Shown in pieces: positions 1-35,978 of a stretch of DNA of 35,978 nt. Each line of letters begins with the position of its first letter. The first letter of the stretch is position 1. The DNA is taken from contig CAIRCM010000131.1 in the NCBI GenBank assembly GCA_903877125.1, positions 1-35,978 of the forward strand. Reading direction: 5' to 3'. The translations under genes were made by a program, and so were the position numbers. Below the pieces are notes generated by a model, which did no database searches, had not been told where the DNA came from, and worked only from the letters and a program-made list of their open reading frames with translations. The stretch is from an uncultured Acetobacteraceae bacterium (GTDB taxonomy: Bacteria > Pseudomonadota > Alphaproteobacteria > Acetobacterales > Acetobacteraceae).

Positions 1-1
1 A

Positions 2-652
2 ATCGAGGCCGAGGCGATGTGGCTGCGGGAGGCGAGCTTCCGCCTGCGCCGGCTGACGCCGGGTATCCCGGTGGCGTTGCTCGAACAGGCCGCCATCGCC
101 GGAGCGCTGACCCCCGACCTGGCACGCGCCCAGGCCGCCGCGCAGCCGTTGGCGCAGCGGCTCGATGACGTGGCGCTGTCCGCCGAGCGCGGCTGGGTGG
201 TGATGGCCGATGCGGCCGGGATCACGCTGGCGCGCACCGTGCGCGGCGTGGCGGAGCGCTATCTGATCGACGCGGCCACGTTGCGCAGCACCGAGGCGCG
301 CTGGCTCGACGAGCGCCACGCGGCCCTCGCCGAGCGCTTCAAGGCCCCGGCGCAGCTCAAGCTCGACAACACCGAGGCCGTCGCCTCCGGCCCGGCCAGC
401 GCGTTCGACCGCATCATCGCCCATGGGCGGCGCGGGCTGACGATCCAGCGCTTCAAAGGGCTTGGCGAACTGAACCCGGAGCAGCTCTGGAAAACCACGC
501 TCGACACCGCCGCACGCACCTTGTTGCAGGTCAAGGTCGGGGATGTCGAGGAAGCCGGCCAGGTGTTCTCGACCCTGATGGGCGACGTGGTGGAACCGCG
601 CCGCGACTTCATCGTCACCAACTCGCTGAAAGTGGCCAATCTGGACGTGTGA
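2..652 (+). CDS. gyrB: DNA gyrase subunit B, C-terminal part (5' end outside window)
   Basis: This is the last 216 codons of a type IIA topoisomerase B subunit; the frame is open from base 2, so the start lies upstream of the window. GyrB is the ATPase subunit that, with GyrA, introduces negative supercoils into DNA. The C-terminal TOPRIM/GyrB_C signature is clear: a GLGELNPEQLW motif near base 465, the STLMGDVVEPRRDFI block near base 570, and the terminal KVANLDV. That ending and the helical insert before the GLGE motif fit GyrB better than ParE. The insert of roughly 100 residues between TOPRIM and the tail is usual for proteobacterial GyrB. A GC-rich hairpin follows the stop codon directly. 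Confidence 0.93.
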   Translation: MEAEAMWLREASFRLRRLTPGIPVALLEQAAIAGALTPDLARAQAAAQPLAQRLDDVALSAERGWVVMADAAGITLARTVRGVAERYLIDAATLRSTEARWLDERHAALAERFKAPAQLKLDNTEAVASGPASAFDRIIAHGRRGLTIQRFKGLGELNPEQLWKTTLDTAARTLLQVKVGDVEEAGQVFSTLMGDVVEPRRDFIVTNSLKVANLDV

Positions 653-663
653 TGCTGCGCGCC

Positions 664-686
664 GGGGCGCCTGATCAAGGCGCCCC
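664..686. terminator. Bidirectional intrinsic terminator between gyrB and the FadB-type gene
   Basis: A perfect 9-bp stem (664-672 with 678-686) around a 5-base loop (GATCA) sits 11 bases after the gyrB stop and 7 bases from the stop of the convergent gene. It is followed on the plus strand by the pyrimidine tract GTTCTCCTC. It occupies the only space between two convergent genes, so it can serve both. Function is inferred from position and structure. Confidence 0.7.
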
Positions 687-693
687 GTTCTCC

Positions 694-2811
694 TCAGCGG
701 CCCGACTTCGCCTCGCGGAACGGCGTGTTGCTCTCGGCCAGACGGCGCAGCAGGGCGGAGGGCGCCCAGCGCGCGCCGTATTGCTGGTGCCAGGAGGCGA
801 TCTGCGCGTAGACATCCTGCACGCCGATGCTGTCGGCCCAGTACATCAGCCCGCCGCGATAGCGCGGGAAGCCGAAGCCGTGCAGCCACATGATATCAAC
901 GTCGCTGGCCCGGAAGGCGATGCCTTCCTCCAGGATCTTGCAGGCCTCGTTGACCGAGGCGAAGAGCAGGCGGCGCAGGATTTCCTGGTCGGTGAAAGTG
1001 CGGGGCGCATTGCCGAGCCTGGCTGATTCCTCGCGGATGATTTCGGCCACGATCGGGTCGGGATACGGCGTCCGGTCGCCTTTTTCGTAGCGGTACCAGC
1101 CCGCCGCGGTCTTCTGGCCGAAGCGGCCGAGTTCGCACAGCCGGTCCGGGATCGGCTGTTTGCGGTAGTTGGGGTTCTCTGCCGCGCGGCGCTTGCGGCT
1201 GGCCCAGCCGATGTCGAGCCCGGCGAGGTCGCCCACCGCGAAGGGCCCCATGGGATAGCCGAAATCGACCATCGCCTTGTCGATCTGTTCGGGCAGCGCG
1301 CCCTCCTCCAGCATGATCACGGTCTCGACCGAGAACGGCGCCCGGCTGCGATTGGCGAGGAACCCGTCGCAGTTGCCGCAGGCCACGCTCAGCTTGCCGA
1401 TGGCCCGGCCCATTTTCATCACCGAGGCCAGTGTGCCGGGTGACGTGGCGGCGCCGTTCACCACTTCGAGCAGCTTCATCACATTGGCCGGGCTGAAGAA
1501 ATGGGCGCCGGCCACATCCTCGGGCCGCTTCGTCGCCGAGGCGATTTCGTCGATGTTGAGGGCGGAGGTGTTGGAGAGCAGCAGGGCGCCGGGCTTCATC
1601 ACCGCGTCGAGCTTGGCGAAGACCTCCTTTTTCGGCCCCATCTCCTCGAAAATCGCCTCGATCACCGCATCCGCGTCGGCGATCGCCTCGTAGGTGTCGA
1701 CCGCCGTGATCCGGGACAGGCGGGCATCCATCTCGGCCTGCGACAGGCTGCCTCGCTTGACCGAGGTTGCGTAGTTGTCGCGGATGCGGTTCATGCCGCG
1801 CGCCATCGCCTCGGGCGAGGCCTCCAGGATTTTCACCGGGATGCCGAAATCGGCGAAGCTCATCGCGATGCCGCCGCCCATCGTGCCGGCGCCGATCACC
1901 GCGGCATGGCCGATCTCCTTGACGGCGGTGTTGTCGGGCAATCCGGGGATGCGGGCAGCCTCGCGCTCGGCGAAGAAGGCGTAACGCAGCGCCCGCGCCT
2001 CGTCGGAATTCTCAAGCTCCAGGAACAATTCCTGCTCGCGCAGCACGCCCTGGTCGAACGGCAGGGTGCAGGCGGCTTCCACGGCGGCGATGCAATTATA
2101 GGGTGCCTTCTGGTTGCGGGCCTTGCGGGCGATGGATTTGCGCATGGCGTCGAACATGCCGGGATCGGCCTGGTATTCCGCGATCTGGGCCGTGCGGTCG
2201 CGCACGCGGGGCAGCGGGCGGATATCGGCCTTGGCCCGCGCCATGGCGATGCCGGCGGCCTTGAGGTCGGCGGTATCGTCGATCACCTGATCGAGAATGC
2301 CGAACGACAGCGCCTCGTCGGCCGGGACATGCCGGCCGGTGACGTTCTTGTCGAGCGCCCGCTTGGCGCCGATCAGCCGCGGCAGGCGCTGCGTGCCGTT
2401 GCCGCCGGGCAGGATGCCGATCAGCACCTCGGGCAGGCCGACCTTGGCGCTGCGCTTGGCGAGCCGGTAATGGCAGCCCATCGCATTTTCGAGCCCGCCG
2501 CCCAGGGCATAGCCGTGGATGGCGGCCACGATCGGCTTTTCGCTGCGGTCCATCACATCATAGGTCCGCGTGCCGATCGCCGGGCGCACCCGGCCCTTGC
2601 CGAACTGGCGGATATCGGCGCCGGCGATGAAGCTGCGGCCGGCGCCGATCAGCACGATGGCCTTGATCGCGGGGTCGGCATTGAACTGGTTGAGCCCGGC
2701 GATGATCCCCTCCGGCACGCCGGGACTGAGCGCGTTGACCGGCGGATTGTCGACGATGATGACGCCGACCTCGCCGTCACGCTCGAAATGGACCAGTTCC
2801 TTGTCGCTCAT
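694..2811 (-). CDS. Bifunctional enoyl-CoA hydratase / 3-hydroxyacyl-CoA dehydrogenase (FadB/FadJ type)
   Basis: A 705-residue fusion carrying steps two and three of fatty-acid beta-oxidation: hydration of trans-2-enoyl-CoA and NAD-dependent oxidation of the 3-hydroxyacyl-CoA. The N-terminal crotonase domain (about 1-190) has both catalytic glutamates, E108 in GGGLE and E128 in LPEV. The dehydrogenase domain starts near 300 with a GxGxxG nucleotide-binding loop (307-312) and has the catalytic histidine H437 in AHFFSP. The C-terminal half-domain with FGFPRYRGG is present. The ATG at 2811 is chosen because AGGGA lies about 9 bases upstream and because the crotonase fold begins directly after it; a longer reading frame exists but adds only low-complexity residues. 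No thiolase gene is adjacent. It is divergent from two acyl-CoA dehydrogenase genes, which would supply its substrate. Confidence 0.9.
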   Translation of the reverse strand: MSDKELVHFERDGEVGVIIVDNPPVNALSPGVPEGIIAGLNQFNADPAIKAIVLIGAGRSFIAGADIRQFGKGRVRPAIGTRTYDVMDRSEKPIVAAIHGYALGGGLENAMGCHYRLAKRSAKVGLPEVLIGILPGGNGTQRLPRLIGAKRALDKNVTGRHVPADEALSFGILDQVIDDTADLKAAGIAMARAKADIRPLPRVRDRTAQIAEYQADPGMFDAMRKSIARKARNQKAPYNCIAAVEAACTLPFDQGVLREQELFLELENSDEARALRYAFFAEREAARIPGLPDNTAVKEIGHAAVIGAGTMGGGIAMSFADFGIPVKILEASPEAMARGMNRIRDNYATSVKRGSLSQAEMDARLSRITAVDTYEAIADADAVIEAIFEEMGPKKEVFAKLDAVMKPGALLLSNTSALNIDEIASATKRPEDVAGAHFFSPANVMKLLEVVNGAATSPGTLASVMKMGRAIGKLSVACGNCDGFLANRSRAPFSVETVIMLEEGALPEQIDKAMVDFGYPMGPFAVGDLAGLDIGWASRKRRAAENPNYRKQPIPDRLCELGRFGQKTAAGWYRYEKGDRTPYPDPIVAEIIREESARLGNAPRTFTDQEILRRLLFASVNEACKILEEGIAFRASDVDIMWLHGFGFPRYRGGLMYWADSIGVQDVYAQIASWHQQYGARWAPSALLRRLAESNTPFREAKSGR

Positions 2812-2961
2812 GGATGTTTCCCTGCCTGCGGTGTTCATTGGCCGCAACGCTATGCGGTTGTTCCACGCGCGTCGAGTGCGCCGCTCGCCCCCCTGCTTGC
2901 GCCCGCCCCCCGGACGGCAACATACTCGCCGCAATCAATCACGCGCCAAGGGAGGACCTTC

Positions 2962-4164
2962 ATGGACCTGCGCTTCAGCAAGGAGGACGAGGCCTTCCGC
3001 CTCGAAGTCCGCACCTTCATCAATGAGAACCTGCCGGCCGATATCCGCGAACGTTCGCGCCTCGGCTACGCCTTCCGCAAGGAGGACACCGTGGCCTGGC
3101 AGCGCATCCTCAACAAGCAGGGCTGGGCCGCCTATTCCTGGCCCGTCGAATACGGCGGACCCGGCTGGACGCCGACGCAGCGGATGATCTTCCAGGAGGA
3201 GATCATGATGGGCAACGCCCCGGAAGTTCTGGGTTTCAACATCACCATGATCGGCCCGGTGCTGATGCACTTCGCCACCCAGGAGCAGAAGGACTACTTC
3301 CTGCCCCGCGCCCGCAACCTTGACGATTGGTGGTGCCAGGGCTTCTCCGAACCCGGCGCCGGCTCCGATCTCGCCTCGCTGAAGACCGCCGCCGTGCGCG
3401 ATGGCGATGACTATGTGGTGAACGGGCAAAAGATCTGGACCTCGACGGCGCACAACGCCGACTGGTGCTTCGTCCTCGTCCGCACCAACCCCGAGGCTCG
3501 TAAACGGCAGGAGGGCATCTCCTTCCTGCTCGTCGACATGAAAACGCCCGGCATCACGGTGCGCCCCATCATCTCGATCGACGGTTCGCATCACCTGAAC
3601 GAAGTGTTTTTCGACGACGTGCGGGTTCCCGTCGAAAACCTCGTCCACCAGGAAAACAAGGGCTGGGACGTTGCGAAATTCCTGTTGGGCAACGAACGGA
3701 CTGGCATCGCGCGCCTTGGCAAATCGAAGGAGCGTGTGAACGCCTCGATCGAAATGGCGCACAAGGTCAATGCCAATGGTCGCCCGCTGATCGACGATGC
3801 GGTGTTCCGCCAGCGTGTCGCGCAATTGCAGGTCGATATGAAGGCGCTGGAAATCACGCAGTACCGAGTCGTTTCCGCCTACGACAAGGCTGGCGGCGGC
3901 CGGCCGGATCCGTTGTCGTCCGTGCTCAAGGTCAAAGGCACCGAGCTGTTGCAGGCAACCACGGAACTCGCCGTCGACGTCGCCGGCCCCATGGCAACGC
4001 CCATATGGGCCCGGGAACTCGCCGCGCTGAATGAACCCGACGATCTGCTGGAGGCGTCGTCCGCCTCGGTCGGTTCGTATCTGTTCCTTCGGGCTGCCTC
4101 GATCTATGGCGGCACGAATGAGATTCAGAAGAATATTCTCACCAAAGCCGTGTTGGGGCTGTAA
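2962..4164 (+). CDS. Acyl-CoA dehydrogenase, first of a tandem pair
   Basis: A 400-residue flavoprotein of the acyl-CoA dehydrogenase family, which introduces the 2,3 double bond into acyl-CoA and passes electrons to ETF. The substrate/FAD-binding segment GFSEPGAGSDLASLKTA (about 128-143) and the C-terminal IYGGTNEIQKN segment (381-391) are clear. At 383 the residue is Gly, where medium-chain enzymes carry the catalytic Glu (YEGT). The base must therefore come from elsewhere, as in isovaleryl-CoA-type enzymes or in heteromeric FadE complexes. The start has a strong Shine-Dalgarno (GGGAGG). The stop overlaps the ATG of the next acyl-CoA dehydrogenase gene by one base (TAATG), which suggests coupled translation and a heteromeric enzyme. 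Substrate chain length cannot be read from sequence. Confidence 0.88.
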   Translation: MDLRFSKEDEAFRLEVRTFINENLPADIRERSRLGYAFRKEDTVAWQRILNKQGWAAYSWPVEYGGPGWTPTQRMIFQEEIMMGNAPEVLGFNITMIGPVLMHFATQEQKDYFLPRARNLDDWWCQGFSEPGAGSDLASLKTAAVRDGDDYVVNGQKIWTSTAHNADWCFVLVRTNPEARKRQEGISFLLVDMKTPGITVRPIISIDGSHHLNEVFFDDVRVPVENLVHQENKGWDVAKFLLGNERTGIARLGKSKERVNASIEMAHKVNANGRPLIDDAVFRQRVAQLQVDMKALEITQYRVVSAYDKAGGGRPDPLSSVLKVKGTELLQATTELAVDVAGPMATPIWARELAALNEPDDLLEASSASVGSYLFLRAASIYGGTNEIQKNILTKAVLGL

Positions 4165-5294
4165 TGGACTTCGAACCCTCCGACGACCAGCGCTTGCTGA
4201 TCGAATCCGTCAGCCGCATGCTGGCGGACAACTACTCCTTCGCCCAACGCAAGACCTATATCGCCGCGCCCGAAGGCTGGAGCACCGCGATCTGGTCGCA
4301 ATTCGCCGAACTCGGCCTGCTCGGTCTTCCGTTCCCGGAACAATATGGCGGCTATGGCGGCGGCGCACAGGAAGTTATGCTGGTCATGCAGGCCTTCGGC
4401 CGCGTCCTGGTGGTCGAACCGTATTTCCCAACCGTCATCCTGGGCGGGACCGCGATCATGGCCGCAGGCACCGATGCGCAGAAACAGGCCATCCTGCCCG
4501 CGATTGCCGAGGGCAGCCTCAAACTGGCCTTCGCACATGGCGAACGCCAAGCCCGCTACGATCTGACGGATGTCGTCACGACAGCGAAAAAAGACGGTGA
4601 CGGTTGGATTCTGGACGGTTCCAAAACCGTGGTGGCCCATGGCGATTCCGCCGACACCCTGATCGTCAGCGCCCGCACCTCGGGTGATCGCTACGATCAT
4701 GACGGCATCACCCTGTTCCTGGTCGATGCGAAAACCCAAGGTGTCGCCCGCCGGGGCTATGTGACCCGCGATGAAAGCCGGGCGGCCGATATCTCGCTGT
4801 CCAACGCCCGCGCGACGGCGGTCCTGGGCACCGTCGGCCAGGGCCTGTCGATCATCGAGAAAATCGTCCAGGCCGGCATCGCCGCCACCGCCGCCGAAAC
4901 CGTCGGCGCCATGGAAGCGATGAACGAAATGACCCTGGAATACAGCAAAACCCGCGTGCAGTTCGGCAACCCCATTGGGACCTACCAAGTCGTTCAGCAC
5001 CGGTTGTCCGATATGTTCATGACACAGGAGCAGGGTCGTTCCATGGCGATGCTCGCGACCATGAGCCTGGAAAACCCCGATCCCGCCGCCCGCGCGCACG
5101 ACATGGCGATGGCGAAAGTCGGCGTCGGGCAGGCCGGACGTTACGTGTCGCAAAGCGCGGTGCAAATGCATGGCGGCATCGGCATGACGGAGGAATATGC
5201 CGTCGGCCACTACTTCCGTCGCTGCATGGTGATCGAACGGCTGTTCGGCGACCCGGCCTACTACCTGCAACGACTGGCCGACGAAGTCGCGTAA
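4164..5294 (+). CDS. Acyl-CoA dehydrogenase, second of a tandem pair
   Basis: A 376-residue acyl-CoA dehydrogenase-family protein translated from the ATG overlapping the previous stop. The family fold is recognisable from the N-terminal helical domain (ELGLLGLPFPEQYGG), the central beta domain, and the C-terminal segment VQMHGGIGMTEEYAVGHYFRR (near 330-350). It too lacks the YEGT glutamate. The central GFSEPGAGSD-type segment is replaced by AFAHGERQARYDL, so its FAD and substrate contacts differ from those of its partner. Known actinobacterial alpha2-beta2 FadE pairs act on steroid side-chain CoA esters and consist of one full and one degenerate subunit. By analogy this pair may work as a heteromer on an unusual acyl-CoA; that is inference. 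Confidence 0.85.
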   Translation: MDFEPSDDQRLLIESVSRMLADNYSFAQRKTYIAAPEGWSTAIWSQFAELGLLGLPFPEQYGGYGGGAQEVMLVMQAFGRVLVVEPYFPTVILGGTAIMAAGTDAQKQAILPAIAEGSLKLAFAHGERQARYDLTDVVTTAKKDGDGWILDGSKTVVAHGDSADTLIVSARTSGDRYDHDGITLFLVDAKTQGVARRGYVTRDESRAADISLSNARATAVLGTVGQGLSIIEKIVQAGIAATAAETVGAMEAMNEMTLEYSKTRVQFGNPIGTYQVVQHRLSDMFMTQEQGRSMAMLATMSLENPDPAARAHDMAMAKVGVGQAGRYVSQSAVQMHGGIGMTEEYAVGHYFRRCMVIERLFGDPAYYLQRLADEVA

Positions 5295-5300
5295 AGCCCC

Positions 5301-5849
5301 CTAAGTGTCCTCCCCAACGGCTTTCCGCCTGAGTTCGTTCAGGCGGTTCTCGCCGTTGGGGGTTTTAGGGTCGATCGCCATTACCTTCTGCCAAGCGGCA
5401 TAGGCACCCTTCCAGTCCTTACGGCCGGTGGCGATGTCGGCCAAGGTTCTCCAGACCGAAAACGCCCGTGGTTCAAGCTTCAAAGTTTGCTGGAAATCCG
5501 CGACCGCGCCCGGAGTGTCCCCCGATTCGAAACGCGCGATACCCCGCTGATGCCACGCCTCGGCAAGCGTTGGGTCCAGAACGATCGCATCGCCGAACGT
5601 CTCGATCGCGTCGGCGTACGCTTCGCCTTTCAGCTCGCGTAGGCCGCGATGCATCAGCAGCGTCACCGCCGCCGTGCCGCCATCGATCCACAACTGCTCG
5701 ATCTTCTCCTCCAACGGCCGAGCGGCGTCGGAATCCTGCGCCGCCTTCAGATCGCCCAGCAGTTTGTCCACCATCGCCCGCTTTTCCGCCGGCGTCTGCC
5801 CAAACGCCAATCCGGGCACCAGCACCAACAGCAGCGCAAGGCGCTTCAC
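5301..5849 (-). CDS. Secreted tetratricopeptide-repeat protein
   Basis: A 182-residue protein with a short Sec signal peptide (MKRLALLLVLVPGLAFGQ, cleavage near 18). After it come TPR helices: YADAIETFGDAIVLDPTLAEAW (about 78-99), ARFESGDTPGAVADFQQTLKLEP, and DWKGAYAAWQKVMAIDPKT. The spacing of small residues, the Pro at the repeat ends and the 34-residue period identify the fold. TPR proteins act as protein-binding scaffolds and no enzymatic role is expected. Its ATG overlaps the glcF stop by 4 bases, so it is the last gene of the glc operon. It is probably periplasmic, and a link to glycolate oxidase is suggested only by position. It ends 6 bases from the convergent acyl-CoA dehydrogenase gene. 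Confidence 0.78.
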   Translation of the reverse strand: MKRLALLLVLVPGLAFGQTPAEKRAMVDKLLGDLKAAQDSDAARPLEEKIEQLWIDGGTAAVTLLMHRGLRELKGEAYADAIETFGDAIVLDPTLAEAWHQRGIARFESGDTPGAVADFQQTLKLEPRAFSVWRTLADIATGRKDWKGAYAAWQKVMAIDPKTPNGENRLNELRRKAVGEDT

Positions 5850-7132
5850 GGCACGGTCGCTGGTTTCGGTCCGCCCGCCATCCAGTCGAGCAGTTCGATC
5901 GTATGCACGACCGGCAATTCGTCCCCCGCGAGTTGGGTCAGGCAGCCGATATTGCCGGCGGCGATCAGGTCTGGCTTCCGGGCCTTGATATTCGCCAGCT
6001 TGCGCGCACGCAGCTGACCGGCGATCGCGGGTTGCAGCATGTTGTATGTGCCGGCGGACCCACAGCAGATGTGGCCTTCGGCCGCCTCCACCACTCGGAA
6101 GCCCGCCCGCCCCAGCAGGGTTTTCGGCGCGGCGGTAATCTGTTGCCCGTGCTGTAGGCTGCAGGCGGAATGATATGCGACCGTCAGCCCCGGCGCCGCA
6201 CGCGTGGCGGCATAGCCAAAGCCGGCCAGGAACTCGGTCACATCTTTCGCCAACGCGGCGACCTTTTCAGCTTTCTCTCGCAGCGGATATTCGCGGAACA
6301 TGAAGCCATAGTCCTTGATCGTCGTGCCGCAGCCTGAGGCGTTCACGATGATCGCGTCCACATCCAACGCCGACCAAGCTTCGATATTCGCACGTGCGCG
6401 CAACATCGCCGCGTCATGCTGTCCCATATGGTGATTGAGCGAGCCGCAGCAGCCGGCTTCCGCGGCTACCACGACTTCGACGCCCAGCCTGGTGAGCAAC
6501 CGGATGGTCGCCTCATTGATCGACGGCGACAACACCTGCTGCGCGCAACCAGCCAGCAGAGCAACCCGAGCCTTGCGTGCGCCGAGGGCCGGGTGGATGC
6601 CAGGGCGCTCGACGGCACTGGGACCGGGTAGGTGGGTGGGCGCCAATGCCAGCAGTGCCCGCAGCCGCTGCGCCAACATCGATTGGCCAGGAATCAGCCC
6701 AGCGAAAGGCCGAGCAACCCGCGCCGCGACCAGTGCGGCTCGGAACAACAAAGGCCGGGGAATGATCGCGCCAAGCACCCCGCGCAGCAGCCGTTCCGTG
6801 AAAGGTCGTTTGTAGGTGTTTTCGATATAGGCGCGTGCGTGATCCACCAGATGCATGTAGTGCACCCCCGACGGGCAGGTGGTCATGCAGGACAGGCAGG
6901 ACAGGCACCGATCCACGTGGCGTACGACAGCCTCGGTCGCCGGCTGGCCTTTTTCCAGCATGTCTTTGATCAGGTAGATACGCCCGCGCGGACTGTCCAG
7001 TTCATCGCCCAGCAGCAGAAATGTAGGGCAAGTGGCCGTACACATGCCGCAATGCACGCAGCTGCGCAGCACCTGATTGGCGACCGCGGTGTCGGGGTTC
7101 TTTAGTTGCTCAAGCGAGAAATTCGTCTGCAT
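5846..7132 (-). CDS. glcF: Glycolate oxidase iron-sulfur subunit GlcF
   Basis: A 428-residue electron-transfer subunit of the membrane-associated glycolate dehydrogenase (oxidase) complex GlcDEF, which oxidises glycolate to glyoxylate and feeds electrons to the respiratory chain. Two ferredoxin-type 4Fe-4S motifs are visible near the N-terminus: CVHCGMCTATCP (Cys 25, 28, 31, 35) and CLSCLSCMTTCP (about 78-89). Two CCG-type cysteine-rich domains follow, at AGCCGSLNHHMG and HICCGSAGTYNM. Length and domain order match GlcF. The gene is translationally coupled on both sides: its ATG overlaps the stop of the preceding small membrane-protein gene by one base, and its stop overlaps the TPR gene by four. 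Confidence 0.93.
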   Translation of the reverse strand: MQTNFSLEQLKNPDTAVANQVLRSCVHCGMCTATCPTFLLLGDELDSPRGRIYLIKDMLEKGQPATEAVVRHVDRCLSCLSCMTTCPSGVHYMHLVDHARAYIENTYKRPFTERLLRGVLGAIIPRPLLFRAALVAARVARPFAGLIPGQSMLAQRLRALLALAPTHLPGPSAVERPGIHPALGARKARVALLAGCAQQVLSPSINEATIRLLTRLGVEVVVAAEAGCCGSLNHHMGQHDAAMLRARANIEAWSALDVDAIIVNASGCGTTIKDYGFMFREYPLREKAEKVAALAKDVTEFLAGFGYAATRAAPGLTVAYHSACSLQHGQQITAAPKTLLGRAGFRVVEAAEGHICCGSAGTYNMLQPAIAGQLRARKLANIKARKPDLIAAGNIGCLTQLAGDELPVVHTIELLDWMAGGPKPATVP

Positions 7133-7413
7133 CAGTTAAGGTTCGGCTGTTGCGGCAGCTTCGCCGGCCGGGTGAACAGCAGATAGACCGCCCAAACGCA
7201 ACAGATTATCGCGCCGACGAAAAACGGTAGAGACAAACCAGTCTCGTTCCGGTTCACGACCGCAACTACAAGGCCAAGCGCAACGCTGACGACCATGAGC
7301 AGAAATTGCCGACTCAGCAACGAGTTGGCAACATAATCTTTCCGAAAGGTCTCGTACCCGACCATGAAGCTGAACATCAGCATCGGAATATCGATGTAAC
7401 TCGATATGTACAT
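7132..7413 (-). CDS. Small two-helix membrane protein inside the glc operon (unknown function)
   Basis: A 93-residue protein that I do not recognise. The ATG at 7413 is chosen because it has a very strong Shine-Dalgarno (GAGAGGGGGCGGA) and lies 11 bases after the glcE stop; the longer reading frame only antisense-shadows the glcE end. Two hydrophobic segments fit membrane helices, about 36-53 (FLLMVVSVALGLVVAVV) and 61-80 (SLPFFVGAIICCVWAVYLLF), joined by a short NRNETG turn. The C-terminus is basic and proline-rich. The stop overlaps the glcF ATG. The canonical glc operon has no such gene here. A role as membrane anchor or quinone-side partner for GlcDEF is a guess from position. Confidence 0.72.
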   Translation of the reverse strand: MYISSYIDIPMLMFSFMVGYETFRKDYVANSLLSRQFLLMVVSVALGLVVAVVNRNETGLSLPFFVGAIICCVWAVYLLFTRPAKLPQQPNLN

Positions 7414-7424
7414 TCCGCCCCCTC

Positions 7425-8603
7425 TCACAATCCCGCGTAGAGCCGGCCCGGGTTCAGCACCCCCGCCGGATCCAAAGATGCCTTCATCCGCCGGGTAATC
7501 GCCGCCAACGCCGGAACCTCGGGGGGCACCACATCCACAGCGCTGCGCAGACAATCCGGCCCACGCAGCAGCATCCAAGTTCCCTCAGCCGTTCGGGTGG
7601 CGGTCTCAACCTGCCGGTGGGCTGCCGCCGATGCCGGTCCAGACAGCCAAACCAGGCCACCGCCCCAGTCCAGAAACCCAACAATCCCGGCCGCTGCAAC
7701 CGCAGCCAGCACGCCAGGCCCGGCCGAGGGTCTAACCGACACCCGCCAAACCGCATCCCCGAGCGGCAGTGGCAAAACATCGCGCACCGACTTCCAGATC
7801 GTCCGAGATGACGCTTCGTCCAGTATCTCAGCGCCCGGAATGCCCAGTTCTGCTCGCAATTTTTCTGTCCGATACGCAACCGAGGCCGCGAAGTCTTCGA
7901 TCCGAACCAGTCCCACCGGCCCATCGAATCCCGCGCCTTTCGGCAACCAGGCCGCCCCCGAAACGCCGTAAGGCGATCCCAGCGCCGCCGACAGCGCCGC
8001 CACCCCGGTAACCGCGTCGAGCCCCGGCAAAACCAGTGTCGCCGATGTCGCCGAAGCCGGCAGAACCTTCAACGTCACCTCGGTGATCACGCCGAGCGTC
8101 CCGTGACTGCCGGTGAACAGCTTGCAAAGGTCGAGACCGGTGACGTTCTTCAGCACCCGTCCCCCGGAGTGGATCACTTCCCCCCGTCCGCTGACAGCGC
8201 GAATTCCCATCACATGATCCCGCATCGCCCCCCAGGCCACCCGGCGCGGGCCGGACAGATTGGTCGCCGTGACCCCACCAATGGTCTGCGGCCTGCCGTT
8301 TGCACCGAAAATCCGCGAAAGATCCGGCGGCTCGGCCGTCAGTTGCTGGCCCTTCTCAGCCAGCGCCGCCTCGACCTCCCCAATCGGCGTGCCGGCGCGG
8401 GCGGAAATAATCAGCTCGCTCGGCGAATAGAGCGTGATGCCAGACAGCCCAGCGGTGGACAGAACCCGGGCCGTCTCCACCCGGCGCAACATGCCCGATT
8501 TGGTCCCATTGCCATGCACCCAAAGCGGTTCCCGAGCGGCGGCCGCGCTAACCACCGCATCCTGAACGCCGGCCTCGTCGGTGGGGAGCAGCGCGAGAGT
8601 CAC
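7425..8603 (-). CDS. glcE: Glycolate oxidase FAD-binding subunit GlcE
   Basis: A 392-residue PCMH-type FAD-binding protein, the shorter flavin subunit of GlcDEF. Visible elements are the FAD-fold strands around WVHGNGTKSG, the GTPIGEVEAAL segment, the IGGVTATNLSGPRR loop, and the SHGTLGVITEVTLKVLP strand typical of this fold. The C-terminal MKASLDPAGVLNPGRLY is the usual closing motif of glycolate/lactate oxidase flavin subunits. The start is assigned to the GTG at 8603, which overlaps the glcD stop by four bases (GTGA). An upstream in-frame start at 8666 would lie inside glcD and has no support. Length is close to that of other GlcE proteins, which lack the larger C-terminal domain of GlcD. 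Confidence 0.9.
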   Translation of the reverse strand: MTLALLPTDEAGVQDAVVSAAAAREPLWVHGNGTKSGMLRRVETARVLSTAGLSGITLYSPSELIISARAGTPIGEVEAALAEKGQQLTAEPPDLSRIFGANGRPQTIGGVTATNLSGPRRVAWGAMRDHVMGIRAVSGRGEVIHSGGRVLKNVTGLDLCKLFTGSHGTLGVITEVTLKVLPASATSATLVLPGLDAVTGVAALSAALGSPYGVSGAAWLPKGAGFDGPVGLVRIEDFAASVAYRTEKLRAELGIPGAEILDEASSRTIWKSVRDVLPLPLGDAVWRVSVRPSAGPGVLAAVAAAGIVGFLDWGGGLVWLSGPASAAAHRQVETATRTAEGTWMLLRGPDCLRSAVDVVPPEVPALAAITRRMKASLDPAGVLNPGRLYAGL

Positions 8604-10045
8604 GCGGCCTTCGCCATGGCAACGGGGTCGATCAGGGGGAACACCTTGCTCGGATTCAACAACCAATCCGGATCGAACGCGGATTTGATCGCCCGTTGCT
8701 GCGCCAACTCGTGCGGCGCGAACTGCACCGGCATCAGGTCCCGCTTCTCAACACCCACACCATGTTCCCCGGTCAGGCAACCGCCGACCTCCACGCAGAG
8801 CTTGAGGATATCGGCGCCGAACATCTCAGCCTTCTGGAAACTGGCGGGGTCGTTGGCGTCGAACATGATCAGCGGATGCAGATTGCCGTCGCCGGCATGG
8901 AAGATATTGGCGACCTTCAGTCCGTAGCTGTCGGACATTTCGCCAATTCGGCGCAGCACTTCCGGCAGGCGGGACGTCGGGATCGTGCCGTCCATGCACA
9001 GGTAATCCGGGCTGATCCGCCCGATCGCGCCGAACGCGCCCTTGCGCCCTTTCCAGATGGCGGCGGACTCTTCCGCGGATTGGGATACCTTCAGGCTGAT
9101 CGGATCGAATCGCTGGCAGATCGCCTTCAATTGCTCCAACAGATCGTCCTGCTCGGCGACGCTGCCCTCGACCTCGATGATCAGCATGGCCTCCGCGTCC
9201 AGCGGATAGCCGGCATGGGCAAATGCCTCGCAGGCGTGGATCGCCGGCCGGTCCATGAATTCCAGCGCGACCGGAATGATCCCGGATGCGATGATCGCGT
9301 CCACGCACCGCCCAGCGATTTCGTTCGAGGTGAAGGCCGCCAGCATGGCCCGCGCCCCCTCGGGCGAACGGAGAATACGCACGGTGACTTCCGTCACAAC
9401 GGCGAGCATGCCCTCGCTGCCGGTCAACAAACCAAGCCAGTCGTAGCCGGCGGCGTCGAGGTGTTCGCCGCCGATGTCAAGAATTTCCCCGTCGATGGTG
9501 ACGATCTTCAAGCCGAGGAGATTGTTGGCGGTGACCCCGTACTTCAGGCAGTGCGCCCCGCCCGAATTCATGTTGACGTTGCCGCCGATCATGCAGGCAA
9601 GCTGCGACGACGGGTCGGGCGCGTAGAAGAACCCATCGGCTGCGACGGCGTTGGTAATGCCGATATTGGTCACGCCGGCCTGCACGGTGGCCACGCGGTC
9701 CGGATAGTTGATGTCCAGGATGCGGTTCATCTTCATCATGCCGACGACGACCGCGTCCTCCATCGGCAACGCCCCGCCGGATAATGACGTGCCTGCACCG
9801 CGCGGGACGACCCGCACGCCATTCTGATGGCAGAACCGCAGCACCGCGGCGACCTGTTCGGTGGTTTCCGGCAGCGCGACGGCCAGCGGCATCTGCCGAT
9901 AGGCCGAAAGACCGTCAGTTTCATATGGCTTGAGGCGGGTTTCGTCGCTGATCAGGCTGGTTGACGGCACAATATCGCTCAGGCCGGCGACGATGGCGTC
10001 GCGGCGGGCCAGGGTTTCTGGCTTGGGGTCAGGCAGGCGGATCAT
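8600..10045 (-). CDS. glcD: Glycolate oxidase catalytic subunit GlcD
   Basis: A 481-residue FAD-linked oxidase, the larger flavin subunit of the glycolate oxidase complex. The N-terminal FAD-binding loop PRGAGTSLSGG lies at 81-91. Further on are the NSGGAHCLKYGVT segment, the HAGDGNLHP motif of the substrate domain, and GEHGVGVEKRDLM near the C-terminus; together these are diagnostic for GlcD and D-lactate dehydrogenase relatives. The co-encoded GlcE and GlcF decide for glycolate oxidase. The ATG at 10045 has GAGGGAGA about 8 bases upstream. It is the first gene of a four-overlap operon (glcD, glcE, small membrane protein, glcF, TPR protein); no GlcC-type regulator is present here. Confidence 0.92.
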   Translation of the reverse strand: MIRLPDPKPETLARRDAIVAGLSDIVPSTSLISDETRLKPYETDGLSAYRQMPLAVALPETTEQVAAVLRFCHQNGVRVVPRGAGTSLSGGALPMEDAVVVGMMKMNRILDINYPDRVATVQAGVTNIGITNAVAADGFFYAPDPSSQLACMIGGNVNMNSGGAHCLKYGVTANNLLGLKIVTIDGEILDIGGEHLDAAGYDWLGLLTGSEGMLAVVTEVTVRILRSPEGARAMLAAFTSNEIAGRCVDAIIASGIIPVALEFMDRPAIHACEAFAHAGYPLDAEAMLIIEVEGSVAEQDDLLEQLKAICQRFDPISLKVSQSAEESAAIWKGRKGAFGAIGRISPDYLCMDGTIPTSRLPEVLRRIGEMSDSYGLKVANIFHAGDGNLHPLIMFDANDPASFQKAEMFGADILKLCVEVGGCLTGEHGVGVEKRDLMPVQFAPHELAQQRAIKSAFDPDWLLNPSKVFPLIDPVAMAKAA

Positions 10046-10080
10046 CGCGGTTCTCCCTCTCGCCAGAAGATGGCGTCTGG

Positions 10081-10106
10081 ATGGCGGCGGAGCAACCGCC
10101 ATTTTT
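10081..10106 (+). terminator. Hairpin with U-tract on the antisense strand upstream of glcD
   Basis: A 7-bp perfect stem (10081-10087 with 10096-10102) is followed by TTTTT on the plus strand, the form of an intrinsic terminator. The genes on both sides run on the minus strand, and on that strand no U-tract follows. If functional it would stop plus-strand (antisense) transcription leaving the glcD leader. It could also be a chance structure. Confidence 0.3.
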
Positions 10107-10124
10107 ACCCCGGGCTCGCGGCGA

Positions 10125-11645
10125 TCAGTTCGGCTTCTGCCCAGTCTCCCGATTGAACCGAATAAGGTCTCCCTCCAAGGCCCATTGCAGCCGAGCCTTC
10201 ATGCTTGTCCCCAGGAACGCGGCGCAACTGCCGGTCGCTTCGGACGCCGGGTTGGCGCCGCCGCATTCCCTGACGGGGCGCCACGCGACCGGATCGGCCC
10301 AGAAGCTCGCGCCTTCCACAAACGCGTATTCCAGCGTGTTGCGCTCCAGTCCGACCAGCGCATTCCAATCCAGTCCATAGGTCTCCACCGCGCGCTGCAA
10401 TTCATGCGTGCGATCGATCCGTTCGATCCCCTCATCGTCGGTCGAAAGAACCACCGGCACGCCATAGTTCCGGTAAACCGGGAACGGGTGGTCGGCACCC
10501 TTCACACCCAGGATTTGCGCGTTGCTCGTCAGGTTCACCTCCACCGCGACCCGGCGCTGCGCCATTTCCTTCAGCAGCGAAAACGGATTCTCCTCATACA
10601 TCACGTCCACTCCGTGACCGATGCGCCTGGCGTGCCCAAGTTCGACCGCCTGACGAATGTGGAACAACAGCTCCTCCGGGCGCACCAATCCCATCGTCAA
10701 CTCGCCCGCATGCAACGAGATATTGGTCGCAGGCAAACGCCCATGCAGATAGTCCAGCATATGCATCTGGTCGGTATAGTTCGCGAGCGCTTTCGGATCG
10801 TCCTCCGGCGCGACGTAGTCGAGGCCCACGACCCGCGAGTCCGCTTGTTGCAGCAGCCCGCCGAACATCGTCTGGGTGAACACGCGCGCCGCGCTGCCGG
10901 TGCGGCTGACCTGCTGGAGCCACCGGACCGTCACGCCGCAGCCGGGATGCGCGTCCTTTGTGCCGCACTGCATCACCGCCCGCATCCGCTGCTCGACAGC
11001 GTCGATTTCAGGCGTTGCCGCCTTCACCAGATCGGCCAGCCCGGCGGCATTCAGGGCGGCCTCGAACGCGGCGGGATCGCCGGTCCAGGGATGGTCCTTC
11101 GCCACCGTATCCGCGAGGTTCCCCAGTTGAGCGGACTGGAATGTGATCATCAGCTCGATGTAACGCATGCGCTGGCGTCCGGCGCGATCGGCGACCTCGG
11201 CCGCCAGATCGCCGGCTGAGGCGGCGCCACCGAACAGGCCGAAGGCGGCGAAGAAATGGTCATGGCCACTGTTTCCGCTCGTCGGCACGAAGTCCCGCAT
11301 CGACCAGGCATCGACCAGCGCGTTGTTCAGCTTGGCGTCGGTCAATGCATCCCTAAGGGGACGGTTCGGCGCCGTGCAGGGTGGTGTCCAAACCACGGCG
11401 CCCGTCGCCGGGTTCACGCAACGGTCCGCCGCCGCGCCGGCACGAATGATGGCCTCCGCATAGGCGGCGCCGCTCAGGTGGTTATGCAGATCGCCACCCT
11501 TGGGCATGCGATACAGAAACGCTCGCAGCAGGGGTGGCGCCTTTCTCGCCGCCGCAAACGCATCGGCCGCCGGTGCGCTGTTGGCCGGCGGCGCTGCGAG
11601 TGCCAGCAGCACAGTGGCGACAATCGCCGATCCGACCTTGGACAT
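10125..11645 (-). CDS. Secreted adenosine deaminase-family hydrolase
   Basis: A 506-residue metal-dependent deaminase of the adenosine/AMP deaminase superfamily, close in layout to the secreted ADGF type. It should hydrolyse a purine nucleoside such as adenosine to inosine plus ammonia. A Sec signal peptide spans about 1-23 (VGSAIVATVLLALAAPPANSA). The zinc and catalytic residues are all present: H54 and H56 in GDLHNHLSGA, H312 and E315 in LHAGELT, H344 in RIGHGVDV, and D403-D404 in STDDEG. An insertion with paired cysteines (about 76-90 and 227-236) fits a disulfide-bonded periplasmic or extracellular enzyme. The ATG at 11645 has GGGAGAGG just upstream. It lies 79 bases before glcD on the same strand but has no obvious link to glycolate. 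Exact substrate is unproven. Confidence 0.85.
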   Translation of the reverse strand: MSKVGSAIVATVLLALAAPPANSAPAADAFAAARKAPPLLRAFLYRMPKGGDLHNHLSGAAYAEAIIRAGAAADRCVNPATGAVVWTPPCTAPNRPLRDALTDAKLNNALVDAWSMRDFVPTSGNSGHDHFFAAFGLFGGAASAGDLAAEVADRAGRQRMRYIELMITFQSAQLGNLADTVAKDHPWTGDPAAFEAALNAAGLADLVKAATPEIDAVEQRMRAVMQCGTKDAHPGCGVTVRWLQQVSRTGSAARVFTQTMFGGLLQQADSRVVGLDYVAPEDDPKALANYTDQMHMLDYLHGRLPATNISLHAGELTMGLVRPEELLFHIRQAVELGHARRIGHGVDVMYEENPFSLLKEMAQRRVAVEVNLTSNAQILGVKGADHPFPVYRNYGVPVVLSTDDEGIERIDRTHELQRAVETYGLDWNALVGLERNTLEYAFVEGASFWADPVAWRPVRECGGANPASEATGSCAAFLGTSMKARLQWALEGDLIRFNRETGQKPN

Positions 11646-11685
11646 GACCTCTCCCATTTGGTTTGGCGCCCAGCGCGAGAGCACC

Positions 11686-12654
11686 TTATACGATTTGATT
11701 CTGCAATACACTTTCACCGCGCCAAAGACGTTCCAGGTTGTCCAGCAGGATCGCGTTGACGTTCTTTTCGTACTGCGTGGTTTCGCCACCGGTATGCGGC
11801 GTGATCAGCACGTTCGGCATCGCCCAAAGCGGACACGTTGCCTCCGGCGGTTCGGGATCGGTGCAATCCAGCGCCGCGCCGGCAATCATACCGGCTTGGA
11901 GTGCCGCAATCAGCGCCGCTTCATCCACGCAACCACCGCGCGCGACGTTCACCAGATAGGCCGATTCGCGCATTTTCCTCAGTGCTACGGCGTCGATCAC
12001 ATGCTTTGTCTCCGGCGTCAGCGGGCAGGTCAGCGCCACGAAATCCGCCCGCGGCAAATGCGCCCCCAGTTCGGACAGCGCGTGCACGCTGTCGGCATCC
12101 CCCGATCCGGCTGCAGGATCGCGCCGGAACCCGATCACCGTCATGTCGAACGCCTTGGCCAGCCGGGCCAGGCGCCCACCAATGCGCCCGAGGCCAACGA
12201 CAATCAGCGTCTTGCCCCCAAGCTCGTCCTCCCGCTGGGTCAGATCGCCGATCATGCCGCGCCAGACACGCCGGGCCTGATTGTCGCGTGCCTCCGGCAG
12301 CCGGCGGGCCAGAGCGAGAATAAGACCGATCGCATGTTCGGCGACCGCCCGGGCATTCACCCCGGCCGCGCTGGCCAACCGGATGCCGGCCGCCGCCAGA
12401 GCCACCTTGTCGTACTGGTCGGTGCCCGAGCTGATGGATTGAATGAACGAAAGCCTCGTCGCCGATTGGATCAGACCATTGTGCCACATCCCGGACGCCA
12501 CGATCACATCGGCTTCCGCGGCGCGCCGGTCCAACTCGGCGCGATCCCGCACCTCGAAACTCGCGATCCCGGTGTTCAGCGTGTCCCAGCACGCTTTCAT
12601 CTGGTAGGCGGCATGGGCAAAGCAGATGCTGAGTTGGTCGCGGGGCGGGATCAT
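11686..12654 (-). CDS. D-isomer-specific 2-hydroxyacid dehydrogenase
   Basis: A 322-residue NAD(P)-dependent dehydrogenase interconverting 2-keto acids and D-2-hydroxy acids (glyoxylate/hydroxypyruvate reductase-like). The Rossmann loop GLGRIG lies at 154-159. The catalytic triad of the family is intact: R239 in VNVARGG, E268 in DPEPPE, and H287 in TPHTGG. There is no ACT or other regulatory domain, so it is not full-length SerA. AGAAAGGAAC lies about 9 bases before the ATG. It is divergent from the aminotransferase-led operon across a 97-base gap. It lies about 40 bases upstream of the adenosine deaminase gene on the same strand, possibly co-transcribed with it. Glyoxylate made by GlcDEF would be a plausible substrate, but this is inference. 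Confidence 0.88.
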   Translation of the reverse strand: MIPPRDQLSICFAHAAYQMKACWDTLNTGIASFEVRDRAELDRRAAEADVIVASGMWHNGLIQSATRLSFIQSISSGTDQYDKVALAAAGIRLASAAGVNARAVAEHAIGLILALARRLPEARDNQARRVWRGMIGDLTQREDELGGKTLIVVGLGRIGGRLARLAKAFDMTVIGFRRDPAAGSGDADSVHALSELGAHLPRADFVALTCPLTPETKHVIDAVALRKMRESAYLVNVARGGCVDEAALIAALQAGMIAGAALDCTDPEPPEATCPLWAMPNVLITPHTGGETTQYEKNVNAILLDNLERLWRGESVLQNQIV

Positions 12655-12751
12655 AAGCGGGTTCCTTTCTGGTGCACCCAGTGTGGGGCAGTTTCCCGTA
12701 CGCGCGAAAGTGGCTTAACCTCCGCAGCAATCATACCAGAGGAAACCGGCC

Positions 12752-13984
12752 ATGGACGCGGTGAATTTCGACTTCGGCAAGCTTTACAGCGACGGTCTCC
12801 CGGACCCTGCCGCCAAATGGGCGCCATTCCCGCCCTACTATTTTGTCGGCGGTAATAACGACCCCGAGGAAATCCCCATCGAGGGGCTGATCGAAGCCGC
12901 CGCGTCCGTCCTGCGCCGGGAAGGCTCCAAGCTCGCGATCTACAATCTCGGCCTCGGCCCGCAGGGCTACCCCGGCCTGCGCCAGTTCGTCGCCGACAAG
13001 GCCAACCGCCATCGCGGCTTCAAGATCGGCATCGACGACATCCTGATCACCACCGGATCCGGCCAGGGCCTCGACATGATCAGCAAGCTGCTGGTCAATC
13101 CCGGCGATGTCGTGCTGTGCGAAGAATATTGCTACCAGGGCGCGATCAACCGCTTCCGCAAGATCGGCGCGAAGGTCGAGGGCATGAAGCTCGATCAAGA
13201 CGGCATCGTGATCGACGCGCTGGCCGAGCAACTGGCGGCGATGAGGGCCAAGGGCGTGCAGCCCAAGTTCATCTATACGATCCCGACGATTCAGAACCCC
13301 ACCGCCTCCATCCTCCCACTCGACCGACGCCACGCGCTGATCGCCCTCGCTCGGCAATACAACGTCGCGATTTTCGAGGACGAATGCTACGCTGATTTGT
13401 TGTGGGAGGGGATCGAAGCGCCGCCCGCCCTCTACGCGCTCGACCCCGGCTGCGTCATCCACCTTGGCTCCTTCTCCAAATCTCTCGCCCCCGCGCTGCG
13501 GCTTGGCTACATCGTCGCGGAGTGGGAAATCATGCGCCGCCTGCTGCCCCTGAAGGGCGACAGCGGCACCGGCGCCTTGGATCAGATGGTGGTCGCCGAA
13601 TACTTCTCGAAGAACTTCGACAAACACCTGAACCACCTCAACGGCGTCCTGCACGACAAGCTGAAATGCATGGTCGAGGCCGTGCACCGCGAATTCGGCA
13701 CTGCCGCCGAGTGTTGGGCACCGAAGGGCGGCATCTTCCTTTGGATCAAACTGCCGGACGGGATCGACACCCGCAAGCTCCTGAAACCGGCCGCCGCGCG
13801 TGGCATTGTGTTCAACGAAGGACCGGCCTGGGCCGTCAGCCCGGACAATTCCACGTCCCATCTGCGGCTCTGCTTCGCGATGCCCAGCAAAAAGGTCATC
13901 GAGGAAGGCGTCGCCGCCTTTGCCCAGGTTTGCTATGAGGAAACCGGCATTCCCGTGCGAAGCGCCAACGTTCAACGCGGCTGA
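12752..13984 (+). CDS. PLP-dependent aminotransferase class I/II (2-aminoadipate-transaminase-like)
   Basis: A 410-residue fold-type I aminotransferase related to LysN/2-aminoadipate transaminases and to the catalytic domain of MocR regulators, but without their DNA-binding domain. PLP-site residues are visible: the phosphate-binding region TTGSGQGLD (101-109), N182 in PTIQNPTAS, D210 in FEDECYADL, and the Schiff-base lysine K243 in GSFSKSLAPALRLGY. The last segment also holds the arginine that contacts PLP phosphate. The reaction is amino-group transfer between an amino acid and a 2-oxo acid; the specific amino donor is unknown. The ATG follows GAGGAAA. It opens a ten-gene plus-strand run, with 17 bases to the next gene, so it probably deaminates the first substrate of that pathway. 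Confidence 0.86.
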   Translation: MDAVNFDFGKLYSDGLPDPAAKWAPFPPYYFVGGNNDPEEIPIEGLIEAAASVLRREGSKLAIYNLGLGPQGYPGLRQFVADKANRHRGFKIGIDDILITTGSGQGLDMISKLLVNPGDVVLCEEYCYQGAINRFRKIGAKVEGMKLDQDGIVIDALAEQLAAMRAKGVQPKFIYTIPTIQNPTASILPLDRRHALIALARQYNVAIFEDECYADLLWEGIEAPPALYALDPGCVIHLGSFSKSLAPALRLGYIVAEWEIMRRLLPLKGDSGTGALDQMVVAEYFSKNFDKHLNHLNGVLHDKLKCMVEAVHREFGTAAECWAPKGGIFLWIKLPDGIDTRKLLKPAAARGIVFNEGPAWAVSPDNSTSHLRLCFAMPSKKVIEEGVAAFAQVCYEETGIPVRSANVQRG

Positions 13985-14001
13985 CAGAAGGAGTTCGTCG
14001 G

Positions 14002-14886
14002 ATGATGAACGCAATGAAAGGCAACAATGGTCCCCGCTACCGCCACGTCGTGGATGAATCCGCGCCGTACGAGACCATCGCCGTCGACAAGCTGACCCCG
14101 ATCATCGGTGCGGAAATCGGCGGCGTCGATCTTTCCGGGTCGATCTCCAACCGGCAGATGGACGAAATCCATCGCGCGCTGGCGGAGAACTCGGTCATTT
14201 TCTTCCGCGATCAGCATCTGTCGCCCGAACAGCATCTGGCTTTCGGCCGCAATTTCGGGGACCTCCACGTCCATCCCGCGGCGCCGCACGCGCCGGGGCT
14301 GGAAGAGTTGATGATCATCCACGCCGACAAGGACAGCCCCCGTGCCAACGGTGAAGGTTGGCACAGCGATGTGTCCTGCGATCCGGAACCGCCGATGGGC
14401 TCGATCCTGTATATCAAGACCTGCCCGCCGAAAGGTGGCGACACGCTCTTCGCCAGCATGTACGCGGCCTATGAGGCCTTGTCGGACCGCATGAAAGCCT
14501 ATCTGGATGGCATGATCGCGGTCCACGACGGGGAAGAAACCTATCGCGGCACCTATAAGAACGTGGGGATGGCCGACAAGCCAGTCTACCCCCGAGCGGA
14601 GCATCCGGTCGTGCGCACCCACCCGGTGACCGGCAGGAAGGCGCTCTACGTCAACCGTGGCTTCACCCGCAATTTGGTCGGCGTGCCGCCCGACGAAAGC
14701 TACGCCATTCTCAACTATCTGTTCACCCATTCGGAAAGCCCATTGTTCCAATGCCGCTTCCGCTGGACCGAGAATGCGGTTGCCTTCTGGGATAATCGTT
14801 GCGTTCAGCACCGCGCGATGTGGGACTACTGGCCGCATACACGATCCGGCTTTCGCGTGACCGTCGCGGGCGACAAGCCCTACTGA
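14002..14886 (+). CDS. TauD/TfdA-family 2-oxoglutarate-dependent dioxygenase
   Basis: A 294-residue Fe(II)/2-oxoglutarate dioxygenase. The facial triad is clear: H121 and D123 in [13 protein letters not shown], and H270 in [13 protein letters not shown]. Arginines R281 and R285 in the same segment are candidates for the 2-oxoglutarate carboxylate contact. TauD hydroxylates the carbon bearing the sulfonate of taurine, releasing sulfite and an aldehyde. Relatives attack phenoxyacetates, alkyl sulfates and other acids, so the family alone does not fix the substrate. Here the gene lies in one operon with sulfur-oxidation genes, which makes release of an inorganic sulfur species attractive but unproven. 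The start at 14002 follows AGAAGGAG; a second Met codon follows directly. Confidence 0.87.
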
Positions 14887-14918
14887 TCGCGCCACCGCCG
14901 CCGTTGGGGAGAATGAAG

Positions 14919-15398
14919 ATGGCAAAACTGAAACTCAGCATCAACGGCACGGCGCACGATGTCGACGTCGATCCCGATACGCCCTTGCTGTGGGTCATCC
15001 GCGAGTGGGTCGGTCTGACCGGCACCAAATACGGTTGCGGCATCGCCCAATGCGGCGCCTGCACCGTGCACCTGGATGGCGCCGCCACAAGGTCCTGCCA
15101 AATCCCCGCCGGTTCGGTCGGAGAAGCCAAAATCACCACGATCGAGGGTCTTTCGCCGGACGGCATGAGCCACCCGATCCAGGTCGCCTGGTTGCAACAT
15201 GACGTGCCGCAATGCGGCTACTGCCAGTCCGGCCAGATCATGGCCTCGGCCGCGCTGCTGGCGGCCAAGCCGCATCCGACGGACGCCGATATCGCCGACA
15301 TGGTCACGAATATCTGTCGATGTGGAACCTACCAGCGGATCAAGGCGGCGATCCACACCGCGGCGGAACTCACCGTTCCCGCCACTGGCAAAGCGTAG
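14919..15398 (+). CDS. (2Fe-2S) subunit of a molybdenum hydroxylase (IorA-like)
   Basis: A 159-residue small subunit of the xanthine dehydrogenase / isoquinoline 1-oxidoreductase family. It carries two 2Fe-2S clusters that take electrons from the molybdenum centre. The N-terminal plant-ferredoxin-type cluster uses C40, C45, C48 and C60 ([15 protein letters not shown]). The C-terminal helical-bundle cluster uses C99, C102, C133 and C135 (QCGYCQSG and [10 protein letters not shown]). No FAD subunit is present, as in IorAB and other two-subunit enzymes that pass electrons to cytochrome c. The ATG at 14919 is preferred over the one at 14913 because the GGGGAG site would be too close to the latter. 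The molybdopterin subunit gene follows after 9 bases. Confidence 0.9.
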
Positions 15399-15407
15399 GA
15401 GCGGACC

Positions 15408-17561
15408 ATGGCACAGACACTCAGCCGCCGTTTCTTCCTTACCGCCTCGGCCGTGGCCGGCGGCGGTTTCTCCCTGGGCTGGTCGCTGCCAAAGGCCCAG
15501 GCCGCCGAAAATGCTCCCTTCGAACTCGGCATCTGGGCGACCATCGCCGCCGATGACACGGTCACGATCCGCATCGCTCGTTCCGAGATGGGGCAGGGGA
15601 CCATGACCGGCCTCGCCCAACTCGTCGCCGACGAACTCGATGCCGACTGGCGCTTCGTGAAGACCGAATTCGTCACGCCGGAAGCCAACCTCGCCGCCAA
15701 GCGCGCTTGGGGCGACATGTCGACCGGCGGCAGCCGTGGCATCCGAGCCTCGGTTGACTATGTGCGCAAGGGTGGCGCGGCGGCGCGGGCCATGCTGGTG
15801 CAGGCCGGGGCGGCGAAGTGGGGGGTGCCTGCTGGCGAATGTGTCACCGCGTTGAACGTTGTGACCCACACGCCCAGCGGCCGTCGCCTGCGCTACGGGG
15901 AACTCGCCGCTGACGCCGCCAAGCTCACCCCGCCGACCGATGTGAAGGTGAAAACCCCAGCGGAGTGGACGCTGATCGGACGAGGCGTCAAACGCCTCGA
16001 CACCGCCGAGAAGCTCAGCGGCAAGCTGACTTACGCCATCGACGTGCAATTGCCGAACATGCTGAACGCCGCGATCGCGCAGTGCCCGGTGTTCGGCGGC
16101 AAGCTGAAATCCTTCGACGCCGCCAAGATCCAGCAGATGCCGGGCGTGCGGCACGTCGTCGCGGTCGACGACAACGCCGTCGCCGTCGTCGCGGATAAAT
16201 GGTTTCAGGCCAAAACCGCTTTGGCCGCACTTCCGATCGTCTGGGACGAAGGCCCCAATGCCAAGGTCGACAGCCAACAGATCGACGCTCACCTCACCGC
16301 GGGCTTGGATGCCAAGGAAGCCGGTCTGGCGCAGGAACATGGCGACATCGTCGCCGGACTGGCCGGCGCGGCGACGAAGATCGAGGCGGTCTACAGCATG
16401 CCCTTCCAGCACCACGCCACGTTGGAACCGATGAACTGCACCGCCCAGTTCGCCGACGGCAAGGTGGAGGTCTGGGTGTCCAGCCAGAACGGCGATGCCT
16501 CCTTGGCCGCAGCAGCCGAAGCTGGCGGCGTCAAACTGGCTGACGTGAAGGTGCACAAGCACATCCTCGGCGGCGGGTTCGGTCGGCGCGGCCAGCAGGA
16601 TCCGGTGAAACAGGCGGTCATCATCGCCAAGCAGGTGCCCGGACGCCCAATCAAGCTAATCTGGACCCGCGAGGAGGACATGACCCATGGGTTCTACCGT
16701 CCCATCGCCAAAGCGAAGATGACGGCCGGCCTGGATGCGAACGGAAACCTGACGACCTTGCACGCCCGCCTGTCCGCGCAGTCCATCGCGGCATATCTGG
16801 CGCCGCAGCGCATGGAAAACGGGGTCGATATGATCGCGTTCCAGGGCTGGACCAAGGACGAGTTCGGCTACATGGCCATCCCCAACCTGCGGATCGACGA
16901 CGCCGTACGGAATACCCATGTGCCCGTCGGGTTCTGGCGCGGTGTGAACACCAACCAGAACGCGATTTTCATGGAATGCTTCATCGATGAGCTCGCGCAC
17001 GCCACCGGCAAAGACCCGCTGGATTTTCGTCGGTCCCTTATGACCAAAAACCCCAAGCATCTGGCCGTACTGAACGCGGTGGCTGAAAAAGCCGGCTGGG
17101 GCACGCCGCTGCCGAAGGGCGTTCATCGCGGCATCGCGCAGAATGCCGGGTTCGGCAGCTATGTCGCCGCGGTGGCCGAGGTTTCGGTGTCGCCGAAAGG
17201 TGAACTCGCGATCCATCGCATCGTCGCCGGCACTGATTGCGGCTACGCCGTCAACCCCGAACAGATCGCCGCGCAGGTGGAAGGTTCTTTCGTCTACGGC
17301 CTCAGTGCCCTGCTCACCAGTGAGATAACCATCGACAAGGGCCGCGTGGTTCAGACCAATTTCGACAGCTACGAGGTTATGAAACTCGCCGCCATGCCGA
17401 AGGTCGAAACGGTGATCGTGCCTTCCGGCGGGTTCTGGGGCGGGGTCGGCGAGCCAACCATCGCCGTGGCGCCGCCCGCGGTGCTGAACGCCATCTTCGC
17501 CGCGACCGGCAAGCGCGTCCGCACTTTGCCGCTCAGTCACCAGGATCTGTCGCACGCATGA
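15408..17561 (+). CDS. Molybdopterin-binding subunit of an IorB-like molybdenum hydroxylase
   Basis: A 717-residue large subunit of an aldehyde/isoquinoline-type molybdenum hydroxylase. It begins with a Tat signal (SRRFFLTASAVAGGG, residues 6-20), so the IorAB dimer is folded in the cytoplasm and exported. Molybdopterin-contact segments include MGQGTMTGLAQLVADEL (about 63-79) and GGGFGRRGQQDP. The catalytic glutamate is E682 in GGVGEPTIA. Enzymes of this family insert water-derived oxygen next to a heteroatom of an N-heterocycle, or oxidise an aldehyde to an acid. The substrate is not readable. The stop overlaps the ATG of a small cytochrome c by four bases, making that protein a candidate electron acceptor. 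Confidence 0.88.
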   Translation: MAQTLSRRFFLTASAVAGGGFSLGWSLPKAQAAENAPFELGIWATIAADDTVTIRIARSEMGQGTMTGLAQLVADELDADWRFVKTEFVTPEANLAAKRAWGDMSTGGSRGIRASVDYVRKGGAAARAMLVQAGAAKWGVPAGECVTALNVVTHTPSGRRLRYGELAADAAKLTPPTDVKVKTPAEWTLIGRGVKRLDTAEKLSGKLTYAIDVQLPNMLNAAIAQCPVFGGKLKSFDAAKIQQMPGVRHVVAVDDNAVAVVADKWFQAKTALAALPIVWDEGPNAKVDSQQIDAHLTAGLDAKEAGLAQEHGDIVAGLAGAATKIEAVYSMPFQHHATLEPMNCTAQFADGKVEVWVSSQNGDASLAAAAEAGGVKLADVKVHKHILGGGFGRRGQQDPVKQAVIIAKQVPGRPIKLIWTREEDMTHGFYRPIAKAKMTAGLDANGNLTTLHARLSAQSIAAYLAPQRMENGVDMIAFQGWTKDEFGYMAIPNLRIDDAVRNTHVPVGFWRGVNTNQNAIFMECFIDELAHATGKDPLDFRRSLMTKNPKHLAVLNAVAEKAGWGTPLPKGVHRGIAQNAGFGSYVAAVAEVSVSPKGELAIHRIVAGTDCGYAVNPEQIAAQVEGSFVYGLSALLTSEITIDKGRVVQTNFDSYEVMKLAAMPKVETVIVPSGGFWGGVGEPTIAVAPPAVLNAIFAATGKRVRTLPLSHQDLSHA

Positions 17562-17818
17562 TCGCGCGCTTGACCCTGGCGGCGGTCCTGCTCTGCGCGG
17601 CAGCCCCGCCGCCGGGGGCGAGCAGTTGTTCCGGGTGCCACGGCCCGGCCGCTCAGCTGCCTGTTCTGGCCGGGCGTCCGGTGGCGGACACCGTCGCGGC
17701 GATGGACGCCTTCCGCGCTGGCACCAGACCCGCGACCGTGATGGACCGGATCGCCAAAGGCTTCACCCCGGCGGAGACCCAGGCCATCGCCGCCTGGTGG
17801 GCGGAGGCGACGCCATGA
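17558..17818 (+). CDS. Monohaem cytochrome c, FccA-like
   Basis: An 86-residue exported cytochrome with a signal peptide of about 21 residues and one haem site, CSGCH (C24, C27, H28). The likely axial Met is M62 in TVMDRIAKGFT. The segment LPVLAGRP plus RIAKGFTPAETQAIAAWWA resembles the cytochrome subunit of flavocytochrome c sulfide dehydrogenase (SoxE/FccA). The gene overlaps iorB upstream and the flavoprotein gene downstream by four bases each. It could therefore carry electrons from the Mo-hydroxylase, from FccB, or from both. The classical Allochromatium FccA is a larger dihaem protein; this is the short monohaem form. Confidence 0.82.
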   Translation: MIARLTLAAVLLCAAAPPPGASSCSGCHGPAAQLPVLAGRPVADTVAAMDAFRAGTRPATVMDRIAKGFTPAETQAIAAWWAEATP

Positions 17819-19068
17819 CCGCCCTGACCAGACGTGCTGTCGTCGCGACGGGACTGGCCGCGCCGTTCGTCGCCAGAGCCGAGACAGGCCCCGGTGTCAT
17901 CGTCGTCGGCGGCGGGTTCGGCGGTGCCTCCGTAGCGCGCGCGCTGCGTCGCTACGGTGAAAATATGGACATCACCCTAGTCGAACCGAACGAAACCTTC
18001 ATCGCCTGTCCCTTCAGCAATCTGGTGGTGGCCGGCGTACGAACCATCGACTCGCAGCAATTCGGATACAAACAGCTTGTCGCCGACGGGATTCGCGTCA
18101 TCCACGCCGCAGTCATCGGAGTCGATCCAACCCGGCGGCGCGTGACACTGGCATCGGGCGAGAGCCGTCCTTACGATCGGCTGATCCTTTCCCCCGGTAT
18201 CGACATCGCCTGGGGTGCGCTGCCCGGCTATGACGAGGCGGCCAGTACCCGCATGCCGCATGCCTGGAAGGCCGGCGCCCAAACCTTGCTTCTGCGCAAG
18301 CAACTTGAGGCGATGCCGGACGGCGGCACGGTCGTGATGTCCGTGCCGCCCAACCCGTACCGCTGCCCGCCCGGGCCATACGAACGGGCCAGCCTGATCG
18401 CCTGGTACCTGCGCGGCGCGAAGCCGAAGTCGAAACTGATCGTCCTCGACTCCAAAGACGCCTTCTCCAAACAGAAACTCTTTCAGGCCGGCTGGGCGCG
18501 CATGTATCCCAATATCCTGAAATGGGTATCCCAGTCCGACGGGGGAACGGTGACCGGCGTCGAACCGGCGACACTGACATTCCGTACTGATTTCGAGAGC
18601 TACAAAGCCGATGTGGCCAACGTAATCCCGCCGCAGAAAGCCGGGCACATCGCCGCCGTCGCGGGGGTCGCGGACAAGACCGGATGGTGTCCGGTCGATC
18701 CCATCACCTTCGAGTCCCGCCTCATCCCCGGCATCCATGTGATCGGCGATGCCGCCATTGCCGGGGCCATGCCCAAATCCGCTTTTGCCGCCAACGCTCA
18801 GGCGAAGGTTTGCGCACTCGCCGTGGCGCGCTTGCTGGTGGGTGCCACGCCCGACGAGCCGCGGCTGATCAATACCTGCTATTCTCTGGTGGCCCAGGGC
18901 TACGGCATATCGGTCGGCGCGGTCTATCGGCCTGTCAACGGTCTGCTGGCCGAGGTGCCGGGTTCCGCCGGCACCAGCCCGTTGGATGCGCCGGATCAAT
19001 TTCGCTACCAGGAAGCCCAAAATGCCGATGCCTGGTTCGATCGTATCACGCACGAAGCGTTCGGTTAG
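17815..19068 (+). CDS. fccB: Flavocytochrome c sulfide dehydrogenase flavoprotein subunit, FccB/SoxF-like
   Basis: A 417-residue exported FAD protein that would oxidise sulfide or a persulfide and pass electrons to the co-encoded cytochrome. A twin-arginine leader (LTRRAVVATGLAAPFVARA) precedes the FAD loop VVGGGFGGASVARAL (30-44). The two redox-active cysteines known from FccB are both present: C184 in NPYRCPPGPYER and C292 in TGWCPVD. Another cysteine, C65, lies in TFIACPFSN. The C-terminal FAD-contact segment HVIGDAAIAGAMPKSAFAANAQAK is also typical. The ATG overlaps the cytochrome stop by four bases. In Paracoccus-type clusters this gene (soxF) follows soxCDE; here it precedes soxX. Confidence 0.88.
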   Translation: MTALTRRAVVATGLAAPFVARAETGPGVIVVGGGFGGASVARALRRYGENMDITLVEPNETFIACPFSNLVVAGVRTIDSQQFGYKQLVADGIRVIHAAVIGVDPTRRRVTLASGESRPYDRLILSPGIDIAWGALPGYDEAASTRMPHAWKAGAQTLLLRKQLEAMPDGGTVVMSVPPNPYRCPPGPYERASLIAWYLRGAKPKSKLIVLDSKDAFSKQKLFQAGWARMYPNILKWVSQSDGGTVTGVEPATLTFRTDFESYKADVANVIPPQKAGHIAAVAGVADKTGWCPVDPITFESRLIPGIHVIGDAAIAGAMPKSAFAANAQAKVCALAVARLLVGATPDEPRLINTCYSLVAQGYGISVGAVYRPVNGLLAEVPGSAGTSPLDAPDQFRYQEAQNADAWFDRITHEAFG

Positions 19069-19417
19069 CCTGGCCATGGCCGCGCTGTTGACCATGGCGG
19101 CCGGCGATGCCTCGCAGGGACGGGCCATCGTGATGAACCGGCAATTGAGCGCCTGCCTGCTGTGCCACGCCGGCCCGTTTCCCGATCCCAACCTACAGGG
19201 AAACCTGGCGCCGTCGTTGGCCGGCGTCGGGTCACGGATGACGTCCGAAGAATTGCGGTTGCGGCTCACGACCCCGCCGCCGGACAGCATCATGCCGTCC
19301 TATTCGACGACCACCGGCCGCCGCCAGATCGGCCTGCGGTGGGAGGGGAAGCCCATCCTCACGCCGCAACAGATCGAGGACGTCGTCGCATTCCTGACGA
19401 CACTCAAGACGCCATGA
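19022..19417 (+). CDS. soxX: Sulfur-oxidation c-type cytochrome SoxX
   Basis: A 131-residue periplasmic monohaem cytochrome that pairs with SoxA. The complex joins a sulfur substrate to the cysteine of SoxY. A signal peptide with a KR-rich n-region spans about 1-30. The haem site is CLLCH (C45, C48, H49), and M91 in IMPSY is the expected axial methionine. The end, ILTPQQIEDVVAFLTTLK, is the usual SoxX terminal helix. The ATG at 19022 is chosen because AGGAAG lies 7 bases upstream. It gives a 47-base overlap with fccB in another frame. The alternative ATG at 19076 would leave too short a leader. The stop overlaps soxY by four bases. Confidence 0.87.
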   Translation: MPMPGSIVSRTKRSVSLAMAALLTMAAGDASQGRAIVMNRQLSACLLCHAGPFPDPNLQGNLAPSLAGVGSRMTSEELRLRLTTPPPDSIMPSYSTTTGRRQIGLRWEGKPILTPQQIEDVVAFLTTLKTP

Positions 19418-19833
19418 AGCGGCGCCTGCTTCTGGCCGGATCGGCGGCATTGCTCGCAATTCGGCCCGCCCAGGCAACGCCGGTGCAGGTTGCCGCACTG
19501 ATCCGTGACCTGGTCGGCGGTGCGCCGCTGACCCAAGGGAACATGAAACTCGATCTCCCTGTCATGGTGGAAAACGGCAACACCGTCAGTGTGACCGTGT
19601 CGGTCGACGCGCAACCCGGCGCAGTGCACTCGCTGCACCTCTTCGCCGAGGGCAATCCACTGCCCGAGGTCATGCATTTTTCCTTTGGGCCGCGTGCCGG
19701 CCTGCCCCGGGTCCAGACGCGCATACGGCTGGCAACATCGCAGACCGTGATCGCCATCGCCCAAATGCGGGACGGCACGTTCCGGCAGGATAGTGTGGAC
19801 CTGCTGGTCACCCTCGCCGCTTGCATTGACTAA
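19414..19833 (+). CDS. soxY: Thiosulfate-oxidation carrier protein SoxY (variant C-terminus)
   Basis: A 139-residue exported protein that forms the SoxYZ carrier; pathway intermediates ride on its C-terminal cysteine. The leader (MKRRLLLAGSAALLAIRPAQA) is followed by the SoxY core: LDLPVMVENGNTVSVTVSV (47-65) and TRIRLATSQTVIAIAQMRDG (102-121). Canonical SoxY ends in GGCGG; here the end is LVTLAACID, with the cysteine (C137) kept but the glycine arm replaced and the last two residues Ile-Asp. Cysteine retention argues for an active carrier, while the altered arm suggests different docking. It is flanked by soxX (4-base overlap) and soxZ (10-base gap). Confidence 0.84.
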   Translation: MKRRLLLAGSAALLAIRPAQATPVQVAALIRDLVGGAPLTQGNMKLDLPVMVENGNTVSVTVSVDAQPGAVHSLHLFAEGNPLPEVMHFSFGPRAGLPRVQTRIRLATSQTVIAIAQMRDGTFRQDSVDLLVTLAACID

Positions 19834-19843
19834 GGGGAATGAG

Positions 19844-20164
19844 ATGGTCCGCGTGCTGCTGAACGCACCCAAGCAAGTACCCAAAGGTCAACCGTTCAAC
19901 GTGAAGCTGCTGATCTCGCACCCCATGGAAAGCGGCCAACGTCGCGATGCCATGGGGATGGCCATCCCCCGGCACATCATCAACCAAATCGTCTGCAAGC
20001 TGGACGAGGAAGAAGTCTTCCGCATGAACCTCTTCCCCGCCATCGCCGCCAATCCCTTCCTGGTATTTTCCGCGACCGCCGAGCAAAGCGGCACGCTGAC
20101 CATCACCTTCACCGACGACAATGGTGTCGAGCAGACCGAAACAACCCCGGTGGAGGTCGTGTGA
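19844..20164 (+). CDS. soxZ: Thiosulfate-oxidation carrier complex protein SoxZ
   Basis: A 106-residue immunoglobulin-like partner of SoxY, without its own signal peptide, as is normal because it is co-exported with SoxY. Recognisable SoxZ segments are KGQPFNVKLLISHPMESGQR (14-33), PRHIINQIVCKLDEEEVF (42-59) and the ANPFLVFSATAEQSGTLTITFTDD strand region. AAGGGGAA precedes the ATG. The stop is overlapped by the GTG start of soxA (GTGA). It stabilises SoxY and presents the carrier cysteine to SoxXA and other partners. Confidence 0.9.
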   Translation: MVRVLLNAPKQVPKGQPFNVKLLISHPMESGQRRDAMGMAIPRHIINQIVCKLDEEEVFRMNLFPAIAANPFLVFSATAEQSGTLTITFTDDNGVEQTETTPVEVV

Positions 20165-20895
20165 AGCCCGTCCTGCTGCTGTTGGCGCTGCTCACAGCTG
20201 CTGCCGCGCCGCGATCGGGCTATGACGATGCCAGCCCGGAAACCCGCGCGATGCAGGACGACGACGATGCCAATCCCGGCTTTCTGTGGGTTCGGGAAGG
20301 CGAGGCACAATGGTCGAAACCCGCCGGGCCCGACGGCAAAAGCTGCGCCTCCTGCCACCACGACGCCACCATTTCCATGCGCGGTGTCGCTGCTCGGTAT
20401 CCCCTGATCGACACGGTGTCGGAGCAGCCGATGACGCTTGACCAACGGATTGCTCAGTGCCGCGAGGAACGCCAGCGCGCCGATCCCTTGCCGCCCGAAA
20501 GCGAGGCCGCGCTGGGCCTGAGTGCCTATGTCGGCCTGCAGTCGCGGGGAATGCCGCTGCACGTGAGGGCGGATAGCCCCTTCGTCGCCGCGGGGCGGCG
20601 GTTGTTCGAAACCCGCTTGGGCCAACTGAACCTGTCCTGCGCCCAATGCCATGACGAACGGGCCGGCATGAAGCTGGGTGGCGCCACCATTCCACAGGGC
20701 CATCCCAATGGCTATCCGGAGTACCGGCTGGAATGGCAGGCAATGGGCTCGCTATATCGTCGCCTGCGCGATTGCATGACGGGCGTGCGGGCGGAGCCCT
20801 TCGCCCCGGAGTCGCTGCAAGCGGCGGAGCTTGCGCTGTATCTCGCGGTCCGGGCCGAGGGGCTAAAGGTCGAAACGCCCGCGGTCAGGCCTTGA
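20161..20895 (+). CDS. soxA: Sulfur-oxidation dihaem cytochrome SoxA
   Basis: A 244-residue periplasmic dihaem cytochrome, catalytic partner of SoxX, which oxidatively conjugates thiosulfate to SoxY. It has a leader (about 1-19) and two haem sites, CASCH (C62, C65, H66) and CAQCH (C160, C163, H164). C205 in RRLRDCMTG is the active-site cysteine that becomes a persulfide haem ligand in characterised SoxA. C100 is a candidate cysteinate ligand of the first haem. The start is GTG overlapping the soxZ stop. This is the last gene of the run: valS ends 4 bases downstream on the other strand, so soxB, which commonly follows soxA, is absent here. Confidence 0.9.
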   Translation: MKPVLLLLALLTAAAAPRSGYDDASPETRAMQDDDDANPGFLWVREGEAQWSKPAGPDGKSCASCHHDATISMRGVAARYPLIDTVSEQPMTLDQRIAQCREERQRADPLPPESEAALGLSAYVGLQSRGMPLHVRADSPFVAAGRRLFETRLGQLNLSCAQCHDERAGMKLGGATIPQGHPNGYPEYRLEWQAMGSLYRRLRDCMTGVRAEPFAPESLQAAELALYLAVRAEGLKVETPAVRP

Positions 20896-20899
20896 TCGG

Positions 20900-23578
20900 C
20901 TACCCGATACGCGCCATCGCCGCTTCCAGCCGCTCCACCTCGGCCAGATAGGCGGCGACCCGAGCTCGATTTTCCTCCACGATTTCCTCCGGTGCCCGGG
21001 CAACGAAATCGGCGTTGGACAGCTTCTGCTGGAACTTCTTCGCCTCTGACGCGGCCTTGTCGCGTTCCTTGCCCAGGCGCGCGCGTTCCACGGCGATATC
21101 GATCATTCCTTCCAGCGGCAGCACCACCGTGGCCTCGTCCAGCACCGCCTGCGCCGAGCCCTTCGGCAATGCACCGTCCACCGGCCGGACTTCCGATGCG
21201 CGTGCCATGCGGCGGATTGGCTCGATCCAGCGTTCGGCGCGCGCCAGCGCCTCGGCCGAGGCGTCTTTCAGCAGCACCGCGCCTGGCACACTGGGCGGCA
21301 CGTTCATTTCGCTGCGCACCGACCGGATCAGCCCGATGAGGCGTACCACCCAGTCCAACTCAGCACGCGCCTCGGCCGCGCCGGTCACGGGCACGGCGAT
21401 GGGCCAGGTTTCCTTGATCAGGCTGCATTCGGCCCCGTAGCCGAAACGGTCCCACAGCTCCTCGGTCACATAGGGGATCGCTGGGTGCAGCATTTTCAGA
21501 ATGATCCCGAGGACATAGGCTGCCGTCGCCCGTACCTCCGCCGCGGCAACGGGATCGGCGTTCGGCGCCAAAGCCGGTTTGGCGAATTCCAGGAACCAGT
21601 CGCAGAACGTGTTCCAGACGAACCGGTAGCCGGCCCCGGCGTATTCGTCAAAACGATACGCTTCCAATGCTGCCGTCGCTTCCGCCACCGCGGTGTTGGC
21701 GGCATCGAGAAGCCAGCGCGTCAGCGGCAGCGTCGCCTTGGCCGGATCGAAGGACGGATCGACCGCGACCCCGTTGATTTCGCAAAACCGAGCGGCATTC
21801 CACAGTTTGGTGATGAAGCTGCGGTAGTCCTGCACCCGGTTCGCGCCCAGCTTCACGTCCCGGCCCAACCCGGTCAGCGAGCAGATTGTGAACCGAAGCG
21901 CATCGGTCCCGAAGCTGTCGATCAGTTCCAGGGGATCGATGATATTCCCCTTCGACTTCGACATTTTCTGGCCTTTTTCGTCCCGCACCAGGCCATGGAT
22001 GTAGATCGTCTTGAACGGCACATCGCCCATGAAATGGATGCCCATCATCATCATCCGGGCCACCCAGAAGAAAATGATGTCGAAACCGGTGACCAGCACG
22101 TCGCCGGGGTAATAGCGATCGAGTTCCGTCGTTTTCTCCGGCCAGCCCAGCGTCGAAAACGGCCACAGGCCGGAGCTGAACCAGGTATCCAGAACGTCCT
22201 CGTCCTGCGTCACCGGCGTTTCGGTACCGTAGTGCGTCCGTGCCAGCGCGGCGGCTTCCTCGGCGGTCTTGGCAACGAAGACCTCGCCGTCGGGCCCGTA
22301 CCAGGCGGGAATGCGATGCCCCCACCAAAGCTGGCGCGAAATGCACCAGGGCTGGATATCGCGCATCCAGGCGAAGAAGGTGTTCTCCCATTGCTTTGGC
22401 ACGAACACGGTCTTGCCGGTCTCCACCGCTTCGATCGCCGGTTGGGCGAGCACTTTGGCGTTGCAATACCATTGTGTCGTCAGTAGCGGCTCGATCGGCA
22501 CGCCCCCGCGGTCGCCATGCGGCACCTGGTTCTTGTGCGGCTCGATCTTCACCAGCAGTTCCAGGCGGTCCAGTTCGGCCACGATCGCCTTCCGCGCGGC
22601 GAAACGATCCATCCCGTCCAGCGAATGCACGAACGAATCCGGCGCCAGATCGCCGGCGATCTCCGCCAGGGTCACCCGAGCCTGCTTGTCCAGTATGGAG
22701 GGCATGGGCAGATCGTGGCGTTTACCGACCTCGAAGTCGTTGAAATCGTGCGCGGGCGTGATCTTCACCGCCCCCGTGCCCTTTTCCGGGTCGGCATAGT
22801 CGTCGCCCACGATCGGAATGCGCCGCCCGACCAGCGGCAGGACCGCGAATTTGCCGATCAGCCCGGCCAAGGTCGGATGCGCCGGATTCACCGCGACCGC
22901 GGTATCGCCCAGCATCGTCTCCGGCCTGGTCGTCGCCACCGTGATAAACTGCCCTGGCGCGCCCTCGATCGGATAGTTCAGATACCAAAGCGACCCGTTG
23001 ATCTCCCGGTTCTCGACCTCCAGGTCCGAAATCGCGGTCAGCAGCTTCGGATCCCAGTTCACCAGCCGGCGGTCGCGGTAGATCAGGCCCTGGCGGTAGA
23101 GGGTCACGAACACCTCCCGCACCGCCGCGGACAATCCATCGTCCATGGTGAAGCGTTCCCGCGGCCAGTCCAGCGAGGCACCGAGGCGCCGCAACTGCCG
23201 GGTGATCGTGCCGCCGGATTCAGCCTTCCACTGCCAAACCCGTTCCAGGAACTTCTCCCGGCCCATGTCACGGCGGTCGATGCCTTCCGCGGCAAGCAGC
23301 CGTTCCACCACCATCTGCGTGGCGATCCCCGCATGATCGGTGCCGGGCTGCCACAACGCATCCCGCCCGGTCATCCGCCGCCAGCGGATCAGCGTATCCT
23401 GCACTGTGAACGTCAGCGCATGTCCCATATGCAGGCTGCCGGTGACGTTCGGCGGTGGGATCATGATGGTGAACGGGTCCGCATTGGACCGCGGATCGCA
23501 GGCAAACGCCCCTTCCTTTTCCCATCCCTGGTAAAGGCGGGCCTCGGTTTCGGCGGGGGTAAAGGTCTTGTCGAGCAT
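20900..23578 (-). CDS. valS: Valyl-tRNA synthetase
   Basis: An 892-residue class I aminoacyl-tRNA synthetase that charges tRNA-Val. The HIGH-type motif is HMGH at 50-53 in PPPNVTGSLHMGHAL, and KMSKS is at 538-542. The editing domain lies at about 205-345 and includes TTRPETMLGDTAVAV and GTGAVKITPAHDFNDFEVG. It hydrolyses mischarged threonyl-tRNA. The anticodon-binding domain follows at about 640-790. A C-terminal charged coiled coil (about 825-892) closes the protein. The ATG at 23578 begins MLDKTFTP, which matches the family start; a longer frame upstream is not needed. The convergent soxA stop is only four bases away. Confidence 0.96.
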   Translation of the reverse strand: MLDKTFTPAETEARLYQGWEKEGAFACDPRSNADPFTIMIPPPNVTGSLHMGHALTFTVQDTLIRWRRMTGRDALWQPGTDHAGIATQMVVERLLAAEGIDRRDMGREKFLERVWQWKAESGGTITRQLRRLGASLDWPRERFTMDDGLSAAVREVFVTLYRQGLIYRDRRLVNWDPKLLTAISDLEVENREINGSLWYLNYPIEGAPGQFITVATTRPETMLGDTAVAVNPAHPTLAGLIGKFAVLPLVGRRIPIVGDDYADPEKGTGAVKITPAHDFNDFEVGKRHDLPMPSILDKQARVTLAEIAGDLAPDSFVHSLDGMDRFAARKAIVAELDRLELLVKIEPHKNQVPHGDRGGVPIEPLLTTQWYCNAKVLAQPAIEAVETGKTVFVPKQWENTFFAWMRDIQPWCISRQLWWGHRIPAWYGPDGEVFVAKTAEEAAALARTHYGTETPVTQDEDVLDTWFSSGLWPFSTLGWPEKTTELDRYYPGDVLVTGFDIIFFWVARMMMMGIHFMGDVPFKTIYIHGLVRDEKGQKMSKSKGNIIDPLELIDSFGTDALRFTICSLTGLGRDVKLGANRVQDYRSFITKLWNAARFCEINGVAVDPSFDPAKATLPLTRWLLDAANTAVAEATAALEAYRFDEYAGAGYRFVWNTFCDWFLEFAKPALAPNADPVAAAEVRATAAYVLGIILKMLHPAIPYVTEELWDRFGYGAECSLIKETWPIAVPVTGAAEARAELDWVVRLIGLIRSVRSEMNVPPSVPGAVLLKDASAEALARAERWIEPIRRMARASEVRPVDGALPKGSAQAVLDEATVVLPLEGMIDIAVERARLGKERDKAASEAKKFQQKLSNADFVARAPEEIVEENRARVAAYLAEVERLEAAMARIG

Positions 23579-23637
23579 CTCGGTCTCTCCCGCGGCCTCG
23601 GGTCGATCACCGCGGGAGGCCGCCAATGGACAAAAAA

Positions 23638-24183
23638 TCAGGTCCGAACGCGGCCTACGACGCGTTCGATTTCGGTGCGACCCAGTCGTTCGACCAAGGG
23701 CGGCAGGTTGGCATCAAGCCACGCCTTCAGGAGCGGGCGGATTTCCTGGCGCACGATATCTTCGATGGTTGGGCCGCTGCTGGTCACGCGCATCGACTGT
23801 TCGGTGTGCAGGGTGCGCATCAGGCTTTCGACGCTGGACGCGGCGGCGGCGGCCGCTTCCGGCGCGACCAATGCCGCGACCGGCTCCGGTTCGGCCGCGC
23901 GAACCGGTTCAGACACCGGTGCGGGGAAGGCTTCGGCTTCGGCCACCGTATGCTCCTGCTGGACCATCATCGATGCATCGAGCGTGAGTACATCGTCGTC
24001 TTCGGTTGCTGCCGGTGCCCGTGCCGGTTCCGGTGACGGGTCCGGCGCAAGCGGCGCGGATTCATCGGCCTTGGTGTCATCGGCGCTCAATATCTTGCGG
24101 ATCGATGCAAGGATATCCTCCATCGACGGTTCACTCGGCGGCGTCGTGCCTGGGCCACCAGGGGGGGCTGAGGCGCCACTCAT
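23638..24183 (-). CDS. popZ: Cell-pole-organising protein PopZ (DUF2497)
   Basis: A 181-residue polar scaffold protein that self-assembles at the cell pole in alphaproteobacteria and, in Caulobacter, holds the ParB-bound origin. The three-part layout is clear. A short conserved helix, EPSMEDILASIRKIL, lies at 18-32. A long acidic Pro/Ala/Glu-rich disordered linker spans about 35-115. The C-terminal oligomerisation helices run from about 117 and include TIEDIVRQEIRPLLKAWLDAN and PLVERLGRTEIERVV. Length is close to that of Caulobacter PopZ. It lies 59 bases upstream of valS and 20 bases downstream of tolC on the same strand, an order often kept in this class. Confidence 0.85.
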   Translation of the reverse strand: MSGASAPPGGPGTTPPSEPSMEDILASIRKILSADDTKADESAPLAPDPSPEPARAPAATEDDDVLTLDASMMVQQEHTVAEAEAFPAPVSEPVRAAEPEPVAALVAPEAAAAAASSVESLMRTLHTEQSMRVTSSGPTIEDIVRQEIRPLLKAWLDANLPPLVERLGRTEIERVVGRVRT

Positions 24184-24203
24184 GTCAACCTCCGGACCAT
24201 GTT

Positions 24204-25712
24204 TCAGCGGGCCGGCTGGTCGGTGGCATAATCGCCAAGGCCAATCCAGCGATCCTTCACCGCGTTGTAGTAAGCCGTTTCGTCATACAGCGGCACCGGC
24301 AGCCGCAGGTCGCGCGCCGTTAGCCGGCCGATCGCCTGCGCGACCTGATAGGACGCGGTCACCAGCTGCGCGAGGTTCTGCACCAGCGAGGTGCGGGATT
24401 GCAGGAGCGCCTGCTGCGCGTTCAGCACGTCCAGCGTCGTGCGGCTGCCGACGATCGCTTCGCGGGTTACACCTTCCAATGCCACCTGATTGGACTTCAC
24501 CTGCGCCCGCGTGCTCTCCGCCGCCGCCCGAGCCCCCATGTAGGTCGAAAGCGCCTGTACGGCCGCCTGAACGGCGACGCGTTTCGCATCGTCGATCTGC
24601 TGACGCGTTTGCTGTTGGGTTTGACGAGCGGCTCGCACAGCCGCGTATTCCGCGCCCCCCTGATAGATCGGGACCTGCAACTGCAAGGTGACCGAATAGC
24701 CGCTGGTTTCCGAATTACGGGCGGACGGGTTGTCTTGGTAGAAGCTCTGGCCCTGCAGACCGATCTGCGGGCCGAGCGCGGCGAGCGCGACGTCCACCGC
24801 GTCCTTTGCCGCGGCGTCGTTGAACAGGGCGGCAATCACCGCGGGGTTGTTGACGCTGGCAACTGCCGAGGCCTCGGCCGCGGTCTTGATCGGCAAGGCC
24901 AGCGGTTGCGGTTCTGCCATATCCGCCGGTGGCTGCACGCCGACGATCTGGACAAACGTCGCATTCGCGGTCGCCAAATTCGCCTCGGCCGTTTCGCGCT
25001 GGGCGCGTGTGCCGGCGAGCGCCGCTTCGGCCTGCGCGACGTCGGTGCGGGTGATTTCGCCGACCCGGAACCGGTCATTGGTCGCTTGCAGTTGTTTCGT
25101 CAGAACCTGCTCGTTGTTGCGTTGCAGTTCCAGGAGCTGCCGGGCCTGGATGACACCGACATAGGCGGTAACGGTGGCCAAAAAACTGGTCTGTTCCTGC
25201 GCGATCAGGTTGGCCCGTTCCGCCATCACCTGGTTTTTGGACCGGTTCACGCCCCCCTGCACCTTGCCGCTGGTATAAAGGCTCTGCGTCACCGTGGCTT
25301 GGCCGGTGCCGAATTGCCGGTCGATCTGGGTGGTCACCCGCGCTCCGGGCAGGCGAGTGACGGGATTCGTAAGCGTCGACGAATAGACCCGCGACACACC
25401 GTCGCCGTAACCCGCGGTGGCGCCCAGCACGACTGTTGGCCGCCATCCCGCGAGCGCCTGTGGCACACTTTCATCGGTCGCGCGCAGCTTCGCCCGTTCG
25501 GCCAGCAAAGCCGGCTGGTAGGAATAGGTCGCGGCCAGCGCCTCGGTCAGCGTGTGCGGACCGGCCCCGGGACGGTGGACTGGCGGCGGAGCGGCACGCC
25601 GCGCAGGCGGCGGAACCGTCGTCGTCGATTGCGCGACGGCAGGCGTGCCGAAAGCCACGAGGCCGAGGCCGGCCATCGCCAAGCCGGGAAGCAAACCCTG
25701 TCGCCAAACCAT
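24204..25712 (-). CDS. tolC: TolC-family outer-membrane efflux protein
   Basis: A 502-residue outer-membrane channel subunit that trimerises and docks with RND or ABC exporters. A signal peptide (about 1-27, ending TPAVAQ) is followed by a Pro-rich stretch. Two outer-membrane efflux protein repeats follow, with characteristic LTEALAATYSYQPALLAERAKL at the first and AKDAVDVALAALGPQIGL plus QVPIYQGGAEYAAVRAARQ at the second. The long alpha-helical hairpins are seen as heptad-like Gln/Ala-rich segments. The ATG at 25712 is preferred to the upstream TTG at 25736 for its Met start and leader fit. It lies downstream of pcm on the same strand with a 122-base gap. Confidence 0.88.
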   Translation of the reverse strand: MVWRQGLLPGLAMAGLGLVAFGTPAVAQSTTTVPPPARRAAPPPVHRPGAGPHTLTEALAATYSYQPALLAERAKLRATDESVPQALAGWRPTVVLGATAGYGDGVSRVYSSTLTNPVTRLPGARVTTQIDRQFGTGQATVTQSLYTSGKVQGGVNRSKNQVMAERANLIAQEQTSFLATVTAYVGVIQARQLLELQRNNEQVLTKQLQATNDRFRVGEITRTDVAQAEAALAGTRAQRETAEANLATANATFVQIVGVQPPADMAEPQPLALPIKTAAEASAVASVNNPAVIAALFNDAAAKDAVDVALAALGPQIGLQGQSFYQDNPSARNSETSGYSVTLQLQVPIYQGGAEYAAVRAARQTQQQTRQQIDDAKRVAVQAAVQALSTYMGARAAAESTRAQVKSNQVALEGVTREAIVGSRTTLDVLNAQQALLQSRTSLVQNLAQLVTASYQVAQAIGRLTARDLRLPVPLYDETAYYNAVKDRWIGLGDYATDQPAR

Positions 25713-25834
25713 CCCTAAACCCCACTTCCCAACCAAAACGTGTATCAGGTCAGGTACTCAAGAGTGCATCCTCTGCCACACGAAGCCATGGGGCGCCAAG
25801 AATTTGACGCCATCGGGACATGGATGGCCGAAAA

Positions 25835-26509
25835 TCAGAAGACGAATTCCGGTGCCGGCAGCAAGGCCGGCAGCGCGGGTGTGCCGCAATCGAAGACCGG
25901 TTGGGCACGCAGGCCGAAGGACGTCGCTTCCGCCAGCACGGCCTGATTGGTGCGGCCTGGCCCGGCGATGACCGTGACAAGGCGGCCCCCCGCGACTTTG
26001 AGCTGCTTGGCGATGGCATCGGGAATGGACTTCACCGCTCCCTCGATCAGGATGACATCGTAGGGCGCACCGGCGGACCAGCCCGCGTCCAACGGTCCGG
26101 CCACAAGATTGACGCCCGGTGCTTCGGCGCCCAGCGCGTCCCGCGCAATTGCCAGCAGCGCCTGATCGTTCTCGACAGCGGTGACCCGCGGCCCACACTG
26201 CGACAGCACGGCGGCGCCATACCCGGTCCCACAGGCGACGACCAAGGCCCGTTCCCCTTCCTTGGGTTCGGCGATCTGCAGCAACCGCGCGAGGACCATC
26301 GGTTCCATCAGGAACCGCCCGTTCCCAAGCGGCACGTCTTCATCGGCATAGGCGAGGGAAGCGGCCCCCGGAGGCAGAAATTTCTCGCGCGGGAGGTGCC
26401 GCATGGCCGCCAGAATGCGCGGGTCGGTGACTTTGTTCGGCCGGATCTGGCTGTCCACCATTCGCTTACGGGCGTCGGCGTTGTGATCGAGGGCAGTTGC
26501 GTCGTTCAT
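25835..26509 (-). CDS. pcm: Protein-L-isoaspartate O-methyltransferase-family protein
   Basis: A 224-residue S-adenosylmethionine-dependent methyltransferase of the PCMT type, which starts repair of isoaspartyl residues in aged proteins. The N-terminal part has RKRMVDSQIRPNKVTDPRIL (14-33) and REKFLPP (41-47). The SAM-binding motif I is VVACGTGYGAAV (90-101), followed by an acidic residue, E113, in AVENDQ. The motif differs slightly from the usual GxGSGY form, as in the alphaproteobacterial pcm copy next to tolC. An inverted repeat lies 20 bases upstream of the start codon. Activity on isoaspartate is family knowledge; this copy could have a related role. Confidence 0.82.
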   Translation of the reverse strand: MNDATALDHNADARKRMVDSQIRPNKVTDPRILAAMRHLPREKFLPPGAASLAYADEDVPLGNGRFLMEPMVLARLLQIAEPKEGERALVVACGTGYGAAVLSQCGPRVTAVENDQALLAIARDALGAEAPGVNLVAGPLDAGWSAGAPYDVILIEGAVKSIPDAIAKQLKVAGGRLVTVIAGPGRTNQAVLAEATSFGLRAQPVFDCGTPALPALLPAPEFVF

Positions 26510-26528
26510 CGCGGTTCGGTCTCGGGTG

Positions 26529-26547
26529 TTGTATGGCGCTTATACAA
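26529..26547. promoter_or_regulatory. Inverted repeat upstream of pcm (possible operator)
   Basis: TTGTAT and ATACAA, six bases each, form a perfect inverted repeat with a 7-base spacer, 20 to 38 bases before the pcm start codon. AT-rich symmetry in a GC-rich leader fits a dimeric regulator site overlapping the promoter of pcm-tolC. No regulator is identified. Confidence 0.35.
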
Positions 26548-26589
26548 GGGCGGGGAGCAGTGCGCAAAGCAAGGTGTTCGATAACGTAC

Positions 26590-26620
26590 TTGACCGCCGC
26601 GACGGTCGGACCGATATACC
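26590..26620 (+). promoter_or_regulatory. Candidate sigma-70-type promoter of tRNA-Cys
   Basis: TTGACC (26590-26595) serves as a -35 box. The AT-rich GATATACC (26613-26620) lies 17 to 19 bases later and can serve as the -10 box, ending 16 bases before the mature tRNA. This is the only plausible promoter in the 127 bases between pcm and the tRNA. Confidence 0.45.
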
Positions 26621-26636
26621 GCCTCTCGGCACCGGG

Positions 26637-26710
26637 GGTCCGGTGACAGAGTGGTGATGTAGCGGACTGCAAATCCGTCAATGCCGGTTCGATTCCGGCC
26701 CGGACCTCCA
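26637..26710 (+). tRNA. tRNA-Cys (anticodon GCA)
   Basis: A 74-base cloverleaf can be folded by hand. The acceptor stem is GGTCCGG with CCGGACC (26637-26643 with 26700-26706). The D arm is ACA/TGT around an AGTGGTGA-type loop. The anticodon stem GCGGA/TCCGT encloses CTGCAAA, with anticodon GCA at 26669-26671. The T arm is GCCGG-TTCGATT-CCGGC, then discriminator T and an encoded CCA at 26708-26710. The discriminator U73 is the expected identity element for cysteine. No integrase or direct repeat indicates use as an attachment site. Confidence 0.96.
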
Positions 26711-26801
26711 AACCGATCAAGCACGCTGCCCCTGGCGATTTGCCCGGAGTCATGGTACGTCCTGCCAAGTCCACAAAAGACAAATGGGGCAGGAAACGAT
26801 A

Positions 26802-27872
26802 ATGACATCACGTAGAAATTTTCTCGCCGGTATCGCGTTTTGCGGCTGCGGTGGCTTGGGCACCGCCCGCGCGGCGTCCGCGCCAGGTCGCAAGCCCGTC
26901 ACCGTCATCGGCAAGCGCGTCAAAACCATCGACGTTCACGCCCATTGCATCTTCCACGAAGCCGCCGCGCTGCTTGGCGGCGACTCGGCTGTCCTGAACT
27001 CCGTCGTCAAAGGCGCCCAGGAAGGCTTCATCGTCGTCGAAGACCGCCTGAAAGCCATGGACGCTCAGCGCGTGGATATGGAGGTCCTGTCGGTCAACCC
27101 CTTCTGGTATGGCAAGGATCGCGACCTCGCCGCGAAAATCGTGGCCATACAGAATGAAAAGCTCGCCGAACTCTGCGCCGCGAAGCCGGATCGCTTCGCC
27201 GCCTTCGCCTCCCTCACGCTCCAGGACCCGCAACTGGCGGTGAAGGAACTGGAAATCGCGGTCAAAAAGCAGGGCCTCAAGGGCGCAGCCATCGGCGACC
27301 GCGTCAACGAATGGGAGTTCTCCGATCCTGCCCTGCACCCCGTTTGGGCAAAGGCCGAGGAACTCGGCGCGGCACTGTTCATCCACCCCCAAGGCGTACC
27401 CGAGTTGGACAAGCGGCTGAAGGGCAACGGCTGGCTCAGCAACACGATCGGCAACCCTCTAGGCACGACCATCGCGCTTCAACACCTGATCTTCCAGGGC
27501 ACGCTGGACCGGTTCCCAGGTTTGAAGCTCATCGCCGCGCATGGCGGCGGATTCCTGGGGTCGTACGCCCCCCGGTCCGACCACGCCTGCTTCGTTGCCC
27601 CGCCGGGTTGCGATCCATCCATCAAGCTGAAGAAGGAACCGACCGCCTATCTGAACCAGCTCTACTTCGATGCGTTGGTCTTCACACCCGAGGCACTTCG
27701 CCACCTTATCGCCCAGGTCGGCGCCAGCCAGATCATGCTCGGCAGCGACCATCCCTATCCCTGGGAACAGCACGTCGTGGACCGCATCTTCGAGGCCAAA
27801 TCCCTCACCGATCCGCAGCGGCTCGCGATCCTCGGCCAAAACGCCCAGCGGGTTCTGGGGATCGGTGCTTAA
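26802..27872 (+). CDS. Exported amidohydrolase-2 family protein (ACMSD-like)
   Basis: A 356-residue metal-dependent hydrolase or decarboxylase of the amidohydrolase-2 family, which includes 2-amino-3-carboxymuconate semialdehyde decarboxylase. It has a Tat-type leader (SRRNFLAGIAFCGCGG, residues 3-18), unusual because many family members are cytoplasmic. Metal ligands and catalytic residues are in place: H46 and H48 in DVHAHCIFH, H195 in FIHPQG, H247 in AAHGGGF, and D316 in GSDHPYPW. AGGAAA lies 7 bases before the ATG. It starts 92 bases after the tRNA. Its stop overlaps the stop of the convergent ABC binding-protein gene within the palindrome TTAA. Substrate unknown, probably a periplasmic aromatic or ring-cleavage acid. 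Confidence 0.84.
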   Translation: MTSRRNFLAGIAFCGCGGLGTARAASAPGRKPVTVIGKRVKTIDVHAHCIFHEAAALLGGDSAVLNSVVKGAQEGFIVVEDRLKAMDAQRVDMEVLSVNPFWYGKDRDLAAKIVAIQNEKLAELCAAKPDRFAAFASLTLQDPQLAVKELEIAVKKQGLKGAAIGDRVNEWEFSDPALHPVWAKAEELGAALFIHPQGVPELDKRLKGNGWLSNTIGNPLGTTIALQHLIFQGTLDRFPGLKLIAAHGGGFLGSYAPRSDHACFVAPPGCDPSIKLKKEPTAYLNQLYFDALVFTPEALRHLIAQVGASQIMLGSDHPYPWEQHVVDRIFEAKSLTDPQRLAILGQNAQRVLGIGA

Positions 27873-29443
27873 CCCGACCGCCGAACCCCGGTGAACTGGA
27901 TCAGCCCTTTTTGCATCCCGGTCAGGTCGGCTTTGTACGCAGTCGGCTGAAAATATGAGCCGACCGGTAAATACGGCACGTCGAGCATCGCTTGGGCCTG
28001 CATGGCCTTGGCGATGCCTTGCCGTGTCGCCAAGTCGTCCGCCGCCAGGAAATCGTCCCGCAACGCCTCCAACTTCGGTGCCTCAGGCCAGCCGTTATAG
28101 GCACGCGCGCCATTGCCGCGCAGCAACTGGTGCGTGGCCGGGGAACTGGCCTCGATCCCGCCGGTATAGGCCGCGAACATGCTCCAGCCGCCGGCATCCA
28201 GTGGCTTGCGGCTGATCGTGCGCTGCACCGCCGTGCCCCAATCGGTGGAAACCTCGTCGACGTTCATGCCGATCTTGCGAAGCATGTCCGCGCCGACCTC
28301 GGCGATCGCGTTGATTCGCGGCACATCCGTGGGTGTCAGGTAGACCACACGCTCCCCCTTGTAACCGGCATCCGCCAGCAGGCGTTTGACCTGGTCGAGA
28401 CCATGCGTGCCGTTGAGCGCCTCCATCCCCGAGTCGCTCGCAAGCGGCGATCCAGAGGTGAAAAACCCGCATTTAGCATCGAACGTGGCGTTGGTTCCGA
28501 CCACGGCCTCCATGAATTCCCGCTGGTTGACCGCGCGCAGCACCGCTTGGCGGATGCGCGGGTTGTCGAACGGCGGGAATAGTTGATTGAACCGCAGAAA
28601 GCCCAGCAGGCCCGCGGTTTCCACGACCTCGGTCTTCAAGGCTCGGTCCGAGCGCAATGACGGCACCAGGTCCATGATCGGTTGCTCGACCCAATCGACC
28701 TCCCCATTTTTCAACGCGGCCACTTGGGTGGAGGGGTCGGGGGTCGTCAGCCATTCCACCCGATCGAAATAAGCGATCTGAGCGCCGGCGCGAAAACTCG
28801 CAGGGCCGCGTGGGCTCGGGACGTAGCCGTCGAATTTCGCATAGACATTGCGCGCGCCCGGCACGCGTTCGTTGCCGACGTAGCGATATGCTCCGCTGCC
28901 GACGATATCGCTCAGCCGCACATTCGCCGGCGTGTTCGCCAGCCGCTCCGGCATGATGCAGGCGATGTTGTTGGTCGGGTGCGCCAGTGCGTCGGGCAGC
29001 AGGTGGAATGGGCGTTTGAGGCGGAATTTAATGGTCTTGTCGGTGGGCGCCGACAATTCTTCGGTGGCCGCCGCCAGCGCCTGGCCGAACGCGTCGCCAA
29101 CCTGCCACCGTTTCAAGCTCGCCACGACATCGCGCCCCAGCACCGGGGTATTGTCATGAAATTTCAAACCGTCGCGCAGGGTCAGCGTCCAGGTAAGCCC
29201 ATCGGTCTCCTTGCTGTATCCATCGAGCATCTGCGGTTGCGCGACACCATTTTCATCCATCGCGAACAGCGTATCGTAGACCATCATCGCGTGATTGCGG
29301 GTCACGAACGCGCTCACCGCGGGGTCGATCAGTGCCAAATCGGCATATGGCACGAATTTCAGCGTCGTCGCGCCGGCGGCCCGCACCAAGGCTGGAGAGG
29401 CCAGGGTCGCCGCGGCGGCCCCCAAAAAGGTTCTGCGTCGCAT
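27869..29443 (-). CDS. ABC transporter substrate-binding protein, family 5 (peptide/opine type)
   Basis: A 524-residue periplasmic solute-binding protein of the DppA/OppA family. A Tat-like leader (MRRRTFLGAAAATLASPALVRA) is followed by family segments: LTWTLTLRDGLKFHDNTPV (about 90-108), the SGAYRY turn, and FLRFNQLFPPFDNPRIRQAV in the middle. Such proteins deliver di- or oligopeptides, opines or related compounds to an ABC permease. No permease or ATPase gene is beside it, so it is an orphan within this window. It lies 40 bases downstream of a D-arginine dehydrogenase-like gene on the same strand, which hints that the imported ligand may be an amino acid derivative. Confidence 0.87.
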   Translation of the reverse strand: MRRRTFLGAAAATLASPALVRAAGATTLKFVPYADLALIDPAVSAFVTRNHAMMVYDTLFAMDENGVAQPQMLDGYSKETDGLTWTLTLRDGLKFHDNTPVLGRDVVASLKRWQVGDAFGQALAAATEELSAPTDKTIKFRLKRPFHLLPDALAHPTNNIACIMPERLANTPANVRLSDIVGSGAYRYVGNERVPGARNVYAKFDGYVPSPRGPASFRAGAQIAYFDRVEWLTTPDPSTQVAALKNGEVDWVEQPIMDLVPSLRSDRALKTEVVETAGLLGFLRFNQLFPPFDNPRIRQAVLRAVNQREFMEAVVGTNATFDAKCGFFTSGSPLASDSGMEALNGTHGLDQVKRLLADAGYKGERVVYLTPTDVPRINAIAEVGADMLRKIGMNVDEVSTDWGTAVQRTISRKPLDAGGWSMFAAYTGGIEASSPATHQLLRGNGARAYNGWPEAPKLEALRDDFLAADDLATRQGIAKAMQAQAMLDVPYLPVGSYFQPTAYKADLTGMQKGLIQFTGVRRSG

Positions 29444-29483
29444 TGTGCTTTGCCCCCACTATGTGGCGGGAACACTGCAAACC

Positions 29484-30593
29484 TTATGCCGGTCGGGAAA
29501 ACCGTTTCGGATCGACAGTTTCGACGATCGTCGCGGCGTCACCCGGATCGCGCCCAAGCAGCATATCGGCAACGAAATGCCCGGCGGCCGGGGAGGTCTG
29601 GATACCGTAACCGCCCTGACCCACACTCCAGAAAAACCCGTCCGCGTCGGCATCCCATCCGAAGGCCAGGCTGCCATCGGGGGAGAAGGTGCGCAGCCCG
29701 GCCCATTGGTGTTCGATCCGGCGGACCGCGATGTCCAGCACCTGCTGCATCCGGTCGATACCCAGCGCCACATCGTACTCCTCCGGCCGCACATCGTGCG
29801 GGTAGCTCGGCGTCTCGTCGGCCGGCGAGACCATCAGCCGGGTGCGCGCTTCCGGCCGAGCGTACCATTGTTCCTGGATATCGCAGACCATGGGCCAGTT
29901 TTCGGGATCGTGCGGCGCGGGGTCGACGATCGCGGCGGTTCGGCGTTTCGGTACCAGCCCAAGCGGCCGCACCCCGGCCATCGCCGCGACCTCATCGCCC
30001 CAGGCGCCCGCGGCGTTCACCACGACCGGCGCGCGGACGATCTCCCCGGTGGTGGTCTCCACATGCCAGATGCCGTTCCGGCGTTCGATCCGACCGGCCC
30101 GATGCCGCAGTGCGATCGGGCCGCCGTTCTCCCGCAGTTGACGCAGAAATCCCTGGTGGATCGCGGCGACATCCATATCGAAGGCGTCGTCCTCGACCGC
30201 ACCCGCCGCGATCGCTCCCGGCCGGATCGCTGGCAGCATCGCAGCGGCCTCGGCCGGCGTGACATGCCGCAGCCCCATGCCGTCGCGGATGGCGACTTCG
30301 AGGTGCGGCAGTTGCGCCTCGGTCGCCACCAACAGCACCGCTCGGTGGCGCATCAGCGGCGTCGCGGCAAAACCCTTTGGCGGATTCTCGAAAAATGCCC
30401 GTGACAGCCGGCTGAGTTCCCGCACGTCGCGCGGCCCGTAATTCTGGACCCACAAAGCCGCCGACCGGCCGGTGGTGTGGTAGCCGGCGGAGTCCTCCGC
30501 CTCGATCAGCGCCACGCGACGGTGCGGGGACAGGTGCGCGGCGGCAGTCGCACCGGCGATGCCGGCGCCGATCGCGACGATGTCGAAATCCAT
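29484..30593 (-). CDS. FAD-dependent amino-acid oxidoreductase, D-arginine dehydrogenase-like (DauA)
   Basis: A 369-residue member of the DAO/glycine-oxidase family. The FAD loop is GAGIAGATAAAHL (9-21). The segment GYHTTGRSAAL (37-47), followed by SRAFFENPPKGF, closely resembles Pseudomonas D-arginine dehydrogenase, as do VNAAGAWGDEVAAMAGVRPLG and GFFWSVGQGGYGIQTS near the C-terminus. DauA converts D-arginine and other D-amino acids to iminoarginine or keto acids with a non-oxygen electron acceptor. GGGGA lies 8 bases before the ATG. It leads an apparent two-gene unit with the ABC binding-protein gene. The true substrate could be another D-amino acid or an N-alkyl amino acid, so no gene symbol is given. 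Confidence 0.82.
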   Translation of the reverse strand: MDFDIVAIGAGIAGATAAAHLSPHRRVALIEAEDSAGYHTTGRSAALWVQNYGPRDVRELSRLSRAFFENPPKGFAATPLMRHRAVLLVATEAQLPHLEVAIRDGMGLRHVTPAEAAAMLPAIRPGAIAAGAVEDDAFDMDVAAIHQGFLRQLRENGGPIALRHRAGRIERRNGIWHVETTTGEIVRAPVVVNAAGAWGDEVAAMAGVRPLGLVPKRRTAAIVDPAPHDPENWPMVCDIQEQWYARPEARTRLMVSPADETPSYPHDVRPEEYDVALGIDRMQQVLDIAVRRIEHQWAGLRTFSPDGSLAFGWDADADGFFWSVGQGGYGIQTSPAAGHFVADMLLGRDPGDAATIVETVDPKRFSRPA

Positions 30594-30667
30594 GGTTTGT
30601 CCCCGGGCGGTTCGTGGTCGGACGAGACCTTAGCACCGGTCGGCCGCGCCGGGGTGGGAATCCCGCC

Positions 30668-31810
30668 TTACGCCCCCGTGAACGCCGGCATGGCGTCGCG
30701 GGCGAAACGGCGCAGCTGCGCCTCGAACTCGTCCGCCGGCATGCTTTCGGGCCAATGGATCATGAAATCCTCCAGCCCGGGATATTTTGTCTCGATCGAT
30801 TTGATCGCGTCGATCACCTGTCCGGGCGTGCCGCACAGCCACGCCTTCTGCGCCACACCGTCGCGCACCGACGGCGTGCGGGCCGGCGCGCCGTGGCTGC
30901 CCCACATGCGGCCCTGCTCGTCGGCGTAGCGCACGAAACCGAAGGGGCCGAACCATTTGTAGCGTTCGTCGTGCGCGGGTTCGAGCTTGCGGATCGCCTC
31001 GTCCTGGCTGTCGGCGATGTACATCCCCGCGCCCCAGATCATGCCCTCGCCCAGTTGCAGATGGCGGCCGTGGCGGGCGCAGGCCGCCTGCCAGGCTTTC
31101 ACGACGTCATCGAGGATCTTCTCGCCATTGAGCGCCACCATCGCCTTCATGCCGTATTTCGCGATCATGTCGATGCTGCTGCCGCTGGCCACCGGCATGT
31201 ACATTTCCACCGGCAGATGCTTGGGCCGGGGCACCACCGTCACTTCCTTCAATTCGTAGCCGCGATACGGGATCGCAGGCGGCACAGTGAAATGCTTGCC
31301 TTGGTGGTGAAACGACTCTTCGTTGAAGCATTTCAGAAGCAGTTGCAGTTGCTCTTCGAAATATTCCCGGTTGGCGTCGCGATCCAGCATCGGCGCGCCG
31401 AAGCTTTCGACCTCCCGCGAGTGATAGCCGCGGCCGACGCCCATGATCACGCGGCCATCGGTGACGATGTCGGCCATGGCATAATCCTCGGCCAGGCGGA
31501 CCGGGTGCCACATCGGCAGAATGTTGAACCCGCAGCCGAATTTCAGTCGCGTCGTCTGCGTCGCCAGCCACAGGCTGAGCTGCACCAGATTCGGCAGGCA
31601 CTCATACCCTTCATGCTGGAAATGGTGCTCGGCGGTCCACAATGCGTGAAAGCCCAGCTCGTCCATGACCCGAGCGATGCGGCGGGCCATGAAAAAGACC
31701 TCGCCGAACCGTTCGCGCTTGTAGCGCCGTTCGTTCGCGGGCGTGCCGTCGCGGCCGATATTGTCGAGTTCCAGATGACCGACATAAAGCGAATGAAAGC
31801 GTTTGATCAT
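30668..31810 (-). CDS. LLM-class (luciferase-like) flavin-dependent oxidoreductase
   Basis: A 380-residue TIM-barrel oxidoreductase of the bacterial luciferase-like family, using reduced FMN or F420. The N-terminal strand HSLYVGHLEL is followed by MARRIARVMDELGFHALWTAEHHF, the usual first helix with the EHH motif. TRLKFGCGFNILPMWHPVRLAEDYAMAD and GRVIMGVGRGYHSREVESFG are typical of the FMN-monooxygenase group. The ATG at 31810 has GGAGG 8 bases upstream; the longer open frame has no comparable site. Neighbours suggest oxidation of a specialised organic substrate, but which one cannot be told. Two hairpins separate it from the preceding flavoprotein gene, so it may be its own transcription unit. 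Confidence 0.85.
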   Translation of the reverse strand: MIKRFHSLYVGHLELDNIGRDGTPANERRYKRERFGEVFFMARRIARVMDELGFHALWTAEHHFQHEGYECLPNLVQLSLWLATQTTRLKFGCGFNILPMWHPVRLAEDYAMADIVTDGRVIMGVGRGYHSREVESFGAPMLDRDANREYFEEQLQLLLKCFNEESFHHQGKHFTVPPAIPYRGYELKEVTVVPRPKHLPVEMYMPVASGSSIDMIAKYGMKAMVALNGEKILDDVVKAWQAACARHGRHLQLGEGMIWGAGMYIADSQDEAIRKLEPAHDERYKWFGPFGFVRYADEQGRMWGSHGAPARTPSVRDGVAQKAWLCGTPGQVIDAIKSIETKYPGLEDFMIHWPESMPADEFEAQLRRFARDAMPAFTGA

Positions 31811-31848
31811 GGGCCTTGTCCTCCGTTTGCGGCGGCAAAGCCTGAAAG

Positions 31849-31883
31849 GCCCTGGCGATGGCGTCAAGCCAATGCGCCAGGGC
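31849..31883 (-). terminator. Terminator-like hairpin downstream of the flavoprotein gene
   Basis: GCCCTGGCG (31849-31857) and CGCCAGGGC (31875-31883) are a perfect 9-bp inverted repeat with a further 4-bp pairing inside the loop (TGGC/GCCA). On the minus strand it is followed by CTTTCAGGCTTT. It lies about 90 bases after the flavoprotein stop and about 40 bases before the LLM gene start codon. The T-content is modest, so it may attenuate rather than end transcription. Confidence 0.4.
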
Positions 31884-31908
31884 GATCGCTGGGGTAACGG
31901 TGCGATTT

Positions 31909-31927
31909 CCTTGCCTTCCCGGCAAGG
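31909..31927. repeat. Small perfect inverted repeat in the flavoprotein/LLM gap
   Basis: CCTTGCC and GGCAAGG form a 7-bp stem with a 5-base loop, about 45 bases downstream of the flavoprotein stop codon. It has no T-tract. It may add to the neighbouring hairpin as a 3' end stabiliser, or be incidental. Confidence 0.4.
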
Positions 31928-31971
31928 CCTTTCCTATTCCAGGTCCGTATACAACGTCACGCCGGTCGGTC

Positions 31972-33435
31972 TTAGCCCCAGGCTTTCTCCGCCACGGCGT
32001 TGCGTGCCGCGACTCGCCCGAAGGCGAGGCATTCGCCCAGATTGCCGGTGCCTTGGTACAGGTATGAATAGATCGAACCAAGTTCCCCCGAACTGTAGAG
32101 GCGTGGAATGGGCGTGCCGTCCGGGCGAACGATCTGCGCCTTTTCGTTGCGCCGGGGGCCACCTTGCGTGTTCAGCATCGATGGCGACAACTCCACCGCG
32201 TAGAACGGACCGTTGGCGATCGGGTTCATCATCAGCTTGCGCCCAAATTCCCGATCGTCGCGCGTCGCGCAGAATTCGTTCCAGCGCGCCACCGTGGCTT
32301 CCAACGTCGTGGGGTCGAGCCCGATGGCACGCGCCAAGCCGCCGATATCGTCGGCCTTTTTGATCCAGCCCTTCGCCAGTTCCTTGCTGTTATCGAGGCT
32401 CCAGTCGTATTTCTCGACGATCTGTGTCCAGCCATGGCTCGGATGGGCATCGTAGAGCGGCCCGGCCGAGAAATGCGTGTGGTCGATGATCAGGAACATC
32501 GGGCACGGCGTGCTCAACGGCATCCAGCGGCCGTTGACCGGCACCTTGCCGTGCCGGGTCTTGAATTTTTCGTCCGTGAAGCGCCGCCCGTCGGGTCCGA
32601 CGACGATCATCCCGCCCGGCGGCTCCTTGCTGTAATGCAGCGCCTGCATGGAGAAACTGGTGCGGACTTCCGGCACTTTCAAGGCCATCGACGGGCCGGC
32701 ATAGTTGTTCATGTGCCATAGATCGGCGCCGACCGACATCGCCATGGTGATGCCGTCGCCTTCATTGTAAGGCGAACCCGACGTGTAACAATACGGCACG
32801 CCCGGGAGATAATTGCGGATCATCTCCTGATTGTTCTCGAACCCGCCGCAGGTGAGGATGACGGCCTTGCGCGCCATCACGTGCACCGGCTTGCCGTCGC
32901 GGATGGCCCGCACGCCCAGGATTTCCTTGGTGGTGTCGTGCTGGATCAGCGCCTTGCCAGGCGTTTCGTACAGCACTTCGATCGGACGCTCCTTGACCAG
33001 ACGCTCGAACAATTTCCAGGTATAGGAATAGCCGTAGGTTGGGCCATCGTGGAATTTGTGCACACAATCGGCGCCCGGCAGATCGGGGAATTCGATGCCG
33101 ACCGGCGGATGCTGATGTTCCTGCGGATCGCCGCCCAGGGATGCGAGCCATTCGTTGTTCAGGCACATTTCCTCGGCCCAGACCTTCACCATCGGTTCCG
33201 GCACGGTGAACGGGCCGCACAGTGCGGTGAGGTAGGCGATTGCGCTCTCGACCGAGGAGGTGTTCAGGTAGCCTTGACCGGCTACGCGGGTATTGCCGCC
33301 TTCCTCGCCTTCGGGCGCTTTCTCCAGAATGATCACGGACGCGCCCAGTTCATAGGCGGTGACGGCCGCGGCCATGCCGGCGGCGCCGAAGCCGACGACA
33401 ACGACGTCGGCTTCGGTATCCCAATGCTGTTGCAT
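31972..33435 (-). CDS. FAD-binding dehydrogenase, fumarate reductase/succinate dehydrogenase flavoprotein type
   Basis: A 487-residue flavoprotein of the fumarate reductase-type family that also holds tricarballylate, urocanate and ketosteroid dehydrogenases. The FAD-binding loop GFGAAG lies at 15-20 in ADVVVVGFGAAGMAAAV, followed by EGGNTRVAGQGYLN. The capping domain contains GPDGRRFTDEKF and the segment LNTQGGPRRNEKAQIVRPDG. The terminal FAD contact is SYLYQGTGNLGECLAFGRVAARNAV. There is no signal peptide, so it should act in the cytoplasm. AGGAACG lies before the ATG. The cupin gene upstream ends 22 bases earlier on the same strand. Direction of reaction and substrate are not determinable. 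Confidence 0.85.
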   Translation of the reverse strand: MQQHWDTEADVVVVGFGAAGMAAAVTAYELGASVIILEKAPEGEEGGNTRVAGQGYLNTSSVESAIAYLTALCGPFTVPEPMVKVWAEEMCLNNEWLASLGGDPQEHQHPPVGIEFPDLPGADCVHKFHDGPTYGYSYTWKLFERLVKERPIEVLYETPGKALIQHDTTKEILGVRAIRDGKPVHVMARKAVILTCGGFENNQEMIRNYLPGVPYCYTSGSPYNEGDGITMAMSVGADLWHMNNYAGPSMALKVPEVRTSFSMQALHYSKEPPGGMIVVGPDGRRFTDEKFKTRHGKVPVNGRWMPLSTPCPMFLIIDHTHFSAGPLYDAHPSHGWTQIVEKYDWSLDNSKELAKGWIKKADDIGGLARAIGLDPTTLEATVARWNEFCATRDDREFGRKLMMNPIANGPFYAVELSPSMLNTQGGPRRNEKAQIVRPDGTPIPRLYSSGELGSIYSYLYQGTGNLGECLAFGRVAARNAVAEKAWG

Positions 33436-33457
33436 AATCGTTCCTGGTCGAGAAAAG

Positions 33458-33979
33458 TTATTCCGCCGCGGCGGCGACGCGATCCACATCGTGGTAGGGG
33501 CGGCGCTGGATTTTCGCCATGTTCAGCCCCTCGATCCGCAGCAGCCGTGTCGCCGCCTTCCGTTCGGGGGAGTGCAGCACGCCGATGTCATACAGATAAG
33601 CGTCGCCGACTTTCATGACGTATTTGTGGTTGAACTTCGCCTTGCCTGGTTCGGTGTCGGTCGGGCGGGCCACGCAGTCCCAGGCGGTCATGATGGTTTC
33701 GCCAGCGGCCTGACCGTAGATCGCCCAGGACGGGCCGTGGTCGTGCGGATTGCTGCCCTTCGGCCCGGTATAGCCGTGCGCCAGGATGGTGAAGCCGAAT
33801 TCGGCATCTTCGTAGAGCACATGGCGTTCGGGCGTGCCGACGGGGATATAGGTTTCGATGAAAGCCGGGTCCGACAGCGCCTGACGGGTCAGGTCGCGCA
33901 CTTTTTCGCGTCCCGGCGTGCCGGGATGTTCCTTCAAAGCGGCGTGACAGTCGGCCGCGAATTGCTCGATCGTGATCAT
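33458..33979 (-). CDS. Small cupin-fold protein, thiol-dioxygenase-like features
   Basis: A 173-residue protein. A cupin metal site is suggested by SNPHDHGPSWAIYGQ with H79 and H81, followed by E94 in AAGETIMTAW and a second-motif histidine H136 in DIGVLHSPERKAATRLLRIEG. Two histidines spaced HxH plus one distant histidine resemble the three-His iron site of cysteine-dioxygenase-type cupins, but sequence similarity is too weak to name a substrate. The ATG at 33979 has GTGGAG 9 bases upstream; a GTG start five codons earlier is possible. It lies 24 bases after the stop of the unknown gene and 22 bases before the flavoprotein gene, so a three-gene unit is likely. Confidence 0.7.
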   Translation of the reverse strand: MITIEQFAADCHAALKEHPGTPGREKVRDLTRQALSDPAFIETYIPVGTPERHVLYEDAEFGFTILAHGYTGPKGSNPHDHGPSWAIYGQAAGETIMTAWDCVARPTDTEPGKAKFNHKYVMKVGDAYLYDIGVLHSPERKAATRLLRIEGLNMAKIQRRPYHDVDRVAAAAE

Positions 33980-34003
33980 CGGAGGCAGCTCCACTTTCTT
34001 GGT

Positions 34004-34420
34004 CTAGCGACGATAAGGAAAACAGCGGTGGCGGTCGAGGGTCATGCCGAAATGCCGGCCCAGTGCGTCGATCGCGTCGCCCTGATCCGGATAGGGGTCG
34101 GCGTTGCCGCGGCCGACGATGATGCAGGTGCCCTCCGGCCGGTTCTTCGGTGGCAGCATGGCGGTGACCAGGGCCAATCCGTCCTCGTCCCGCAAGGTCA
34201 GGAAAAGCGGCATGGTCCGATGGATATAGGCTTTCTTGCCGATGTCCTGTTCGATGTAGACGGTGGTGGTCGGTTTGTAGGATTCCGCCGCGCGTTCCCA
34301 TTCCCGCCGGTAGTGCTTTTCGACCGCGTGGTGCATCGCTTCGGACTCGGCGACCGCCTCGCCTTCAGAGATCAAGCGGAACCAGGTTCGGTTTTTCGGG
34401 GCGTCGCAGACGTATTCCAT
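34004..34420 (-). CDS. Conserved-looking protein of unknown function
   Basis: A 138-residue protein that I do not recognise. It has no signal peptide or membrane segment. It is rich in aromatic and charged residues, with predicted alternation of helix (about 24-46, AESEAMHHAVEKHYRREWER) and strands (YIHRTMPLFLTLRDEDGLALV, CIIVGRG). The composition and the codon use match its neighbours, so it is a real gene rather than an antisense shadow. It opens the cupin-flavoprotein unit. An accessory or substrate-binding role for that set is possible. Confidence 0.62.
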   Translation of the reverse strand: MEYVCDAPKNRTWFRLISEGEAVAESEAMHHAVEKHYRREWERAAESYKPTTTVYIEQDIGKKAYIHRTMPLFLTLRDEDGLALVTAMLPPKNRPEGTCIIVGRGNADPYPDQGDAIDALGRHFGMTLDRHRCFPYRR

Positions 34421-34505
34421 ACGCGGGTACCCTGCTTGGACGTTGGTGGCAGCGAAGCTTAGGATGGAACGTCCGGACAGGCAAACGGCGGGGAACCGAT
34501 GGGGG

Positions 34506-35909
34506 TCAGAACGCCCACTTTACCCTGAGGGCGAACTTGTTGTTGGTGGTCGTTCGGCCGAAAGCGTAGTCGTAACGAGCGCTCATTGCGAATGGCCCGT
34601 TGCGCGCGACCGTCAAGCCGACACCGAACTCGGCGATATCGGTGTCGCGGGCAGGCGCTGTAACCGTGAATGCACCGCCGGTCAGGAACGAAGCGGAAGT
34701 CGAAATCGCGGCCGTGTTCAGATTGCGGACGTAATAGCCATGCACCTCAGGCGTAAAATGCCAATCGTCTCCCAGGGACATCGGATAGCCGAACCGGCTG
34801 CCGATCTTGAGTTGGGTGATATCGATGCTTTGTCCGGCGACGTTCAAATCGAAGATGCCGCCACCCGAGGTGGTGTGCGACGCGATGTTCAAGTGGATCT
34901 CCTGTAGCCCGATACTCGGCGTAATCTCGATGCCATGCGCCCGAATATCGTACCCGGCCGCGATTTTGGCGCTGAACTGGGTGCCTGTGTAGCCGGACGA
35001 GCGCGTGAAACCGAACGCACTGAGGTTTTCCGTGGAATTATACCAATTGTAACCAAGCGCCGCGGCGCCCTCCAGGAAGAAGCGGTCGACATACCAGGTA
35101 CCGTAAACGCCTGCTTGGGCGGTCAGCACCCGGCCTTTGTTGCCCGCCAACTGGTCCGCGAACGCGATATCGGTGTTCGACAACGCGGCCGCCACACCGA
35201 TGCGAATGTCGGGGCGAACAAGTGTATCCCCACCGATCGTCAGACCGTAGGTCGATGCGGTGTAACCGCTGACCCCATCGGTCATTCGTTGGGTGGCGAT
35301 GTCGTTATAAGGCATCGCCCAGACCGCGATGCCGCGCCCCACATTGTCGCCCGCCGACAGACCCCCAGCCTGACGAGCCGCCTGCAACCGGTCATCGACC
35401 GACCCGAAAAATTCGCTGTTTGTGCTGAAAAAGGCGCTCGTGAGCGTCTGCGCCGAACCGATCATGCTCGGCTGTACTTGACTGAAGAACCGGGCTTCCT
35501 GCGCCGGGGTCAGCGACGCCAATGTCGTCAGCAGCAATTCGCCATTGGCCGGGTTATTCGCCAGATTTTCCAACAGCCCTCTCACCCCAGCAATGGCCGA
35601 CAGCGCGTTCGACAGTCCGAGACCGCTCAAATCGGCCGCAACATCCGCCACCAACCCATTGCGACCCGAAGCGACCGTCGCAGCCCCGACCAGCGCGTTA
35701 ACGCCCAAATCGAACGTCGCAGTCCCGACCAGTGTGTTACCGCCCAATTCGACCGTCGTGTTCTCGACCAGTGCGTTATAGACTGCGGTCAACTGAGCAT
35801 CGGTGGGCGGCGGCCCCGCGTATACAGATAAAACAGCTCTAGTACCCAGAATCTCTAGACCGCGAAACACGGTTTCATCCTCTTTTGATGGACGACGCTC
35901 TTGGTCCAC
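34506..35909 (-). CDS. Autotransporter beta-barrel domain protein, probably 5'-truncated
   Basis: A 467-codon open frame whose C-terminal 270 residues form an autotransporter barrel. It has alternating amphipathic strands from about 195 onward (GIAVWAMPYNDIATQ), repeated aromatic-Gly strand ends, and a terminal FALRVKWAF with the C-terminal Phe needed for outer-membrane insertion. Upstream lie a helical linker (LTTLASLTPAQEARFFSQV) and short repeats (about 40-85), but there is no signal peptide. The first 17 or so codons read, in another frame, through the end of an IS630-type transposase gene. The original 5' end with leader and passenger is therefore missing or lies beyond the insertion. 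Without a leader the product could not reach the outer membrane, so this is likely a pseudogene. Confidence 0.72.
   Translation of the reverse strand: MDQERRPSKEDETVFRGLEILGTRAVLSVYAGPPPTDAQLTAVYNALVENTTVELGGNTLVGTATFDLGVNALVGAATVASGRNGLVADVAADLSGLGLSNALSAIAGVRGLLENLANNPANGELLLTTLASLTPAQEARFFSQVQPSMIGSAQTLTSAFFSTNSEFFGSVDDRLQAARQAGGLSAGDNVGRGIAVWAMPYNDIATQRMTDGVSGYTASTYGLTIGGDTLVRPDIRIGVAAALSNTDIAFADQLAGNKGRVLTAQAGVYGTWYVDRFFLEGAAALGYNWYNSTENLSAFGFTRSSGYTGTQFSAKIAAGYDIRAHGIEITPSIGLQEIHLNIASHTTSGGGIFDLNVAGQSIDITQLKIGSRFGYPMSLGDDWHFTPEVHGYYVRNLNTAAISTSASFLTGGAFTVTAPARDTDIAEFGVGLTVARNGPFAMSARYDYAFGRTTTNNKFALRVKWAF
35644..35799. repeat. Four imperfect 39-base tandem repeats in the autotransporter gene
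   Basis: Units start at 35644, 35683, 35722 and 35761. Each shares the core CGACCAG-GTTA and, in three of them, a CGACCGTCG-type end. They encode 13-residue repeats such as TTVELGGNTLVG, TATFDLGVNALVG and AATVASGRNGLV, a beta-helix-like passenger pattern. The repeat period is a multiple of three, so copy changes keep the frame. Confidence 0.6.
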
Positions 35910-35978
35910 ACGAAAGGTCGCGCCTCTTCGTTGTAGCTGGCGATGAAGCTGTCGATATGGTCCTTCAACTCGGGGACG
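35855..35978 (-). CDS. IS630-family transposase, C-terminal end (continues outside window)
   Basis: The minus strand is open from the window edge to a TAG at 35857-35855 and encodes 40 residues: VPELKDHIDSFIASYNEEAR, then PFVWTKSVVHQKRMKP and CFAV. The NEEARPFVWTKS segment is the conserved C-terminal end of IS630/Tc1-type DDE transposases. The catalytic domain lies beyond the window. The stop codon is the TAG of a CTAG tetranucleotide. CTAG-targeting IS870-like members of this family are known to acquire their stop codon from the target, and the arrangement here fits that. Confidence 0.75.
   Translation of the reverse strand, partial: VPELKDHIDSFIASYNEEARPFVWTKSVVHQKRMKPCFAV
35855..35978 (-). 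mobile_element. Right-hand end of an IS630-type insertion sequence (IS870-like)
   Basis: The transposase end and its CTAG stop (35855-35858) mark the likely element boundary against the autotransporter remnant. A second CTAG lies 16 bases away at 35839-35842. The other end and inverted repeats are outside the window, so the exact boundary is inferred. Confidence 0.55.

Follow-up and report, generated by a model that had tools for sequence, protein, structure and literature searches.

The ten-gene run at 12752..20895 of the window (the whole stretch of DNA analysed, 35,978 nucleotides from an uncultured Acetobacteraceae bacterium) is made up of two modules, an aminotransferase-TauD pair (AT-TauD) and an IorAB-FccAB-SoxXYZA unit. 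Judged from sequence, AT-TauD is a predicted cytoplasmic, genus-level pair that adjoins the unit in few species, and the eight-gene unit is widely shared, functionally unstudied and predicted to be periplasmic. The reading tentatively preferred here, at a little short of an even chance, is that the pair stands beside a separate, exported form of the Sox carrier system which works without SoxB, is centred on a molybdenum hydroxylase and runs the work cycle proposed below. The features are:

12752..13984, plus strand: class I/II aminotransferase (AT), 410 aa (Pfam PF00155; PF12897 just below cut-off)
14002..14886, plus strand: TauD-family Fe(II)/2-oxoglutarate dioxygenase, 294 aa (PF02668, 238 bits)
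14887..14912, no strand: junction of the modules, 26 bases long, or 32 with the later IorA start at 14919 (placed by comparison with genomes G028 and G009)
14913..15398 (alternative start 14919), plus strand: IorA-type [2Fe-2S] subunit, 161 aa (Fer2, Fer2_2)
15408..17561, plus strand: IorB-type molybdenum hydroxylase large subunit, 717 aa (MoCoBD_1/2)
17558..17818, plus strand: FccA-like small monohaem cytochrome c, 86 aa, motif CSGCH (weak PF13442 match, 22.8 bits, cut-off 27)
17815..19068, plus strand: FccB/SoxF-like flavoprotein, 417 aa (FCSD_central, FCSD-flav_bind)
19028..19417 (or start 19076), plus strand: SoxX, monohaem cytochrome c (TIGR04485)
19414..19833, plus strand: SoxY paralogue of the 'AACIE arm' kind (TIGR04487, 152.8 bits, cut-off 172)
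19816..19830, plus strand: C-terminal carrier arm of SoxY, AACID (canonical arm GGCGG)
19844..20164, plus strand: SoxZ (PF08770; TIGR04490, 91.1 bits, cut-off 76)
20161..20895, plus strand: SoxA, dihaem, catalytic Cys205 (TIGR04484, 211 bits, cut-off 110)
20900..23626, minus strand: valS, which marks the far end of the inserted or lost unit (likewise the downstream neighbour in loci L063, L193 and L194)

The first-pass annotation had described these genes as one plus-strand operon, and its account of the run held. All ten open reading frames were found, and domain models returned the expected families (Aminotran_1_2, TauD, Fer2/Fer2_2, MoCoBD_1/2, FCSD flavoprotein, SoxX, SoxY, SoxZ, SoxA), as well as the FccA-like cytochrome c family with a weak match under cut-off. 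Gaps are at most 32 bases, the widest being that from TauD to IorA (26 bases with IorA at 14913, 32 with 14919). The five overlaps of at least 4 bases were confirmed: four are of 4 bases (IorB/FccA, FccA/FccB, SoxX/SoxY, SoxZ/SoxA), and the fifth, FccB/SoxX, depends on the SoxX start, being 41 bases with the ATG at 19028 and none with 19076. The start at 19028 includes a signal peptide; from 19076 the protein reaches 59.2 bits with TIGR04485, below the cut-off of 61. A consensus scan of 12600-21100 found no sigma-70-like promoters (1.2 expected in shuffles) and no excess of terminator-like sites (6 versus 6.6 in shuffles), a result that agrees with a single transcript for the ten genes and does not prove it. 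The run is not a chance arrangement, because eight of the ten genes keep their order across many genera.

The nearest solved structures to the aminotransferase are multiple-substrate and aminoadipate-type aminotransferases. Neither it nor the TauD protein has an export signal, by eye. The nearest structure to the latter is E. coli TauD, whose His70, Asn95, His99, Asp101, His255 and Arg270, which we take to be Fe ligands and sulfonate contacts, align with identical residues; Tyr73, presumably an amine contact, is replaced by Ala. With the NCBIfam taurine dioxygenase model the protein scores 288.3 bits, below the cut-off of 313.

TauD orthologues (at least 80% identity) are present in 29 of 33 genomes of the same genus, and in these 29 short loci the aminotransferase lies beside TauD in 16 and intact IorA in four. 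Eleven genomes of the genus have the Sox half; TauD adjoins IorA in four of them. Two sister genomes, each of another species, retain the site: G028 reads AT-TauD-valS with the unit cleanly absent between TauD and valS, and G009 has only broken iorA/iorB remnants there. TauD and the IorAB/Sox unit lie at separate places in five further genomes (G007, G010, G014, G021, G032). The unit is apparently gained or lost as a block.

The first-pass annotation had placed the aminotransferase and TauD in one pathway with Sox, and had named as evidence against this the finding of catabolic and sox halves together in one strain only. For AT-TauD the outcome comes close to that: the full ten-gene order, with the pair linked to the unit, occurs in four genomes of one genus, and TauD persists without the unit, so the shared pathway was not borne out. 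Of the expected conservation of gene order, the part that stood is the eight genes kept across genera; the linkage to AT-TauD was seen in that one genus only. That all ten genes form one catabolic pathway is thus very improbable. Tight spacing and the order kept in the four genomes speak for it, but the pair remains at the same site where the unit is gone, TauD and the unit are apart in the five genomes named above, and the single pathway was rejected on the grounds that AT-TauD is separable and that TauD, often with the aminotransferase, persists without the unit even at the identical site.

The spread of the unit was followed in the 80 best of 406 loci, ordered by how closely their SoxY resembles that of the window; most are from Bradyrhizobium and Acetobacteraceae/Rhodospirillales. 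IorB is present in 69 of these best 80 loci, and the other 11 are cut short less than 2 kb before soxY. The unit ranges from Acetobacteraceae to Bradyrhizobium and occurs without FccAB in four small genomes of another class; either the eight-gene or the IorAB-SoxXYZA order is kept in other families and another class. IorB was counted as being of the Sox-linked kind when full length at 55% or more, or in two pieces of 52-55% (G068). Among 98 relatives, such an IorB was found in 18 of 19 genomes with an inspected AAC/GAC arm and in none of the 79 others (Fisher p 9e-19, relatedness not corrected), a count that leaves out one 205-residue contig-end piece in G015. In a midpoint-rooted IorB tree all 37 Sox-linked rows fall in one group (support 100/100) together with 6 unlinked rows; the remaining 11 unlinked rows lie outside it. 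The 69 loci and the supported group uphold the earlier proposal that the molybdenum hydroxylase belongs with FccAB/SoxXYZA.

Some genomes depart from this arrangement. G247 keeps IorAB-SoxXA with no SoxY match in the genome, and SoxYZ is therefore not indispensable. IorAB of the Sox-linked group occurs without adjoining Sox genes in G295 and G407, where the sole SoxY-model matches are of 41 bits, and of 98 bits at a distance of about 1.4 kb from a SoxB. In G016 the Sox half is present and IorB gave no match (84% complete, contig edge), and in G032 IorAB and SoxXYZA are at separate places.

The SoxXYZA proteins keep their functional residues. The haem Cys/His and Met of SoxX are present in 94 of 94 rows, and Cys205 and both CxxCH motifs of SoxA in 93 of 93. 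The window SoxY is of a kind that ends in AAC[x][DE] instead of GGCGG; the arm Cys is preceded by AA in 76, GA in 3 and PA in 1 of the best 80 of 406 loci. With the true-SoxY model it scores 89.4 bits (cut-off 125), and the TIGR04487 cut-off is exceeded in 4 of 98 relatives and 4 of 12 further genomes.

The absence of SoxB and SoxCD is not confined to the window but holds genome-wide: in the home genome (97.9% complete draft, 231 contigs) the best model matches are 41 bits for SoxB (cut-off 550) and 145 bits for SoxC (cut-off 420). SoxB over cut-off is absent from 15 of 19 relatives with the AAC/GAC arm, four of these genomes being less than 90% complete, and was not found in unit-bearing Stella, Telmatospirillum and Limobrevibacterium, nor in G431, G417, G183 and G328. 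Complete genomes exist that have the unit and lack SoxB. Of 15 named unit-bearing genomes, 10 encode SoxB at another locus, as do 5 of 9 further genomes in which the unit includes SoxYZ; in these, the unit could exchange with a canonical Sox set. Three findings make it unlikely that the unit oxidises thiosulfate to sulfate: SoxY has an arm other than GGCGG, neither SoxB nor SoxC passes its cut-off in the home genome, and complete unit-bearing genomes are without SoxB. The earlier expectation that Sox would oxidise the sulfur to sulfate was not supported on the same grounds, and a canonical or truncated Sox system was rejected given the missing SoxB and the variant arm.

By its [2Fe-2S] ligands and Mo-site Glu, IorAB fits the xanthine-oxidase family of molybdenum hydroxylases: the seven cluster Cys examined in IorA are invariant in 80 of 80 rows, and Glu682 of IorB is present in 79 of 79. 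IorB has a Tat-like RR at its N-terminus (by eye), and its nearest structure is 8gy3_C, an aldehyde dehydrogenase large subunit. That IorAB replaces SoxCD, oxidising sulfane sulfur on the SoxY arm, is distinctly unlikely. A molybdenum enzyme does sit inside a Sox operon in a genome without SoxC over cut-off, and its water-derived oxygen chemistry would fit, but SoxC over cut-off is found elsewhere in 8 of 25 unit-bearing genome entries, SoxB, which would release the product, was not found in many genomes, and we know of no sulfane-sulfur oxidation by this family.

The N-terminus of FccB is likewise Tat-like (by eye), and its nearest structures are 5n1t, 3vrd and 1fcd. The flavocytochrome c sulfide dehydrogenase of A. 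vinosum has a redox-active Cys pair. The first of these Cys is present in 76 of 76 FccB rows; the second position is Ala314 in the window and Ala in 40, Cys in 32 and Thr in 4 of the 76, and in 5n1t it is likewise not Cys. An FccA-like match occurs in 28 of the best 80 of 406 loci. FccAB was not found in the units of L062, L068, L120, L230, L238, L239, L241 and L242, and was rejected as an essential part of the unit.

In the preferred work cycle of the SoxB-independent carrier variant, a sulfur compound with a thiol group, probably an organic one, would be coupled oxidatively by SoxXA to the AAC-arm Cys of SoxY. IorAB would then oxidise a carbon of the arm-bound substrate, or the aldehyde released from that substrate, taking the oxygen from water; in units that have FccB, this protein might handle remaining sulfane or reset SoxYZ, and electrons would exit via SoxX/SoxA, FccA or a soluble cytochrome c. 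The more specific proposal of carrier-protein organosulfur oxidation, in which SoxXA would load an organic thiol, as a mixed disulfide, onto a dedicated SoxYZ and the periplasmic hydroxylase would oxidise the tethered carbon, both in Alphaproteobacteria (including Bradyrhizobium) and in a small-genome genus of another class, is conceivable and rather doubtful. If true, SoxYZ would serve organic chemistry much as acyl carrier protein does. Counting against the best explanation, no xanthine-oxidase-family enzyme is to our knowledge known to act on a carrier-bound substrate.

The genes flanking the unit differ between genera and gave no substrate clue. An MFS transporter precedes it in 38 of the best 80 of 406 loci (closest type DHA2 efflux, 206.9 bits, below the cut-off of 230.2). 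Molybdenum-cofactor genes follow soxA in L233 and L236 (an XdhC-MobA fusion, in L233 followed by MoaA), and a TauE/SafE sulfite exporter follows the unit in L236. Other flanks vary by genus and include TctC, DctP, ABC, FkbM methyltransferase and 4HBT genes.

An organosulfur compound could instead be cleaved by some other enzyme, IorAB oxidising the free aldehyde or heterocycle and FccAB/SoxXYZA taking the inorganic sulfur. The likeness of IorB to aldehyde dehydrogenase 8gy3, the sulfide dehydrogenase family of FccB and the exporter after one copy of the unit point this way. We regard it as unlikely: no cleavage enzyme kept across genera was seen in the flanks examined (up to about 10 kb per side), FccAB is often absent, AT-TauD lies outside the unit, and sulfate release is not expected without SoxB.

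Sulfuration of such enzymes is normally cytoplasmic, via XdhC, which counts against another reading, that SoxXYZA (with FccB) serve the molybdenum enzyme as a periplasmic sulfur carrier restoring the terminal sulfido ligand after export. SoxB would not be needed for this, and SoxYZ-like carriers accompany PQQ dehydrogenases too (in L048 a TIGR04557 match adjoins a PQQ alcohol dehydrogenase; the P. putida ped cluster is a further case, according to the available text of PMC12997753). Yet the 11 unlinked IorB rows outside the group manage without adjacent Sox genes, in L233 and L236 XdhC genes adjoin the unit, and a SoxYZ that could be the carrier is missing from G247; the reading is improbable.

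Genome surveys tend to label thiosulfate or sulfide oxidisers from soxA/X/Y/Z or fccB. In many genomes these genes belong to a different unit without its own SoxB and with a variant SoxY arm, so such labels could be wrong there. The soxY1 and soxY2 genes of B. diazoefficiens were reportedly treated by Masuda in 2010. In the available text of PMC5748708, soxY2, not equated here with the SoxY of the unit, is not essential for thiosulfate oxidation. A soxA mutant of peanut Bradyrhizobium formed more nodules (available text of PMC7324677, soxA copy not specified). One SoxY survey dropped sequences without 'GGC' before analysis (PMC11237559, as far as its text was available), a filter that would exclude most of the AAC-arm branch, as 76 of the best 80 of 406 arms read AAC. 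The portions of open-licence literature searched, including these three papers, PMC12997753, PMC5371076 and PMC4423706, yielded no account of the unit.

Compared with canonical Sox (SoxXYZABCD), the unit shares SoxXA with both haem sites and the catalytic Cys, a SoxYZ carrier with a C-terminal Cys, and the order X-Y-Z-A. It differs in the AACID arm of the window, in a home genome without SoxB or SoxC over cut-off, and in its regular partner, a xanthine-oxidase-family molybdenum hydroxylase; truncated Sox systems also lack SoxC. The window SoxY is the same kind of protein as NCBIfam TIGR04487, 'SoxY-related AACIE arm protein', with AAC and an acidic residue at the C-terminus. It falls under the cut-off, as do others, whereas the proteins from the units of B. 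japonicum, Telmatospirillum, Stella and the small-genome genus exceed it. What the model names is a protein; it assigns neither a function nor a gene unit. With the SoxEF/FccAB flavocytochrome c sulfide dehydrogenase, FccB has in common the FCSD domains and the invariant first redox Cys, but its second is Ala, and FccA or both subunits are often not found in the unit. IorAB has the domain make-up, Fe-S ligands, Mo-site Glu and Tat-like leader of the two-subunit molybdenum aldehyde dehydrogenase (8gy3), but belongs to its own Sox-tied group, and the unit has no multihaem cytochrome subunit. The quinoprotein-dehydrogenase-associated carriers (TIGR04557; PP_2677 of the P. putida ped cluster), whose role is also unsettled in the available text of PMC12997753, differ in their fused SoxYZ and PQQ dehydrogenase, and no SoxX/SoxA match was present in three such loci mapped; what they share with the unit is that a carrier of the SoxYZ type stands next to a periplasmic oxidoreductase that acts on organic compounds. 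Named strains of Bradyrhizobium, Stella and Telmatospirillum carry the unit as a defined gene set in which the role of such carriers could be tested.

The ten plus-strand open reading frames at 12752-20895, and the families that the first-pass annotation had assigned to them, were confirmed by ORF and domain checks. No intergenic gap in the run exceeds 26 bases (32 if IorA begins at its alternative start codon), and overlaps occur at five junctions, provided that SoxX starts at 19028. Consensus scans inside the run found no promoters and no excess of terminators. By eye, Tat-like leaders were seen on IorB, FccB and SoxY and Sec-like leaders on SoxA, SoxX and FccA, while no export signal was seen on the aminotransferase or TauD. 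The window, contig C131, comes from a draft genome of 5.15 Mb that is 97.94% complete in 231 contigs.

The run had been read as one ten-gene organosulfur pathway. Support was found only for eight of the genes, IorAB-FccAB-SoxXYZA, as the aminotransferase-TauD pair persists without this unit at the same chromosomal site. The site reads aminotransferase-TauD-valS in genome G028, with no unit between, and in G009 the stretch from TauD to valS retains just fragments of iorA and of the 3' part of iorB, interrupted by deletions and a stop codon.

Locus L194, 6163-6747: relic of the lost unit, a broken iorA/iorB remnant flanked by TauD and valS.

These sites indicate that the unit was lost while the pair stayed; in G028 it was perhaps never gained. 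TauD of at least 80% identity occurs in 29 of 33 same-genus genomes, with the aminotransferase adjoining it in 16 of the 29 short loci. A Sox half with an AAC arm (the C-terminal carrier motif of SoxY) is present in 11 of the 33. Among these carriers, IorA adjoins TauD in only four (the home genome, G001, G003 and G004) and lies apart from it in five (G007, G010, G014, G021 and G032); in the other two, no IorAB was found (G016) or contig ends cut the view (G027). The aminotransferase and TauD are a module distinct from the eight-gene unit. The window TauD keeps the iron- and sulfonate-holding residues of E. coli TauD and has Ala in place of the amine contact Tyr73, which makes a sulfonate other than taurine a plausible substrate of the module.

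The union of a Mo-hydroxylase with Sox genes, also noted from the window alone, is real and widespread. A TIGR04487 search of 98 relatives gave a match in 44, and 33 neighbourhoods were mapped using the window proteins. The order IorA-IorB-FccA-FccB-SoxX-SoxY-SoxZ-SoxA, complete or cut by contig ends, recurs within the home genus, across further genera of its family and also outside that family. A SoxY-alignment scan of one genome per species (84,980 species) yielded 406 loci, of which the best 80 were kept; these partly overlap the genomes of the 98-relative set. Among these best 80 of 406, IorB is present in 69, the remaining 11 having less than 2 kb before soxY, and FccB in 75, being absent from L080, L084 and L120 though IorB is in view, while L086 and L089 are cut. 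Hosts in this set include Acetobacteraceae, Stella, Telmatospirillum, Limobrevibacterium and many Bradyrhizobium. Four genomes of another class (L238, L239, L241 and L242) carry IorAB-SoxXYZA without FccAB and with the arm SACTE; they measure 1.7-2.1 Mb, where relatives from their family drawn alongside them have 6-8 Mb. Pairwise distances of IorA, IorB, SoxX, SoxZ and SoxA correlate at 0.90-0.96, as expected for genes inherited together. In locus L058 (G068) IorB is split in two pieces, soxX follows soxA and FccAB is absent. The unit is a variant of the Sox system, and no description of the Mo-hydroxylase/Sox union was found in the open-licence papers searched.

The association also holds when read from IorB. 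IorB-like proteins of at least 55% identity occur in 17 of the 98 relatives, with two copies in G052; G068 has its split protein at 52-55%, and the next full-length proteins stand at 48% and below. A 205-residue contig-end piece in G015 (52% identity) was left out of the count. IorB of this kind is present in 18 of the 19 genomes with an inspected AAC (17) or GAC (2) arm and in none of the 79 remaining relatives (Fisher p = 9e-19, kinship ignored), the arm classes resting on inspected SoxY, with weak SoxY matches in other relatives only partly inspected. Genome G016 (84% complete) has such an arm, but no IorB was found in it. When 398 genomes of the phylum were drawn and scanned with the IorB alignment, 41 contained a match, and 20 loci were fetched from them; eight further strong matches, all from a genus (g75) that one member's tree position marks as Bradyrhizobium-like, lie outside the fetched set. 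Sixteen fetched loci reach at least 973 bits: 12 show linkage to SoxXA (with SoxYZ as well in 11), and four are unlinked (L240, L243, L244 and L245). None of the four weaker loci is Sox-linked. In a midpoint-rooted tree built from 54 IorB proteins, one group (100/100, branch 0.34) takes in every one of the 37 Sox-linked rows plus six unlinked rows, the other 11 unlinked rows lying outside. Among the six, G032 has its Sox half elsewhere, G052, G400 and G489 have an additional linked copy, and G295 and G407 have neither. In L067 and L065 (G004 and G027), soxA is followed at short distance by the start of a further Mo-hydroxylase operon, which differs from the first (IorA-like, about 41%).

Locus L074 (same genome as L067), 11561-16140: second Mo-hydroxylase operon.

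The window SoxY differs from ordinary SoxY. On the NCBIfam model TIGR04487 (cut-off 172), named 'SoxY-related AACIE arm protein', it reaches 152.8 bits, the true-SoxY model gives 89.4, and its C-terminus is AACID. In the window and the 33 relative loci, SoxY arms sort by neighbour genes. The eight GGCGG arms each have SoxB over cut-off nearby on the same contig, the four GGCL/GGCI arms are all beside FccAB-SoxYZ, and AAC/GAC arms accompany IorAB, except in L064, L066 and L071, where the contig ends at soxXYZA or the FccB end and no IorAB is in view. In L048, L049 and L051 the SoxYZ is of another, fused kind in which the terminal Cys arm is absent. Across the best 80 of 406 loci, the arm Cys is preceded by AA in 76, by GA in three and by PA in one.

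With short and identical rows dropped, both CxxCH motifs and the catalytic Cys of SoxA are kept in 93/93 rows, the haem and Met of SoxX in 94/94, the seven Fe-S Cys of IorA in 80/80 and the Mo-site Glu of IorB in 79/79. FccB keeps the first redox Cys in 76/76 rows and the second in 32/76. In L233 and L236, the genes after soxA encode a small LysR-type HTH protein and a fusion of XdhC with MobA, and then MoaA (L233) or a TauE/SafE sulfite exporter (L236); L240 has XdhC near its unlinked IorAB. This fits a Mo hydroxylase in active production and use. A DsrE/DsrF-like protein (L093, 13006-13593), which scores 23.4 bits against a cut-off of 22.7, is encoded about 1.5 kb downstream of soxA, and its cluster recurs in L106, L114, L123 and L146, five Bradyrhizobium loci in all; it is a possible sulfur-transfer partner.

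SoxAX attaches thiosulfate to the cysteine of SoxYZ through a disulfide bond (PMC4423706), and the standard Sox cycle proceeds by SoxCD oxidation and product hydrolysis by SoxB (PMC5371076). Model search of the home genome, a 97.94% complete draft, gave neither SoxB nor SoxC over cut-off. SoxB exceeds cut-off in only four of the 19 AAC/GAC-arm relatives (G007, G036, G042 and G068), the 15 without it including four genomes less than 90% complete. It is present in 10 of 15 named genomes (eight Bradyrhizobium, Rhizobiales 64-17 and Astr-EGSB), was not found in the other five (Telmatospirillum, Stella, TMPK1 (= G071), Limobrevibacterium and palsa_888), and occurs in 6 of 12 further genomes. The SoxB model gives no match whatever in G431 or G328, each of which carries the full unit in a genome assembled as a single contig. 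SoxB and the unit are on different contigs or far apart in G007, G036, G042, G068, G490, G489, G400, G258 and G310. SoxC is over cut-off in 8 of 25 tested genome handles, two of which (G071 and G105) are one genome. Without SoxB, the arm-bound product must leave by another route. Xanthine-oxidase-family enzymes, to which the regular partner belongs, normally oxidise carbon. The simplest joint reading is that the compound loaded on the arm would contain carbon. In genome G247 (L235), IorAB precedes a SoxX-SoxA pair that lacks the intervening SoxYZ, and a genome-wide search gave no match to the SoxY model. This weighs against the carrier being strictly required and keeps rival explanations in play.

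Another SoxYZ variant is found in the FccAB-SoxYZ loci L042, L044, L045 and L047 (arms GGCLG/GGCLS/GGCIT), beside which no SoxX, SoxA or SoxB was seen. A membrane protein of one cluster precedes FccAB-SoxYZ in three of the four; the sole copy scanned, in L042, is YedE/TsuA-like, under cut-offs. These loci look like a sulfide or thiosulfate uptake unit. The fused kind was located in a same-genus sister genome, and L049 and L051 have the same gene clusters (the model scan covering L048).

Locus L048, 4785-8764: PQQ alcohol dehydrogenase with a fused SoxYZ-like carrier nearby (TIGR04557, 247 bits).

Such fused carriers near PQQ dehydrogenases form a possible parallel to SoxYZ beside IorAB; the ped cluster of P. 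putida likewise has a fused SoxYZ-like carrier beside a PQQ dehydrogenase (PMC12997753).
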